From Ascochyta rabiei (Eukaryota; Ascomycota; Dothideomycetes; Pleosporales; Didymellaceae): a DNA stretch of 64,000 nucleotides. Location: positions 248,001 to 312,000 of the forward strand of contig NC_082421.1 of the NCBI RefSeq assembly GCF_004011695.2, given 5' to 3'. The position numbers were made by a program, and so were the translations under genes. Positions 1 through 64,000 of the stretch are shown here, piece after piece. Each line of letters opens with the position of its first letter. The stretch's first letter is position 1. The notes under the pieces were generated by a model. That model saw only the letters and a program-made list of their open reading frames with translations, was not told the DNA's origin and did no database searches.

Positions 1-1118
1 AATGAGATGTGTGGATGCAGTGTTCCGTTCCTGGTGTTGTTATGGAAGGAACTATGCACCACTGTGACGTAAAGAAGCATCATGAGAGGCACTACAACAT
101 GCGCTGATTCCGACACATAATCGTGACCTATGGGCAAATCGGCCAGGCTGAGCTAAATGGTCGGGCTGGAATTGTCACCAATCGCTTGCACAACCCGTAA
201 CAATGTTGTAGATGCAATCGATATCCCACCCGTCAATTTGTAACACTTGGGTGCTCGATTCTTGACAATTCCTATGATACATCAGGGAAGCCTGGGATGT
301 CCCTCTTCAATTATCCAAAACGCATTCAGCTCGCAAGAGGTGAAGATTCTCAGTCTTGAGCTTTTTGGATTCGGTGTTGACGGCCAAGGGTTGTGAAGTC
401 GAATCGAGGCCAGCAGGTGGAATGGGCCATGGTGCCTTTGGGCGCAAGTACCCCATCGCCACCTGCGAAACAATAACTTCCTAATGCAGCGTCGAAGCAT
501 CTCTGTTGCAGTGTGTGGATTGCTACATGGAGCTAACGCAACTGGCCCATGGCGCGGCTGTTGGTGTCGAGCCGTCGAACGCCGAATGGGGGCGGGAGTG
601 GAGAGGATGTCGATTCAACGGCAAGCTTCATTTGGGAGGCCCTCGTTTCTGCCATGTGAGGTCCTTGAACTGATTCTTTACTTCGTCCCTGAAGTGGTCC
701 AAGGCCGAGGGGCCGGTGCCTGCTGCAGTCAGCGAGGGACAGGTGTAATCGTGTGGAAGAACACACGGCCTAGTCCGTTCTTTGGCTCGTGGTCTGGGAT
801 CTTGTTGATCTTGCGGTAGGCTTTCTGAATCGCTCGGTTGAAGGTTGGACTGCGGATGAGCTGTTTCCGGGCGGGTCAGCGGACGGTGTGGTGGGGGGTG
901 TCGACGGAGCTGGACGTACTGCCGCGACGGCCCATGCCTGTGGCGTCTGTCAGTCTGATGCTTCGTTGCGCGCCGTGCGTGGCGGGAGCTCTACCTCGAC
1001 AAGTGCAAACCAGGGCGCCATGACGGTGTGCGCGCAAGTGCTCTACACTCGGTGGCTGCTTTCCAGCGCAGTCTGGGGCGTGCAGACACGGGTGGTGGTG
1101 TGAAGGCGGCCGTGGCGT

Positions 1119-1184
1119 GGAGGGAGGAGGGAGGAGGGAGGAGGGAGGAGGGAGGAGGGAGGAGGGAGGAGGGAGGAGGGAGGA
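1119..1184 (+). repeat. GGAGGGA heptamer microsatellite
   Basis: About nine uninterrupted copies of the 7-nt unit GGAGGGA, all guanines on the plus strand. The pattern contains many runs of two or three G and could fold as a G-quadruplex. It lies about 690 bp upstream of the phosphatase ATG. Confidence 0.9.
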
Positions 1185-1394
1185 GCGACGGGCCTCGGCG
1201 GCGAGCGGGAAGGCGGCACGGGCGGCTGGATGACGCCTTGGGCAGCCTGCGGTCTGACGGCAATGCCCCTCCACGGCACTGCGCACCCACCGCGTCCATG
1301 GCGGGACCTGCTTCCTGCACGGCTGGAGGAAAAAAGCTGGGTGGCAGATCATTGCCGTGCTGGGACTGCGCTGGACGTCTGGCACGCTCCCATC

Positions 1395-1470
1395 GTCACC
1401 TTCACCGTCACCGTCACCTTTACCGTCACCTTCACCGTCACCTTTACCTTCACCGTCGCCATCACCATCG
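1395..1470 (+). repeat. CACCGT/CACCTT hexamer tandem repeat
   Basis: Imperfect hexamer array alternating CACCGT, CACCTT and TACCGT upstream of the phosphatase gene. It is followed at about 1566-1600 by three copies of an 11-nt unit (CCGACTACCCA). Pure low-complexity DNA; no function visible. Confidence 0.85.
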
Positions 1471-1870
1471 TGCCGTACTATCCATCCATAGCGTCTTGAT
1501 CTTCGAGACATACACCGGTTGTGCTACCACGCCACCACGCCACCACGCCTGCACACCGCCTGCACACCGACTACCCACCGACTACCCACCGACTACCCAC
1601 TCGCTGTCGCCAACCGTCCGCCGACCGCCTCGAGTCACGAGCCACGTCGCAGAGCCTCAGGCCGTCTCGCGCCACTGCCTGCGTGCCGCCCGCTGCCCGC
1701 CGCCCGTCACGATTGCGTCTCCGAACCTCGTGGGTCCTCCACCACCGGGACTACAAGTGCGCCTGGAGACGGACAGGAGCGCCTTCACGCTGCATAAACT
1801 CCGCGCCCTCCGCCGCAAGGCCAGGCTCAAGGGCGGCCATCTCAGCACCGACCCAGCTGCCACGGGCACC

Positions 1871-3697
1871 ATGTCGGCCCCCAGCTCCGTGCCCGTCTCG
1901 CCTGCGTCGTCGAAGCGCTCGCGCAGCAAGGACAGCACGCGCTCAGCCACCCACGCCTTCCTCCACACCCCCGCCGAGAGCACCACCAGCACCAGCACCA
2001 GCACCAGCACCACCACAACCACCGCCGCCCTCCACACCCCGGCCATGAGCACGCACAGCCTGCTGCCGCCCTTGAGCGTCGCCCCCTCGTCCAACGGCGA
2101 CCACCCGCCCGACAACACCCCGTACCCCGCCTTCCTCGGGCCACGGGGAGCAGCGCGCCTCGACAGCAAGTGGAACGACCTGGAGTGGGCCCAGATGAAC
2201 CGCCTGCGCGAAGCCGTGCCCGCCACCGACGCCGAACAGCCGTCCCCCTGGGCCCGCTGCTGCGCCGACGCCTACGCCCCTCGAAACCGATACGTCAACG
2301 TCGACCCGTACCAGGCGAACAGAGTCCACTTGCGCGTGCCCGAGGGTGTCTTCGACTACATCAATGCCTCGCCCATCACGCTGCACGCGACCAAGTCCAA
2401 GACTGCGCTGCGCTACATCGCAACACAAGGCCCCAAGGCCGACACCTGCTCGCACTTCTGGCGCATGCTATGGGCCGAGAACGAGTCGCCCGCCGTCATT
2501 GTCATGGTCACCCGAACCCACGAACAAGCACGCGAAAAGTGCTACCCGTACTACCCGTCCTCCCTCTCCGAGCCCGACCTGCGCATCAACGAACACGACG
2601 AGTTTGGCGACGGCTTCGTCCACAATCTGCACCTGGCAGCTCTCTCGCACGACGACGCATCGAGGACGGAAATCAGGGAAATCGACATGACGACAGAAGA
2701 CGGGAGCGAGTCGCGCAAGGTCTGGCACCTCTTGTTTGAGGGCTGGCCAGACTTCTCCGTCCCCGAAGGCGCGGACAAGGCAGCGCTGCTCAAGATGGTC
2801 GACCTCTCCCGCCAGAAGAACAGCAACAACTCGACCAATCCCCGCATCGTGCACTGCAGCGCAGGCATCGGCCGCAGCGGTACCTTCATCGCGCTCGACT
2901 GGCTCATCCAAGAGCTGGAAGAAGGCTCGTTGGACAGCCCAGCCGACGACCAAGACCCCATTCTCCGCGTCGTGGAGACGTTGAGAGACCAGCGTCCCAT
3001 GATGGTCCAGTCCAAGCAGCAGTTTGTCTTCATATACGACACGCTCCGCGAACGCTGGCGTGAGCGCTGGATCAGCCTCCACCCGGACGAGGCGAGTCGA
3101 TTGGGCATCTCGCCTGCACCGTCCGACGACGAGCCGGCGCTTAAGCGGCAAAAGTCGAATGCAGAGGGCGACACAGAGGGTGCCTTTGTGAGTGAAGAGG
3201 AGCGCGCAAAGCTCGAAGCTGAACTCATGGCTGCCGATTACGAATGAAGAGACTCTGATTAACGACTTTTGCGCTAGGCCCAACGTCTCGATGGTGCAGC
3301 AGAGAGCCGTTCCAGCTCCAGCGCAAGCAGCTTTGTCACCGCATGCAGTCTGCCTGAGGATAGTAGCGGCGGTGGAAGTGGCAGCGGCAGCGGCAGCGGC
3401 AGCGACAGCGACGCGACCCTACGTGCCAGCGACCCTCTCTACGCCCTCAACAACTCATCAGAAGAGATATTGCGCTGGTCCGACCTGGAAAGACAGCCGC
3501 TTCTAGGCCAACCAGCCCGACAACAGCACCGTCTCGGTCGCCAGGCCCGCAGCACACCAGACGAGTACGACTTTGACGGCTTATTCTCAACGCCCTGCTG
3601 CACGTGGGTTTGTTCCGTCATCGCCGCCTGGTTCGTCTTGCTTGCCGTCCCGCTGTACTTGACGGGTGGCTTCGATCACACTGATCCGGAGGTATAA
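1871..3697 (+). CDS. Protein tyrosine phosphatase with alternative tail anchor
   Basis: Classical cysteine-based phosphotyrosine phosphatase. Exon 1 is 1871-3187 and exon 2 is 3278-3697, joined in phase 0 to give 578 residues. The start at 1871 has a good context (CACCATG). The WPD loop (W292-P-D294) and the P-loop HCSAGIGRSGT (nucleophile C329, R335) are intact, so the enzyme should be active. Exon 2 adds a Gly/Ser-rich linker and one hydrophobic helix at about 546-569, nine residues from the end, which is tail-anchor geometry. If the 90-nt intron is retained, translation stops at 3247 and gives a soluble 458-residue form. The N-terminus (about 1-110) is Ser/Thr-rich from CACCAG repeats. Substrates cannot be inferred; fungal relatives act in MAP-kinase and cell-cycle signalling. 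Confidence 0.9.
3188..3277 (+). other. Phase-0, 90-nt intron of the phosphatase gene (candidate retained intron)
   Basis: Donor GTGAGT at 3188, branch-like CTGATTAAC near 3255-3263, acceptor GCTAG ending 3277. The length is a multiple of three and the intron is entered in frame with a TGA at 3245-3247. Splicing and retention therefore give two different, sensible C-termini. Confidence 0.75.
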
Positions 3698-5705
3698 TCT
3701 TCGCACTTGAGGTTTAGGAACTGCATAGCGTGCGCGTTTTGTGTCTTTCATTCATTCTTTTTAGTTGGTCTCGCTGGATTTGCATACCCCACTCTCGTCA
3801 ACGAGTGGTTGAGGAACTAGAGGAGGCAAGGGAAGGAAGGAAGGAAGGAAGAAATGAAGAAAAGGGGAGATAGATTCTAGATGTCCACTACTTCAACCGC
3901 CGCTGTCTGGCAAATCATCTGATCCGTTTGCTCTCTCTGCACGTTTGTTGATCCAGGTATCCGTTTCCAATCCGTCTTGTCAATAGACCATTCTGCTGTA
4001 CTCGACTCGTCCCATCACACACGAGTCCAGAAACATGGATACTTGCTTTGATCCTACAACTAGAACCTGTCGTTCTGTAAAGCGTCTACATCTGATCTTC
4101 TCTTTCCTAACCTTCTCTAGGCTCGTGGGGGATTCATGTATACTGCTACTAACACTCTTCTACGCTACACACCCAAGTAACTAAGCGTTAGACTCCCAAG
4201 GAAGGATCACAAGGGTGGAGGAGATGGGACGACTAGGGCGGTGTATAGAGAAGCGTGGTCGGCATGCTATTTGGCGTTACGCAAAGCCTAAAAGAGAAAG
4301 CCACGCTCACGGCTACGCGAGGCTAGTTAACGCGGTTCCAGGCGGCGAGACTCGCTGCCTCTGTTGTTATTTCTCGTGTTACCAGGCTTGGCTGCATCGG
4401 TTGGTGTGGAATGAACAGCGTAGGTTGGATCGAGAGAATGGTGGCGGACGTAGGCAGCGTACGTCTTGTTTCGTAACCCTCGTTGCTTTGGCTGTCGTTT
4501 GATCGCTGGTTGGGAAACGCTGGTTCCTGCACAACGCTGTTGCATGGGGAGCTGGTTTCTTTAAGGCAGCATTGCTCTGTTTCTACGATGGAATGGTGTA
4601 GAGAGGGTAGAGAACCACTGTTGATCTTGTTATTACGTTGCTTGATGCTTCCCCGCTTCTTGGCCTCTTAGCCTTCTAGCGCTTACTTCACGCATTTCTG
4701 TCTCTCCATCTCTACACTCCCTTTACACCTTGTTCTAGTAGAGATGGAGTAATTCGGCTTGTATGGTTTGCTTGTAAAAGCAGTGGCTACGTGTAAATGT
4801 ACTACCACAGGCCTGTGACAAGAGCTGCGTAATAGCGTTGTGTAGGCGTGCCTGTGAAAGTACTAGTTGATTATCAAATTTAGCGACTCTACCTGACCTA
4901 TCGGAGGTAATGCAGGTACTTCACTTCACATCCAGTCACACCCAAAACGTAACAAGTGTTCTGCCTCGCAAAAACGGGTCCGTGCAACTTGAATCTGATT
5001 GTTACACCTACCCTATTTGGCAGGTCTTAGGAGGACGGTGCACCGGTTAATATAACATGCTGCTTACTGTGGGCTGGCCTTGGTACATTCTTCGTGTCTC
5101 ACCGAAAGTGGATAAACGAACAACAGACTTCGTATTGGTACCACAGCACTGGATGGCAACAGGCGTAGTCCTCAGAGACAGAAGCAATGTATTGTACTGT
5201 GATGGGGGACCTTCAATGATGAACACACGATGGTTGATCTTTCTCAGCTTACAAGTACATTGGATCTTGCAAATGAGAGTGATCACCCCATGATCCAACT
5301 CGATGCCGGTAGCACAAGTCCAGCAGCTGGGGTGGCATACAGCTTACTGTTATATTACATTTTCCCGTCCCGGCCGAGTTAAGGCAACCACTGCCCCATT
5401 TTACTGGCTGTGGCACATTCAGGCAACACGACCTGTAGAAGATCAGCCATACATGGCTTGGCCAGTGATACGACTAAAGATGGAATAGCATGAGCGTCTG
5501 TAGGGGATGGGATAGAGGTATAAAGAGCCTTCTTTGGCACGTCGTTCGCAGAAGCATCTCACTACCTCGACTATCCTTCCCTCAAGACAGTCACTTCTTT
5601 CCAGTCTCGAACGATCTTTGCTATAACAACGAAATCTACCTCTGGGTCAGCATGCATTTGTCTTAGTGCTCCAATCCTCAGACTGACTTTAAATGTGTAG
5701 CTATC
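3698..5705. other. Intergenic, no gene seen
   Basis: About 2 kb between the phosphatase and the secreted protein. It holds a GGAA tetranucleotide run at about 3831-3851 and only short ORFs without family features. Confidence 0.6.
5519..5524 (+). promoter_or_regulatory. TATA box of the secreted Cys-rich gene
   Basis: TATAAA followed by AG, 187 bp upstream of the ATG at 5706 and followed by a pyrimidine-rich leader. Placement suits a strong inducible promoter. Confidence 0.55.
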
Positions 5706-6188
5706 ATGAAGCTCACCATCGGATTTCTTGCCCTCGCTTTCCAAGCTGCTGGAGTGCTCTCTGCGAGGACTGCAGAGGAGCATGCGGCTTTGGTTGAAGA
5801 GTGCGGAGATCTTGGCGTCCTCGAGATTCCTGAAGGCGCCGATCCAAGCTTGTACCGTCACTGTGCCGAGCATCCCATCGGAGCAGAGCGTCAGTGGGAG
5901 GACGCGTCGTTGGCACCGGAAGCCAACAAGCCTCGCAGCGATGTTGCCAACATGAAAGGTGCGGAGTTATTTGCTAGGGCCTGCTACTCTGGAGCTCCTT
6001 ATGGCTGCGACAAGGGTTACTGCTGGAAAATCTGCGGAGACGGAGGACAATGGTGCTGGACTGCCTTGGGCGATGGAGGGGGTGCCTGGCGCACTTGTTC
6101 TGTGTGGTCTCAGTGCTCGGACTCTCAAGACCATAAGTGTGGAAAGAATTGCAAGGAAGGAAGCAAAGCATGTGGTTGCAGCTGTTAA
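5706..6188 (+). CDS. Small secreted cysteine-rich protein (IDI-2-like?)
   Basis: Single-exon protein of 160 residues. Residues 1-20 form a clear signal peptide ending VLSA. Fourteen cysteines follow: two in an acidic pro-like segment (33, 53) and twelve in the C-terminal half (93, 101, 106, 110, 117, 131, 137, 145, 149, 156, 158, 160), ending in CGCSC. That half is also rich in Gly and Trp (motifs YGCDKGYCW and GGQWCW), suggesting a compact disulfide-bonded apoplastic fold. The arrangement reminds me of the IDI-2 family of secreted fungal proteins, which I cannot confirm without a search. Size, export signal and Cys density fit an effector or antimicrobial protein. It has a TATA box and gene-poor surroundings. 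Confidence 0.8.
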   Translation: MKLTIGFLALAFQAAGVLSARTAEEHAALVEECGDLGVLEIPEGADPSLYRHCAEHPIGAERQWEDASLAPEANKPRSDVANMKGAELFARACYSGAPYGCDKGYCWKICGDGGQWCWTALGDGGGAWRTCSVWSQCSDSQDHKCGKNCKEGSKACGCSC

Positions 6189-6411
6189 CAACAACTCTGG
6201 AATTAACGTGCGCTGGCTGCCGTCTGAGAGTCGACAAAGCTGAACAGCGGAGGTTGGAAAATGAATGCGAAACATACTTGACCTATGCATTTGAATGTTC
6301 GTTCCATGATTTGTGATAGCATTCTTGACGGAGGCCCTCCCGTGTGGACGATTGCTTCTGCATCGCTGGTCGTTCCCTGCACACCAAGTCAGTTCTGGAT
6401 CTCCCTTGGTC

Positions 6412-7634
6412 ATGATGTTTGTTCTGAAGTTTGTGCTGCTTGCTGTGGCTCTGATACAGATACCAAGCAGCCAGGGCGGAACTGACTACTGCGTGAGTAA
6501 AGCAGCTCGCTTAAGGCCCGTCTTCTCTACCCAGGCCAAATGTCGTACAAGTCTCGCATCGACTCGTACTCGAGTTTGAGGTCGTGCTCGCTGATGGCCG
6601 CATCGCCACCGCCAGCAAGACGCAGAAAACCGATCTCTTCACCGTGCTCAAGGGTGGAAACAACAACTTTGGCATCGTTACCCAGTTCAAGTTCCGCACC
6701 TTTGACTACAATGGCATGTGGGGTGGTCTTGTAGTCTACCCTGAGACGACGGTCCAAGACCAGTTTGAGGCGCTCATCAACTTCTCCAACAATGTTGACA
6801 AGAACCCCAAGTCGGCTGCCATTGTTATGCCTGTCTATCAGTCAAACATTAGCTCTAGCTTAATACTCAACGTCTATGATCATGCTGAGCCTGTCATTCG
6901 CCCTGCAGCTTACGATGAGTTCCTTGCAATTCCTGGCAACATCTCTGACTTGACCGCATTAACAAACATGTCTGATCTTGCAGCTGCATTGACTGCACCG
7001 ACAACCTCGAGATTTCACTTTGGGACTCTTACCTTCGCCAATGAACTGCGTGTCATGACGGAGGCCCACAAGATCTACATGGGGGTGTTGGAAAACCTCA
7101 AAGCGAAGGCAACAGGCGAGTGGCAGATTGATGGTTTGTACCAACCTCTCCCGCCTGCGTATTGCAGGATTAGCGTCGCAAGAGGCGGGAACATTCTTAG
7201 CTTGGAACGATTCAACGGTCAAACTCTGTGCTGTAAGTGAGATTTTGCCTGTTGGGAATCACTTCAACTGAACCTCCACAGTATACCAGCCCTGCCTGTC
7301 CTGGCAAGGCGACCAGCAAGATGAGCTCTTTCAACAGGCTGGTGCAGATATTGTCAATAAGACTCGTGCTTATGCTGTGAGCATTGGTGCCAACAACAAC
7401 CCAAACCTGTACCTAGACTATGCAGACAAGACGCAAGACCCTCTTGCCGGCTATGGAGCAGATAGTGTCAAGAAGATGAAGGCTGCTGCGAAAAAGTATG
7501 ATCCTCTTGGTGTATTTCAAAAGCTTGTTCCCAGCGGCTTCAAGATCTCCGAGGTTGCGCAGCGCAGTGGTTGCAATACACCAAGAGCTGACGGCGAGCA
7601 GTGCGGAGCTGCTAGCAAGAGTGGGCAAGGTTAG
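6412..7634 (+). pseudogene. Secreted FAD-linked (BBE-type) oxidoreductase, internally deleted
   Basis: The 3' two-thirds match the VAO/berberine-bridge family: the strand ending the FAD domain (VLADGRIATA), GGNNNFGIVTQF, the substrate domain, and a C-terminal BBE segment with NLYLDYAD and YDPLGVFQKL. An intron at 7233-7281 (GTAAGT..CAG) joins cleanly in phase 1. Upstream, a signal peptide starts at 6412/6415 (MMFVLKFVLL..) and runs to TDYC, then jumps within about 50 nt to sequence that normally lies some 180-190 residues later. The lost part contains the RxGGH flavinylation motif and most of the FAD-binding fold. The frame linking the two parts (through 6535) hits a stop at 6577. A deletion-made pseudogene is the simplest reading. 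Confidence 0.65.
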
Positions 7635-8695
7635 GTTTGCCTTGTTGATGGGGCAGCCTCTTTGTTGCAGTGTACCTGTCCGACATAGGTGAATTGCTTT
7701 GCTCGAGGAGGTGCATGTTAGCAACAAAATAATCCAATGCAAGCTCAGCGGTGTTGAGGTGTAGCAGGCACATGACTTTTCCAAGAAAAGACGGTGGGTG
7801 AGTGTGCCTGATCGCGTTGAGCTTGGGTGGTATGAGGTGGAAGAACACCGGAGCTTAAAGGGCAAGGCGATAGATTTAAGTTCACTACGTCATCGCAAAA
7901 GCGAAACCGACACGCTTACAATTCCGCAAAGCCATCAGCGGACAGAGGCCAGTTTTACCAGCATGACATGGAGGGGGAGCTCCAGCGTGATCAACGCACA
8001 CGATATATGGCAATACCGAGGAAGGACCACAGATCGGCAGGGCAGCATGTACTCAGCCACGGGTCCCCTGAGGCGGCCATCAAGAACAGCGCGTAACTTT
8101 TCTTTCACTGGAGAGACAGTCCAGTTCGTGCAGCTTCCCGCATCTCAGATATCTTATTTCTTGTGCGAGAATTGATGCACAAAGCCGACATTGCGTTTGA
8201 CTGGGCAGCTCCAGGCGATCAACGCTCGGCTGCGGTTGCGGGAAGTAAAGCCGATCCCTATGGTGCTCCACATTTCGGAAACACAGCAAAGTGCCGTCCT
8301 GGATTACGCGCAAGCAGCCAAGCTGTCGTTGCTAGTGACCCCATGCTGGGCGGAGTTGGTATCATGCGTGAGGCGGGCATGTATTGTCATCCTCAATCCG
8401 TTACGTCCTCTCACTGTTCATTTGCCGGTATAGCCGAACGCTTTGAACAACGCCTCTCATCATTCACATTCGGCATTGTACCTACTTCTGACCCGAGCTC
8501 TAATCTACCGGGAATCTTTGGACATCTTTAGTGTCAAGTGTTAACGTTTGCTATTGTTGCTTCCAGTTCAAGCCTCCCCGAAGCCTCAAAACAACTTAGT
8601 CCCTAGCCGCTGCCATTCCAACCAACGATACATCACCGTACACAATTCAGAGTTAGCTCAAAGAACCAGCACCATATCCCAGACCTTCACCCAAC
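7635..8695. other. Intergenic, no gene seen
   Basis: About 1 kb with unremarkable composition and short overlapping ORFs on both strands. No splice-consistent coding potential recognised. Confidence 0.55.
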
Positions 8696-10334
8696 ATGGA
8701 TCTTTACCGGGCAACATTCGCAGGATTGTTGTTGTTGAACAGCTGTGTGCTTTTGCAAACATATCGCTCACGCCAAGTCAACTCTCCAGATGCCGCGACC
8801 CCAGAGAAAGTTGAGCACCGAGGTCGCGTGGAATCTGACAGAGAAAGTCTGCGAAAACTTAAATGGCGTTTCTTCCCGATATATCTGCTCGTCAATGCTG
8901 CAGATTGGCTCCAAGGTCCATATATCTATCCAATCTACAAAGGTACGTCCACCAGCCTTCGGCGGCTCGATAAAGTGCTAACGCTTTGCAGACGAAAAAG
9001 GTTTGTCAGAAGAAACCGTCGCATTTCTCTTCCTTATTGGATTCGTCTCAGCCGGTGTGTCCGCCTCGTTTGCGGGAACGTTTGCGGATCGCTACGGCCG
9101 TCGAACAGCATGTTTAGCATACTGCGTACTGTACTCATTCTCTAGCTTCACTCTACTTGCCGACGACATCCGAATACTCTTCGTAGGTCGCGTACTTGGA
9201 GGAGTTTGTGGAACTCTGCTGTGGAGCGTATTCGAAAGCTGGCTGGTTGCGGAGTTCAACCAGCTCATGCTGGAGGACACATCAGTGCTCGGTGGTATCT
9301 TCAGCGCAATGACTATTCTCAACAGCCTTGTCGCCATTTGCGCCGGAATCCTAGCAGAGTGGCTGGTTGGTACAGCAGGTACTGCTAAGGCGCCCTTCCT
9401 CGCCTCTATCGGATGCCTCTCTGCAGCATTTGTTGCGATTGCAAAGTTTTGGGTAAGGACAGAGGCCCATTTCGGATCGCAAAGACGCTAACATAGACAG
9501 GGCGAGAATTACGGTGCTAGCCATCGTGATGCATCTGAGAACGCAACACTGCTTCAACAAGAAGAAGCAGAGACGGTACAATCGACCATGAGCACTACAA
9601 AGTCGACTTTGAAGTATATTTTGAGAGGTAGGACTCGACGTTTCCCTCAAGGTTGCAAGCGCAGACTGACCGTTCAGCAGATACGAACATACTTGTGCTC
9701 GCCTTAGCATCATGCTTTTTTGAAGGATCCTTGTTCCTATTCATCTTCTTCAAGTTCCCAGCATTGAAGTTGTCACATAAGCTGGCAGGCTCGAAAGAAG
9801 GTATGTGCTGAGCCTTTCTAAGCCATGCAGCCGGATACTAACCCTTGAATAGAACTTCCCTTTGGCCTGATCTTCGCGATTCTCATGTGCTCCATGATGC
9901 TTGGATCTTTGCTCTACAACAACATCACGACGGCATCCACAACCTTCCCAGCAAAGAGAGTTCTTATAGGTACCCTGACGGTTGCTTCTGCGTGTTTCTT
10001 CATTCCTGGCCACTTCCGCGATGAGCGTATCACACTGTGGTGTTTCTGCGTGTTTGAACTTTGCTGCGGTGTCTACTACCCGGTCATGGCATCGATCAAG
10101 GGTAAGCTCATAGACGATAGTTCACGAGCGAGCGTGTATACGGTGCTGCGCATTCCGCTCAATGCTTTCGTCGTGCTTGCGTTGAGCACGACCAAAGAAG
10201 GTAAACACTCTCTCCAATGTTGATAGTGAGCATAACTAACTGCGCCAGGCGAATCACACCGCGATACCGTGTTTACAACATGCAGCGGTTTGTTGTTGGT
10301 AGCCGCGCTTGCTGTGCACAAGATCCTGGCTTAG
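8696..10334 (+). CDS. MFS transporter, MFSD5 / MOT2-like molybdate-anion transporter
   Basis: Six exons: 8696-8942, 8992-9452, 9501-9627, 9681-9800, 9853-10200, 10249-10334, total 462 residues. All five introns are 48-53 nt with GT..AG ends and consistent phases. The N-terminus (helix, then RWRFFPIYLLVNAADWLQGPY), the TM2-TM3 signature DRYGRR and the helix GRVLGGVCGT are typical of the MFSD5 group. About twelve transmembrane segments are readable. Characterised relatives in algae and humans import molybdate, so the likely role is molybdate supply for the molybdenum cofactor at the plasma membrane. Substrate is inferred from family. Confidence 0.88.
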
Positions 10335-10949
10335 CCTCGTTGTGAACTGCCGCAAATAGACTACTGAAGAACCCTGTTCAACCTCCACATATGACCACCA
10401 CCAATCTATCTGTGACGTCGAACAAGCTGCTGCGCCTTCCAGAAGCGTTTCGCGAGCCACGCAACACCTTGCCGATCCCGTTGGCTGAAACACGGCTGTG
10501 GGGTCCAACGGCCCATGCTACCCGCTGTTCGGAAACCGAGCATGAGCACCAGCTGGGGTCTACTTCGACATCCAGCTCTGCACGGAGACTGGAGGGCATG
10601 AATGCTCGGCATCTGTCGCACCAGTCTTATCAGTGCGGCTGATCATAATACCACCTGAACTGACAGCCAACGGTGCGGCATGTCAAGGCGCCTGGGCGAT
10701 ACCCTGCAAGTTGCAGATGTCGGTCTTACAGAGGCATCCCGCTGTTTGCTGCGCTTGGCAGCAGATGGCTCTTGCCCGAGACCGAGACCGTTATGACCTG
10801 AGAGAGGCCGCTGTACTTCCATTGCAGTCGCATTCACTCCTCAACTCCCATTTGTAGTCTCGTTCAACACCTGAGTCTACACAACCACCATAGCTGCTTA
10901 CCTTGTCCTTTCATCATCCTCGCGTATACCCATATAACGTAACGCTATC
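10335..10949. other. Intergenic, no gene seen
   Basis: Region between two co-directional genes. Several ORFs overlap on both strands but none has a domain, so I treat it as 3' UTR plus promoter. Confidence 0.55.
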
Positions 10950-12056
10950 ATGAGTCGGTTGTCGACAGGTTCGTCCGCCCTTCTGGTACGTTGCGACCGT
11001 TGGCTAACCGTATGATCAGGTCGAATTGCCGCCATAGTAATCATTTTCCTCTTCATTGTAGCTCTTTTCCAAAACGATGATGCTGGAACATACGCCTTCC
11101 TCCCTTCTTTTTCACGTACAAAAAAACTCCCCTCATATCCACCGACATGGCTGCGCGAACGTATGGCTCTCTCAGAAAAGTCCTGGAAGAAGAGCGTGGA
11201 GCTGCGCGAGACAATGGCTGCCTCCCACCCTGCCAACCCTAAGATTCCTTTCTTCCCAACAGACTTTTTGAAATACCCTTTCACAGTCTGGGACTTCTTC
11301 CCGGCTACTTGGACATGTCCGCACGACTTCCAGCGCGTCGGTCGACTCGGCGACGGCGGGAAGTGGGTGTGTGGAATGAGTATCTACGAGAGCATACCCA
11401 CTCCCAAGCCAATTAGTGCCGAGGATGTCGAGGTGCGCGAAGCAGCGATTCAAGCCGCAGAGCAAGGTCTTGTCATCTATAGCTTCGGTATCAACGGTGA
11501 GTCCTCGTTTGAGGCTGAGATGCTGGAACGTGCGCCCAGTGCGCGCATCTGGGGCTACGATTTCTCAGTCGAGGGATGGGGGAAACAGATCCCAACGACA
11601 GAAAGACACCGCACCTTCTTCAAGAAGGTTGGACTAGGCAAGGAGGATAAGCATGAAGAGAATCCGGCCTTCTGGACGCTGCCGACATTGATGAAGGAAA
11701 ACAATCACACATACATCGACATTCTGAAGATCGACATCGAAGGCAGCGAGTACGACGCGCTTGATACTTTCATGGATGCTTTTGATGGTGTCCAGAGCGC
11801 AAGCGGAAAGAGTGTGCTGCCTATTGGGCAGGTCATGATTGAGCTGCATCTTGGTAATGGCGATATTACAGACAAGGTTGATTTTGAGAGGTTCAGGAAG
11901 TGGTGGGAGAGACTGGAGAAGATGGGTATGAGGCCTGCGTGGATCGAGATCAATCTCTTTGCTGTTACGCTGGGTCAAGAGAAGAGCAACCCAAGGTGTA
12001 CGGAGTATGTCTGGGTCAATGCAAAAGATGAGAGGAGCGTGCTTTGGAGATCATAG
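10950..12056 (+). CDS. Membrane-anchored methyltransferase (METTL24/FkbM-like)
   Basis: A 19-nt first exon (10950-10968) joins 11020-12056 through a 51-nt intron (GTTCGT..ATCAG, branch GCTAAC), giving 351 residues. Without that exon the obvious ORF starts at residue 55 and misses the anchor. Residues 8-23 form one hydrophobic helix after a short basic start, a type II signal anchor. The lumenal part has TCPHDFQRVGRLGDGGKWVC (Methyltransf_22 hallmark), the SAM-loop-like SFGINGE (about 161-167) and the FkbM-type ILKIDIEGSEYDAL (about 242-254). It probably methylates a sugar or small molecule in the secretory pathway; substrate unknown. The unusual GTTCGT donor makes the start slightly uncertain. 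Confidence 0.8.
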
Positions 12057-12781
12057 TACTTCAAATGTCGTCAACATAGTTCTATTCATGCAATCTCCTA
12101 CTTAACACCGCGGCAGTGCAACTTCCGACTGCGATAACCGTGGCGGCAATAGTAACAATGCGGCGGCAGACATCACATACCCAAAAGCAACAGTAGAAAA
12201 CAATTTCGTGAGAGATAAAAGGTGGTAGCTTTGATGTTGGGCAAGCGCATCACCAGTCGGCTGGCTTCAACGCGTTCTTGGGCTGAGTCGTGAGAAGTAA
12301 TTGTGTACGTTTAGCGTGCCGCTCCGAGTGCATGTTGTCAGCGTCTCTCCTCATCACCACCTGTGCGTTCAGATCTCTACAGATTTTGTCTTTTGAGACG
12401 CTCCATTGCCGTGAGGCTAGATTGTAGATTACTTTGTACAATGTGCGAGGTGGCCTGAAAGCACCACAGGGTTGTGGCGCAGCAACCTCTTCTTCTTTCG
12501 TCGCTAGCGCGGATGACTCATTTTGGGTCACCATACGCACCGCCATACGAAACTCCCTACGAGGCGTGAGACTGCTGCGGAGTCATATTGTGGATCCCGA
12601 GTTGGTGAGAGCTGGATCATCGTAACAAAGTGTAAGGCTGCGGTGGTTCCTTTGGGATGTATAAGTATTTGGTTGTATCCCTCACGTTGGCTTCTTCAAT
12701 TCAAGTGTGGAGTTTCTGTCTTCTTCGCATTCTCAAGATACCCATCATTTTTTTAATTAGCGTGTCTACAACTAAAACAAA
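12057..12781. other. Intergenic / promoter region
   Basis: No coding features. An AT-rich stretch (about 12745-12781) immediately precedes the ATG of the four-domain RNA protein. Confidence 0.55.
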
Positions 12782-15700
12782 ATGGCAAGCTTTCCAGAAA
12801 CCTCAGATTCCTACCCCATTGCGGTGACCTCTTACGACACAGCGCTATGTGTGCTGCCACCAATCGAACAGTGCGAACACATCGACAGCTTACGCGAGCT
12901 TTACGACATGGCATACGGGAGATGGCCAGCTCATATTAACCTTGTTTATCCTTTTGTTTCACCCGAGCATCTGTCTCAAGCGCGACAGCAGATTCAAGCT
13001 CAGCTTCAAAGGAACGTGGACTCCAGTAGGACAAGGCGCATCAAGCTTGACTCGGCGGGGTTGATCAAGCAGCGACACAACAGCACAGCAATCGTCCAAG
13101 AGCCTCAAGGTTCTTCAGATGGACCTTTGAAAAAGCTTCGATCTTTAGCCTTGCAGGCCCTCGGTCACCGACCCAAACCGCACAATTTCCACTTGACGAT
13201 CGGTCAGACTGAAGATAATTCCGTGTCTTCGCTTGAGTTTCTGCTCTCTAAAGTGCGGCTACTGCCGACGCTGGAATTCGAAATCGGCTACTTGGCCATC
13301 CTGGTTCGCGAGCGGATGTCGGGAGAGCATTCGGTGAACCGGATGCGTTTGTGGGATTTGGTCAATGTTATTCCTCGAGGAACTGCAAAGATGACTGCTA
13401 TACCAGATTATTGGCTCAAATATCCCCTTGCTAGCTCTGCCGACATGTATCAAGACGCCGACAGGGATGATATGTCTGATTCAACGACAGCTTTCAGCCG
13501 TGCCATACAACCTGGTAGGACCTTCTTCTTCGACAAAACACTCAGTCGGTGGTCAAGGACGACAAACTTTGGCCGAATCCCTAACCAAACAGCGCCTCTC
13601 ACGGTATCAAGCTACAATGTCTTGGTCGACTCAGAATACCCTCCAGCACAAGACCGCGATCATCTACTTCTCAGTACCTTGCAATCGGACTCGGCAAAAG
13701 CAGACGTCTTGATCTTACAAGAAGTATCCGACTGCTTCCTGTCCTCTCTGTTAAACAACGCCAAAATTCAGAACCAGTACCCTTTCACTTCGCATGGACC
13801 ACCAAGCCAGTCGGATATTGGACCTTTGCCGAGTCTTCGGAATGTGATAGTGATTAGTAAATGGCCGTTCCGCTGGGAGTTGGTTCCTTTCCAAAGAAAG
13901 CACAAAGGTGCCATTGTTGCAGTATTCGACACTGTCGTGCCTGGTGGTTCTTTGATTGTCGCTGGTGTACACCTAACATGCGGCCTGACTGACGGCTCCG
14001 TTGCCGCGAAAAAGGTGCAGGCGCAGAGTTTAATCAGACATCTGACCCATCACTACCTTAATTCTCCATGGGTAATTGCTGGAGATTTCAACATCGCCAC
14101 ATCCACACACACGATACACCAAGCGCTACAGAATAAGTTGATCTCCAGCCAAACAAACAATACACTAGCTGCTATCGAAAGCCTGCTAAGTGAAGATGGG
14201 CTTGTAGATGCTTGGCTTGTCGCTCGAGATGAGCAGTGCAGTGAGGCGGATGGTGATGATGCTGATAGACTGTTCGATGGGGAGCAAGGCGCCACATTTG
14301 ACCCAAGGAACAATATGCTGGCGGCGGCGACTTCTGTAACATCCCACAACCGACCTCAACGATACGACCGTATCCTTGTTCGGCCACAGAGGGCATTGCG
14401 TATTACTGGCTTCAACATGTTCGGGCTTCCTGCAGAACTAAATGGGGCTAGCGTAGTTCCTAGCGATCACTACGGAGTGAGAGCTTCTTTGCAGCTTTTG
14501 AAGCCGACTGAACAGCTGTCTCCTGATCATTGCGAGACACTCAATAGCCTCAGAGTGGAGCTTCGTCGAGTTCCTCACCTAGCTACTCGGGAACTGGTCT
14601 CCGTTCTCTCAAGACATTGCATGTTCCTGACTGAGGAAGAGAACACGAGACGTCGATTAGCTTTCGTTTTACTTGAGGAAGTAGTTCTTGAAAAGTCGCA
14701 GAAGGGGTACCCAAACACAGCAGATATACCGCTCGTTATGGTGGCAGTGGGCTCACATGCGATGAATGTGGACACCGCGGGTTCCGACATCGACTGCCTT
14801 TGCATCGGTACCATAAGCTCAAAAACCTTCTTCAAGCTTGTGCGCCAACGACTGCATAAGGCTGAAAGCCAAGGTATTCGCATACTCCGGAAAGTCGAGG
14901 CAAGTACAGGAACCATGCTCGAGCTTTCAGTCAACGGTGTTCCCATGGACCTACAGTATTGTCCAGCAGCCCGAGTTGTGGAAAGGTAACTACAGATTTC
15001 GTTGTTATTGACCATGTGCTGACCTCAATAGATGGTTTGAGTTTGACAATTTGCCTGCGTCTGACCCGATCTTCAATTTGTCGATTCTCTCTCTGCGGAA
15101 ACTGAAGCCTTACCGTGATCTGCTGTACATCAAGCGTACCATACCGGACCATGCTACCTTCAGCTTGGCATATCGATGCATCAAGCTCTGGGCCACGCAG
15201 CGTGGCATCTACTCGTCTAAGTTTGGCTTCCTGGGTGGCGTGCACATCACTCTAATGCTTTCTTGGGTTTACAAACGGATTGCTCACGACATCGACACTC
15301 AAAATTCAAGTCCCATTAGAACTGATGACTTGGTGACATCTTTCTTTCACTATTACGCGAACTTCAATTGGGTAGATGACATCGTATTCGACGCCTTCTT
15401 TCACAAGCAGAAACCACGCTATCATCGCACCGCGCGAGAGCCTATGGTGGTGCTTGGTTTCCACGCGCCAAATTCCAATGTTGCACATACTTCTACAGTA
15501 TCTGGACTGTCACTACTTGTACAGGAGTTCAAGTCCGCAAGTCTACGATTATCGGAGCCCGGTATGACTTGGCAAGACTTTTTCGAGCCACCTGGCATGC
15601 ATAGCTTCACTGGCATGGACCTTGGCGAGACACAGTTCTTACAGCTTTACAGAAGCTATGTAAGTATCGACATACAGTTCTGGGGTCGTACCTTGACGAA

Positions 15701-16554
15701 AGGCAAGAGCCTAGTCGGTTGGGTGGAGTCTCGATGTCTATCGTTGGTTGTTGGTAAATGAACACCCTCTCCGCAAGTGCGTACAGCGACTAACGTGACC
15801 AGATATCAACAAGTTTTTCTCCAACACTGAAGTTCGATTATGGCCCGCACGCTTCACGAAGTCTGGCTCAACGGCTACCAGTGACAACAATGATTACCAT
15901 GGTTGCTATCTTATCGGCCTTCAGAAGGCCACAACCGTGCCATTGGGTATGAGCAGCTCTGATGAGCGGAGAGCAGCAAAGCAGTCTCTGGAGAAGGTGA
16001 TCGATAGGTTTCTCACTCAGCTCCGAATGGACGAGAAGAACTACGATACAAGCACATCCTGGATTGATGCTTCGCTGACCACACAACACGACATCCAGAC
16101 CCGAGAGCTCCGACTGGACGACCGTGAATGGGGTGACTATGCAATGGAGATTGAGCCCGACTCGGACGACGAAGAAGGATTGGACGAGTTAGACGATGAA
16201 GACGCCGACCTTCCCAAGCTGCCTGTCCGATCTAAACCCAGTTCAACATCGACACCCGTGTCTACTACAAAGCTGCGACCTGCCTCCGATGTACTCAATC
16301 GACTACGCTGGGATCCGAAGCTTGATCCAGCTGACTACATTATTGGCTACGAAGACCGCTTCCTTGGCACGCGAGAAACCAGTCTAGAGAAGTGGAAGAC
16401 TGAACAAACAGATGAGGAATTCATCCCGCAACACCGCATCTTGTACTTCCGACGGAAGTTCAATAATGAGGGAGATGGTAGAGGGGAGCTTATCTGGGAA
16501 CGAGCAACAAGAATCGATAAGATATTCGGTAGCGGCGCTGGTTTTGGATCGTAA
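12782..16554 (+). CDS. Four-domain RNA-end processing protein: 2H phosphoesterase + EEP nuclease + poly(A) polymerase + MJ1316
   Basis: Three exons (12782-14985, 15032-15753, 15803-16554) give 1225 residues; phases 2 and 1 check. In order: (1) 2H/2'-5' RNA ligase-like domain, about 15-200, with H51-I-N-L and H137-L-T-I; (2) endonuclease/exonuclease/phosphatase domain, about 272-572, with N279, E314, H397, GDFN (D435, N437), D529 and SDH (561-563), so catalytically complete; (3) poly(A)-polymerase core, about 585-1000, with GS..DID (G657, S658, D669, D671), third acidic D723, the central domain FGFLGGVHI and an RNA-binding-like region; (4) acidic linker, then the MJ1316 (DUF504) domain at about 1135-1217. 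MJ1316 is predicted in the literature to recognise cyclic-phosphate RNA ends. The combination implies sensing, trimming and re-tailing of damaged or cleaved RNA. No experimental role is known to me. Confidence 0.92.
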
Positions 16555-16785
16555 GGCTAAGATGTGGCTTGCAGCCTACTTGGCTCACGAATGCAGGTAG
16601 TGTTACTTTCTCATGCCTCGTGGAATGACGTCAGCGTAAGGTGTGAAAGATTTAGCCTAAATAGAAGCTTCACTACAAAAAGCGAGACACAATGTGAAGT
16701 TAAAGACCCAACTGCTAATTGCTACTGTACCTTGTCCACTTCACACGACTCGTTCGGCAAGAGAAGACCCCAGAAGCTAGCAAAC

Positions 16786-17490
16786 ATGGCTGTTACAGAT
16801 TCTTTCAATATCCTAGTGTTTAGCAAGACTGCCGGCTACAGACATGCCTCCATACCAACCGGCATTACTTCTCTGAAGCGTCTGGCGGATGAAACTGGCT
16901 TCTTCACAGTGACAGCAAGTGAGGACGCTTCTTTTTTCACGTCTTCGATACTCTCACGTTACCGCGTCTTAGTATTACTACATACCTCAGGCGACTTCCT
17001 CACAGACGACCAGCTCAGCACTCTACAAGAGTATGTTCGATCCGGCGGCGGTGTGCTCGCAATCCATGGCTCTGCTGCCGGCATGCCGTCCTCTTCCTGG
17101 TACGCAAAGCTAATCGGTGCACACTTTGACATGCATCCCGACCCTGAACCTGGCTCCTTCTTACCAATCCCACAATCGGTCTCTTCGCATCCCATCATAG
17201 CTGGACATGAACCTCCAAAAGAATGGATGGACGAATGGTACAATTTCAAATCCCACCCTTCTGACAACGAAAGCCTCCAAATATTGCTGCGAGGAGATAC
17301 GAAGAGTTTCAGAGGTGGCAAACATGGGGACGATCATCCGCTGGCATGGTATCAAGAGTTCGACGGTGGGAGGAGTGTGTACCTTGCACTGGGTCATTTT
17401 GATAACGCGTATGCTGATTCATGGTTCATGGGCACGATGGAAAGGATGTTGATGTGGGCTGCGGGACGAGGAGAGGCCAACAATAACTGA
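16786..17490 (+). CDS. ThuA-like domain protein
   Basis: Single-exon protein of 234 residues, start chosen at 16786 because the family begins there (NILVFSKTAGYRHASIP); the upstream open frame is unrelated. ThuA proteins adopt the class I glutamine-amidotransferase-like fold. Typical segments are VLLHTSGDFL, the GGGVLAIHGSA turn, HFDMHPDPEPG, HPLAWYQEF and GRSVYLALGHFDNAY. Bacterial ThuA is linked to trehalose and related sugar use; the fungal role is unclear. No signal peptide, so cytosolic. It starts 231 bp after the four-domain RNA gene ends on the same strand, but fungal genes are not operonic, so linkage implies little. Confidence 0.85.
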   Translation: MAVTDSFNILVFSKTAGYRHASIPTGITSLKRLADETGFFTVTASEDASFFTSSILSRYRVLVLLHTSGDFLTDDQLSTLQEYVRSGGGVLAIHGSAAGMPSSSWYAKLIGAHFDMHPDPEPGSFLPIPQSVSSHPIIAGHEPPKEWMDEWYNFKSHPSDNESLQILLRGDTKSFRGGKHGDDHPLAWYQEFDGGRSVYLALGHFDNAYADSWFMGTMERMLMWAAGRGEANNN

Positions 17491-17646
17491 ATGTATATTT
17501 GCGACGTAAGTGGATGTTTCGGGAAAGCTGTCGCAGCCGACAGACACTATAACGCAATATGAGGTATGATTCTATGAAGTCTATATATGATTACAAAGAG
17601 CTTGGGTATATATCGCTAGGTACTGAATTAAACGCAACAAGCGCGT

Positions 17647-18999
17647 CTAGTGAGGACCACCAATAGCATCTCTCTCGTTGTACCACCTAAACACCTCCTG
17701 CGCCTTCCTGACTCGGTTTCGTGTAGCCAGCGGACTCAGGCACTTCATCAACACCAACCATACCGCAAGTACAGGTAGAGTGTAGCGTAAGTTGTTGTAG
17801 CCACCCTGGGTGATGATAGTGATGAAAGTCCTGTACCAATGAAGACTTGGGAAGAAGTAGTTGATGCGGTACCAATGATTCAGCATCTCGACTGGTCCAA
17901 GAGCTGCTGCAACATTGAAGATGATCCAGGTAAGGAACATAAACGGCACAAATGCCATCGATGTAAAACCCGTGATGATATCTAGGACGTCGAAGTTGAT
18001 CATGCTAAAAACCCACGTAACAGCCCAGAACGCAAAGAACATCTTTGCATCGATATTATAGCTCCCACGGAACGCGAATGTCCAGCCAGCTGTACACAAG
18101 CTAGTGAATATGGGCCAGAAAGTGCTCCAGAATAGGCGGGCAAGAACGTGTGTGCGCATATCGTAGGCGGCATAGAGGTGCATGCCATTACACACACCGT
18201 TCCAGGCCATGATGAAAAAGAACTGCATTAGAATCGGGAACACAGAACCAATAGTGTTTATGAACGCTTTGTCGTCCAAATTGGCGAATAGCTGTGGTGC
18301 GGCGGACATCTCGACAGCTCGTGCGGGACCAGCAAGGGCAGAGAGGGCTGCGGTAGTATTGGCGTATTCGCCACGCGCGAGAAGAGGTGTGATGAACTGG
18401 GCATTGAAAATACCAGATGCTGTCGATGCGGTGGTAACAGTCGTTGAGAGGATGCTTGAGACGTAGAAAGTGTAGTACCGCGCCTCAAGCATGTAGTACG
18501 TGTAGACGTCATTCGGATCATAAGCCTGAGCAGTGCCGTTCACCGCGTTCTTAAAGCGAGCCGTCGCTCCGGGTTGCACTACGATCGCGGCCCAGTATGT
18601 TCCCTTGAAAACCTCGTTTCGGATCTGCTCAGGGGTCGAGCCAGCAGTATCGACATTAACGTAGGTGGGATATCCGAAAGTTCCGTTGTTTGTAGCTGCT
18701 GATTCTCGTAAAGCCTCGCCAAAATCACCTCCATCGAAGTCTGCCAATGCCACCTTTGTTCTGTGGACATACTCTCCTTGGCGGAGGAACAAGCCGTAGA
18801 TATGGGCTGAGTTAATCCAGAGAACAGCGAGGATCAGGAGTGCCGCGGGTATCAATGCCTTCATCATCTCTGGGATAGAGACGTCTGGCCCTGATTTCGT
18901 CTTTCTGCCCGTGATAGTACGCTTCAACTCTATAGCGGGTTCCCGGTCGCTTGAAGAAGGGTCGATGCCCACGTAGGGGCCCCGAAGTGCTGAAGTCAT
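17647..18999 (-). CDS. DUF3533 / SNG1-family membrane protein
   Basis: Intronless, 450 residues. One transmembrane helix at about 47-66 after a basic cytosolic tail, a large extracytoplasmic loop (about 70-255) with several N-x-S/T sites, then a cluster of five or six helices (for example FPILMQFFFIMAWNGV and MAFVPFMFLTWIIF). This topology and length match the DUF3533 family, named from yeast SNG1, whose overexpression gives nitrosoguanidine resistance; members are also linked to drug and lipid transport phenotypes. The C-terminal helices resemble ABC-2-type permeases. A TATA-like TTATATAC lies about 85 bp upstream on the minus strand. Convergent with the ThuA gene. Confidence 0.88.
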   Translation of the reverse strand: MTSALRGPYVGIDPSSSDREPAIELKRTITGRKTKSGPDVSIPEMMKALIPAALLILAVLWINSAHIYGLFLRQGEYVHRTKVALADFDGGDFGEALRESAATNNGTFGYPTYVNVDTAGSTPEQIRNEVFKGTYWAAIVVQPGATARFKNAVNGTAQAYDPNDVYTYYMLEARYYTFYVSSILSTTVTTASTASGIFNAQFITPLLARGEYANTTAALSALAGPARAVEMSAAPQLFANLDDKAFINTIGSVFPILMQFFFIMAWNGVCNGMHLYAAYDMRTHVLARLFWSTFWPIFTSLCTAGWTFAFRGSYNIDAKMFFAFWAVTWVFSMINFDVLDIITGFTSMAFVPFMFLTWIIFNVAAALGPVEMLNHWYRINYFFPSLHWYRTFITIITQGGYNNLRYTLPVLAVWLVLMKCLSPLATRNRVRKAQEVFRWYNERDAIGGPH

Positions 19000-21814
19000 G
19001 TTTGTGAAAGCTGTGTTGTTCGTCGGCGTGTTGTTGGTGGTCGAGTATCTTGATAGGGCAACGTTGCTGGGCGCAAATTTGTATATAAGTATCTGGTCTG
19101 AAAAGGAGGTCAGAGAGTATAGCTGTTGTGATGAAGGCTAGGGACTACTGCCTGCTGGCCCAATATATTATCATGTATGAGCCCGCAGAGGCTGAGCCCG
19201 AGCGTAGAAAGTGTCCGTCAATGCCAAAGAAACTCGTCCGGTTGATTATCATCAACGGCCCACACCGAGATGATGGCTCTCGCAGAATCCGGACTGCATG
19301 GATTCTGATATGGTACGGAACCCTTGCGCGCCGCGACGCAATAGGTCGATGAATGTCGGAGATCGGCTTTAAGAGACGCCCGAAAATGCCCGGAATCCGG
19401 ATGTACGACATCAGGCTTGGCAGTACACGTGTTTAAGATTGCTTTGTACTATTCCGGCGAAAGTGGGGTCCCATGGCTAGTGCGGTGGGTCTTGGGCAGA
19501 AACGCCTATTGATGTTTATAACCAGCGCGCACAGATGCTGTTGCAGATGACAAAGAGAGAAGGTGTTTGCTAATTGGTGTAAAGCTAAGAAAACTTCGGA
19601 GGTCTCTGCTTTTCCTCCACATTGCACTGGCCATGGGACTCTACTTTCGCCGGAGATCATAGTACCATCCAGCAGCCAGAGTACGATACTGCAAAACGTG
19701 CTCTGCTCCTAAGCTGCGATATACTTTCGAAATACCAGGGGCTATCTGAACGGACTGGAATACGAGTTTGCTACACCTGAGTGTTTATCTTGTAAAAGAT
19801 TAGTAGATGCTCAATGCAAGCAAGCTCTCGTATTCCAGTCCTTTCGGGCCTCCCCCTTGTACGGACGAGTGCCTGGCACAGCCCCGTTGTTGTTCGAGTG
19901 ACAAAAGTGGCTGGCCAACTCTACTCTGACATCAACTCGCCCATTTTGCACATCGAGCCCCTCGTTCTCTAGGTATCCCCAGACCTGAATGCCCCCAAGG
20001 AACGGTGTCATGAGGCTGTTAGCGTACTCAATCTGTTCATGCACGTCTTTCAGACTACTCGCCAACACCCCTCATTTCGAAAATTTTTAGTCGAGTAAGG
20101 AGTCCTTATTCATGAAGCCCCTGAACCTTTCTCGACGACATGGAAAACGTATTGCTGCGTGAGAACTTCGTCCGCAGTGCGATGGAAGTTGTTCGATATG
20201 AGTAACTGGGTTTCGAGAAGCGACACAACGACCTTGGACAGAGTGTCAAGGGCAGATGCTGGGAACGGATTGATGCCCTTGTCTGGAAGAAAGTGAGCCT
20301 TGTGGGTAGCAAAGTTGGAGTTGACGAATCGACAGAAATCTTTGCCAACGATCGCGTACATACGAACGACCACTTGCAAAGCTTGGGAAACACACCCGGT
20401 TAACATACCGAGAACTTCAGCTTTCATTCTGCTGCCCAACACAGCAGATAGTTGTGACCCACTCGCTTTGGTGCCGACACAATGTCAGGTGGCAGAGTAG
20501 GTTCATGCCCATCTTGAGTACTGCTTATCTTGCCAGAAGTATCTAGCGCCCACTCAGAAAGAACAAAGTACTTGGCGACTGCATCTATTGCCGCATTCAC
20601 GAGTACAATATGCTCCTCATCCAATTCAATCCCCAGTACAAAACTTATGAACACAGTATAAGCGTCATAGGCTTGATGGGGCTCAATGGGTGATTTGTGA
20701 TCCGAGCAATCGCCCGATTGAACAGAACGAAGCCCTTTGGGAATTTAACGTACGTTAATGCTCCATTCCGAACGAGTCGCTTGACGGTGCCATTTCCTGC
20801 TGTCACGACCTTTTCGAGAAGGCCAAATCTCCTGGTCTATGGTAAACACGTTAGACGATTGCTCACTAGAACAGCAACCACTGACCCCAACCCAAACAGC
20901 ATTGTTTCAGATCGTTCATTGTACAGACAATTGCGTTGGTAGGTTTGTGAAGAAGAGCCAACAGCTTGTCTGTTTTCGAGGAGAGAAGTCAGTAAAGACA
21001 GAGTGTTGGAAAGACCGAACTCTCGCAGATTATTGTCATGTTTGAAGACTGTACCGAAACTATAGATCGTGCGTCCAGCTTCGGAGGCTGGAGTAACAGA
21101 TCTACAGTTTGCAAAAAGTACGCGCTAACAATGCAGCCGCGTTGTTGGTTGGCCAGCAATCACCTCAGTGAATGCGCATTATCTGATTGGAAACCTCGGG
21201 TCTCACGTACAAGGACTCTCTCGATGCATCTCGCTCTTGACGTGGCTGTTAGCTTGTATCCGCCATCAACCAAGTGCATCTAGCATCGTCGATCTTGCAT
21301 CCGCAAGTGTAGGATTGTCCTCTCCACTCACGACCACTGTACGACACACACATCGATCCACAAACCATGTGTCTATCTCCGCGCATCCAACATAATACTC
21401 GTGTTTCTGAAGCCGTATTGGGTTGCCCATGAGGCGGCCCAAGGATTGATCCTTCGTACTTACGCTTCACTGGTATCTCATCGCCTTACATGGATGCATA
21501 CCCTGTGCGATCCACACGCCTTCGCGGATTCCTCAGATAGAGCAGCGGACAACCATTAGTACAACTAGTTCGACATGGGCTTGGTTTCGAAGTGTTGCTT
21601 GACCGCAATTGCCCCACTATAGCAAGGGGCCCCCTTTCACTTTTCATCGGTCAAGCCTCGAGATTGGCGGTGAGTACTACGCCACAACGCCGCATCCTTC
21701 GCCTGAGTCGTGCTTTCTAGCCGACGGTAAGAAGGTGAAGGTTACATGTAACAATATGAATGGTGTGTATATGCATGATGAGAGCCTCAACCTTTCAGGA
21801 TTCCTCCATCAGCC
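19000..21814. other. Long gene-poor stretch with one degenerate coding region
   Basis: Apart from the degenerate minus-strand candidate at 19811-20730, I see only short ORFs. Nothing in 20740-21814 could be assigned. Confidence 0.5.
19811..20730 (-). pseudogene. Possible decayed protein-coding gene, family unknown
   Basis: Three consecutive minus-strand reading frames look protein-like rather than random: about 20672-20424 (LGIELDEEHIVLVNAAIDAV), 20430-20110 (LSKVVVSLLETQLLISNNF, HRTADEVLTQQYVF) and 20068-19811 (EQIEYANSLMTPFLGGIQVW). Each ends at a stop and they lie in different frames. I found no intron set that joins all three, so frameshifts or nonsense changes are likely. A plausible GTACGT donor near 20753 and a TCAAG acceptor near 20677 suggest the first piece once had an upstream exon. 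I do not recognise the family. Confidence 0.3.
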
Positions 21815-22758
21815 ATGCGTCCTCGCTTTGTCCACCTCCTGCTCGGTATACCGCTCTTAATCATTGGCTCTACCGCAGCGGCTGAAAAACCAGCACTGAT
21901 TCTCGTCCCCGGAACCTTCCACAGAGCCAGTGTCTACGATGAAGTCAAGAGTCGGCTGGAGGATGTAGGCTACGAATACGTCAACGCCGTCGACCTACCG
22001 TCCAATGGCTACGGTGTAGCAGATGTAGAAAGAACAGCAGACGTGGATGTTGTGACGCAGCTACTAGAGACCAGGCTGGAAGACGGCGAAGACGTAGTCC
22101 TGGTGGGGAACAGCTACGGGGCAACAGTGATCATGGAAGCTGTCAGAGACTTCGAGGATCGAAGTGCAGTCCCGGCGGGCGAAAAAACCGAGGGCAAAGG
22201 CCGGATCTTGGGACTGATCATGGTGCGCACCAACTCTCCACTCTCACCTCGAAAAATGAGAGACTGACAAACCAGCTCTCAGGATACATCCCCACCATCG
22301 CTGAAGTCAACCACTGTCCTCCCCGTCCAGATATACGCGTAATCGGCGCCCCCTTCTTCAGCTACCACGACTTCCTCAACAGCACACCCACGCTTGTATC
22401 ATGGGACAAGGACCTCGCTGCGTACCCGCCGTCCCTGACCTTCTACAACCTCCTCAACGCATCGGCAGCGGAGTACTGGACGTCTCAACTGCTGCCATCG
22501 AGTTTCAAGGCGCTCAATGCTACGGGTACCTATGTTCCCTACAACGGCAGATTCAGGACTTTGTATGTGGTTGGTGAGCATGATAACTGTGTGGGCCCGG
22601 CGTTTGCGCAGGGTTACATTGATCAGGAGGGTGCGGAGTTCGAGGTTGAGGTGATTGATGGGGATCATGTGCCCATGCTGAGTCGGCCCGAATTGGTGGT
22701 GAATGTCATCAGGAGATTCGCTGAGGAGACTGTTGCCGGTGAGAATGAGGAACTATGA
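21815..22758 (+). CDS. Secreted alpha/beta-hydrolase
   Basis: Exons 21815-22222 and 22276-22758, joined in phase 0 (GTGCGC donor, CTGAC branch, CCAG acceptor), 296 residues. Signal peptide at about 1-22. The start of the hydrolase fold (ALILVPGTFHRASVYDEV), the nucleophile elbow VGNSYG with S100, a late acidic residue in VVGEHDNC and the catalytic His in DGDHVPMLS form a complete triad. The closest general group is the AB_hydrolase_6 esterases, similar in layout to plant methyl-ester hydrolases; substrate not predictable. A nearer acceptor (22282) would break the frame, so 22275 is preferred. It is isolated, about 2.8 kb from the nearest confident gene upstream. Confidence 0.85.
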
Positions 22759-24967
22759 AATGCGGTGTTGATATCTCAGGACGATGAGGGGTGGTTGTGT
22801 GCTGTGGTCTAAGTTGGGAAGATTTTGAAGGTATCTTGAAGGCGTATATTTCTACCTACGTCAACTTGAAGTTTGGGTTGAGGAATCTTCGACTCTCGTA
22901 TAAGGCATAGTCCAACTCGAACCATGGCCCAACGTTCGACTCATTGCTTGTCAGATATTCTCGACACTCCTATTGGAATGCCAGCGCATCCTCACGTTGG
23001 CATCATAGTGCAGCTTAAGCAGGATGCCGCATGGAGAGCCGGGACTGCTGGCAGTGCACGGCACACGTGTCGGTCCCGCTACGCAGTTGGCAAGAGACAT
23101 ACACTGACGCGAAGTGCTGCAACGGTAGGCTTTGAACAGATTGCGTTAGTGGAACTGCGTGACGGCTAATGTTTTTCATAGGTCCACTCCTTGGATACAG
23201 GAAATCGATGCGCAGCTTCCAGTCGTCAAACAGGATAGCACAATCCCAAGTTAAATCAAAACAGGCGTGTCCAGATGATGCGAGACTTGTGCACTGATAA
23301 CACGCATAACCTCATTGAGAACTCGTGTCCTGCATCGAATGTGACTGTGTTGCCAGACACACCCGAATGTTGCATCCAGACGAGACCAGTTGGACCTCGC
23401 AGCAGAGATTGCAGATCGGGTGTATAGCATGATGCTTGACACTACTGTTTTCAACCTCACGAACTTGAGTGATTGAAAATTGCCGGATGTGGATGCCGTA
23501 GTAAATTGTCCGAGGAAACATGTCGGCAAACGGTGCGAGCGGATTTTTCTGAGAGCGATATTCCCAAGCCATGGCACGGATGCGGATGATTGCTCCCCAC
23601 AGCTTTGGCTCTTCGTGGGAAAAAACGGCTCCTAAGGACTCTAGAAAAGGACCACTTCAGCGGTAGAGTGGACATGAGGACTTCGAGGAGGTTTCGAGAC
23701 AGCTGGTTGGACGGGTGGCAGTGTTGTCAGTGGAGAGAAGCCATCGTTATCTTCCGCACGAAAGCGTTGAGTGTTATGCACACTGTATGCCGCTTGCGTG
23801 TTGTTTGGACGGCTACGCGTTGGAGTCAAGGGCTTTCGAATGTCAATCAGGAGGTTGAGGTGCGAGCAGAAAGTGCAACACCGATCAAACCTCCTTCGAA
23901 GCGGCCAGGCTCGTCGTTCTAGGCTTGCATGAGCAGGTAAGGACTCGATGGAACAGGCTGCATACGGGAGGTTTAGAGCGCACATGCAAAATGGCGGAGC
24001 CTGGATCTAGCGGGAAAAGCAATGGGGTGGTGTAGTTCTGCCACACTGAGGGTCGCGCGTGCACCCAGCACCGTGCTGGGTTGTCACGCTTTCGTAACTG
24101 CCGACCAGCAGCCTACCAAACATTGAAGGAGTGGCGTCTGGAAGCCTTATCAGCAAGCTCCATCCAAGAGAGGGGTGCTGCGCCCAGCTTGATCCACGAG
24201 GGGTGAGGCCGTTACCGTGTGGCCACAGGCATCTACTCGATCTTGCAGCTAGGATCGGAGCTAAGTGCTCGGACTTGCCTTTTCAGGTGGAGATTTTCGC
24301 AACGCAAGTCCGGTTTGTCGAGCTATGGCTCTACGCAAACATGATGTAAGTGGATGGATGCATCTGTGGTGTGCTTTCCAAACGGTGAGGAAACAAGATG
24401 TGGGGAGTTGTGTGTCAACAGTGTCCATGAATCCAATTTCTTTCTCTTGATAGCGAAACAGTCACAGGCAGAAGTAAAGATGCAACTTCAAGCACCGATT
24501 GTTACTCGTTGCAGCTGCTGAGCGATGCTGGAGTGTGGACGAGAGCAACTAGAGCGATGATGCTCCAAGAAGAGCCAGAGGGCACGTTGGAGCAAGAGAA
24601 ATGCTCACGTAAACATGCGAAGGTTGGTTTCTGTGACGTACCAGCTAAAGCCGTTGAGCTTTGCTTCTTTCGAATGCACCGGTCCCGGAGAGTATCACGG
24701 CAATCGCACCGTGACAGGACAGCCTGAGATCTGTCATCCTCGTCGATAGTCGACAGCTTGCATCGGACTCCACAGCGGGATGGATGAACTTGGCATGATT
24801 CCAGATCTTAGCTCCATCGCAGGAAGAGTCTGTTCCGTCCTCAACCCCTTGCGACTGGGGAGGGTTTGGGTCCCAGAGATCTGGCATGTCGTTGGGCGGG
24901 TCCCGCACAGACCAGCCCAGGAACCACCAAGTTTACCCTGTGTGACGTAGTGGGTGCGCTTTTGAAC

Positions 24968-25008
24968 AGGTACAGAATAGGTACAGAATAGGTACAGAAT
25001 AGGTACAG
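24968..25008 (+). repeat. 11-nt tandem repeat AGGTACAGAAT
   Basis: Three perfect copies of AGGTACAGAAT plus a partial fourth. No gene overlaps it. Confidence 0.9.
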
Positions 25009-25675
25009 CAACGCATGAGGCAAGCCTCAGGCAATGGTACAGCTGGATCGCTGCCTGATGAGTGCTCACTCAAGCCTGTCGCTGCTGACGCTTGGGGTTG
25101 TGAGTTGGTAGAGGGAGAAGAGGGTGCAGCGGCCGTTCCTGGAGCTTCCCGTGCGGGCTCGAGAAAGGCCTTCTGTGACACAGGCAGGGAGAAGGGCGCG
25201 GGTGGAAAGCTCCTAGGAGGGGCGGATGACGCATTCCAGCCAATCATCTTGAGAGCGCTGAATTGCGGCGTACTCAGGTCTGAAAAGCCTGCAAGCTTGA
25301 GGGATGATGGTCAGGAGGAAAACGTTCCATCAGATCGGAGCTAGCCCGATCCAACGCTCGTTTATCTGCAGTCGAATCTCGCGATAGGGACTGCCCTGCG
25401 TTTGAATAGCACTAGACGGCAGTGCGATTGGGAGTCCGCGTCGCGTTTGCCTTGCATCATCTGTGTGCAACCTATGCTTCTCGCAATAACTAGCTTTTAC
25501 CCCACACCAGTTTGGAGACGAGTTTGGTCTGGGCCACTGCATTCGTAAAGGCTCATGCTAGAGGCAAAGAACGGACGAATGAGAGGCCTTCCTGGCTTCG
25601 ATCCCGTGCCGTTTCGGATCCACCTTGTGTACGGTAGAGATGGGATTCTGCGTCTTTCCGATATTCCTTAGCGCT

Positions 25676-25745
25676 TTGCTTTGCTTTGTTTTGCTCTGCT
25701 CTGCTTTGTTTTGTTTTGCTCTGCTTAGCTTTGCTTTGCTTTTGC
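25676..25745 (+). repeat. TTTGC/TCTGC pentamer tract
   Basis: About 70 nt of imperfect pentamer repeats (CTTTG, TTTTG, CTCTG), strictly free of A except one. Typical simple-sequence DNA. Confidence 0.85.
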
Positions 25746-27018
25746 CTCTGCCCGAAGCGCCCGTACGAGCACTGTCGAGCAGTCACGACAGATACGGTTG
25801 CTGGATACAGGGCAGCGTTGCCAAAACCGGGGCACAATCGAGGCTGTGAGTTGGGTATCACCGCGTCCAAAGCTGCCAGTTTTGTCAGCTCAGTGGCGGA
25901 ACGCCTGCCCCCTGGCTCCGCGGTGAGAGGTGCGCGACGTCAGTCGCCGAAAACTCTCTTTCAGTGCTGTCTCGTTTATCGTGGGGGAGGTGCTACCAGA
26001 TCCTAGCGTGCTCCGATCGCCATATTACCCAGCGAGTGCGTGGTGAGCTGTCTGATCCATGCCTGTCCCGTTGCTGGGCATTGAGGCCGAGGCGTGCTGT
26101 AGCTCCCTGCCCCTCTCCACATTCGCCGCCGACCTGCAACCCTAAGCTGTCTAAGCGGCGGACTGGCGCCGGAACCGCACGCGCCGCTGCTGGTTGGCTT
26201 GAACGCTCCGTGTGCTGGATCGCCCTTTATGAGGCCGTCTGCCCTCAGCTGCATTTTTGGAATGTTTGCATTGCGCATTTTCCCCCCATCCTCTCAACCT
26301 GTCAATCGATAGCGAGCGGCAACTCGTTCGCGTCTCTTTGCTTCCGCTTTCCCACGTGCTTAGCACACTTTCTCGACCTCGTCTACACGGGAAGCAATCG
26401 TCTGCGGTACTGCCAGGTACACACACGATCTGTCTTCCGAGCAGCCAAGTTACTCAGGTTCTTTCCATCTGGATCAATTTGTTATCGAAGGATTTGATCT
26501 GATCGACTCTGCAAACTCGCGAGTATCGAGAAGCGTGAGCATCGCAAACAGCGCACTGTTGCTCAGCATCCAGGAACCCTTGTCACCGTCACCCACAACC
26601 ACCCTCTAAACTACCTGGGTCTCGCGCCATCTCATTGTGATCGCTGATTTCAATTGGGACTCCCGTGGCCGCCATCTTGCGTTCCGATTCGAGGCGGTCT
26701 TAAGCTGCATAGCTCCGTCCTATCGGCCCACCAATTGTCCCTGTTCCCCCTGCACGTGCCACGTTTGGCCAGGATAATCGCCACTTTCCCCCTCTCCGAT
26801 CTCCCTTGATTTTTCAACTGTTTGTTTGCCTCTCATCATCGACGCAAGTCGTTGGTTGTTTGTTCTTGTACCTGTTGGTCAAGATCAATTCCCACCGTTC
26901 TGGTCAGGAAGTTCCAGCTTTGTGCCCGCCACCCTAGCCCCGCACCAACTCCCGCGCCGACTCTCACACTCGCCACACACCTACTGAATTACTCCATCAA
27001 CTCGTCTGACCTTTCATC

Positions 27019-28358
27019 ATGCCTGCCGAGCGTCGTTCATTCACTGCGGCCAGACCGGTCAAGACAGAGCGCACTCACGAAGAAAACCAGGAGCGGTATG
27101 TTTGTCTCATACATATTACATTTTGCTGTTGCTGACTTCTGGTAGTGCTTACATCGCTGCCTCGCGACGCAGTGACCGTAGTCTGGAAGCACGCATTGAG
27201 TCTGCCAGAAGAGCATCTGAGATTCACAAGAAGCGCACTGGCCGCGCTCTACGTGTCACTGAGCAGGATGTCATTAATGAGGAGATGTATGAGGAAGAAG
27301 ACGATGATCTGCCAACCCAATATCAAAGGCTAAACGCGCATCTGCACACGACGTCTGTCATGTTCAACAAGAAGTTGCACGACTACATTGCAACTCAGCA
27401 TGGCGTCAGAAACATGTTCATGTCGCAGTATCAGAACCAGCAGTTCTCGCAGCTCGGAGGCCAATACCCACCTCCGAACAATGGCTCGCTTCCTCAGACG
27501 AACAACTGGTTAAACCCTACTACGATGCCGCCTCAGCAGTTCAACCAACAGCCAACCAACAACAACACCAACCAGCAGCCGCAGCCTTCGCACGTTAACA
27601 CGTCTGTCCGTTCATCGCCATATCACATTCCACAGCGACCCCAGCCTCACCAGCGCTCCGCATCCATCGCTGTTCCGGCTTTCGATTCTTCCATGCAGCA
27701 AGGTACTGTCACGCCTCAGGATGCCCGTAGGATGTCGCTGCCAGCTCAAGCTGGTGTTGATGGACAGTCGCGGCCTGCCTTGTCGCGCGGGTCTTCTTTT
27801 CAACCTACCTCGCCCACCACTGACACTTCTGCTTCACCTCGGTCTGGGTCAGGTCAACACACCCCGCATTTGCAAGTAGACACCGACACACCTGCTTCCG
27901 CTCCTTTTGGCGCTATGAACTTCCCCATGGGCTCGCAGATGCTCGGCGGTCCCAATCCCTTGTCCATGTCACTCCCTCCTGAGTCACAGCAGTTTGTTGG
28001 TTCGATCCTCGACCCTACCGATCCTCGCACCGCCATGTTTATGAGTGGCAGTGAGCACCTTGCACAGCCATTCACGCCAACATACACCTACAACCCCAAC
28101 TACTCACCCAAGGCTCTAAAGTCGGGTGGCTCAATGACACTCAGCATGCCGCAGTCTGCTATCAAGTCTGAGGCCGGCACTGATTCGTTTGCGCCCATCT
28201 CCTCAGGTCTATACACCAACGACTCTTTCCTCACTCCAGGGAACGAAGGCTATAGTGCTTTCTTCGATTTCCAGTCATCAGATTTCGCGCAATCCACCGA
28301 CGAGCAAAACAACAACGAACAGCTTGTTGATGGTTCAAGCTTTGTCAACTGGGACTAA
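27019..28358 (+). CDS. Conserved fungal Q/N/P-rich protein, probable nuclear regulator
   Basis: Exons 27019-27095 and 27146-28358 (donor GTATGT, branch TGCTGAC, acceptor TAG) give 429 residues. The N-terminal 120 residues are highly charged and predicted helical (RRSDRSLEARIESARRASE, HKKRTGRALRVTEQD, EEMYEEEDDD), a block I know as strongly conserved among filamentous ascomycetes. The remainder is low complexity, rich in Gln, Asn, Pro and Ser, like transcriptional activation regions. There is no DNA-binding domain I can name. The very long upstream non-coding region and C-terminal acidic/aromatic segments (FFDFQSSDF) suit a regulatory protein. Function unknown. Confidence 0.85.
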
Positions 28359-30834
28359 TTGACTTGTCGTTCTGCTTTGACTTGGTTCCAGTTGCATGCA
28401 AATGTCGCTTGAATGGCCGATCTTGTATAGCATGCTTTTCGTTATGTTGGGCATCGTGCTGGTTCACATACATTTATTTCAGATGGACCCGAGTGATACC
28501 CCTTGTGTTCACTTCATTTTCACGGAAGTTACGAATTTATTTCCATGGGCGTCTGGCGCGGTGTCTATAAACGATACACTGCGGTTTTCAACATCGTCGC
28601 TTTTGGATCGCCCTGGGGCGACTTCTCCCCTCTTCGCAACCCTATGTTGGGGCGCTTAGCTATACCACAATAACTATAGTAGCCAACTGGCTGCTTCTCC
28701 AACCTCTTAGTCTATTTCTTCTACTCGGTCTTTGATGTGTGTTGCCGACAGCCAACGACTGAGCAGGTCGCTTGGTTTCTGGGCATTTCTACACACCCTC
28801 TGCATAATGAACGGTGCTTCTTGCGTGGTCCTCGACATAACGCGATCGCGACTAGTATCTCGAAAGGCTATAGACTACCAAGGGACGCAGGTGTAATGAA
28901 GGCTCGAACGGGATCTACCAAAGAACGCTCTCCCACAGAACGCAACACCTGCCACAATGCTGGAACGCCGTCCTGGGTGCTCCGTTGGTCGACTACCAGA
29001 TAGAGCAGTCGTTGCCCGAAAGTCAGGCCAAACGTAGCTGTGTTGTTGTTCTTGTGGTGATCACCGCCTGCGGCCGAATTCGCTTTTAACATACAGCGTC
29101 CGCTAGGGAAACAATCACAACCCACGCGCACGCCAACGAAAACAGCTCCAGAAATAAAAGAAACGGTCACATGCACGTATCTCAATCGCCTCCCCAAATG
29201 TAGAAGTTACTATCGGCGAATGAACACAAGTTAAGCATGTGCGTGCCTGCAATCAATCTCCCAGAGCACTGTCGGTTACTGTTACTGCCGTACGGACCGT
29301 TAGTACCTATGCACGTAGCACAGGTGCGCAGAGGTACACATTGCGATCCCGCCAATCGCGTCTGAAGAATACACCGCACACTGTAGCACAAGCCAAATGA
29401 AACACACTCATATCGAGTACCTGTAGCCTCGAACTGAATGACACGTGATGGCGCGCTTCAATGTAGCGGTGCGCGTTCTTTGCACCTTGTGCACAACAAC
29501 AACAACGGTGTTCACAAGGCAACACCAACAGTGCCGGCAATGACGCACGGCTCTTTGCATTGCCGTCAATGTACCTGAGCCTGTTCTACGCTGCGATGTC
29601 GAGGCGGGATAGCGTCGAAGCTAGCGACTCGGTGTTCCTTTCTTCCTATCGCGCAATTAGCCGTGCGACCCTCCGACCAGAGACAGCTTCATCTGTATGC
29701 ACGCTCCCTACAGGCTAGCATCGAATTTGCCACGATGGATTCAGAATGCGTCCTACCGGCTTTGACGGCGTGAGCCTCTAACACATCTTTGACAGAGGTA
29801 CTTCGGTACTTGTTGCACGTTCTGAGCTTATAGTATCAGCACGCTATAGGAACCTTAAACTGGTAACTTATTACACTCGTTCCCACCAGATATTGGAAGC
29901 TTTGACGGCTAAATGCACTGCCCCGCATTGTACACGGATAAGTCGACCGACTTAAATCGGGTTTGGGCGACAAATGAGCAATCCCACAACCCTGTCCGTC
30001 CGCGCATGCAGTCAGGACAGCTACATACTGTCGAAAACTCTGGGGTGTGATCCCCGGATTAGGCTCCTGTCATTCTAGTGTTTTGGTCTCCGTCACCTCA
30101 AGCACGCACTGTTCGCCCACAATGGCTTCGAGATACGCACTTCGAACACGAAAAGCATCAGAGCACAGGCTTGCAACTACGCTCTGCCTCAAGTAGAGAC
30201 TCGTGGTCTCGTCAGTATCAATGATGGTAGGTCTTGTCATGTGTGTGCAATGCTGCTATTCTGTTCTGTCAACGTTCCCTTTCTTGCCCATACATGCACA
30301 ACGGTGCTGCAGTGTAACGTCCGTAGATGAACATCTTCCTGTATCACCCCACCGCTTCCCAGGTCTTCTTCGCAAGACTCTACTACTCGTTACGTCTTCG
30401 CTGTAAGAAGTAGAATGCACTCATTCAAGCCCTGTTGTTAGTCACCATCGCAGTACATCGTCCGAGCGTTGGCCATCTTTACATATTGTTGCTACGTCCT
30501 CTAATCCGGGCAAGAGCTGAACGGGAACCACGCACTATTCCTGGAGGTTCGAGGACCCGGAGATGAGGGAGATTATGTACAATACTCGAAAGCACGGTTC
30601 CGCATTGTGACTTCATGTGTGGAACAGGCAGACAACCGCACACCTTGCGGTACCTTTGAGCAAGACTGGCAAGACTTCTTGCGGCAGCCAACTGATATTC
30701 ATATATAAATCCCTCTACGTTGACTTGACATTTTTACTTCACAGCTACAGTTGTGTCTGATTTGACATTTCCTCTCGTTTTTTGTCTGAAGCTTCTTTCA
30801 CTAATCCCCTAGACAACACCGATCACCAGCCAAG
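28359..30834. other. 2.5-kb intergenic region, no gene seen
   Basis: Short ORFs only. The distal part holds the promoter of the Ser/Thr-rich secreted gene. Confidence 0.55.
30702..30709 (+). promoter_or_regulatory. TATA box of the Ser/Thr-rich secreted gene
   Basis: TATATAAA, 126 bp upstream of the ATG at 30835, followed by a pyrimidine-rich leader. Confidence 0.55.
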
Positions 30835-32820
30835 ATGAGGCTCAGTACTTGCCTTTCCCTGGCTTTTGCCTTTGTGGCTGGTTCCGCTGCGCGCGAGCCA
30901 TGTAGGTTGATACGAACCTTCATCTCCCCCTCTTCTTTCCCTTCTTATCTCGACTAAAGTCTATGTCTGCGGTATGCAACCCACTGACTACGATGAAAAG
31001 TGCACTTTCCGCATGTCCACCCCCGTCAATACTACGATCCTCCACCTCCTTACTCTCCATCGGTCCCCAGCACTACTTTCGATGTATTTCCCCCACCAAC
31101 ATCGTCCTTCCCCGGAACCAGCAGGTCGTCCTCGACTGGCATTTCATCGTCGACTAGCTACGCAAATACCACGGTCCCGGTATCTTCAGGGCTGTCGAAC
31201 TCAACCACTGTCCATAGTACTGTAATTATTACCAGCCTTGTCGTGATTACTGTCACCACCCCGGTGCCTACGACTTCTATACCCGTTGCTACGAGCACAA
31301 AGTTAGTCACCGCCACTTCCTGTAAACTCAGTAATGAAGGGGTGATATGGTGCACTAACATACCATCTTTCAGCATGACTGCACCGACTACTTTTGGCAC
31401 TTTCACCGACGGCACTGCGACGAGCTTCCCGGTCGATACCCCGACCTCCTCTGCTGTTGTTCCACCACTGTCCACCGGGGTTTCGCTGTCCACTGGTCCT
31501 TACTCTTCCTACTTGCCATCCACAATACCGCCCTACGGTAACGGTACAAGCTTGACTTCCAGCTGGGGTACAGGCATCACCCCCACCCCTTCATCAACCT
31601 TCACATCTCCTTCTAATGCAACAACTTCTGGCTACTATGGCATTCCTAGTATTTCCATTAGCACCCTTAGCTGGAACCAGACGAGCTCGGTTGCCACTGA
31701 TACGCTCACTGCACCGACTGACACGACTGTGACTGAAACTGGCACTGCTTCCAAGTCTACAGTGTTTAGCTGGAGCTATACCTACACTGGGCCCTCGTAC
31801 TCGTACTCTGAGGTCACTCCATCTGCATCGGAGTCGTCAGCTCTGTCATCGAGCTTCCTGACCAAGCCAACATCGTCCGCATCAGGTTCATCAACCGTAT
31901 CGTCAAGCTTCCTGACTACACCAACACCATCAAGCTCGACAGTCTGGTACACGACACACTCTTCAGTCCCTGACATCCCGTCCTCAATCACGTTTGAATT
32001 CACCTCTAGCTCTCCAACGCCATCATACAGCAGGCGCTCAAGTTCTTCTGCTTCTCCTTCGTCGTACTCGTCGAGCTGGAGTTTTAGCTGGAGCTACAGC
32101 AATACGCGCTCCTCGACTCGGACGACTCGGACGACTCTGATAAGCACGCGAAGCTCGTCTTCCTCTGTTTTCTCTTCACCATCTGTACGCTCGTCATCCT
32201 CTGTGCGCTCGTCGTCGTCTACTATATTCCCACCGTGGCCGCCGGTCTTCACACCTACTACTACCAGAGCAACATCCAGCTCAAGCGCGTTTCCTTCCCC
32301 CTCCTCGTCAGCAAGCGAGACGACAAACACACTCTCCGACTCGATCCCAACATCCTTCGGGTCCAGCAGCAAAAGCTACTACGCGGCGCCTCCGACCCCG
32401 ACCGGTACCTTCACAGACGGCACATACAGCTCATGGCCCATCGACTCGTCGACCGCAACCCCAACACCAACACCGAGTGAAGAAAGCTCAGTATCCAAGC
32501 CCTCCTCCACGCCAACAGGCACCTACACAGACGCAACCAACAGCTCCTGGGACGTACCTACGCCAACGCCCTCCACACTATCGACCGCCACAAGCCCCCG
32601 CTCCAGCAGTGCCGAGCAGAGCGAGACAGACGGGTACTACGGGCCGCCGCAGCCTACGAAGAAGACCAGCATGGGCAAGCGCGCAATGCAGGGCACTGAC
32701 AACGACGACGGCGTAGCCAAGATGAACGTCGCCGTGGATGGCGCAATGCAGACGGAGATGCAGAGCGCGAACGAGAAGCCGAAAGAGGGACTCGTGAGTA
32801 CCATTTCCCCCTTTGGCTGA
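30835..32820 (+). CDS. Secreted Ser/Thr-rich mucin-like cell-surface protein
   Basis: Exon 1 (30835-30901) encodes a signal peptide (about 1-19, ending GSAA). The long exon starts at 31001 after a 99-nt intron (GTAGGT..AAAAG, branch CTGACTA), giving 628 residues. A nearer acceptor at 30959 leads to another frame that stops, so I reject it. The mature protein is about half Ser and Thr, a heavily O-mannosylated rod. A block GTFTDGT/GTYTDAT followed by Ser, Pro and Asp recurs three times, and YYG-P motifs recur. No GPI signal is visible. An alternative last intron (32794-32844, GTGAGT..GTAG) would replace the final ten residues by MLWFM and end at 32862. Likely a wall or matrix protein. Confidence 0.75.
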
Positions 32821-32862
32821 AGATGTGGGCTGATTGCGGTGTAGATGCTGTGGTTCATGTGA

Positions 32863-34043
32863 CTGCATAGGTGAAGCTGAGGTCTACAATGCGGTAGTTC
32901 ACTGTGGTACATTGCAGTGCATTGCAGTGCAAGTTGGGGGTGCGGATGGTGTGTACTGGAGCCTCGACACCTCTGTTTCGTTTCTACACAGTCTTTCCTT
33001 TAAAGAGCACTGTCTCTCCTCTCTCCTTTTCCATCTTCTTCGTCTTCTCGCTCGGCGTCGTAGACGCTGGGTGTTGTAATGGGTGGTTTGGCGCATAAAA
33101 CAGGAGATTCGCAGATGGGTGGATGTTGGCTACGATGTATCGATACACAGTGAATATATGACATAGACCCGGTATCTGGCCCTGAACAGCGCCCGCGTGC
33201 ATGAACAGTCCATTCGGTGCTTCAGGCTGTGCTTGATGATGAGATCGTGCACGTTGCTGTGTCTCGAGTCGACTGGATGTCTCTCTGCTACTCCTCACAC
33301 CACCCACAACGCGTCCCATCGCCGCTGGGACCTAAAAATTACCTCATCGTTACTATCCACTTACTCACATCCAATCACCCACAATCAGCAAACCCTACAA
33401 CCGCGCAGCCATCGACACCTCAGCAGCGCGCTGAGCATCGTCCAATCTTGTGGCGTTCTACACACACGCAGAGAACGACCTTGCGCAGCGCGATATCTCC
33501 AGAGGGAAGCATGAGTAGCAATAGAAACTCACGGGCGCGAGGCCGTCTTTATGCTATAATGCTCCAGGTGTTCCAAGCATGCGTGAGTGACGCACCATTA
33601 CGTGGGACTAAGTAGTACGTTGCTGATGCATGTGAGGATGGCATCATTTTGTTCGTGGGTAGAGATAGCCGAACACGGGTTTGGTAGATGGAGTGGAAGA
33701 TTTTGTTCTTTTCAATTGGGTGGTTTGCGTTGTGCTGGACTGGTCGACTGACTGGCTGATGCTGACATCGCGGCCTGCTTTGTACAGGGGGTTGCGTTCG
33801 TTGCGAATTTTCAAGGTCTCAAAGCTGTCAACGAACCCTTGTCCGTCTGGCTAGGATGCATGTTGGGTCGATGGGTCAGAGTTGGACTTGAAGATCTTTG
33901 GGAGGAGTTCCATTGTGCATTCGATGGATTATGTTGAGATTCTTCTTGAATGGCCGTGCGAAAATTCATCACACAGCGTGATATAATCATATAAACTCTG
34001 CCTCGAAGTGAATTTGCTCTTGCGTAGCCTGGGCTCCTTCTGT
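32863..34043. other. Intergenic, no gene seen
   Basis: Short ORFs on both strands without features. Contains a TTGCAGTGCA duplication at about 32912-32931. Confidence 0.5.
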
Positions 34044-34614
34044 TTAATCCACGTACGTCGATACCTCCATGCGAAATGGCTTCGACCCCAAGCGTGCCAT
34101 GTCCAAGACTGTCCCGAGGTCTTCCAAGAAATCTCGCGGGAGCCTGTGTGATGCTTCTAAAACGTCTTTGAGGCGAAGTTCTCTCCACATAGCTACAATG
34201 AGACGTCGCATAGGGCTTCCTGTAGAGGTTCCTTCGTAGACGAGCTTGATGGTAACGGTAAAAGGTGTGCGAAAACACTCACTATCCAGAAAGGCATGGG
34301 CTAGTGTTGACAAGACCCCAGACTTGACCAGTGAGTTCTGCAGTCGGTCTGCAAGAACATAAACCTCAGCAAGAAGGTGGAGCTCATCTCCTTTCTGCCT
34401 CAGACATGTAGGTCTGTCTGACAATTGAGTACTCTCGTCTTGCGTGTTCATGGTCTGATTGTTGGGCGAGGAAGGATTCGTGGACCATGAAGTCCTCATG
34501 ACTAGTAGGTGTTCCTCCCCGCGCGGTCAAGATGCAAGCTTGCTTGAAACTGGTACATGGCTGGTCAGTTGAAGTCGGAGTGGCTCGCTCGCTGCCAGGG
34601 TGATAATTACCCAA
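34044..34614 (-). pseudogene. BTB/POZ-domain gene remnant
   Basis: Minus strand. The 34499-34044 frame gives LHLLAEVYVLADRLQNSLV, then VTIKLVYEGTSTGSPMRRLI and a helical end, matching the second half of a fungal BTB protein; the intact BTB gene at 59791-60584 has the same layout (LYILVEKLQD, VQTVYNGTPPGCLLRKLI). An upstream piece in another frame (about 34570-34470) gives FMVHESFLAQQSD, the typical N-terminal BTB strand-helix. The piece between them (the LPEDDP-x-F..YL-Y segment) is absent and the frame changes, so the gene looks internally deleted and frameshifted. An unrecognised intron is possible but would not restore the missing block. Confidence 0.6.
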
Positions 34615-34927
34615 GGGCGCTGCCTTGTGGAGCTCACACCGGCTTCACGGGGTTGTTCATGATATAGAGGAACGGGTTGCGGCAGACGCAGGTGAGTGGA
34701 GGTAGTGGATGAGAGTCTGAGGCGTACAAACGCAAGTAGTCTGTGGTTGGAGGTAAGTGTATTCCTGGTCCTGCCTTCACCTCCGCCTAAGTAAGTTTAG
34801 CAGCTGCCAATCACGTCACTTCTCCAGTTGTATATCTTCTTTACTCCCACCTCTCATTTCTTAAAACAGCACAAAAAACAACATACAAACAAGCACCACT
34901 CATAATACACTCGATCCACCCATTACC
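34615..34927. other. Short intergenic region
   Basis: 313 nt of leader and promoter sequence for the gene at 34928. Nothing else visible. Confidence 0.5.
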
Positions 34928-35722
34928 ATGTCTATGCTCCACCTCTTCAAGCTACTCGCCCTCCTCTCGCTCACAACCTTGATCCTCGCTCTCCCAACAG
35001 GACCTCCTCCACTCTCCACATCAGCAACGCTAAAACACCAACCGAACCACCCCAACAGTGCGCCACCCAGGAAATCTCTTACGGTAGCCCTCTCGACAAC
35101 CAAGCTCGAAGCAACCAAGAGACCTCCACAATCAAAATGCATACTGATCTGCACACACGCCCACTGCGACCTCTTATGCGCCAACCCTCACACCACCACT
35201 TCCCTTCCCGTGTCCACATCTTCAGCTAACCCCACGATCACCAACACCACATCCACATCGTCAACCGCTTCTACGAACATCAACACCAACATCACCACCA
35301 CTGTCCCACAACCAGCCCACCTCACCATCTCGTCGCTCTCGTCAGGCATGGACGCCGTGATACTAGACCCGAGATCCCAGACGGGGCAGATGCAGAGATG
35401 CGCATGGACCTGCAGTGCAGCGACGGGAGTATGTGAGGGGAAGAAGTGCTGGGCCGCTGAGGATGTGGAGGGTGCAGAGGGTGCAGAAGGTACGGGTGCT
35501 GAGCATGTTGACGAAGGAGAGACGGATGGACAAGGGAAAGGAGGAGGAGGAGGAGGAGGAGGAGGAGGAGGAGAGTGCGAGGTACTGGATACAGAGGGTG
35601 CAGGACGGGTGGTTATTTGTTTTCTTCCGTCTGAGGAGGGAGATGGCAAGGCCATTGACGATAGACAATGCACGCTCTTCTGGCGAGGCGGGATGCCGCG
35701 TCTAGTTTGTCGCTGGGAGTGA
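34928..35722 (+). CDS. Hypothetical secreted protein with poly-Gly tract
   Basis: Intronless ORF of 264 residues. Residues 1-22 form a strong signal peptide (LLALLSLTTLILA). The mature chain has a Thr/Asn-rich middle with several N-x-T sites (about 95-130), four Cys in the front (ILICTHAHCDLLC) and a Cys/Trp-rich back half (CAWTCSAATGVCEGKKCW), interrupted by an acidic block and about eleven Gly encoded by GGA repeats (35539-35572). No family recognised. Good ATG context (TACCATG), paired Cys on both sides of the repeats and a coherent C-terminus argue for a real gene. Gly number probably varies between strains. Confidence 0.6.
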   Translation: MSMLHLFKLLALLSLTTLILALPTGPPPLSTSATLKHQPNHPNSAPPRKSLTVALSTTKLEATKRPPQSKCILICTHAHCDLLCANPHTTTSLPVSTSSANPTITNTTSTSSTASTNINTNITTTVPQPAHLTISSLSSGMDAVILDPRSQTGQMQRCAWTCSAATGVCEGKKCWAAEDVEGAEGAEGTGAEHVDEGETDGQGKGGGGGGGGGGGECEVLDTEGAGRVVICFLPSEEGDGKAIDDRQCTLFWRGGMPRLVCRWE

Positions 35723-36291
35723 GGGGCCATCACACCCTCCCTACACCCTCCGCTGCTAAAGCGTCTCGGCCGGTGAAGTGAACAGGATGAGCACTTCGAG
35801 GCCGAAACATCAAAGATGTAAAGTGACGGACCGGCAGCTAAGAAACGAGGCAAGTCAACATGATACCTCGAACCGTGCAGACAGACCCCTCCAATCCATG
35901 CATTCACGACGTTTGTTCGTTCATTCAGGAGAAAATCTCATTCCACGTCTGTCTATAGTACAGCATCCATCGCGCTGTTACCAAACCCCAAACCCCTCGT
36001 TAAAAGAAAAAGGGGCTCCAGAAAAAACACACACACACATACACACAAGAGCCGCGAGGCCCCACACAGGACGCCGAGGGCCATGCATTTTTTGACGAAG
36101 ACAAATGATTTCCATTCCACTTGGACGCCCAGTCGGTGACCTTTGTGTTCCCGCTTGCTGCGCCCGCCACGCCCTGTGGCGTTGGCGCAGAAGCTGGAGG
36201 GGTCTGATATTTTGCTTCCGTTCGCTTCACTTCGCTTCGCTTCTCTTCCTCATCTCGCTCATCGCTCGCTCGTCGTTTGGTGGGTGTCGGC
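35723..36291. other. Intergenic between convergent genes
   Basis: Contains an ACAC run (about 36029-36048) and a CTTCG repeat (about 36226-36243). Presumably the 3' UTRs of the poly-Gly protein and eIF3e genes. Confidence 0.6.
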
Positions 36292-37756
36292 TCACTTTGC
36301 GACAGCGGCGCTCAGGACCTGTGTGCGGAAGAAGCCGCCCTTTGTGCGCTCGATGACCTGCTGGTAGACGCTCTGCGGCGGGTGGTTCATTACGACTGTG
36401 CCGGCCTGGTAGTCGATCTTGGCGTCGACGCGTGTGTCGCGAATCAGGTTGACGATCCACTTCTCGCCCTCGTCTTGCGAGAGGCCGAGGCGGGTGGAGA
36501 GGTCCCTGCAGAGGGTCAGCATGGGTGATTGTAGAATTGAAAATGACAAACTCACTTGATGTCGATCCGCTGGTGGATCTTGCAGTAGCTCTCCGAGATG
36601 AGATGCCTCGCGGCATCGACGAATGTGTCTGCGGCGCCGAGCAGGAAGAAGTCGTTTTTCAGAATCTCCTCGGTCTCGCTCAGCTTCTTCTGGGCCTCCT
36701 CAAAGTCAAAGTCAATGTACAGGGCCTTGATGAAGTCGGTGACGGGATCGGTGTACTCGTAGCCCTCCTGGCGCACGATGCGGACGAGGTCCTTGAGCTG
36801 GCGCTGGTACTGATTCGAGTTGCGGGCCTTGTTGCGGGCAGTGATGACGGCGGCGGCCAGGTAGCGCAGGATCCAGGGGCAATTTGTCTGGATGGTGTTG
36901 ATGTAGGCGGGGGAGAAGAACATTTCGGTGAGAGGCTCGCGGGCGGGCTCGTGGTTGAAGAGGGGGAAGAGGGACCAGTGGAGCAGCCAGGTGCGGTGCT
37001 GGAGCTGGGCGAGGGGGTTGTTGAAGAGGCGCGTGTCGATCTGCTCCTTGATCTTGTTGATTTCCTCGATGGCGCTGTCCCAGTTGACGGACAGGATCTC
37101 GCAGGCCAGCTTGCCCCAGGTGGCCTCGCGCTCTTTGTCGTTGTCGGTGGTCTGGGGGTGTTAGTCAAGTTAGGAGGTGTGGAGAAGCTCCCCTCAGGTG
37201 GAGAAGGTCATCTCAGGGAGAGGAGGTCATCTCAGGGGGAGAGTGGGTAACGCACCAGCACGCGGAAGCGGTACAGCAGCTCGGCGGCGTGGGGGTAGAC
37301 GCCGCAGCTGTACTGGAACTGGCCAAACTCGTACAGGCGGTTGACGTCGTCGAGGGTGATGCCGTGGCTGTCCTTGAGGTACTGCAGGTTCTGGGCCTTG
37401 TCGGAGCGCAGGTTGGTGACGACGTTCTCGTCGTCGAGCAGCTCGGAGATCTTGGCAGTGGCAGCCTCGAGCTCGTCGCGCTTACTCAGGACCTGCTCGC
37501 GCTTCTGGGCGAACTCGGCGGGCAGGTCGTCGAGGCCGTGGACGTCCTGGTGCAGCTGGCCGACGAAATCCGTCATGTTGGTGGGGCTCAGCAGGGCCAG
37601 CAGCAGCTTCTTCTGCTCGGGCGTCTGCTCAGCGTCCTCGTCGCTGGAGAAGTTGAGCAGCGGGAACAGCAGATGGCGGTCGAGGTTGGGCATGAGCCGG
37701 GGCAGCAGGCTGTACTGCTCGGCCACGGAGCCGCTCGGTGTTGTTGCGTCGGCCAT
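36292..37756 (-). CDS. INT6: Translation initiation factor eIF3 subunit e (INT6)
   Basis: Three exons on the minus strand (37756-37256, 37151-36556, 36505-36292), all GT-AG and in phase, giving 436 residues, the usual size. The N-terminus ([20 protein letters not shown]) matches eIF3_N; the C-terminal third carries the PCI domain ([36 protein letters not shown]). eIF3e is a PCI subunit of the eIF3 complex, which scaffolds 43S pre-initiation complex assembly in the cytoplasm. Long plus-strand ORFs here are GC-driven antisense shadows. It shares a 384-bp divergent promoter with the mL49 gene. Confidence 0.96.
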
Positions 37757-38140
37757 GGTTGGTGTGGGTGTGGGTGTGGGTGTTGGTGAGGGTGAGGGTG
37801 TGGGTGGAGACGCAGGGGGGACGAGGGCCGGTTCGAGCGAGAGGGCGGATGCGAAGACGGCGCAGGTGTCGAGGGCGCGCGTGGTGCTTGACGGGCGGCG
37901 GTCTTTACGGGCGGCGGGCTTTGTGGGCGGCGGTGGTGGGGTGCGCGGAGGACGTCGAAGGAAAAATGACTGTGCGTAGCGAGCACCCCTGCAACGCTAA
38001 CTTTTGGTGTTGAAGACCTCCGCCGCCGCCGACGACGACAACGACGACGACGACGACGACGAGAGCGAGAGCGACAGCCGGACATCACCGCGCCCAAAGC
38101 CCACTCCCACGTCTACCCCGCCCCGACACAACCCGCGGCC
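37757..38140. promoter_or_regulatory. Bidirectional promoter eIF3e / mL49
   Basis: 384 bp between divergent ATGs. Holds a GTGTGG/GTGAGG repeat (about 37761-37807) and a GAC run (about 38033-38063). Both genes serve protein synthesis (cytosolic and mitochondrial), so shared regulation is plausible. No TATA box seen. Confidence 0.55.
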
Positions 38141-38719
38141 ATGGCCAGGATACAGCGCCCTCTGTCGCTCTTCCGCGCCTGCACCGCCCCCAGGCCTGCC
38201 ACACACCGCGCCGCCCTACACTACACCACCACAGCACGAGCACAAACACAGACACAAACACAACCCCCCGCCTCGCGCGCCGCAGACCTCGCCGCCGCCG
38301 AAGCCATCACCGAGTCCGACAGCGCCCAGCCCGCTGCCGCCGACCCCCTGCGCCCCTCGCACCCCTCCATCTCCAACTCCAAGTCCAAGAACCTGAAGAC
38401 GGCCGCGCGGGCCTCCAAAACCGTGCCCTTCACCCCCGCCACACAGCCGCAGCTGCCCCTCGCCCCGCCGCGCTACCACGTCGCCCGCTCCGCCAACAAG
38501 AACCTGCCCATCTACACCGACTACAAGCGCGGCGGCAACCTGCACCTCACCACCGTCCGCAAGATCACAGGCGACCTGCACGCCCTGCGCGACGAGCTGC
38601 AGGCCTGGCTCGCCAAGAAGGAGGACCATGTCAAGGTGAACTCGCTGACGGGGCATGTGGTCGTCAAGGGCCATCACACGAGCAGCATTGCCGAGTTCCT
38701 GAAGGCAAGGGGCATGTAG
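38141..38719 (+). CDS. IMG2: Mitochondrial large-subunit ribosomal protein mL49 (Img2)
   Basis: Intronless, 192 residues. The N-terminus is basic and rich in Ala, Arg and Thr (a mitochondrial presequence) followed by a variable Ala/Ser/Pro linker to about residue 108. The Img2 domain spans about 110-192: YHVARSANKNLPIYTDYKRG, then LTTVRKITGDLHAL, and a C-terminal strand-helix VNSLTGHVVVKGHH. Img2 proteins are structural parts of the mitochondrial large ribosomal subunit and are needed for mitochondrial genome maintenance in yeast. Start at 38141 is the first ATG and follows GGCC. Confidence 0.93.
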   Translation: MARIQRPLSLFRACTAPRPATHRAALHYTTTARAQTQTQTQPPASRAADLAAAEAITESDSAQPAAADPLRPSHPSISNSKSKNLKTAARASKTVPFTPATQPQLPLAPPRYHVARSANKNLPIYTDYKRGGNLHLTTVRKITGDLHALRDELQAWLAKKEDHVKVNSLTGHVVVKGHHTSSIAEFLKARGM

Positions 38720-38798
38720 AGGGTGGACTGGCGCAATACTCGGCATCGCGCTGGACACTGCGAATACCGCCAAGACATGTACCGTTTTGTTGTATCAT

Positions 38799-38960
38799 AT
38801 GTGTAAGAGCTGATTGGGCTTCGACATGGCAAGGGTGTTGTTTGTTTTTGGGCGGCGAAAGGCGCTGTAAGAACATGATATTTTCAGTCTCTGCCCAGCA
38901 ATCCTCTGGAGAACCTTGGTCCTGTCTCATGTGACGACGAAGCAACAAACAGCTGCTAAT
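38799..38960 (+). repeat. Dispersed repeat, copy A
   Basis: About 160 bp closely similar to 56737-56897 in the same orientation. Shared blocks include GGCGCTGTAAGAACATGA, GTCTCTGCCCAGCAATCCTC and TGGAGAACC. Differences are largely transitions. Both copies lie shortly downstream of a gene's stop codon. No coding potential and no clear terminal repeats. Confidence 0.85.
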
Positions 38961-39051
38961 CCATCTCTTCACGACTAATCCATCTCTTCACGGCTAATCC
39001 ATCTCTTCACGGCTAATCCATCTCTTCACGGCTAATCCATCTCTTCACGGC
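38957..39051 (+). repeat. 19-bp tandem repeat, five copies
   Basis: Five head-to-tail units of TAATCCATCTCTTCACGGC; only the first has one mismatch (GAC for GGC). Begins at the end of dispersed-repeat copy A. Confidence 0.95.
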
Positions 39052-39132
39052 CTATGCCATCTCCTGGCCAATTGATATGGCTTGATCTTCCACCAGAAAA
39101 TGGAACGTCTTGCGGGTAAGTACGTCTACGCA

Positions 39133-39234
39133 TCATGTCAATTTCTCACACCTGGCCAATTGAAATGGCCTAATCATGTCAACCTCTCACTCTTGGCCAA
39201 TTGAAATTGCGTAATCATGTCAACCTCTCACCCC
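39133..39234 (+). repeat. 41-bp tandem repeat, about 2.5 copies
   Basis: Units start at 39133, 39174 and 39215 with TCATGTCAA and include TGGCCAATTGAAAT; a related half unit lies at about 39064. The last unit overlaps the stop codon and final codons of the oxidase gene on the minus strand. Confidence 0.85.
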
Positions 39235-40536
39235 TATCCTCGTCCACTCCTGCACATTCCTCAAATCCATGACCTTAGCATCAGCCCCATACCGTCCCTG
39301 CGAGTCCCACCAGTCCCGATCCACCGCCGTCTCGGGCCTCCATCTCAGCATCTTCCTCACACGCTCTTCGACCTCGCCCTCGCGCTGCAGGACGTCTGCT
39401 ACCAACACGCCAATCGCAGGACACGTCATGAAGCCGTTGCCCGAACCACCCACAGCCACAGTCAGGTTCTCCACCTCAGGATGCCGGTCGATCAGGAACC
39501 GGCGATCGACTGTATCCGCGTCCCAGCACAGGCGTGCGAAGCTGAACGCGCGAGAGGCGAGCTGCGGCATCGTCTCGCGCAGGAGGAGGCGCATGCGTGT
39601 CTCGGCCTCGATGGGGATTTGGTGGCGCGCGACGGGGACGGAGCGGAACTTGTCCTTCTCCATCACTGGGTTGATGTAGCCTGGGTGCTCGTCGCAGAGC
39701 TTCATCTCGTGCTTCTCGGCGTCTGGCTCGATGAAGAAGCCACGGTCGACACCGTACAGGACGGGGAGATCTTTGTATAGGGCTGCTTCGTCAACCGACA
39801 GAGGTATATGTGCGAGTGTCCAGGCTGTGGGTCGAAGCTGATTCTTGAAGTCTAGTAAGCGGTCGCTGTTCGCGCCGGCAGACAGTATCGTGTGCTTCGC
39901 ACTGTGAAAAGTGCCATCAGCTGTACGTGCCCCAGATACCGCGCTCTGGTCCAGGTTGAAGAGCAACGCCTCTACCTTGCCTTCTGAACCGCCAGTCACG
40001 AATCGCACACCCAGCTTGGTAGCCTCTGCATGCATTGCCTTCATAGCACCGCTCGCAAGGACCCAGCCTGCGCCGCCTTGCTTCCAGAACCCGCGCCAGC
40101 CTGGGAAGTCGCCTTGCAGAACACCGCCAGGCATCGTCTTTTGGAAATCTTCCTTCGTGTTCAGAGGAACCAGTGTAGCGTCTTCGCTCTTCGCGTACCC
40201 GACGCAGCGCTGGTAAGCATCCTCGTTCACGGCAGCATCGATGAAGCCGGTGGCGTGGTAGAAGGGTGCAAACAAAGGGTCGTGCTTCCACGCCTTCATA
40301 GCCATTTGGTGCACGCGGTGCCAGAAGTAGTCCTCGTCGGAGTCATCTTGGGACGGCTCATTCGCTTCTTCTGCGATCTTGTTAAGGTCGTTGCCTGCGG
40401 AGATGGCCGAGGGGAACGAGCCGCCGTCGAGCACTGTGATGTCGGTGTGGCCTCGTCTGGCGAGCTCGAGTGCAATGGAGCAGCCCCAGGTACCGGCGCC
40501 GACGATCAGAATGTTCGTGTCTGTTTGCGACGCCAT
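39220..40536 (-). CDS. FAD-dependent fructosyl-amino-acid / amine oxidase (amadoriase-like)
   Basis: Minus-strand, intronless. I take M at 40536 (438 residues) because the dinucleotide-binding motif NILIVGAGTWGCSIALELARRGH follows at once; the longer frame to 40626 adds unrelated residues. DAO-type fold with a covalent-flavin cysteine candidate in MKLCDEHPG (about C281), RLCWDADTVDRRFLID and GGSGNGFMTCPAIG near the end, as in fungal fructosyl amine oxidases and sarcosine/pipecolate oxidases. Such enzymes oxidise glycated or N-methylated amino acids, releasing H2O2. The C-terminus ends in GVRG without the usual peroxisomal SKL-type signal and overlaps a tandem repeat, so the end may be altered. 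Substrate undetermined. Confidence 0.85.
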   Translation of the reverse strand: MASQTDTNILIVGAGTWGCSIALELARRGHTDITVLDGGSFPSAISAGNDLNKIAEEANEPSQDDSDEDYFWHRVHQMAMKAWKHDPLFAPFYHATGFIDAAVNEDAYQRCVGYAKSEDATLVPLNTKEDFQKTMPGGVLQGDFPGWRGFWKQGGAGWVLASGAMKAMHAEATKLGVRFVTGGSEGKVEALLFNLDQSAVSGARTADGTFHSAKHTILSAGANSDRLLDFKNQLRPTAWTLAHIPLSVDEAALYKDLPVLYGVDRGFFIEPDAEKHEMKLCDEHPGYINPVMEKDKFRSVPVARHQIPIEAETRMRLLLRETMPQLASRAFSFARLCWDADTVDRRFLIDRHPEVENLTVAVGGSGNGFMTCPAIGVLVADVLQREGEVEERVRKMLRWRPETAVDRDWWDSQGRYGADAKVMDLRNVQEWTRIGVRG

Positions 40537-40865
40537 GCTGATGGACGGTGGGTTGATGCAATAAATATCGCTGTCGTCACGGTGGGCTCCGTAGGCGAAA
40601 TCCACCTTCCTGATCTGGCGTTCCACAGCTCATCTGAGGTTTATGGCGAGCTCCAGAGGACGACGTCAGGCCGCCTCTTGACTAACATCCGTCATGCTGA
40701 AGGAAGCTCGCTGCTGCAGGGCTGATGGCAGCACGTGGGCACGTGTCATAGAATGAAGACGTTGGTCCCAAAGCAGACTAGCCCGCCGTTCGCCGCGGTA
40801 GTCTCCATCGACGGCGAGGCGTCACTGCGCACTGCGCTGGAACAACGACTCGCCCACTCGCCTTG
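40537..40865. promoter_or_regulatory. Divergent promoter region, amine oxidase / Mtf1-like gene
   Basis: 329 bp between divergent start codons. No recognisable element. Confidence 0.45.
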
Positions 40866-42937
40866 ATGTTTCGCATACGTCCGTCGATACCACGCCTGGG
40901 TCCACGTTCCCTGGAAAGCAGTAGAGCATGGATCTCGAGCTCGGCGTCGGTGTCAGCTGGCTCAAAGGCCGGCATGATGTCTCATTGGACTCCAGAGAAG
41001 CTGGCGACGACTGAGAAGTACCCGCTCACGCTGGAGTTGTTCGACAAGATGCATCCAAACACCGAAGAGCCTGCCAAAAAGATGCAACAGAGCCAATCTC
41101 GGGCGAAGAAGAAATCCATAACGACCCGCCATGCGAGAACACAGATTGTAAGTCCAGACCTATGTGGTACGTCGCGTCTGGAGCAGCAGCTGGTGGAGAT
41201 TGTGCATGTGCTGACACCGGCGGCCTCCCAGATGACGTCTTCGCGTATTACGGCAAGAGCCTGGAGATACACAGAGGGTGCGACATCCTCGACATCAACC
41301 CTGGCGCCGGCCTGTGGTCGCAGAAGCTGCACGCCTTCCTCCAACCGCGCAGCCATGTCCTTCTAGAGCCGAACCCCGACCGATTCCGTTCGTTCCTCGA
41401 CCCCCTGCTCAACGCGCCCGGCTCCAAGTACAAGCTCGTGCAAAAGGACACCACCGAGCTGCAGTCGTACACGCAGCTCGTAGACGAAGGCGTGTTTCCG
41501 CACCAAACCCGCATCGACCCCGACGACGGCAGCAGGCAGGAAGTGAACACCACCCTGCTGGTCACCGGAATGCTGGCGTGGGACCCAACGCTGCCCGGCA
41601 TGGCATTCGACTCCATGGCGAAGCAGCTGTACAATTTCTTCGCTTCCGCCGTCCGGACCAACGAACTGTTCCACGCCTATGGTCGCGTGCGGACGCTTCT
41701 GTGGATGGCAGCGGACGACTTCAGGCCGCTGTTGGCCGAGTCCTCGGCTCAGTTTGCAAAGGGCAACTGTTTGTTGGAGATGACCCACGACACGCAGCAA
41801 GTCGTGAATGGACCGCGCTCGAAACGAGGAATGGGCAAGGGCACTTCTGGTCGCGAGCCGCAATACGAGATCGAGAGCATGATCGGAGCACTCCGGAGGG
41901 GAAGAGAGAATGGCATGCCCCTGCCCACACATCGCCAAGACACCATCCACCAGATCGCTGCTGAGATTGAAGAATTAACAGCCGGCACCGGCCGGACCAG
42001 GTACACATGGCTCCATGACTACCTTGTCGCGAAGCACCACGAAGGGAACAGCGCAATCGGGATGCTGCCCGACTCCTTCTTTACTCACGCGGATGAAGCC
42101 AAAGCTGTGCAGGCAAAGTACCCAGATCTGGACCTGGAAGCTATGGGCAATGCAAGGGTGAGCGGCGTACGACGTGTCGGTAGTTTTTGGGCGGATAAGA
42201 AAGACCACCCCGGCCGTGAAGAAGTTCAGAGCTATGTCGTCACCAAGGCGGCCGACCGCGCCCTGGTCACTAAGAAAGAGAGCATAGAAGCCATCGCGGA
42301 CATAGGCGAGGAGATGTACCACGCCGAATGCCGCGCGCTCCGCATGTCTCCAGGTCCCGAAAAAGACGCTCTCCTCAAAGAGATTGCAGACCTCGAGACC
42401 AAGTGGAACAAGCCACTGGCCAAGATAGGCGTCAACTACAGAACCACGCCCCACTCTGTCCTCGACGACCGCCTGAGCTTGCGCTCCCCGCCCTACCCAC
42501 GTCTGCAGTGGGACCGCCGCCCCTTCGAACCCCTCACCATGCACCCAGACGAAGCCTGGCCCCCGACCCGCCTGTCCCTCATCTCCAGCACCCCCTTCCC
42601 GCGCCCCGCCGGCCAGACTGCAGACTGGTACGAGTGGGTGCAGGACTTCCTCTACGGCCTCTTCTCAATGGGCTCGCAGTCGCTGCCAGAGGCCCTTGAC
42701 AAGATGCAGCACGGCGCCTCGCAGATCATCGACTCGTGTCCCAGCCTGCGCGACCCGGATAAAGGCGGCAGACTGAACATGCGCCATCTCAGGGTCCGCA
42801 TGCTGACTGCCGAGATGATCGAGCAGCTTGTCCTGGCCTATCGCGATTGGCCCTTCAAAGAGCCTGGGAGCGACCATAATAGGTATTTCCGGTGGAAGGG
42901 CATGAACAAGGGTGGTGATAAATTCGGGGGCATGTAG
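40866..42937 (+). CDS. Mitochondrial transcription factor Mtf1-like / rRNA adenine dimethylase family
   Basis: Exons 40866-41166 and 41232-42937 (donor GTACGT, branch GCTGAC, acceptor CCCAG; phase 1) give 668 residues. The N-terminus is Arg/Ser-rich, a likely mitochondrial presequence. The SAM-fold core starts with DILDINPGAGLWSQKL (motif I), VLLEPNPDRF (motif II) and TGMLAWDP (motif IV-like); the KsgA/Dim1 catalytic N-L-P-Y type motif is not conserved, as expected for Mtf1-type factors that bind the mitochondrial RNA polymerase rather than methylate. About 300 C-terminal residues extend past the family core. Ends 194 nt from convergent CWH43. Confidence 0.8.
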
Positions 42938-43131
42938 TAACTTGTTTCTGTAGTCTACGTGTTGGAATAGTGATTGCTTAACTATCTGTGCATTAATTGA
43001 AGCATTCAAACCCTCAGATACGTCGAGTACAAACAGTCTGACATACAGTTCTTACGTACAAGTACTTCCCCTGCAATAGCAAGCGCCCACTCCGCACCGC
43101 TCCGCACCGTCCAATTCCCACCCGTCGGCGT

Positions 43132-46100
43132 CTAGGCATAGTATCTCGGCTCATTGAACACGTGGTATCTGTGGCCTCTTACGCCCTCGCCCTTGAACAA
43201 GTCCGGGAACCTGAGGCCCGGCGCGACCTGGCTCTCGTGGATGAGCTCGTGTCCGTTCTCGGGCTGGTCGACGACGAACTTGCCGACCTGTGTGGGGTGC
43301 GTTAGTGGTTCGGTTCTACACGGAACAGAATTGAAAAAGAGAAGATAGGAACGTACCTGCAGCTCTGTGTCTGTGATTGTGTGTCTGCTCACCCGCGCGT
43401 ATCCCGTGCGCTTCAGGCCCTTGTACAGAATGTACTCGCACCACCTGTCCCAGTCGGTGGGGTCGATATCCTTCATGTCGCTCTTAGCGCCGACGTACGT
43501 GTTGTAGTTGCCCTCGCCCGGCTTAATGACCAGGTACGAGAGCAGGATGGCCGGGCGTGGCGTGGCTTTCATGCGCTCGGCCAGGTACTCGCTCTGCAGC
43601 CGGCGGTCTTCCGGATCTTCTTCCTGGCCCGAGTGGAAGACGAAGATGTCGACGAGGGTGCCGTACGCGTCGATGGTGGCTTCGATCGCGGGCGCTAGCT
43701 CGCCCACAGGAGAAGGGAGGAGATGGTGCGTTGAGTTCACGATCGGGAACTTGGAAAGCAGCGCCGAGCCCCAAGTGTGCTTATTTGGACCCGGACCAAA
43801 GTCGACGTACATACCCAGATCTTCAGCAAGGAATTGGGTGCTGTCTCGGTTGCCCATGATGATGCGCTGGAGGTCAGATTCGAGGAGGCCAATGACATCG
43901 ACTTCGAGCTCTTTGATCAGGTCGCGCATGCGGTACTCGGACGACCACATGTCGTTGTCGAGAGAAAAGTGGATTGTCCAGATGCCAGCTGTGATAGACT
44001 TGGTCTCGGGATGGTAAGGTTTGTAGTCGTAGGATGGGAAGCGGAGGAAGGCGGTTGCAATAGCGAGAAGCTCGAGGAAGCCGAGGACGTACAGGTAGTA
44101 CGAGCGCTGCCTGCTTGCAGCAGCAGTAACAGCAGGCTTGCCCTTGTAGCTCTTCAGAGCAGGTGGCTGAGCAGAAAGACTGAAGATACCTGCGCCGATG
44201 AGGAGCATCATGGTGGTCATGACCCAGTCAGTGCGTTCACGGACGAGATGACCACCAGGGACAAAAGCGTAGGCGACGACCCAAACGTGGAAAAGGACCA
44301 TGAAGTTGTAGACTAAGAAGCCGAGACCGAAAGTCTTAGCTGGGGAGTGGCGAGCGGCCTGAGAAATGAGGGCTGGAGCGACAGCCATTGTGTAGACAGC
44401 CGTGATCAGTGCTCCATAGTATCCAGTCCAGTGCTTTGAAGTGGTCAAAACGGCAGCGCCAATGGAGCCTACGCCGTAGAACGCCCACGAGCGTGACAAG
44501 CTTGGTGCAAACAGACCAACTATGAGTCCGAGACCCATAGCCAGCAGAGTGACCGCACCGTGGGGAACGGCAAGCGGGCCTCGGACAGGATAACCTTCCC
44601 ACACCCACGAAATCATGGTACTGGAGTCCGACAACAAGGAGTGCATAGCGAAGAAGAGGCCCGCAAGGCCGAAAGCGGAGAGGGTGGAGGAACCCTTGGT
44701 AGGACCAGGGGCGGGCAAGTCAGCGCCAGAGCTAGCAGTACCCCTTGTGGACCACAGGATAGCAATGACAGCAACAGCAAGGCCAGTCTTGTTCCAGCCA
44801 CCGTTTGCCTCATGCATAATTGGCCAGATAGGGTTGTTTGTGTAGAAGGCGAACTTGGCGACGCTAGACGCAATCAAACCAAGAGAAAACGCCGAGATCC
44901 TTGCCTCTAACCGATGAGGCTGTGATCTCTCTCCGTAGAAGGTTGCAGCCCAGGACAGGCAAGCCATCCAAACACCGAAGCCAGCTGAAAAGAGACGGTT
45001 TTCGGGGGACTTGGCGAGGAAAGAGAGTAGCCCGGAGAGCGATAGCAGGTGACAAATCCGGACATGGCGAACAATGAGGAAGCGGAGCGATCGTACGCAG
45101 AGCAGGAACGGAGAGATGGTGCTCATGACCATGACTTCGTAGCCTGAGATACCCATGTGCCAGAGGGGGAAGTCTGGAAAGTTAGTTTTGGAATTTTGTA
45201 GCAGAGTGAATGCACTCACACCAGACACACACCCCAAGAGCAGTCAGCATGGACCAGAAGACAAACTGGTATTGTTAGTTTTATCGTTGGCGAGGTTTTG
45301 TGACAGACTTGCCCCCGTGTAAACATCGGCGGCCGCATCGAGGAAGCCAGCCCAGGAAAAAGCACCGGAGAAGACAGTGCCGATCTCCTTGTCCTTTCTG
45401 CACAAGCATTAGTATAGCAACGGTAAGGGAGGCCTGAAAGACGTACTCTTTCTCAAGGACGGCGTCGGAAATGGCTTTGTTGCCAGCACTAGAAGAGACA
45501 GCAGATCAGAAGAGGTCGTGGAACATTTGCATTCGTGAGGGGCGTCTATCTATATCGGGAGCCGTGGAACGTACCCGCGAGATACACCTCGGACATCCTT
45601 CACAACGATTTCAAAGTTGGCAAACTCAATCATGGTGACTGCGTCGAATGCTACATCGAGCAGAACAAGTGACCATTCGAAGAAGGCGTAGATGGTGTAG
45701 GCTGTAGGTGGTCAATCCGGGTCTAGAAGCCGGTGTAGCTGTGACATACCTCCAGGAATGCGGTGCACTTTGTGTTGAATGAAGAAGTAAACGAGTGGCA
45801 CCAGTGTGGCGAAGAAGGAGCCGGCAAAGAGCTTCCTGTATTTGATAGCGGTGGGGTTGCGAGGGCTCAGGGCGAAGCAGCCGAGGGTCCACGGCAGGGT
45901 AGCCACCAGATATGAGATCATGAAGATGTCGTGCCAGTCATGGTCGTCAGTCGAGGTTACGTATGTCCATCCTCCACAGGTCAGTGTTCGGAAGATACCC
46001 ACGCCAGCGACGAGTTTAGGGAGGGTCGAGTTTGGTCGGCGTGTGAGGATGTACCAGAGGCCCACGAGGGCGAGCCGAGGACCTGATCACGGTAAGCTTT

Positions 46101-46580
46101 CGCCTTGGAGGGTTGTGCGAAGTGGTACCGGAGGTGAGGGCGATGAAGAGCATGAAGACGGATCGCTCGGGATAGCGGTCGCCAATGGTGGCAGAGACGG
46201 AAGGAAACCATTCCTCGGGGTAGCCCTGCGTAGTTGTTGGTATGACGCAGATTCCCAGTGGTGGAGAGTACTGACTGCAATCTCATTCTGGACAATCTTG
46301 TGGTAATGCAGCCACCTGTATGTGCTCAGTCACGGTTGGGAGATGTTGATGGAGGGGGTGGGTTTACATTCCAACGATGAGGGCACCGAGGAAGGCAGCT
46401 TGGAGGGATCAGCAGAGCCAGGCGAGATTGCAGCATCAGAATATACCATAGGCCATAGCCGTGTGCGTGTATGACACCCACTTCCCATTGAACTGTTTGC
46501 TGTGAGCTTGCGGAGAGCTGCGGAGGTGCGAGAGCACCCACTGACGCGATTGTGTCGCCATCTCTGGACTTGGGCGCCAT
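43132..46580 (-). CDS. CWH43: CWH43, GPI-anchor lipid remodelling protein
   Basis: Twelve exons traced on the minus strand: 46580-46542, 46492-46447, 46398-46368, 46315-46276, 46225-46129, 46082-45750, 45701-45575, 45488-45447, 45397-45313, 45265-45220, 45173-43357, 43287-43132. Total 952 residues, phases consistent. The first half is a multi-pass Frag1/DRAM/Sfk1-like region ([32 protein letters not shown]); a second helix bundle follows; the C-terminal third is an EEP-fold domain ([37 protein letters not shown]). Yeast Cwh43 exchanges GPI diacylglycerol for ceramide in the ER. Intron 9 (45312-45266) starts with GC rather than GT (GCAAGT). Confidence 0.93.
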
Positions 46581-46929
46581 GGCGAGTCAATTGGGAGCAC
46601 GGCGCGTGTGTGGCCCAGACACGAAACGAAGGAAGAAGGAAGAGAGAAGAAGGGAGAGAGAAGAAGGAAGAAGGAAGAAGGCGAAAGGCGAAAGAGCGGC
46701 AGTGCAAGAGAGCGGCAGTGCCAATGCAGACGACACACGACCGTCTCCTGAAGCATCTGAGGTCAGGGTTCTGCCCGCTGCTCACTGGACATCACCGCGG
46801 GCCAAGCCGGCGTCCTGATTGGCTGGTGGGGCCGCAACTTTTTTGCGAGAGCGAGCGCCGTTGCTTGTGCTCGGACGACAAGAACCGAGAACGAGAAGCA
46901 CAACACCGCGATACCGTGACACCGCGACC
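46581..46929. promoter_or_regulatory. Bidirectional promoter CWH43 / UTP6
   Basis: 349 bp between divergent start codons, with a GAAGAAGGAA purine tract (about 46627-46690) and an AGAGCGGCAGTGC duplication (about 46692-46722). Confidence 0.5.
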
Positions 46930-48325
46930 ATGGCAGGCCCCAGTGACAAGGCGCGCTTCTATCTGGAACAGGGCGCGACGGAGCTCAACGAGCTTGAGCG
47001 CAAGAAAATCTTCACCAGGGTGAGCGTCCAGCACAGCGCCGCGCCAGACCAGGAACCGTACTAATGCCTCGCAGGAAGAGATCAAGTCGATAGCCAAGAA
47101 GCGCTCAGACTTCGAGCACATCATCAACGCCAGAGGCGCGCACCCCACTGACTACATGCGCTACATTGAATTCGAGAAGAACATCGACGCGCTCCGCCAG
47201 AAACGAATCAAGCGACTCGGCATACGGCACAAGGGCGCCGGACAGCGAAGCATCTACTTCCTCTACAACCGCGCCACCAAGAAGTTCTCGGGCGACCTGA
47301 CGCTATGGCTGCACTACATCGACTTTGCGCGCAAGGACAAGGCCTACAGGCGCCTCAGCGACATCTTCACCTCCGTCGTCCGCCTGCACCCCACCAAGCC
47401 CGAGCTCTGGACCCTTGCCGCAAACTACTTCATCGACTCCCAGGCGGACATCACCAACGCGAGGAGCTACATGCAGCGAGGCCTGAGGTTCTGCAAGAAC
47501 TCGGAGCACATGTGGCTGGACTACGCCAAGCTGGAGACCATTTACGTGGGCAAGATTGCAGGTCGAAGGAAGATCCTGGGTCTGGACGTCGACCGCACGA
47601 AGAAGCAGCAGACTGGCGGCGGCGACGACACCGACACCGACATGATTGCGCTGCCTGACGTCACGGCAGAAGACATCAACCCGAGTTTGAAGCAGGACGA
47701 CGGCGTCGACGAGCTGGCTCTACAGAATCTGGCCTCGGCGCCAGTCCTGACAGGTGCGATCCCTCTGGCCATCTTCGACTCGGCCATGAAGCAATTCCAG
47801 AACAGGCCCAAGGTCGTGCAAAAGTTCTTCGACATGTTTGCCGAGTTCGATCAATTGGCATGCATCCCGCGCATTCTGCAGCATGTGCTGGGTTACCTGC
47901 AGCAGACCCACCCTCAGGCCGTGGAAAACGCAATCTGCACGTTCCGCATGCAGCTCTTCGGCCAGTACCCTGGTAGCCCAGAGTTCCCCGTCGTACTGGG
48001 CGATGCGTTGGATGGTGTTAGTTCGGCCATCGACAAATACCCAAGTGAAGCTTCCCGGCTGGCAGAGGTTGCTGTTCGCCAGCTTCTGACTATCCAAACA
48101 TCATCAGCGGACATCGACCCCGCTCTGCAAAAGGCAATCAGATCGACTCTCCGCAAATACGTGAAGGCGCTAGGAGGCACCGATGGTGACAAGATCGCAA
48201 CTTTGGCCAGAACGCTGGTGCACGAAGGAAGGAGAGACGATGCAAAGGCGTTGATCGCACCGAGCATAAAGGTCTGGGCTACGCACGAAGAATTGCAGGA
48301 GCTGAGAGCAGCGTTGGAAACATGA
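46930..48325 (+). CDS. UTP6: UTP6, U3 snoRNP / SSU processome component
   Basis: Exons 46930-47019 and 47075-48325 (GTGAGC..CGCAG, branch TACTAAT), 446 residues. The N-terminus (ARFYLEQGATELNELERKKIF, AKKRSDFEHIINARG, DYMRYIEFEKNIDALRQKR) is diagnostic of UTP6. HAT (half-a-TPR) repeats follow (TLWLHYIDFARKDKAYRRL, LWTLAANYFID, HMWLDYAKLE). UTP6 belongs to the UTP-B subcomplex of the nucleolar small-subunit processome required for 18S rRNA maturation. Length matches the family. Convergent with the mitochondrial release-factor gene, 231 nt apart. Confidence 0.94.
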
Positions 48326-48556
48326 AAAGTGTCAGAAGACTAGGCATACTAAGCGCACCCTGCCTACTGTCACTTGGACAAGTGATTGGACCGCACGCCA
48401 GAGCCTCACCGCTGCTGCTACACGAGGACGATTGTGGGTTTTACGACGGCAGTCTTTGCACAGAGTTTGACTACGTCATCTGCAATGGTACTGTGTACTA
48501 CGCCCGACGAGCCGAAGCACACTATCTCTTTGGGGTCAATACACCCCTCGGGCATC

Positions 48557-49278
48557 TTAGTCATCTCCGCGGCCTCTTCTCGAACTCTTCTTGGCGCTTT
48601 GCTGCTTCTTACTTTTCAATCGGCGCTCGTTGTCGGCCTTTTGTCTGCGCTGAGGTCAGTGCTTGAGCCGTAAGCCTCGACATGAGCCGATTCCTCACAG
48701 ATTTTTGACATGGCGCATCTGCTCCGCAGACGTCTCCTTTGGGACGGCAACGTGCCCGGCCTCGACAATGGCATCGTACAGTCGCTTGTAGCAGCTGTGA
48801 GCGTTGTCGTTCTGCTTGCGACTATCGTCTGCCTGGACTATGATGTCGTTCGACTTGGCCGCAACGTAGCGCGAGCGGCCGATTTCCTCATGGAGAGCCG
48901 TGGGGACGTGATTCAGGAGCGCACCGAGAGGTACTCTCAAAGTAGCTTTAGAATTGACTCTTTGGATTCATGTTCAGTATAGCGCGCCATTATCTGCTCG
49001 GGATGAAATCGGTCTCACTTGTTCACGTTCTGTCCGCCCGGGCCGGAAGACCTGCTGAAACTCAATTCGCCAATCGTCTTCAGTGGAATCACGTCTGCAT
49101 GCAGCGCTGCGAGCCACGCCCGTGCCTTTTGCAGCTCCTCGTCAGTGACGGCGCTGCTGCTGCTGCTGCTGCTGCTGCCTCCGCCGCCACGAGCTGACAG
49201 CCACCTGGGTTGCACAGCTTGCGGGGTTCTCGTGATGGCAATGAATATGACTCCAGGGCGACAGGGAAAAAATGGCAT
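48557..49278 (-). CDS. Mitochondrial peptidyl-tRNA hydrolase / release factor, ICT1-type
   Basis: Three exons (49278-49019, 48959-48699, 48644-48557) give 202 residues; all joins keep phase. The catalytic loop GGQ sits in SFSRSSGPGGQNVNKVNSKA, the RF-1 domain signature, and the tail is a Lys/Arg-rich helix (SKKQQSAKKSSRRGRG) as in ICT1/YaeJ proteins, which use it to enter the empty mRNA channel of stalled ribosomes. The N-terminus is a basic, Arg-containing presequence. There is no codon-recognition domain. It therefore probably rescues stalled mitoribosomes. A run of eight Ser from CTG/CAG-type repeats precedes the domain. Confidence 0.9.
49152..49178. repeat. CTG/CAG trinucleotide repeat
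   Basis: Nine GCT/CTG triplets, encoding the poly-Ser tract (AGC codons) of the ICT1-like protein on the minus strand. Confidence 0.9.
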
Positions 49279-49774
49279 GTTTTGTTGGTCACGGTGAGTT
49301 CACGTCCAGGTCGGAGCTCCCTGCGCCAGCCACTAGTGCGCTCATGTGATCTCCGTAGTGTGCAGAAGCTCTAGGAAAAGCCGTGTGAAGACAGACGTGC
49401 GCGGCCAGCTCTCCCCACTCGGCCCAACTACCACTGCTGCTGCTGCATCGCGCCTTCCTGTTCTCATCTGCCCTCTTGCCACCTCATTGTATGACTGCAC
49501 CGCGACCGTCGTCTTTCTATCTGATCTCGACGCCTGCTGCTGCTGCTCTAACCTTGTCTCTGCACATCTACTAGCTACCTCCCAGCCCCACTTTCACAGC
49601 AGCTCCAGCTTGCCTCTCTGGCGCGAGTTGCAAAAACCTCTGCACAATTTACTGCCGCCAGCGCTGCCAGCGCTGCCAGTCCTGCTGCGACGAGTGCTCC
49701 GTACATGCCCTGAGTTGACCACCCCATTCAAACCCATCACCTGTGTTGCGGCACTACGCGCCGGCTTCGCATAC
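49279..49774. promoter_or_regulatory. Bidirectional promoter ICT1-like / NAB3-like
   Basis: 496 bp between divergent ATGs. The NAB3 frame is open through it back to 49346 but translates CTG-rich leader sequence; no family match, so treated as 5' UTR. Confidence 0.5.
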
Positions 49775-52379
49775 ATGACCTACAGTCCACCACAGCAAGC
49801 AGAGCATATCCGTCACCAACAACTGACCCCCGAGTCGCCGCGCCCTCAACAAGTTCCCTCGCCCGCGAACATTCCCATCCTGAGCCTTGACAAGCAGATG
49901 GACCCTGTCTTTGACGAGTCTGCCTACCACACCCAGAATGCCACTCCCGCGCCGCAGTACCCGTCCGCCGCGTCGCACACACTGAACGTCCCTACCAACC
50001 CTGCACCGCACTTTGCCGACCACTCGCACGCATCGGGCTTCCAAAGTGTAGACGCGCAGTCCGCTGGGAGCTATGCGCCGACGGGAGCGCCCTCTCCGGC
50101 ATACAGCGGCGCCCCAGGTACGCAGACGCAAGATACCTCTTCAATCCAGAATTACTCTGTCTCGCACCAAGCAGCCGCTTCGTCCACCCATGATGCGCAA
50201 GTGGGCTCCTCCCAGGACCACTCTGCGTATCCATTTGCCCATAACAATGCGTACCCCGCCCAGCCGGCTCCCGTCCAGTCTGCCCAAGGCGCTCACTATC
50301 AGACTGAGGCCAATGCTGGCGGCAATGTTGACGTACAAGCCTTGTTGGATTCTTTGACGTCTTCTGCAAACGATGTGCCATCCGGCCACTATGCTTCTCA
50401 AATGCCACTCCAGTCAGCCCAGCCGCAAGGCAGCGCCTCCGCTTCTCTCCCCCAGCCGGCGTCCAACCTCCCTCCTCGACCACCGGCGCAGGAGAAGCCC
50501 GCCACACATCCCAACTATAATCCCAGCGATGATATTAGGTCATATCATCCTGGCAGCCAGATGCCGTCTAACACACAGCAGCGCGGCAACGGGCAGTCCC
50601 AAGCCCCAAACTCAGGAGGCCAGCAGTCGTCTGTGACGTCACGACAAGGAGCTCAGAGTCCAGCTGCGCCGGGGCCCGGTCAACGGCATGGAGGACGTAG
50701 CGAGACACCGGATGATGAGGATGTTCGATGGGGGCCGGAGGTGAACAGGCTGTATGAGGCGTTCCTCGAACAGGAAAGGAAGTTTGTCACAGAGGGCCAG
50801 TGGGATCAGTTTCCAATGGGTTCGCGCCTGTTTATCGGTAAGCATGCCCAATCTCTCATCATCTCTAACTTCTCTAACTCGCGCTAGGCAATCTCCCGAC
50901 CGAGAAAGTTACGAAGCGCGACATCTACCATCGATTCTATCGACACGGCAAGCTTGCACAGATCTCGATCAAGCAAGCCTACGGCTTCGTCCAATTCCTC
51001 GATGCAGAATCATGTCGAAGAGCATTAGACACAGAGCAGGGACAGGCAGTGCGCGGTAGGAAGATGCGTGAGTAGAGTGGGTTCTTACCAAGTAGTCTCC
51101 TGCTGACCACTACAGACCTGGAGATCTCGAAGCCTCAGCGCAATACAAAGAAGGCAGAACCGCAGGCGAACAACGGGCCTCGACGACGTTCACGATCTCC
51201 CGACTATACAAGGGGTGGTGCAGGGCTTGGCCGAGATGGACGCTATGGTGGACCACACAGCTCTCAGTCGCCAAGGGACCGAGACAGGCGCTTCCGCGAC
51301 AGAGACGACTACCGTCCCATGCGCTCGCCTTCACCTCGCGGCCCACCACGAGGAATGCGATCAAGAGACAGGAGTCGCGACAGGTACGACGGCCGGTACC
51401 GTAGCCGATCACGGACGCCGCCTCGTCGATACAGGAGTCCATCACCCAGGCGCGACCCTGACGACGACTTGGGACTACCCCGCAGGCCTCCACACGAGGT
51501 ACCTGACGTCCAGGTCCTCGCACTCAACGAAGGGCTACCTCGGTTGGTGTTACTTTTCCTTCAGTTGAGACTTTGGTGCTGACTCCCACAGTGATTTCAT
51601 TCGATATGTCGAAGACACGTTCCGCACCCAAAACTTACGTATCAACGTCCTTATCATGAGCCCTCGTCTTCCCGAAGCTGCAGTTGTGCGCAGGCAGATC
51701 ATTGAAGGTGTTCTGGCTATCGTAAGACTCGACACAGGATCGCTCGCCAAAGGCAAGGTCAATGTGCAGGTCTTCGATCGACGCGGTGGTGCTGGCAACG
51801 TTCAGTTCAACGGCAAGTCCTGCTCTATCAGTGGCCAATCAAATGCTAACCGTCGTAGAATATGCCGACCTTGACATTGTCACCGCTGCTATGCTTATCA
51901 ACAACGCGAAGCAGACCGCACAAGCAGTCCAACCCGTCATGCCTGCATACGGCTATAACCCGCCTGTGACGCAGTACGCGCAACCTACGCCCGGCTCATT
52001 TCCTCCTGCGCCTGCTGCCCAGCCCAACAACATCTCCAACATCATCTCCTCTCTCGACCCAAGTACGCTCTCGCAGTTACTTGGCGCCATGTCACAGCAA
52101 ACCGGCATGACGCAAAATTCTCAGCCCACACCTGGTATCAGCGCAGACCTCGCACGCCTCCTTGCTCAGGTATCTACTCCTGCCCAGACTCCCGGCTTCA
52201 TTACTCCTGCCCAGCCACAAACCCCCCAGCTTGGTCAGCCGCAATACTCGGCTCTTGCCGCCATGCTCGGTGGACAGGCACAGCCCACCGCTCAACCTGC
52301 TCAGACGCCGACACAGCAAGCTGGAGCTGCTCCTGATATGAAAGAGATCATGGCACAGTTGGCCAAGTACCAGCGCTAA
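49775..52379 (+). CDS. NAB3: NAB3-like nuclear RNA-binding protein
   Basis: Five exons (49775-50837, 50888-51067, 51116-51542, 51592-51812, 51859-52379), 803 residues with consistent phases. The N-terminal 330 residues are Gln/Ser/Pro-rich; a charged helix follows (EVNRLYEAFLEQERKF). The RRM is at about 351-418, with RNP2 LFIGNL and RNP1-like AYGFVQF. Then an RS/RD-rich stretch (RSRSRTPPRRYRSPSPRRD), an alpha/beta domain (DFIRYVEDTFRTQNLRINVL) and a Gln-rich tail ending in a short helix (MKEIMAQLAKYQR). Yeast Nab3 acts with Nrd1 in termination and decay of non-coding RNA. Intron 4 uses a GC donor (GCAAGT at 51813). Confidence 0.85.
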
Positions 52380-53189
52380 ATGGCTTGTCTTTTGCGTATC
52401 TAATTGACACATCGCAGTGCCAATGGTGCGACATTGTTGCCCTTTGCTGACCTCCCCGGCGGCCTCTTCCTGCTCCTGATGATTCCAAAGGTCTCGCCAG
52501 CTCCCGATCTCGAGGCGAGTCTTATCAAGAATGACGGCACTGCGCATCCGTGCAAGATCGTCTGACCCACCGTTGCCAGATGCTGTCAATTTCTGAGGCT
52601 TTCTGAGGCTTTGCATCTGATTCATCTTGTACCCTTTGGTCTCATGCTTCGATCTGCTCTCACCACCTTATGGGATCACTACCTGTCCACTTCCTGCATT
52701 GCGCGGTCCTTGTTTCATCGCTCTGTTGCTCAATCGTTGTCTCTCTGTTTGGCGTTCTACCAGCCTGGCGATAACCATCGATCGAGCGTTATACCTCATT
52801 TCTGCCACTCACATGGTTGTCCGTGTTGCTGTGCGACATCGCTTGTTGATCTCGCAAGGCAACGTTGGCATTCGCATGCACTGGCGACCATGTGTATTGT
52901 CCTTTTCTGTGTGTTTAGCGAGCGTTGCATATATCTTATCTAGACGGTTGTAAGTCCCGCGCAGGCGAAACGGAGTCTGAAAAAAAGATTGCTTTCATTT
53001 CCAAACCCCGTTCTATGCAATTGGACGCACCTTTACAGCATGACGCGTGAAGCACTTGGTGTCCTCAATACGGCCTAGTGTAAGTGATGATGTCGCGTTC
53101 GCGTATCGTTGACAGGGGTTTGGACATTTGTCGGGGCCGCGGATTAAAACGTCACTCATTAATACGCCGAAATGCGTTCGCTATATTGC
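52380..53189. other. 3' region of NAB3 and spacer before transposon
   Basis: No gene. C/T-rich, with short ORFs lacking features; likely 3' UTR followed by spacer. Confidence 0.55.
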
Positions 53190-53191
53190 TA

Positions 53192-53238
53192 ACGTAAGCG
53201 GTAAGCGAGTCGCTCGGGCAAGCAAGTCGCTCACCTTT
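53192..53238 (+). repeat. Left terminal inverted repeat
   Basis: Starts directly after TA at 53190-53191. Matches the reverse complement of the right end at 46 of 47 positions. Confidence 0.93.
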
Positions 53239-53859
53239 TCAAGCCTTAGACCTTTGCAACACTATAACTCAACACCACAACGTCGTACTGTAGCTTATAG
53301 TACGTTAAATTAATCTAATTAGTCTACAGTATCTTTCTTACATGTGCGCTTGTTGTGCCCTGCCTTACTACACCTCCCACAGCGTCAAGAACCCTGTCTA
53401 CCACCACCCGTTCGCATCCTCTCCTTACGCCTCTCAGCCTTAACTAGCGCATTAGCATCCCTACGCTTAACTATCTCCTCTGCTTCTTGCTAAGATAGGG
53501 TCCTACTATGCTAGATCTGCTTCTTTTTACGTGTTTTACGCTTAGAAGCAGCTTTATTTGCTGCTTAAAGCTTAACTATCTTAGCTGCTATTAGCACCTG
53601 GGTATACACTATTATTTCAGCTCCCTTTTAAAACTGCTGCACTATCTTACAGATTAATTCTGTTAATAAACTTCTATATTCCCTGATTCTCTTTAATATC
53701 AGCATTAACTAAGCTCTAATTTCAGCAGCGTTGCTTAGTGTTTTAGGTTGCTAGGGGGTAGGCCCTGGTAGAGGTAGTGATGGCGTACAAGGCTTTACTT
53801 TAAGCCTTAATAGCACTACCTCTAGGTTATCTAGAACTAAGCCTGTTGCTTGGAAGCTT

Positions 53860-54953
53860 AATTAAATATTACTAGATAAGAACGCCTTATTAAAAACCTA
53901 ATTAAAGGCAGCTAGGAACGCTTTCTTGTTAATGTAGGTAATGTAACAGTTTGCTAAGATATTAATTTCCTTCTTATACGCCTGCTTTAATGGGGTAAAA
54001 CACCCCACATTAAGTAGCTGTAGGATGTAGGAGGTGTAAGGAGGCATACAGAGAGTAATAATCTTACTCTCCTTACACAGATTCTAGAAGGTAAGCAACT
54101 TATAGCTCTTGTGGCTATTAATAATCAGCAGCTGGTAGCTACCTACTGTCTGGGCTGTTGTGTGCTGGATGAAGTGCTTTAGCCACTCTAGGCCCAGTTC
54201 ATTCGTTGTCCAGCCATTCTTACTAATACTAATCTGCCAATCCTTTAGGTTGTAATACTAGGCTTAGTTATAGTTCTTTGCTTTAAAGATAATAAAGGGT
54301 AGGATAACCTACCCTATAGCATTAATTGCGGCAATTAACGTTGCCTATTCACAGTTGCCAGGCTGGACCTGCAATGGTCTAAGACGCCTCTTAGACGCAG
54401 TTACTACCTTAACAGACCCCCTAACACCTATCTAGAAGCCAGTCTTATTAAAGTTGTAGGTATCTTTGTCTAGGATACTATACTTAGCTTTAACGTTACG
54501 TATAAGGTTAAACTAGGGGCTAATAATAGCTAGGTTGCTGTATAGGACTCTCTAGTAATTACGCTGTCTATTTACGTAAGACTTAATCTTAGGCTTCTAG
54601 CGTATAAGGTTCCTGGCCTATTTTTCCCTAACCTGGCTACTATAACAGGCAGCTAGTAGTTAATTAGCTATTTTACGTACATAGCTAAGCGTAGGGGCAA
54701 AGCCTTATGTGTTAAGCTTCCTTATATATTGTATAATTGTGTCCTCTTCAACCCTAGTAAGCTGGGATGAGTTGGGATAGGAATCGCGTCGTGAGGTGGT
54801 TTTGGCGCGTTGGTTAGAGAGGGTCCTTTAAGGAACGTTATAGATAGCAGCAGCGCGTTGCTAGCTTAGCAACGCGTCAGATTTTATAGCTTAGATAGCA
54901 AGGACTATCCTATCCTCACGAGAAAGCAATTCGAGATCAGGTTGTTGAGACAT
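53860..54953 (-). pseudogene. Pogo/Fot1 DDE transposase remnant
   Basis: Minus-strand start at 54953 (MSQQPDLELLSREDR) leads into an HTH region interrupted by stops. Further on, the DDE domain is readable in pieces: ISKNGWTTNELGLEWLKHF, GSYQLLIINSHKSYKLL, CMPPYTSYILQLLNVGCFT and PLKQAYKKEI. Most interruptions are TAA/TAG where Gln or similar is expected and the sequence is enriched in TA, the expected scar of C-to-T change at CpA (RIP). Non-functional. The element's inverted repeats are better preserved than its interior. Confidence 0.85.
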
Positions 54954-54986
54954 TGGATGAAAGGTTGAAGGAGGTGTGATCTTGGC

Positions 54987-55033
54987 AAAGGTGAGCGACT
55001 CGCTTGCCCGAGCGACTCGCTTACCGCTTACGT
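54987..55033 (-). repeat. Right terminal inverted repeat
   Basis: Reverse complement of the left end; followed by TA at 55034-55035. Confidence 0.93.
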
Positions 55034-55105
55034 TAACACCACTCCTTGTTCAGTCGCTCTTTTTCACGCTCCATTACGAGTACCCTTGGTAGTATCAATT
55101 TCACG

Positions 55106-56437
55106 ATGAACCCACAGAGAACAATCTCGACGTTCGTCGCACCCGCGCGGTCGAGTTGCATGTTTGCGCGGGCGCAAATGAAATGTAGCAGGAGTGCGTG
55201 TCTTCAAACCACAGCATTGCGCACCCACACACAACGACACAACAAGAGCTGGAACCTTACCCTGCAATCAATACGCTGCGCATCCACATCCACATCCACA
55301 CCCACATCCACATCCACAAAACCGCGCTATGGCATACAACCACCTCCCCTCCCCAGGTCGAAGACTGCGAAACCGTCCTCCATGCCAGCGAAGACGAAGA
55401 CGACTAAATCCTCACCACCCGCCAAACTCCATACAGCGTCTGCGACCGCCACATCCTCCGCCGTCCCTGCAAAGCGCGCCGGCACGCCGCCAACCAGCAC
55501 GACGACGACAACGACGGACGCACTGGTGAAAGCAAACGACAAGCTGAATCCCCCGTCCTTTACATATCCGCCCGAGCTGTCCGTCCCCGCCCGCAAAGCT
55601 GGTCAGAACTACGCATCGTATCTTTTCAGCTGCGGCAAAGCGTACCTCACCTTCTACAAAACGGGCATCTCGCACACGCGACAGACGCTGAAACTCGCAA
55701 AGGCGCTGCGCGCGAAGCTTGCAGAGCAGGGGAAAGGCATCAGCAAAGACGTCGCAGGCAACGGCATCCTGAGCAGGAGCGAGTGGCAGGTGCTGCGAAG
55801 GAGCAGGAGGGACCTCCTCCGGCTGCCGGTCATGGGGTTCTTGATCCTCGCGCTGGGCGAATGGCTACCACTCATTGTCGTCTACCTGACCCCTGTGATC
55901 CCAGAGGCGTGCCGTATCCCCACGCAAGTCGAGCGGACGCTGCGCAAACTCGAAGACCGCCGCAAAGACCGCCTGACGCGCATTGCCATGGACGCGCAGC
56001 GCCTGCAGGCCCGCAACCGCACGCCCGCCACAGACGGCGACGCGATCCGCCTCGCCGCCGCAGCAGAGGGGCTGTTGAGCCCAGAGACAAAAGTCGGCAA
56101 GGCCGGCGGAATGGCCATGGCGAGCGCCATTGTTCCCCCGGAGGCATCGCAGGAGCTGAGTCTCTTCCACCTGCTGCTCCTGTCTGCGCGGCTAAACTGC
56201 CACCCCCGCATCCTCGACACCCTCTACCTCACGCCGCCCAAGTGGCTGCTGCAGCGCAACGTCAGCAAAACACTGGCATACCTTACGCAAGACGATGAGC
56301 TGATCCGCAGGGACGGCGGGAGCCAGGCGCTGGACAAGCAGGAGTTGCTGCGTGCGTGTGTCGAGCGCGGCATCGCTGTGCTGGGCAAGGCCGAGGCGGA
56401 GCAGAGGAAGAGTCTGGCGCAGTGGTACAACATGTGA
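55106..56437 (+). CDS. LETM1-like mitochondrial inner-membrane protein
   Basis: Intronless, 443 residues from the first ATG at 55106. The first about 80 residues are Arg/Ser/Thr-rich (mitochondrial presequence), followed by a low-complexity Thr/Pro/Lys linker. A hydrophobic segment (LPVMGFLILALGEWLPLIVVYLTPVIPEACRIP) and the helical C-terminal half with LLLLSARLNCHPR are typical of the LETM1 ribosome-binding-like domain. LETM1 proteins link inner-membrane K+/H+ homeostasis with mitoribosome docking. No EF-hand seen. A transposon ends 72 bp before the start codon, so it probably sits in the promoter or 5' leader. Confidence 0.85.
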   Translation: MNPQRTISTFVAPARSSCMFARAQMKCSRSACLQTTALRTHTQRHNKSWNLTLQSIRCASTSTSTPTSTSTKPRYGIQPPPLPRSKTAKPSSMPAKTKTTKSSPPAKLHTASATATSSAVPAKRAGTPPTSTTTTTTDALVKANDKLNPPSFTYPPELSVPARKAGQNYASYLFSCGKAYLTFYKTGISHTRQTLKLAKALRAKLAEQGKGISKDVAGNGILSRSEWQVLRRSRRDLLRLPVMGFLILALGEWLPLIVVYLTPVIPEACRIPTQVERTLRKLEDRRKDRLTRIAMDAQRLQARNRTPATDGDAIRLAAAAEGLLSPETKVGKAGGMAMASAIVPPEASQELSLFHLLLLSARLNCHPRILDTLYLTPPKWLLQRNVSKTLAYLTQDDELIRRDGGSQALDKQELLRACVERGIAVLGKAEAEQRKSLAQWYNM

Positions 56438-59224
56438 ATCTGAATACACGTTTCACCGAGGAAACGGACGTGTCGAGTGTACCATGGACGATGCCGTGCA
56501 TTGTGTTATCCTCACCTCCTAGTTTGCAGGGAAAAGTCAAGAGCTAGTTCTAGCTGCGGAAGACTCTGATAGACCACGGCATGTACAATACGTGTAAGAA
56601 AGAAGTATACCTCGTCTACATACACAATGAAACCCAACCCGCCAAACGATACGTCGTCTCCATGTGCCACCATGCGTGAGCCGTGATTTGTTCTCCTGAT
56701 ATGCGTCTAGACTGCTGATTCATGACGGAGTTCTACATGTATAAGAGCTAGCTAGGCTTCGACGTAGCAAGGGCATTGTTTATTTTTGGGGCTTTGAGAG
56801 GCGCTGTAAGAACATGAAATCTCCAGTCTCTGCCCAGCAATCCTCTGGAGAACCTCGGTCCTGTCTTGTGTGACGAAGCAACGAACAGCTGCGAATCAGT
56901 ACTGCTACGAGGTCGACTGTCCTGCATGCTGATGAGTCCTCGCGAGATGATAAGTCACGATGCGCATGTCTCTCTTGCATCGGCCGGTGTCTTTGTTGCG
57001 TTCTCGAGACGCGGTTCGCGATGGTGGGGTTCACAAGACAACGTGGTCAACAAGCAGGCAGAGAGTGCGTCGCTGCGCGGAATCACGATGCTGAATAAAC
57101 CAGCCAAACGCATACCGTGTACGCGAGGGATTAGAAGGGGGAAGAAAAGGCGCCGGACTCGAGACTGGCTGGCAGAGAGTGCATTGATTGTTCATGCTGA
57201 AGACGGCGTTGATCGATTGGTGGAACGGGGTTGTTTTGAGAAGTTGGAGAGAGTGAAAAGCGTGGACTTGGGCTGTGGCTAGGAATGCTGACTCTTGCGG
57301 TATAGTACGGCTTCTCGTTGCACAGCAGTCTGTTTGATTATCGCTCTCGCAAGACGACGTGCCCGTGGTACCAAATGATAGCGTGCAGAGAGTGTTCTCC
57401 AAGTCTGGAAGTCAGGTTCAACGGAATGGAGATGTGGAAACTTCTTGTAGCTTCTCACATCTTGGCAGATTCCTTCTCCGCCATGGGAGAGTCTTTTTTT
57501 TTGTTTTTTTTTTCGTTGCGCTGACACTTCGAGAGCGAGGCAGTCCAACTAACTCTTCCGAGGACGAAGTCGAAGACATGCAGGATTTAGCGGCGATTGA
57601 AGACGACTAGCGCCAAGACCTCAAGGATCGAGAGATCGAATATGATGCTGGAAATCAGACTTGACGAGGCCTAGGATCGTCGATACGCGACGAGGATGCC
57701 GGAGTCTGCAGTGGAGTCTTGGGGGCTGCCAACATGTTGAAAAAGGATGTGATGCTCGTGTACTTCACTTCACGAATCTTGAAGGAGATGCTGTGAACGG
57801 AGCTCAAACTCTTCTCGGAAGACCCTTACCGTCTGAGTACCAGGGCCGGACCTTTCTGTCTGGCGTCTTTCGGGTTCGACACGCTTGTGTTCACGCCCGC
57901 CGGCGACCCCTGCCATTCAGGGTCCATCTTCCCCTGGTGATAATCGCCACTAAGAACGATAGCTTGCTCGAAATTTCAAAGTACTGGGCAGGTCGCGTAC
58001 CCTGAGAAAGGACTTGAGCTCAGTATCCAATGAATAATAATGTACTAGGAAGGTGTGGTGGAGTCTTCGTCCCCGGCAGTACCGGATGAAGTAAATATTA
58101 ATGGACTTCCATTGTGTGGTGTTGTCTGTTCGTCCACCATGCCGTGAGTGGGGTATTTCAGGAAAACAAGACGATTCTTTCAGGTTAGCTGAGTTGGATC
58201 GGAATCGACCGGCTGACACGGGGCACTGTTGTCGCACACAATTAGGAAGCGGCAACGAAGGTGTTGGAGCACGAGAAAACACGCCTCTGGGTAAAGAAAA
58301 AAGTGATGCTGTCAGGTGTAGGTGTTTCGTAGCAGTACCGAATATGGCGACTATTGTGTGTTTTTGGGGCTCTTGGAATGTCGAGGGTCCGCGATGCCAG
58401 CCCCGTACGAAGTGAATCGGCGATCGTGCTAAGCCCAGGATTAAAACCTGATCTACGGCCACATTGAGAGGCTCGGTGCAGATGTTAGTTAAAAGTGGAA
58501 CGTTTTTTGAGTGTGGACGAAAGAGTCAAGAAAGCGTTGGACCCCAGATTATGCAAGGTGTCAAACACCCTGGTGGTGCCTTCCTCCCGGGGCTGCTCTG
58601 TGATACATTGTATAGAGGGGGTTCCTGCGAACTATTCTTCAAAAGCCTATTCGATCACCGAACTTTGAACGAAAAGCTTCAGAGTGCCGTTGCAGCGCGA
58701 ATCAATCCAGTCATCAGGCATCACTGTTGCTCCTCAATCGAATCGTCACCACAATACCTCGGTGCAGGTCATCACAGCCGCTACTGAATGCGAACATACT
58801 CGAACACCGACTACAGCACCCTACAACACCGAAAACTCAGTCACGAACCGACAAGCTCTACCAGCACTCGAAAGCGAGATTCGGAACACCTTGTGTACAG
58901 CGAATGACGGGTTTCTTGACCCTCATACAACCGCCCGAAGGCCCTTCATACATGCAAACATGTCATATGACACCTTCTTCTTTGGATTCACACTACCACG
59001 CCTCAATGAAAATAGCCGTTAGCTTTTCATGAACACTATCTGAGGTCCTTTGCAGCGCACTGCGGAGTTATTAGACTCCACTCCAATACACGAAGCTGTA
59101 GGGGAGTATCTGCGTATCTTATAAGGAAAAAAAATACAAAGAGGGCGGACATAAAAATTTCACAGAAATCTTTGGAGTTCTCGAGGAATAGCAGTGGAAG
59201 AGCAAGAGAGTCATATCACCGGGG
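56438..59224. other. 2.8-kb gene-poor region
   Basis: Holds dispersed-repeat copy B (56737-56897), a T-rich tract at about 57494-57513 and only featureless short ORFs. Confidence 0.5.
56737..56897 (+). repeat. Dispersed repeat, copy B
   Basis: Second copy of the about 160-bp repeat at 38799-38960, same orientation, starting about 300 bp after the LETM1-like stop codon. Confidence 0.85.
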
Positions 59225-59476
59225 ATGTGCACCAAGTTCGACCTCAAGCACGTCACCTGCAGCCATCACTTTTGGGTAAGGCGCCTCTGTCATCGAGGCT
59301 CAGAGTGTACCTTGCAGACCGATATCGCGAGTTCTGTAGGAGGAGAGTGCTGGGATTGCGACCCTGGGCAGGCGCCACCTGCTGCCATTTTCTCGGATTG
59401 CAAGAAGACTGAGGTTGTTTGGGGAAGGGTGAAAAGAAAGAGCAAAAGCTCACCAATTGTCACAGGTTCAGCATGA
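59225..59476 (+). CDS. Small Cys/His-rich ORF, function unknown
   Basis: 83-residue ORF from an ATG with acceptable context. The first half is rich in Cys and aromatics in a spaced pattern (MCTKFDLKHVTCSHHFWV, RRLCHRGSEC, GECWDC), which could form a small metal-binding or disulfide fold. There is no signal peptide. The tail is basic. Short fungal proteins beginning with MC and a C-x-H/C pattern are common and uncharacterised. It could also be the first exon of a longer gene or chance. Confidence 0.4.
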   Translation: MCTKFDLKHVTCSHHFWVRRLCHRGSECTLQTDIASSVGGECWDCDPGQAPPAAIFSDCKKTEVVWGRVKRKSKSSPIVTGSA

Positions 59477-59790
59477 GGAGCACCTCAATCTGTGGTCGTG
59501 GCGCTCATGTCAAGCTGGATGGATTAAGAAGAGGAAGGTGCTGGTGCCACTTTCTCACTAGAATTCGATGACGAGCTTACTTTCCTTCTCAATACGCCTT
59601 ATATGCAGTGAAGTGAAGGTGAGATTGAAGCCTTGTACGTCCGTTTGCTCACACACCCATAACGGTTAGGTGTCGAAGCTTTATCCTCTCCCAACTACGA
59701 CCCCTCGTCCTTGCACGTACTCTTCAAGTCCTCACAACCTCTGTCTTGCCACAACGTTAAGAGCCTCAAGCTTTCCAAAGTTCATCCCTC
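59477..59790. other. Short intergenic region
   Basis: Promoter region of the BTB gene. No element recognised. Confidence 0.5.
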
Positions 59791-60584
59791 ATGGCTGCTA
59801 GAACACCAAGTCTTGCTGCACGACGATCAACAAAGATACCACTCGTAGATCGCCGTAGTTCACAAAAAGACCGTAAAGGGTAGGTTTTGGCTGGGAATAC
59901 ATCAGACAAGCGTGCTGACTCTTCTTTTCTAGCTACTGCGGGATCGTCGAGGTGCTTGTCGGACAAGATGAGAAGCAACAAAAATTCCACGTTCACGAGC
60001 AACTTCTCACCACTGGCTCACTCTTCTTCAGGAAGGCAATGTCAGGAAACTGGTCCGAAGCGAAGGATCGAATCGTTAGATTGCCGGAGGACGACCCTCT
60101 TCTTTTCCACATCTATGTTGATCTTTTGTACACCAACCAGATCGCCGTCATTCCGGACTCGAGCTCGAGGGAAGCCACCATCGCTGATAGGCAAAACGCT
60201 CGGGCCATACAAAATACTCTCGCCATGCTATACATTCTCGTTGAGAAATTGCAAGATATCGACTCAAAGGACAAGACTATTGCCGCCATGGTTGCAAGCA
60301 TGCACGAGAAGCGCTCTGATGGGGGCATGTACAGCCCAGGACATATGATCGTACAGACTGTCTATAACGGCACTCCTCCTGGCTGTTTATTACGCAAACT
60401 AATTGTGGATCTCTACACCTCGAAAGCGACCCAGTTTTGGGTGAGCAACGCGCATGAGTTTCCTGATGAGTTCGTACGGGAGCTTATGATCAATGTTGTA
60501 ACAGAGCGAAGTGGCGTGCCAGGCCTGATTGATGTCGCTGACCTTACTGCTTACATGGAAGATACGGTTACAAAGAAGTCCTAG
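59791..60584 (+). CDS. BTB/POZ domain protein
   Basis: Exons 59791-59879 and 59933-60584 (GTAGGT..CTAG; phase 2), 246 residues. After a basic 30-residue head the BTB fold begins (YCGIVEVLVG, FHVHEQLLTTGSLFFRKAM), with RLPEDDPLLFHIYVDLLYT as the conserved middle and LAMLYILVEKLQD after it; the rest is a helical C-terminal extension. No Kelch, MATH or zinc-finger partner domain. Such stand-alone BTB proteins are numerous in filamentous fungi and may be adaptors for Cullin-3 or act in dimers; no target can be inferred. It is the intact relative of the broken copy at 34044-34614. Confidence 0.85.
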
Positions 60585-61132
60585 CAAATATAAGTCAGCT
60601 TGCGCGGTCCCCACGCCAGATCCACCGCAAAGGGAGGTGTCGCTTGAGTAGGATCTGCACCTGCATCAGGCAGGGCGCACAAGGTGCTCAGCATTTCTCC
60701 AACGTGAGAAAAGGGTTAGACGGAACAATCACCAAGGCCTAGTTTGAGACAAGCGCTGAAACTAGCTCAAATGAGAGGGAAACTCAAAAAACTTTACACT
60801 ACGTATACTCTCTCTCAGCCAGCTGATTTGACTAACTGCTTGAATCTGCGAAGTACACTGTGACCTCAAATACAACCCTCCTAAGAACCCCTTGTCGCTC
60901 AATACTTCGATGCAACTTGATGGTATCACATTAGCCAAACAATTGTATCTCTAATCCAGCTAAAGCGCCTCCGTGTTGAGCTCTTGTGAGCAACATCATG
61001 TTAATACTTCCCAGTCACAAAATCTGTGGGTGTGAGCACCCTACAATTTTTTTCCCTACATTTCTTTTTTCGCCAATCTATCGTAAGAAGTTCTTGAAAC
61101 ACTTCCATATCATCACCGCAGTCTCCCTTTCT
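60585..61132. other. Intergenic between convergent genes
   Basis: No coding feature. AT-rich T-runs at about 61045-61075. Confidence 0.55.
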
Positions 61133-62413
61133 TCACGAGGTGCTTTGCTCCATACCAGCCGTTACACCGAGGTTGCCAGTCTGCAGCATGAGTTGCGTAT
61201 AGGGCCCGTGATTCTCCACGCCGACCCGTTTCGACACTTCGCTCGTTTCGATTGCGCCGAAGAAGTACGTTTGGTAATGGAGCGGGACCATACCTGAGAT
61301 TTTAGGCGGGTACAAGTCCCCATCGATGAAATCGACTTTGCAATCCTTCAGATGCGTTAGCTGAGTGCGGAAAAGGATTAAGATGTGGTGCCACATCATA
61401 TCATTCGCGGCATGTGTGATGCTTGCTGCAACTTTGCCTGCAATGGGGTATAGTTCGTCGTCGAGAACCATTCGTGTCTCAACATGGACGAGTATTGGGC
61501 ACTCTGTCAGATATAGCGTCGTGAGGGTGTCCTTATGCGCAAGAATCCAGTCGATTTGCGCATAGTGAGAAAGTGTCACGCACGACAGCTCCAATATTTT
61601 CAAGCGAGGATAGTTGACGATTTGAAGGTCCAGCTTCGGATAGTAGCCTACGTAGTCCGCGAAACAAATGTAGAGTCTATTCAGATTGGCTTGGTTCTGA
61701 CCAATCCACCCTTTGAGGTTGTGCACAAACGCGTATGCTTTCTTACTGACCGGGAAATCTTGTGGGTTGGCATGTTGGTCATCAAGCCAGTCTGGATCGG
61801 GTAACCATACATCGAAATGAAGACGCAAATCTTCTACCGTACGCATGGTCTGCGTAAACCGTGGGTCACGAGTGAGTGGGGCGTGTATGGTAGGTACTCC
61901 CCTCAGGTCGAGCTCGCTGAGCGTCATTTTGCTTGTGACATCGAACAGACGATACAACATATTTAAAGGTTCTACTGCAGATAAGGCGCTTTCAGGCTCA
62001 GTGTCGAGTGCGCGCAGGTCTATGTAATCCCAATACAGGAAACGCAGAAGAACGCAGCGAAGGCCGAGAAATTGGGAAAGTTCGTCAAGAGCATCACGGA
62101 AATTGTGAATGGCCCGATCGCGGATCATAACCTATCCCCTTATTAATCTTGGTCCAAGCAGCTTTCAAGGAAGACTTACCGAGCAGGAGTCTATCTGTAC
62201 TATACGCACAGTGCGGACATGCTGCACCATGGACGTCCGTGTGATGTCGGATTTATCGCGCTTGTCGCACACCTTAATGGTGACAGTTCGGAGGCAAGTC
62301 AAAGCAGAGTCATTGAAGCGTCTACAGACACTCCGCACGACCTACAGTGTCTCGTTGTCCAGCTTTTCGAAGATAGAAACAAGCAATTCGTCTGGCAAGT
62401 CAGTAATCATCAT
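61133..62413 (-). pseudogene. F-box protein gene with in-frame stop
   Basis: Exon 1 62413-62180 and exon 2 62131-61133 join in phase 0 over a 48-nt intron (GTAAGT..GATAG). The start (MMITDLPDELLVSIFEKLDN) is a textbook F-box, but codon 24 is TAG (62344-62342) where Gln is expected; the frame then continues with the rest of the F-box (VVRSVCRRFNDSALTCL) and 380 further residues of Leu-rich, LRR-like fungal F-box type. One C-to-T change explains the stop. The splice site and 333-codon exon remain intact, so the loss may be recent, or the stop may be a sequencing error. If functional, it would be an SCF ubiquitin-ligase substrate adaptor. The exon-2 ORF alone (from 62128) lacks the F-box. Confidence 0.7.
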
Positions 62414-62866
62414 CTTCGTTATCTGGTTGCTCAGAGTAGAGTCGTTGTGGTTTAGAGTTTCATGAACTGATCACAGCAGACATGACAAAGGGTAAGGTCC
62501 AAGTAACATAGAGTATGAACAGTACCGAACCTCAAGTGGAAAGGTCCGCCTCGGATACGGGATAATTTGGTGAAACATCACGGTTCTTCGCTTTGACTAG
62601 AGGCTCTGACCTGATCTGCATCATGATGTTAGTTATTTAGTGCAGTGACTTTCGATAGTGATTGTACAATAACGCGCTGAATCTTTCACAATGTCGATAC
62701 AGTCAGCGGGCGCCACAGTGTATATTATAGCAATCTGTTACGGACTGTCAATGAAGTGATAGTGGTTGATCAGACGGTTCTTGATCGTGGGAAAATTATT
62801 TGAGGCATGGTTTGACATATCATGCTCATTTTGATGTCATTGCGGTCCGTACAATGCTTGATAGCT
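62414..62866. other. Intergenic, no gene seen
   Basis: Upstream of the F-box gene and downstream of the CUE-domain gene. Nothing recognised. Confidence 0.5.
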
Positions 62867-64000
62867 CTAACCGGTGAACCCACCTCTTGCCATCTTTTTG
62901 TCCCGCTGAGCTTTACGGTTATGATTTGCGCTTGAGCTTTTGTTTGCTTCTTTGCGCTGCCGCGAGATCTGTGTGCTCTTGTCGTCGGAAGGGCCTGCGA
63001 CATTGCCACCACCTCGTCCACCACCACGTCCACGTCCACGCCCCCCGCGCCCTCGATCTTGGCCACGACCTCTGCCTCCAAAGCTACCCCTTCCTCCATC
63101 ACTGCTCCCCTCGTCTGCTGACCCTGCAGGACTATTTTTCCATGCCGTGGACTGCAGCTGCTTCTGTTGGCCCTGGAAAGTGGAAAACTTGGCCTCAAGA
63201 CGCCGTAACCGCTTTGGATCACGGCCCATCATGATGCCCCAGCCCTCGATTGCCTCGTCTGTCATACCAGTCTCGCTCTTCAACGCAGCGCGAGCCTTGC
63301 CTCGCTTCGTTTCTGAGTCGCGACTGAACACATCAGGGCTCATACTGAATGCCCGGAATAGTGCTTCCTCGTTCTTGTTCGACAGGTCAGAATTGGCGTC
63401 ACCGTCGGGTGCAGCAGTGTCGACAGAAGCGCCGACGTCTTCGAAGTCGTACGTGTCGTCTCGCTCGTCATCGTCAGAGTCGAACGCTGCCAGTGCAGCA
63501 AGAATGTGGGACTTTGCAGGTGCTTTGCTGCGATCTGACAGGACCTTGTCTGCGGTAAGGTTTTGATATCTGCGTCCGATATGAAGACGTGATGTGTCAA
63601 CAGCAAGTTTGTCGAAGTCGTCGTCATCGAATACGTTACGTCGCTCAGGTAGTTGCTGACTCGACCTTGGAGGAAGGTGTGACTGTGGTGCTGATGTTGA
63701 TATGGGTCTGAAGAGAAGATTAGCGACGCGCTTCCTATTATGAGCTTTTCTACATACAATGGTTCGCTCCGGTCAGCTCCAGCAAGATGTGTTGGCAATG
63801 AGTTTTCCAGGAGATGGATGGTGACTTCCTCAACGTTGTCGTTGTACTCGTCTAGCAGCTTCACCACAAATCCAGCACCGAGATCCGGAAAGAGGTCCTG
63901 TATCTGGGTGACGACACTCATGCGGTGGATGTGCATCTCTCCAGTGAAAGCGCCATGTCCGTATTCATCGTCTGCTGCCTTGCTCTTGCCCTTGTCTACC
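62867..64000 (-). CDS. CUE-domain protein, Cue3/ASCC2-like, partial (5' end off window)
   Basis: Minus strand; the gene begins beyond the right edge. Visible exons are 64000-63758 and 63707-62867, separated by a 50-nt GTATGT..TCAG intron. The CUE ubiquitin-binding domain spans MSVVTQIQDLFPDLGAGFVV and LLDEYNDNVEEVTIHLLE. After an acidic Asp/Glu stretch, EEALFRAFSMSPDVFSRDS and GMTDEAIEGWGIMMGRDPKR match the conserved C-terminus of Cue3/ASCC2. An RGG/GRG-rich segment (about 63111-62996) and a basic tail follow. In yeast, Cue3 (Rqt3) is part of the RQT complex that splits collided, ubiquitinated ribosomes. Only the 3' part is in the window. Confidence 0.85.

Follow-up and report, generated by a model that had tools for sequence, protein, structure and literature searches.

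A gene of the fungus Ascochyta rabiei encodes a predicted protein in which a 2H-fold domain, an EEP nuclease/phosphatase domain, a poly(A) polymerase (PAP) unit and an MJ1316 domain are joined in one chain. Our preferred reading, to which we assign roughly even odds (a probability of about 0.5), is that this protein may be a single-chain RNA 3'-end heal-and-tail enzyme, one that would recognise a phosphate-blocked 3' end, expose a 3'-OH and add nucleotides. The gene lies in a stretch of 64,000 nucleotides that was analysed as a whole and that we refer to as the window.

The original prediction had placed all four domains in a single protein of 1225 residues at positions 12782-16554 of the forward strand, and both the coordinates and the length were reproduced exactly once two short introns had been removed. 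Its description of a single reading frame had to be revised: the frame that opens at 12782 runs to 14989 (735 codons) and is followed by two more open frames in two other phases, and the coding sequence is a spliced one in three frames that ends with a TAA stop codon at 16554 (Table 1). In the Pfam search that had been proposed as a check, the spliced protein matched 2_5_RNA_ligase2, Exo_endo_phos, PAP_central and MJ1316, including the MJ1316 (E 1.9e-19) and 2H (E 8.1e-24) similarities on which the prediction had been made to depend. The intron pair was picked by splice-site consensus among many formally possible junction pairs. Given that the introns come from sequence inspection alone, and that the last exon holds MJ1316 and no other Pfam domain, one may postulate that separate adjacent genes were misjoined by the model. 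The polymerase unit spans intron 1, however: exon 1 encodes its catalytic lobe and exon 2 its central domain, an arrangement that speaks for a single gene. Both introns also have good consensus sites, and codon usage ranked the expected frame first in all seven coding segments, including the portion of exon 3 that precedes its first ATG. The codon-usage comparison, trained on four window ORFs, drew three of its seven segments from exon 3, two of them overlapping. In intron 1, which is short, one frame scored equally well (-0.043), such that the comparison lends weak support to the joined three-exon frame. We regard misjoining as highly improbable, and the locus is likely to be a single gene. 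A single-sequence structure model of exon 1 had a mean pLDDT of 32.7.

Table 1. Gene model and domains of the studied gene, in window coordinates.
Feature	Position	Residues	Strand	Description and evidence
CDS	join(12782..14985, 15032..15753, 15803..16554)		+	Three exons in three frames; inferred from sequence
Exon 1	12782..14985		+	ATG, 2H domain, EEP domain and PAP catalytic (nucleotidyltransferase) lobe; open frame and Pfam
Intron 1	14986..15031		+	46 nt, GTAACT...TAG
Exon 2	15032..15753		+	PAP central domain and start of putative PAP RNA-binding domain; gene model and Pfam
Intron 2	15754..15802		+	49 nt, GTAAAT...CAG, with CTAAC upstream of CAG
Exon 3	15803..16554		+	Remainder of putative RNA-binding domain, then an acidic linker, the MJ1316 domain and the stop codon
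2H domain (2_5_RNA_ligase2, PF13563)	12857..13315	26-178	+	Pfam E 8.1e-24
2H motif 1	12932-12940	H51-I-N53	+	HIN rather than His-x-Ser/Thr
2H motif 2	13190-13198	H137-L-T139	+	HLT, conforms to His-x-Ser/Thr
EEP domain (Exo_endo_phos, PF03372)	13610..14470	277-563	+	Pfam E 2e-9
PAP nucleotidyltransferase lobe (PAP_NTPase)	14582..14962	601-727	+	Pfam 3.1e-5; alignment to PAP-gamma 4lt6
PAP_central	15156..15587	777-920	+	Pfam E 1.5e-12
MJ1316 domain (PF04457)	16276..16503	1134-1209	+	Pfam E 1.9e-19

The first domain belongs to the 2H superfamily by its profile match, as had been predicted, although the prediction had passed over the fact that only the second of the two motifs carries the expected Ser/Thr, the first being HIN. 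A profile built from three 2H domains of the A. rabiei genome matched PDB entry 2d4g (E 2.5e-5), and the isolated domain, submitted as a single sequence, found no 2H match among PDB sequences. A six-frame search of the same genome returned three 2H matches above the cut-off. The nearest paralogue is 32% identical in alignment and carries the same RWP-HINL-YPF motif, with HLS as its second motif, while the third 2H gene (20% identical) has HLT and HWT. As HIN is common to two genes in this genome, it does not represent a private decay of the studied gene. We class the domain as a 2H-fold domain rather than as a proven 2H enzyme.

The claim that the EEP active site is complete was borne out: N279, E314, H397, D435, N437, D529, D562 and H563 are all in place, and the N, E, D-x-N, D and D-H residues, which form the EEP catalytic set, agree with the profile match in assigning the domain to the EEP nucleases/phosphatases. 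A comparison with the PDB (best E 0.2) did not place its subfamily, and the best NCBIfam match was exonuclease III at E 0.021, far under the cut-off of that family. Deadenylases and DNA nucleases have the EEP fold as well, and the group to which the studied domain belongs could not be told from sequence alone. Its opening motif, SYNVL, resembles the SYNIL of a CCR4-like protein of the same genome (L009), at a tblastn E of only 0.77, and relatives in the CCR4 family are described as deadenylases (PMC13247085, PMC12265940). Both points would suit a poly(A)-tail editor, in which the PAP unit adds to a tail and the EEP domain trims it as a CCR4/PDE12-type exonuclease, with the 2H and MJ1316 domains serving only to target the protein to particular RNAs. 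Such an editor would leave the MJ1316 and 2H domains unexplained, however, MJ1316 being tied by prediction to cyclic ends, and we consider it unlikely.

The polymerase assignment draws on structures as well as profiles. While the Pfam match to PAP_NTPase (24.4 bits) falls below its 27-bit cut-off, the polymerase region, when compared with PDB sequences, matched PAP-gamma (4lt6) at E 3.6e-23 across both the catalytic lobe and the central domain, and the nine distinct sequences matched are all named poly(A) polymerases, down to Pla1 (7q72, 2.4e-8). The nucleotidyltransferase residues G657-S658, D669/D671 and D723 align with PAP-gamma as GS..DID..MDL, the poly(A) polymerase catalytic triad; the active site is thus complete, as first proposed, and the protein combines the triad (GS..DxD..D) with the central domain in the manner of a canonical poly(A) polymerase. 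A PAP RNA-binding domain was undetectable by sequence: the putative region aligned to the PAP of the same genome with a score of 26, against a shuffle mean of 28.4 and with 701 of 1000 shuffles reaching 26, and a query one residue short found no match in the PDB. Known enzymes that make or destroy 2'-5' oligonucleotides, namely OAS, AKAP7 and PDE12, are separate proteins whose folds are a polymerase-beta-type nucleotidyltransferase, 2H and EEP. The studied protein unites these folds, and its exon 2 weakly matches an NCBIfam CBASS cyclase (E 0.0054; 15.9 bits, where the cut-off is 200); it might then function in 2'-5' or small nucleotide signalling, the nucleotidyltransferase making a non-templated oligonucleotide that the 2H and EEP domains destroy. 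The nucleotidyltransferase and central domains match poly(A) polymerases far better (3.6e-23), however, and we find a signalling role very unlikely.

At the C-terminal end, membership of the MJ1316 family is indicated by the profile match and by the retention of R1161 and I1183-P1184-x-H1186-R1187, which occupy all five invariant columns (R32, I54, P55, H57 and R58; 27/27 rows) of an alignment of 27 sequences, 26 of them archaeal and all of the archaea from one phylum. Five of 30 clustered archaeal frames were left out of this alignment: the near-identical L056, L075 and L082; L083, a genuine MJ1316 at the end of an open frame of about 952-953 codons; and L065, a locus that has MJ1316 but whose clustered frame is a different one. 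A nearly invariant Tyr three residues before the invariant Arg, followed by the invariant Ile-Pro-x-His-Arg, extends from archaea to A. rabiei (window 16348-16437), and we suggest these as candidate end-binding residues. A sequence search found no structure for the domain, and structure prediction gave a moderate model. No relatives were found in the viral contigs that were scanned, and a scan of genome contigs with the MJ1316 piece returned one, a Methanocella MJ1316. According to PMC6514570, MJ1316 recognises 2',3'-cyclic ends and is fused in eukaryotes to RNA-repair domains in diverse combinations.

Gene order in archaea does not add to this picture. Of the 294 genomes searched from the Methanocella phylum, 134 contain MJ1316, 133 times in a frame of 77-211 codons and once in a frame of about 953 codons; in that case (L083, 2397-5255, forward strand) MJ1316 ends a frame of about 952-953 codons that may be a real fusion or merely an open upstream frame. 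A 2H-nucleotidyltransferase-MJ1316 operon, which we had expected, went unsupported in this phylum. Among the first 50 of the 134 MJ1316-bearing genomes, with distances judged by eye, 48 had a 2H gene, on the same contig as MJ1316 in 17 and on different contigs in the rest, and none had one within 10 kb (the nearest, in G101, is 11 kb away). Archaeal gene order in the Methanocella phylum therefore offers no support for a 2H-MJ1316 unit. Forty hand-picked neighbourhoods of the 134 (L048-L087) contained an ArsR-type regulator in 21 instances (PF09824 for the one member scanned; for example L054, 4486-5249). This regulator shares the strand of MJ1316 in 19 of the 21, overlapping it in 16 and lying within 18 bases in 3, as measured from first start codons on the clustered MJ1316 frames. 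An argininosuccinate-lyase-like gene was present in 11 of the 40 neighbourhoods, and a GatD-like gene (one member scanned) in 9.

A heal-and-tail enzyme of this composition could work in four steps. MJ1316 would hold an RNA on which a metal-independent RNase has left a 2',3'-cyclic phosphate or a phosphate that blocks the 3' end; the 2H domain would open the cyclic phosphate, or perhaps only bind it, its first motif being HIN; the EEP domain would remove the remaining phosphate, as ANGEL2 does, or the terminal nucleotide to yield a 3'-OH; and the PAP unit of the same chain would extend the RNA, probably with A residues, and so mark it either for salvage or for decay. That the enzymatic domains follow one another in the order of these reactions (2H, EEP, PAP) is suggestive only. 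The literature supplies the pieces of the scheme: poly(A) polymerase is described as tailing 3'-OH ends and not cyclic-phosphate ends (PMC6277466); ANGEL2 reportedly converts a cyclic phosphate to a 2',3'-OH end via a 2'-phosphate and has an occluding loop at its active site (PMC13247085); Angel proteins are presented as homologues of the EEP-type CCR4 deadenylases (PMC12265940); and flies or mice lacking Angel or ANGEL2 are reported to retain 3' phosphates on some mitochondrial RNAs, which are poorly polyadenylated, phosphate removal (ANGEL2) and tailing (MTPAP) in animal mitochondria being the work of separate proteins (PMC9525292). Taken together, these facts on PAP, ANGEL2, mitochondria and MJ1316 make recognition, opening, dephosphorylation and tailing the most economical reading. 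The original prediction that the protein senses, cleans and re-tails abnormal RNA 3' ends holds in part: the domains, the 3'-end theme and the precedents in separate proteins favour it, while the atypical first 2H motif and the distance between 2H genes and MJ1316 in archaea (0/50 genomes with the two within 10 kb of each other) weigh against it. Cleaning followed by re-tailing would be chemically coherent, the proposed sensing of abnormal ends depends on the predicted role of MJ1316, and the idea that the machine is self-contained is a conjecture. A stronger version, in which ligase-independent RNA rescue is performed in full by one polypeptide that recognises a 2',3'-cyclic-phosphate end, opens it, removes the phosphate and polyadenylates the product, is a tentative proposal that we hold to be somewhat unlikely.

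The same chemistry would serve a decay adaptor equally well. TRAMP tails RNA for the exosome, and the studied protein might in a similar manner tail RNase-cleaved fragments for exosomal decay, in which case the domains that remove phosphate would do no more than give access to those fragments. Cyclic ends are the predicted outcome of cleavage in no-go and non-stop decay, and Angel1 is reported to act in the latter, although the same report describes no detected build-up of cyclic phosphate upon Angel1 depletion (PMC12265940). Sequence cannot separate decay from salvage, and we judge a dedicated decay adaptor to be quite unlikely.

Returning to the heal-and-tail reading, the remainder of the A. 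rabiei genome (40.9 Mb, 23 contigs) bears on which roles are open to the protein. A six-frame search gave one MJ1316 match and two PAP_central matches, one on contig C11 at 1.8e-62 and the other in the studied gene at 1.4e-12, the former presumably being the housekeeping PAP. Matches to the Trl1-type cyclic phosphodiesterase (CPD; 1.6e-83) and to Tpt1 (3.7e-57) also lie elsewhere, and as these two and the stronger PAP are encoded at other loci, their roles are already filled. The C11 PAP and the nearest 2H paralogue are arranged head to head, the inferred start codons lying 393 bp apart at C11:1020992 (-) and C11:1021386 (+) (loci L003 and L005); this pair is an unexpected, independent link between 2H and PAP, seen in a single genome and noticed after the fact. 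The three scanned neighbours of the studied gene are unrelated to it (an FkbM-like methyltransferase, ThuA and DUF3533). Some further observations concern other genes. An RtcB-like frame of 463 codons at C2:2055853-2057124 contains three matching pieces (best 3.3e-19), in a genome that also has the Trl1-type CPD. Elsewhere in the window, a PGAP2IP-type membrane protein of the CWH43 kind at 43132-45237 (-) has an EEP-like domain of its own (PF23226, 4.5e-120), and a 591-aa frame at 41162-42937 (+) matches rRNA adenine dimethylase weakly, at 4.9e-4, which falls short of the cut-off.

Several known proteins share parts of this architecture. LENG9 of vertebrates has a 2H domain and, to our knowledge, neither EEP nor PAP; its CCCH zinc finger sets it apart from the studied protein, which has no CCCH match in Pfam at E<=1. 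Trl1 has ligase and kinase domains besides its CPD, which belongs to another Pfam family, one present elsewhere in the A. rabiei genome. Like Usb1 (PMC6277466), Trl1 is described as acting on cyclic ends through a 2H-type phosphodiesterase module (PMC13247085). ANGEL1 and ANGEL2 are EEP (PF03372) proteins described as acting on 2',3'-cyclic phosphate (PMC13247085), but theirs is separate from any polymerase, whereas the studied EEP domain is fused to one. The eukaryotic fusions outlined in PMC6514570, for which RNA repair was predicted (Burroughs & Aravind 2016, cited in PMC6514570), resemble the studied protein in that a single chain combines MJ1316 and RNA-end enzymes. The 2H-EEP-PAP-MJ1316 architecture has probably been noticed computationally before; among the matches listed by our literature search, which may have missed the spelling 'poly(A) polymerase', there was no study of it, experimental or other. 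With the canonical poly(A) polymerases PAP-gamma and Pla1, the protein shares the catalytic lobe, its triad and the central domain, but it differs from them in its fusion to three other domains and in an RNA-binding domain that is only putative, and its PAP_central match is far weaker than that of the separate PAP in its own genome (1.4e-12 vs 1.8e-62).

Cleavage by many RNases and ribotoxins yields cyclic-phosphate ends, which are no substrate for poly(A) polymerases, and the repair routes known to us for such ends rejoin the pieces. A protein that both heals and tails, if this reading is true, would represent another fate for RNAs with cyclic-phosphate ends, and the predicted function of MJ1316 would become directly testable in one purified protein.
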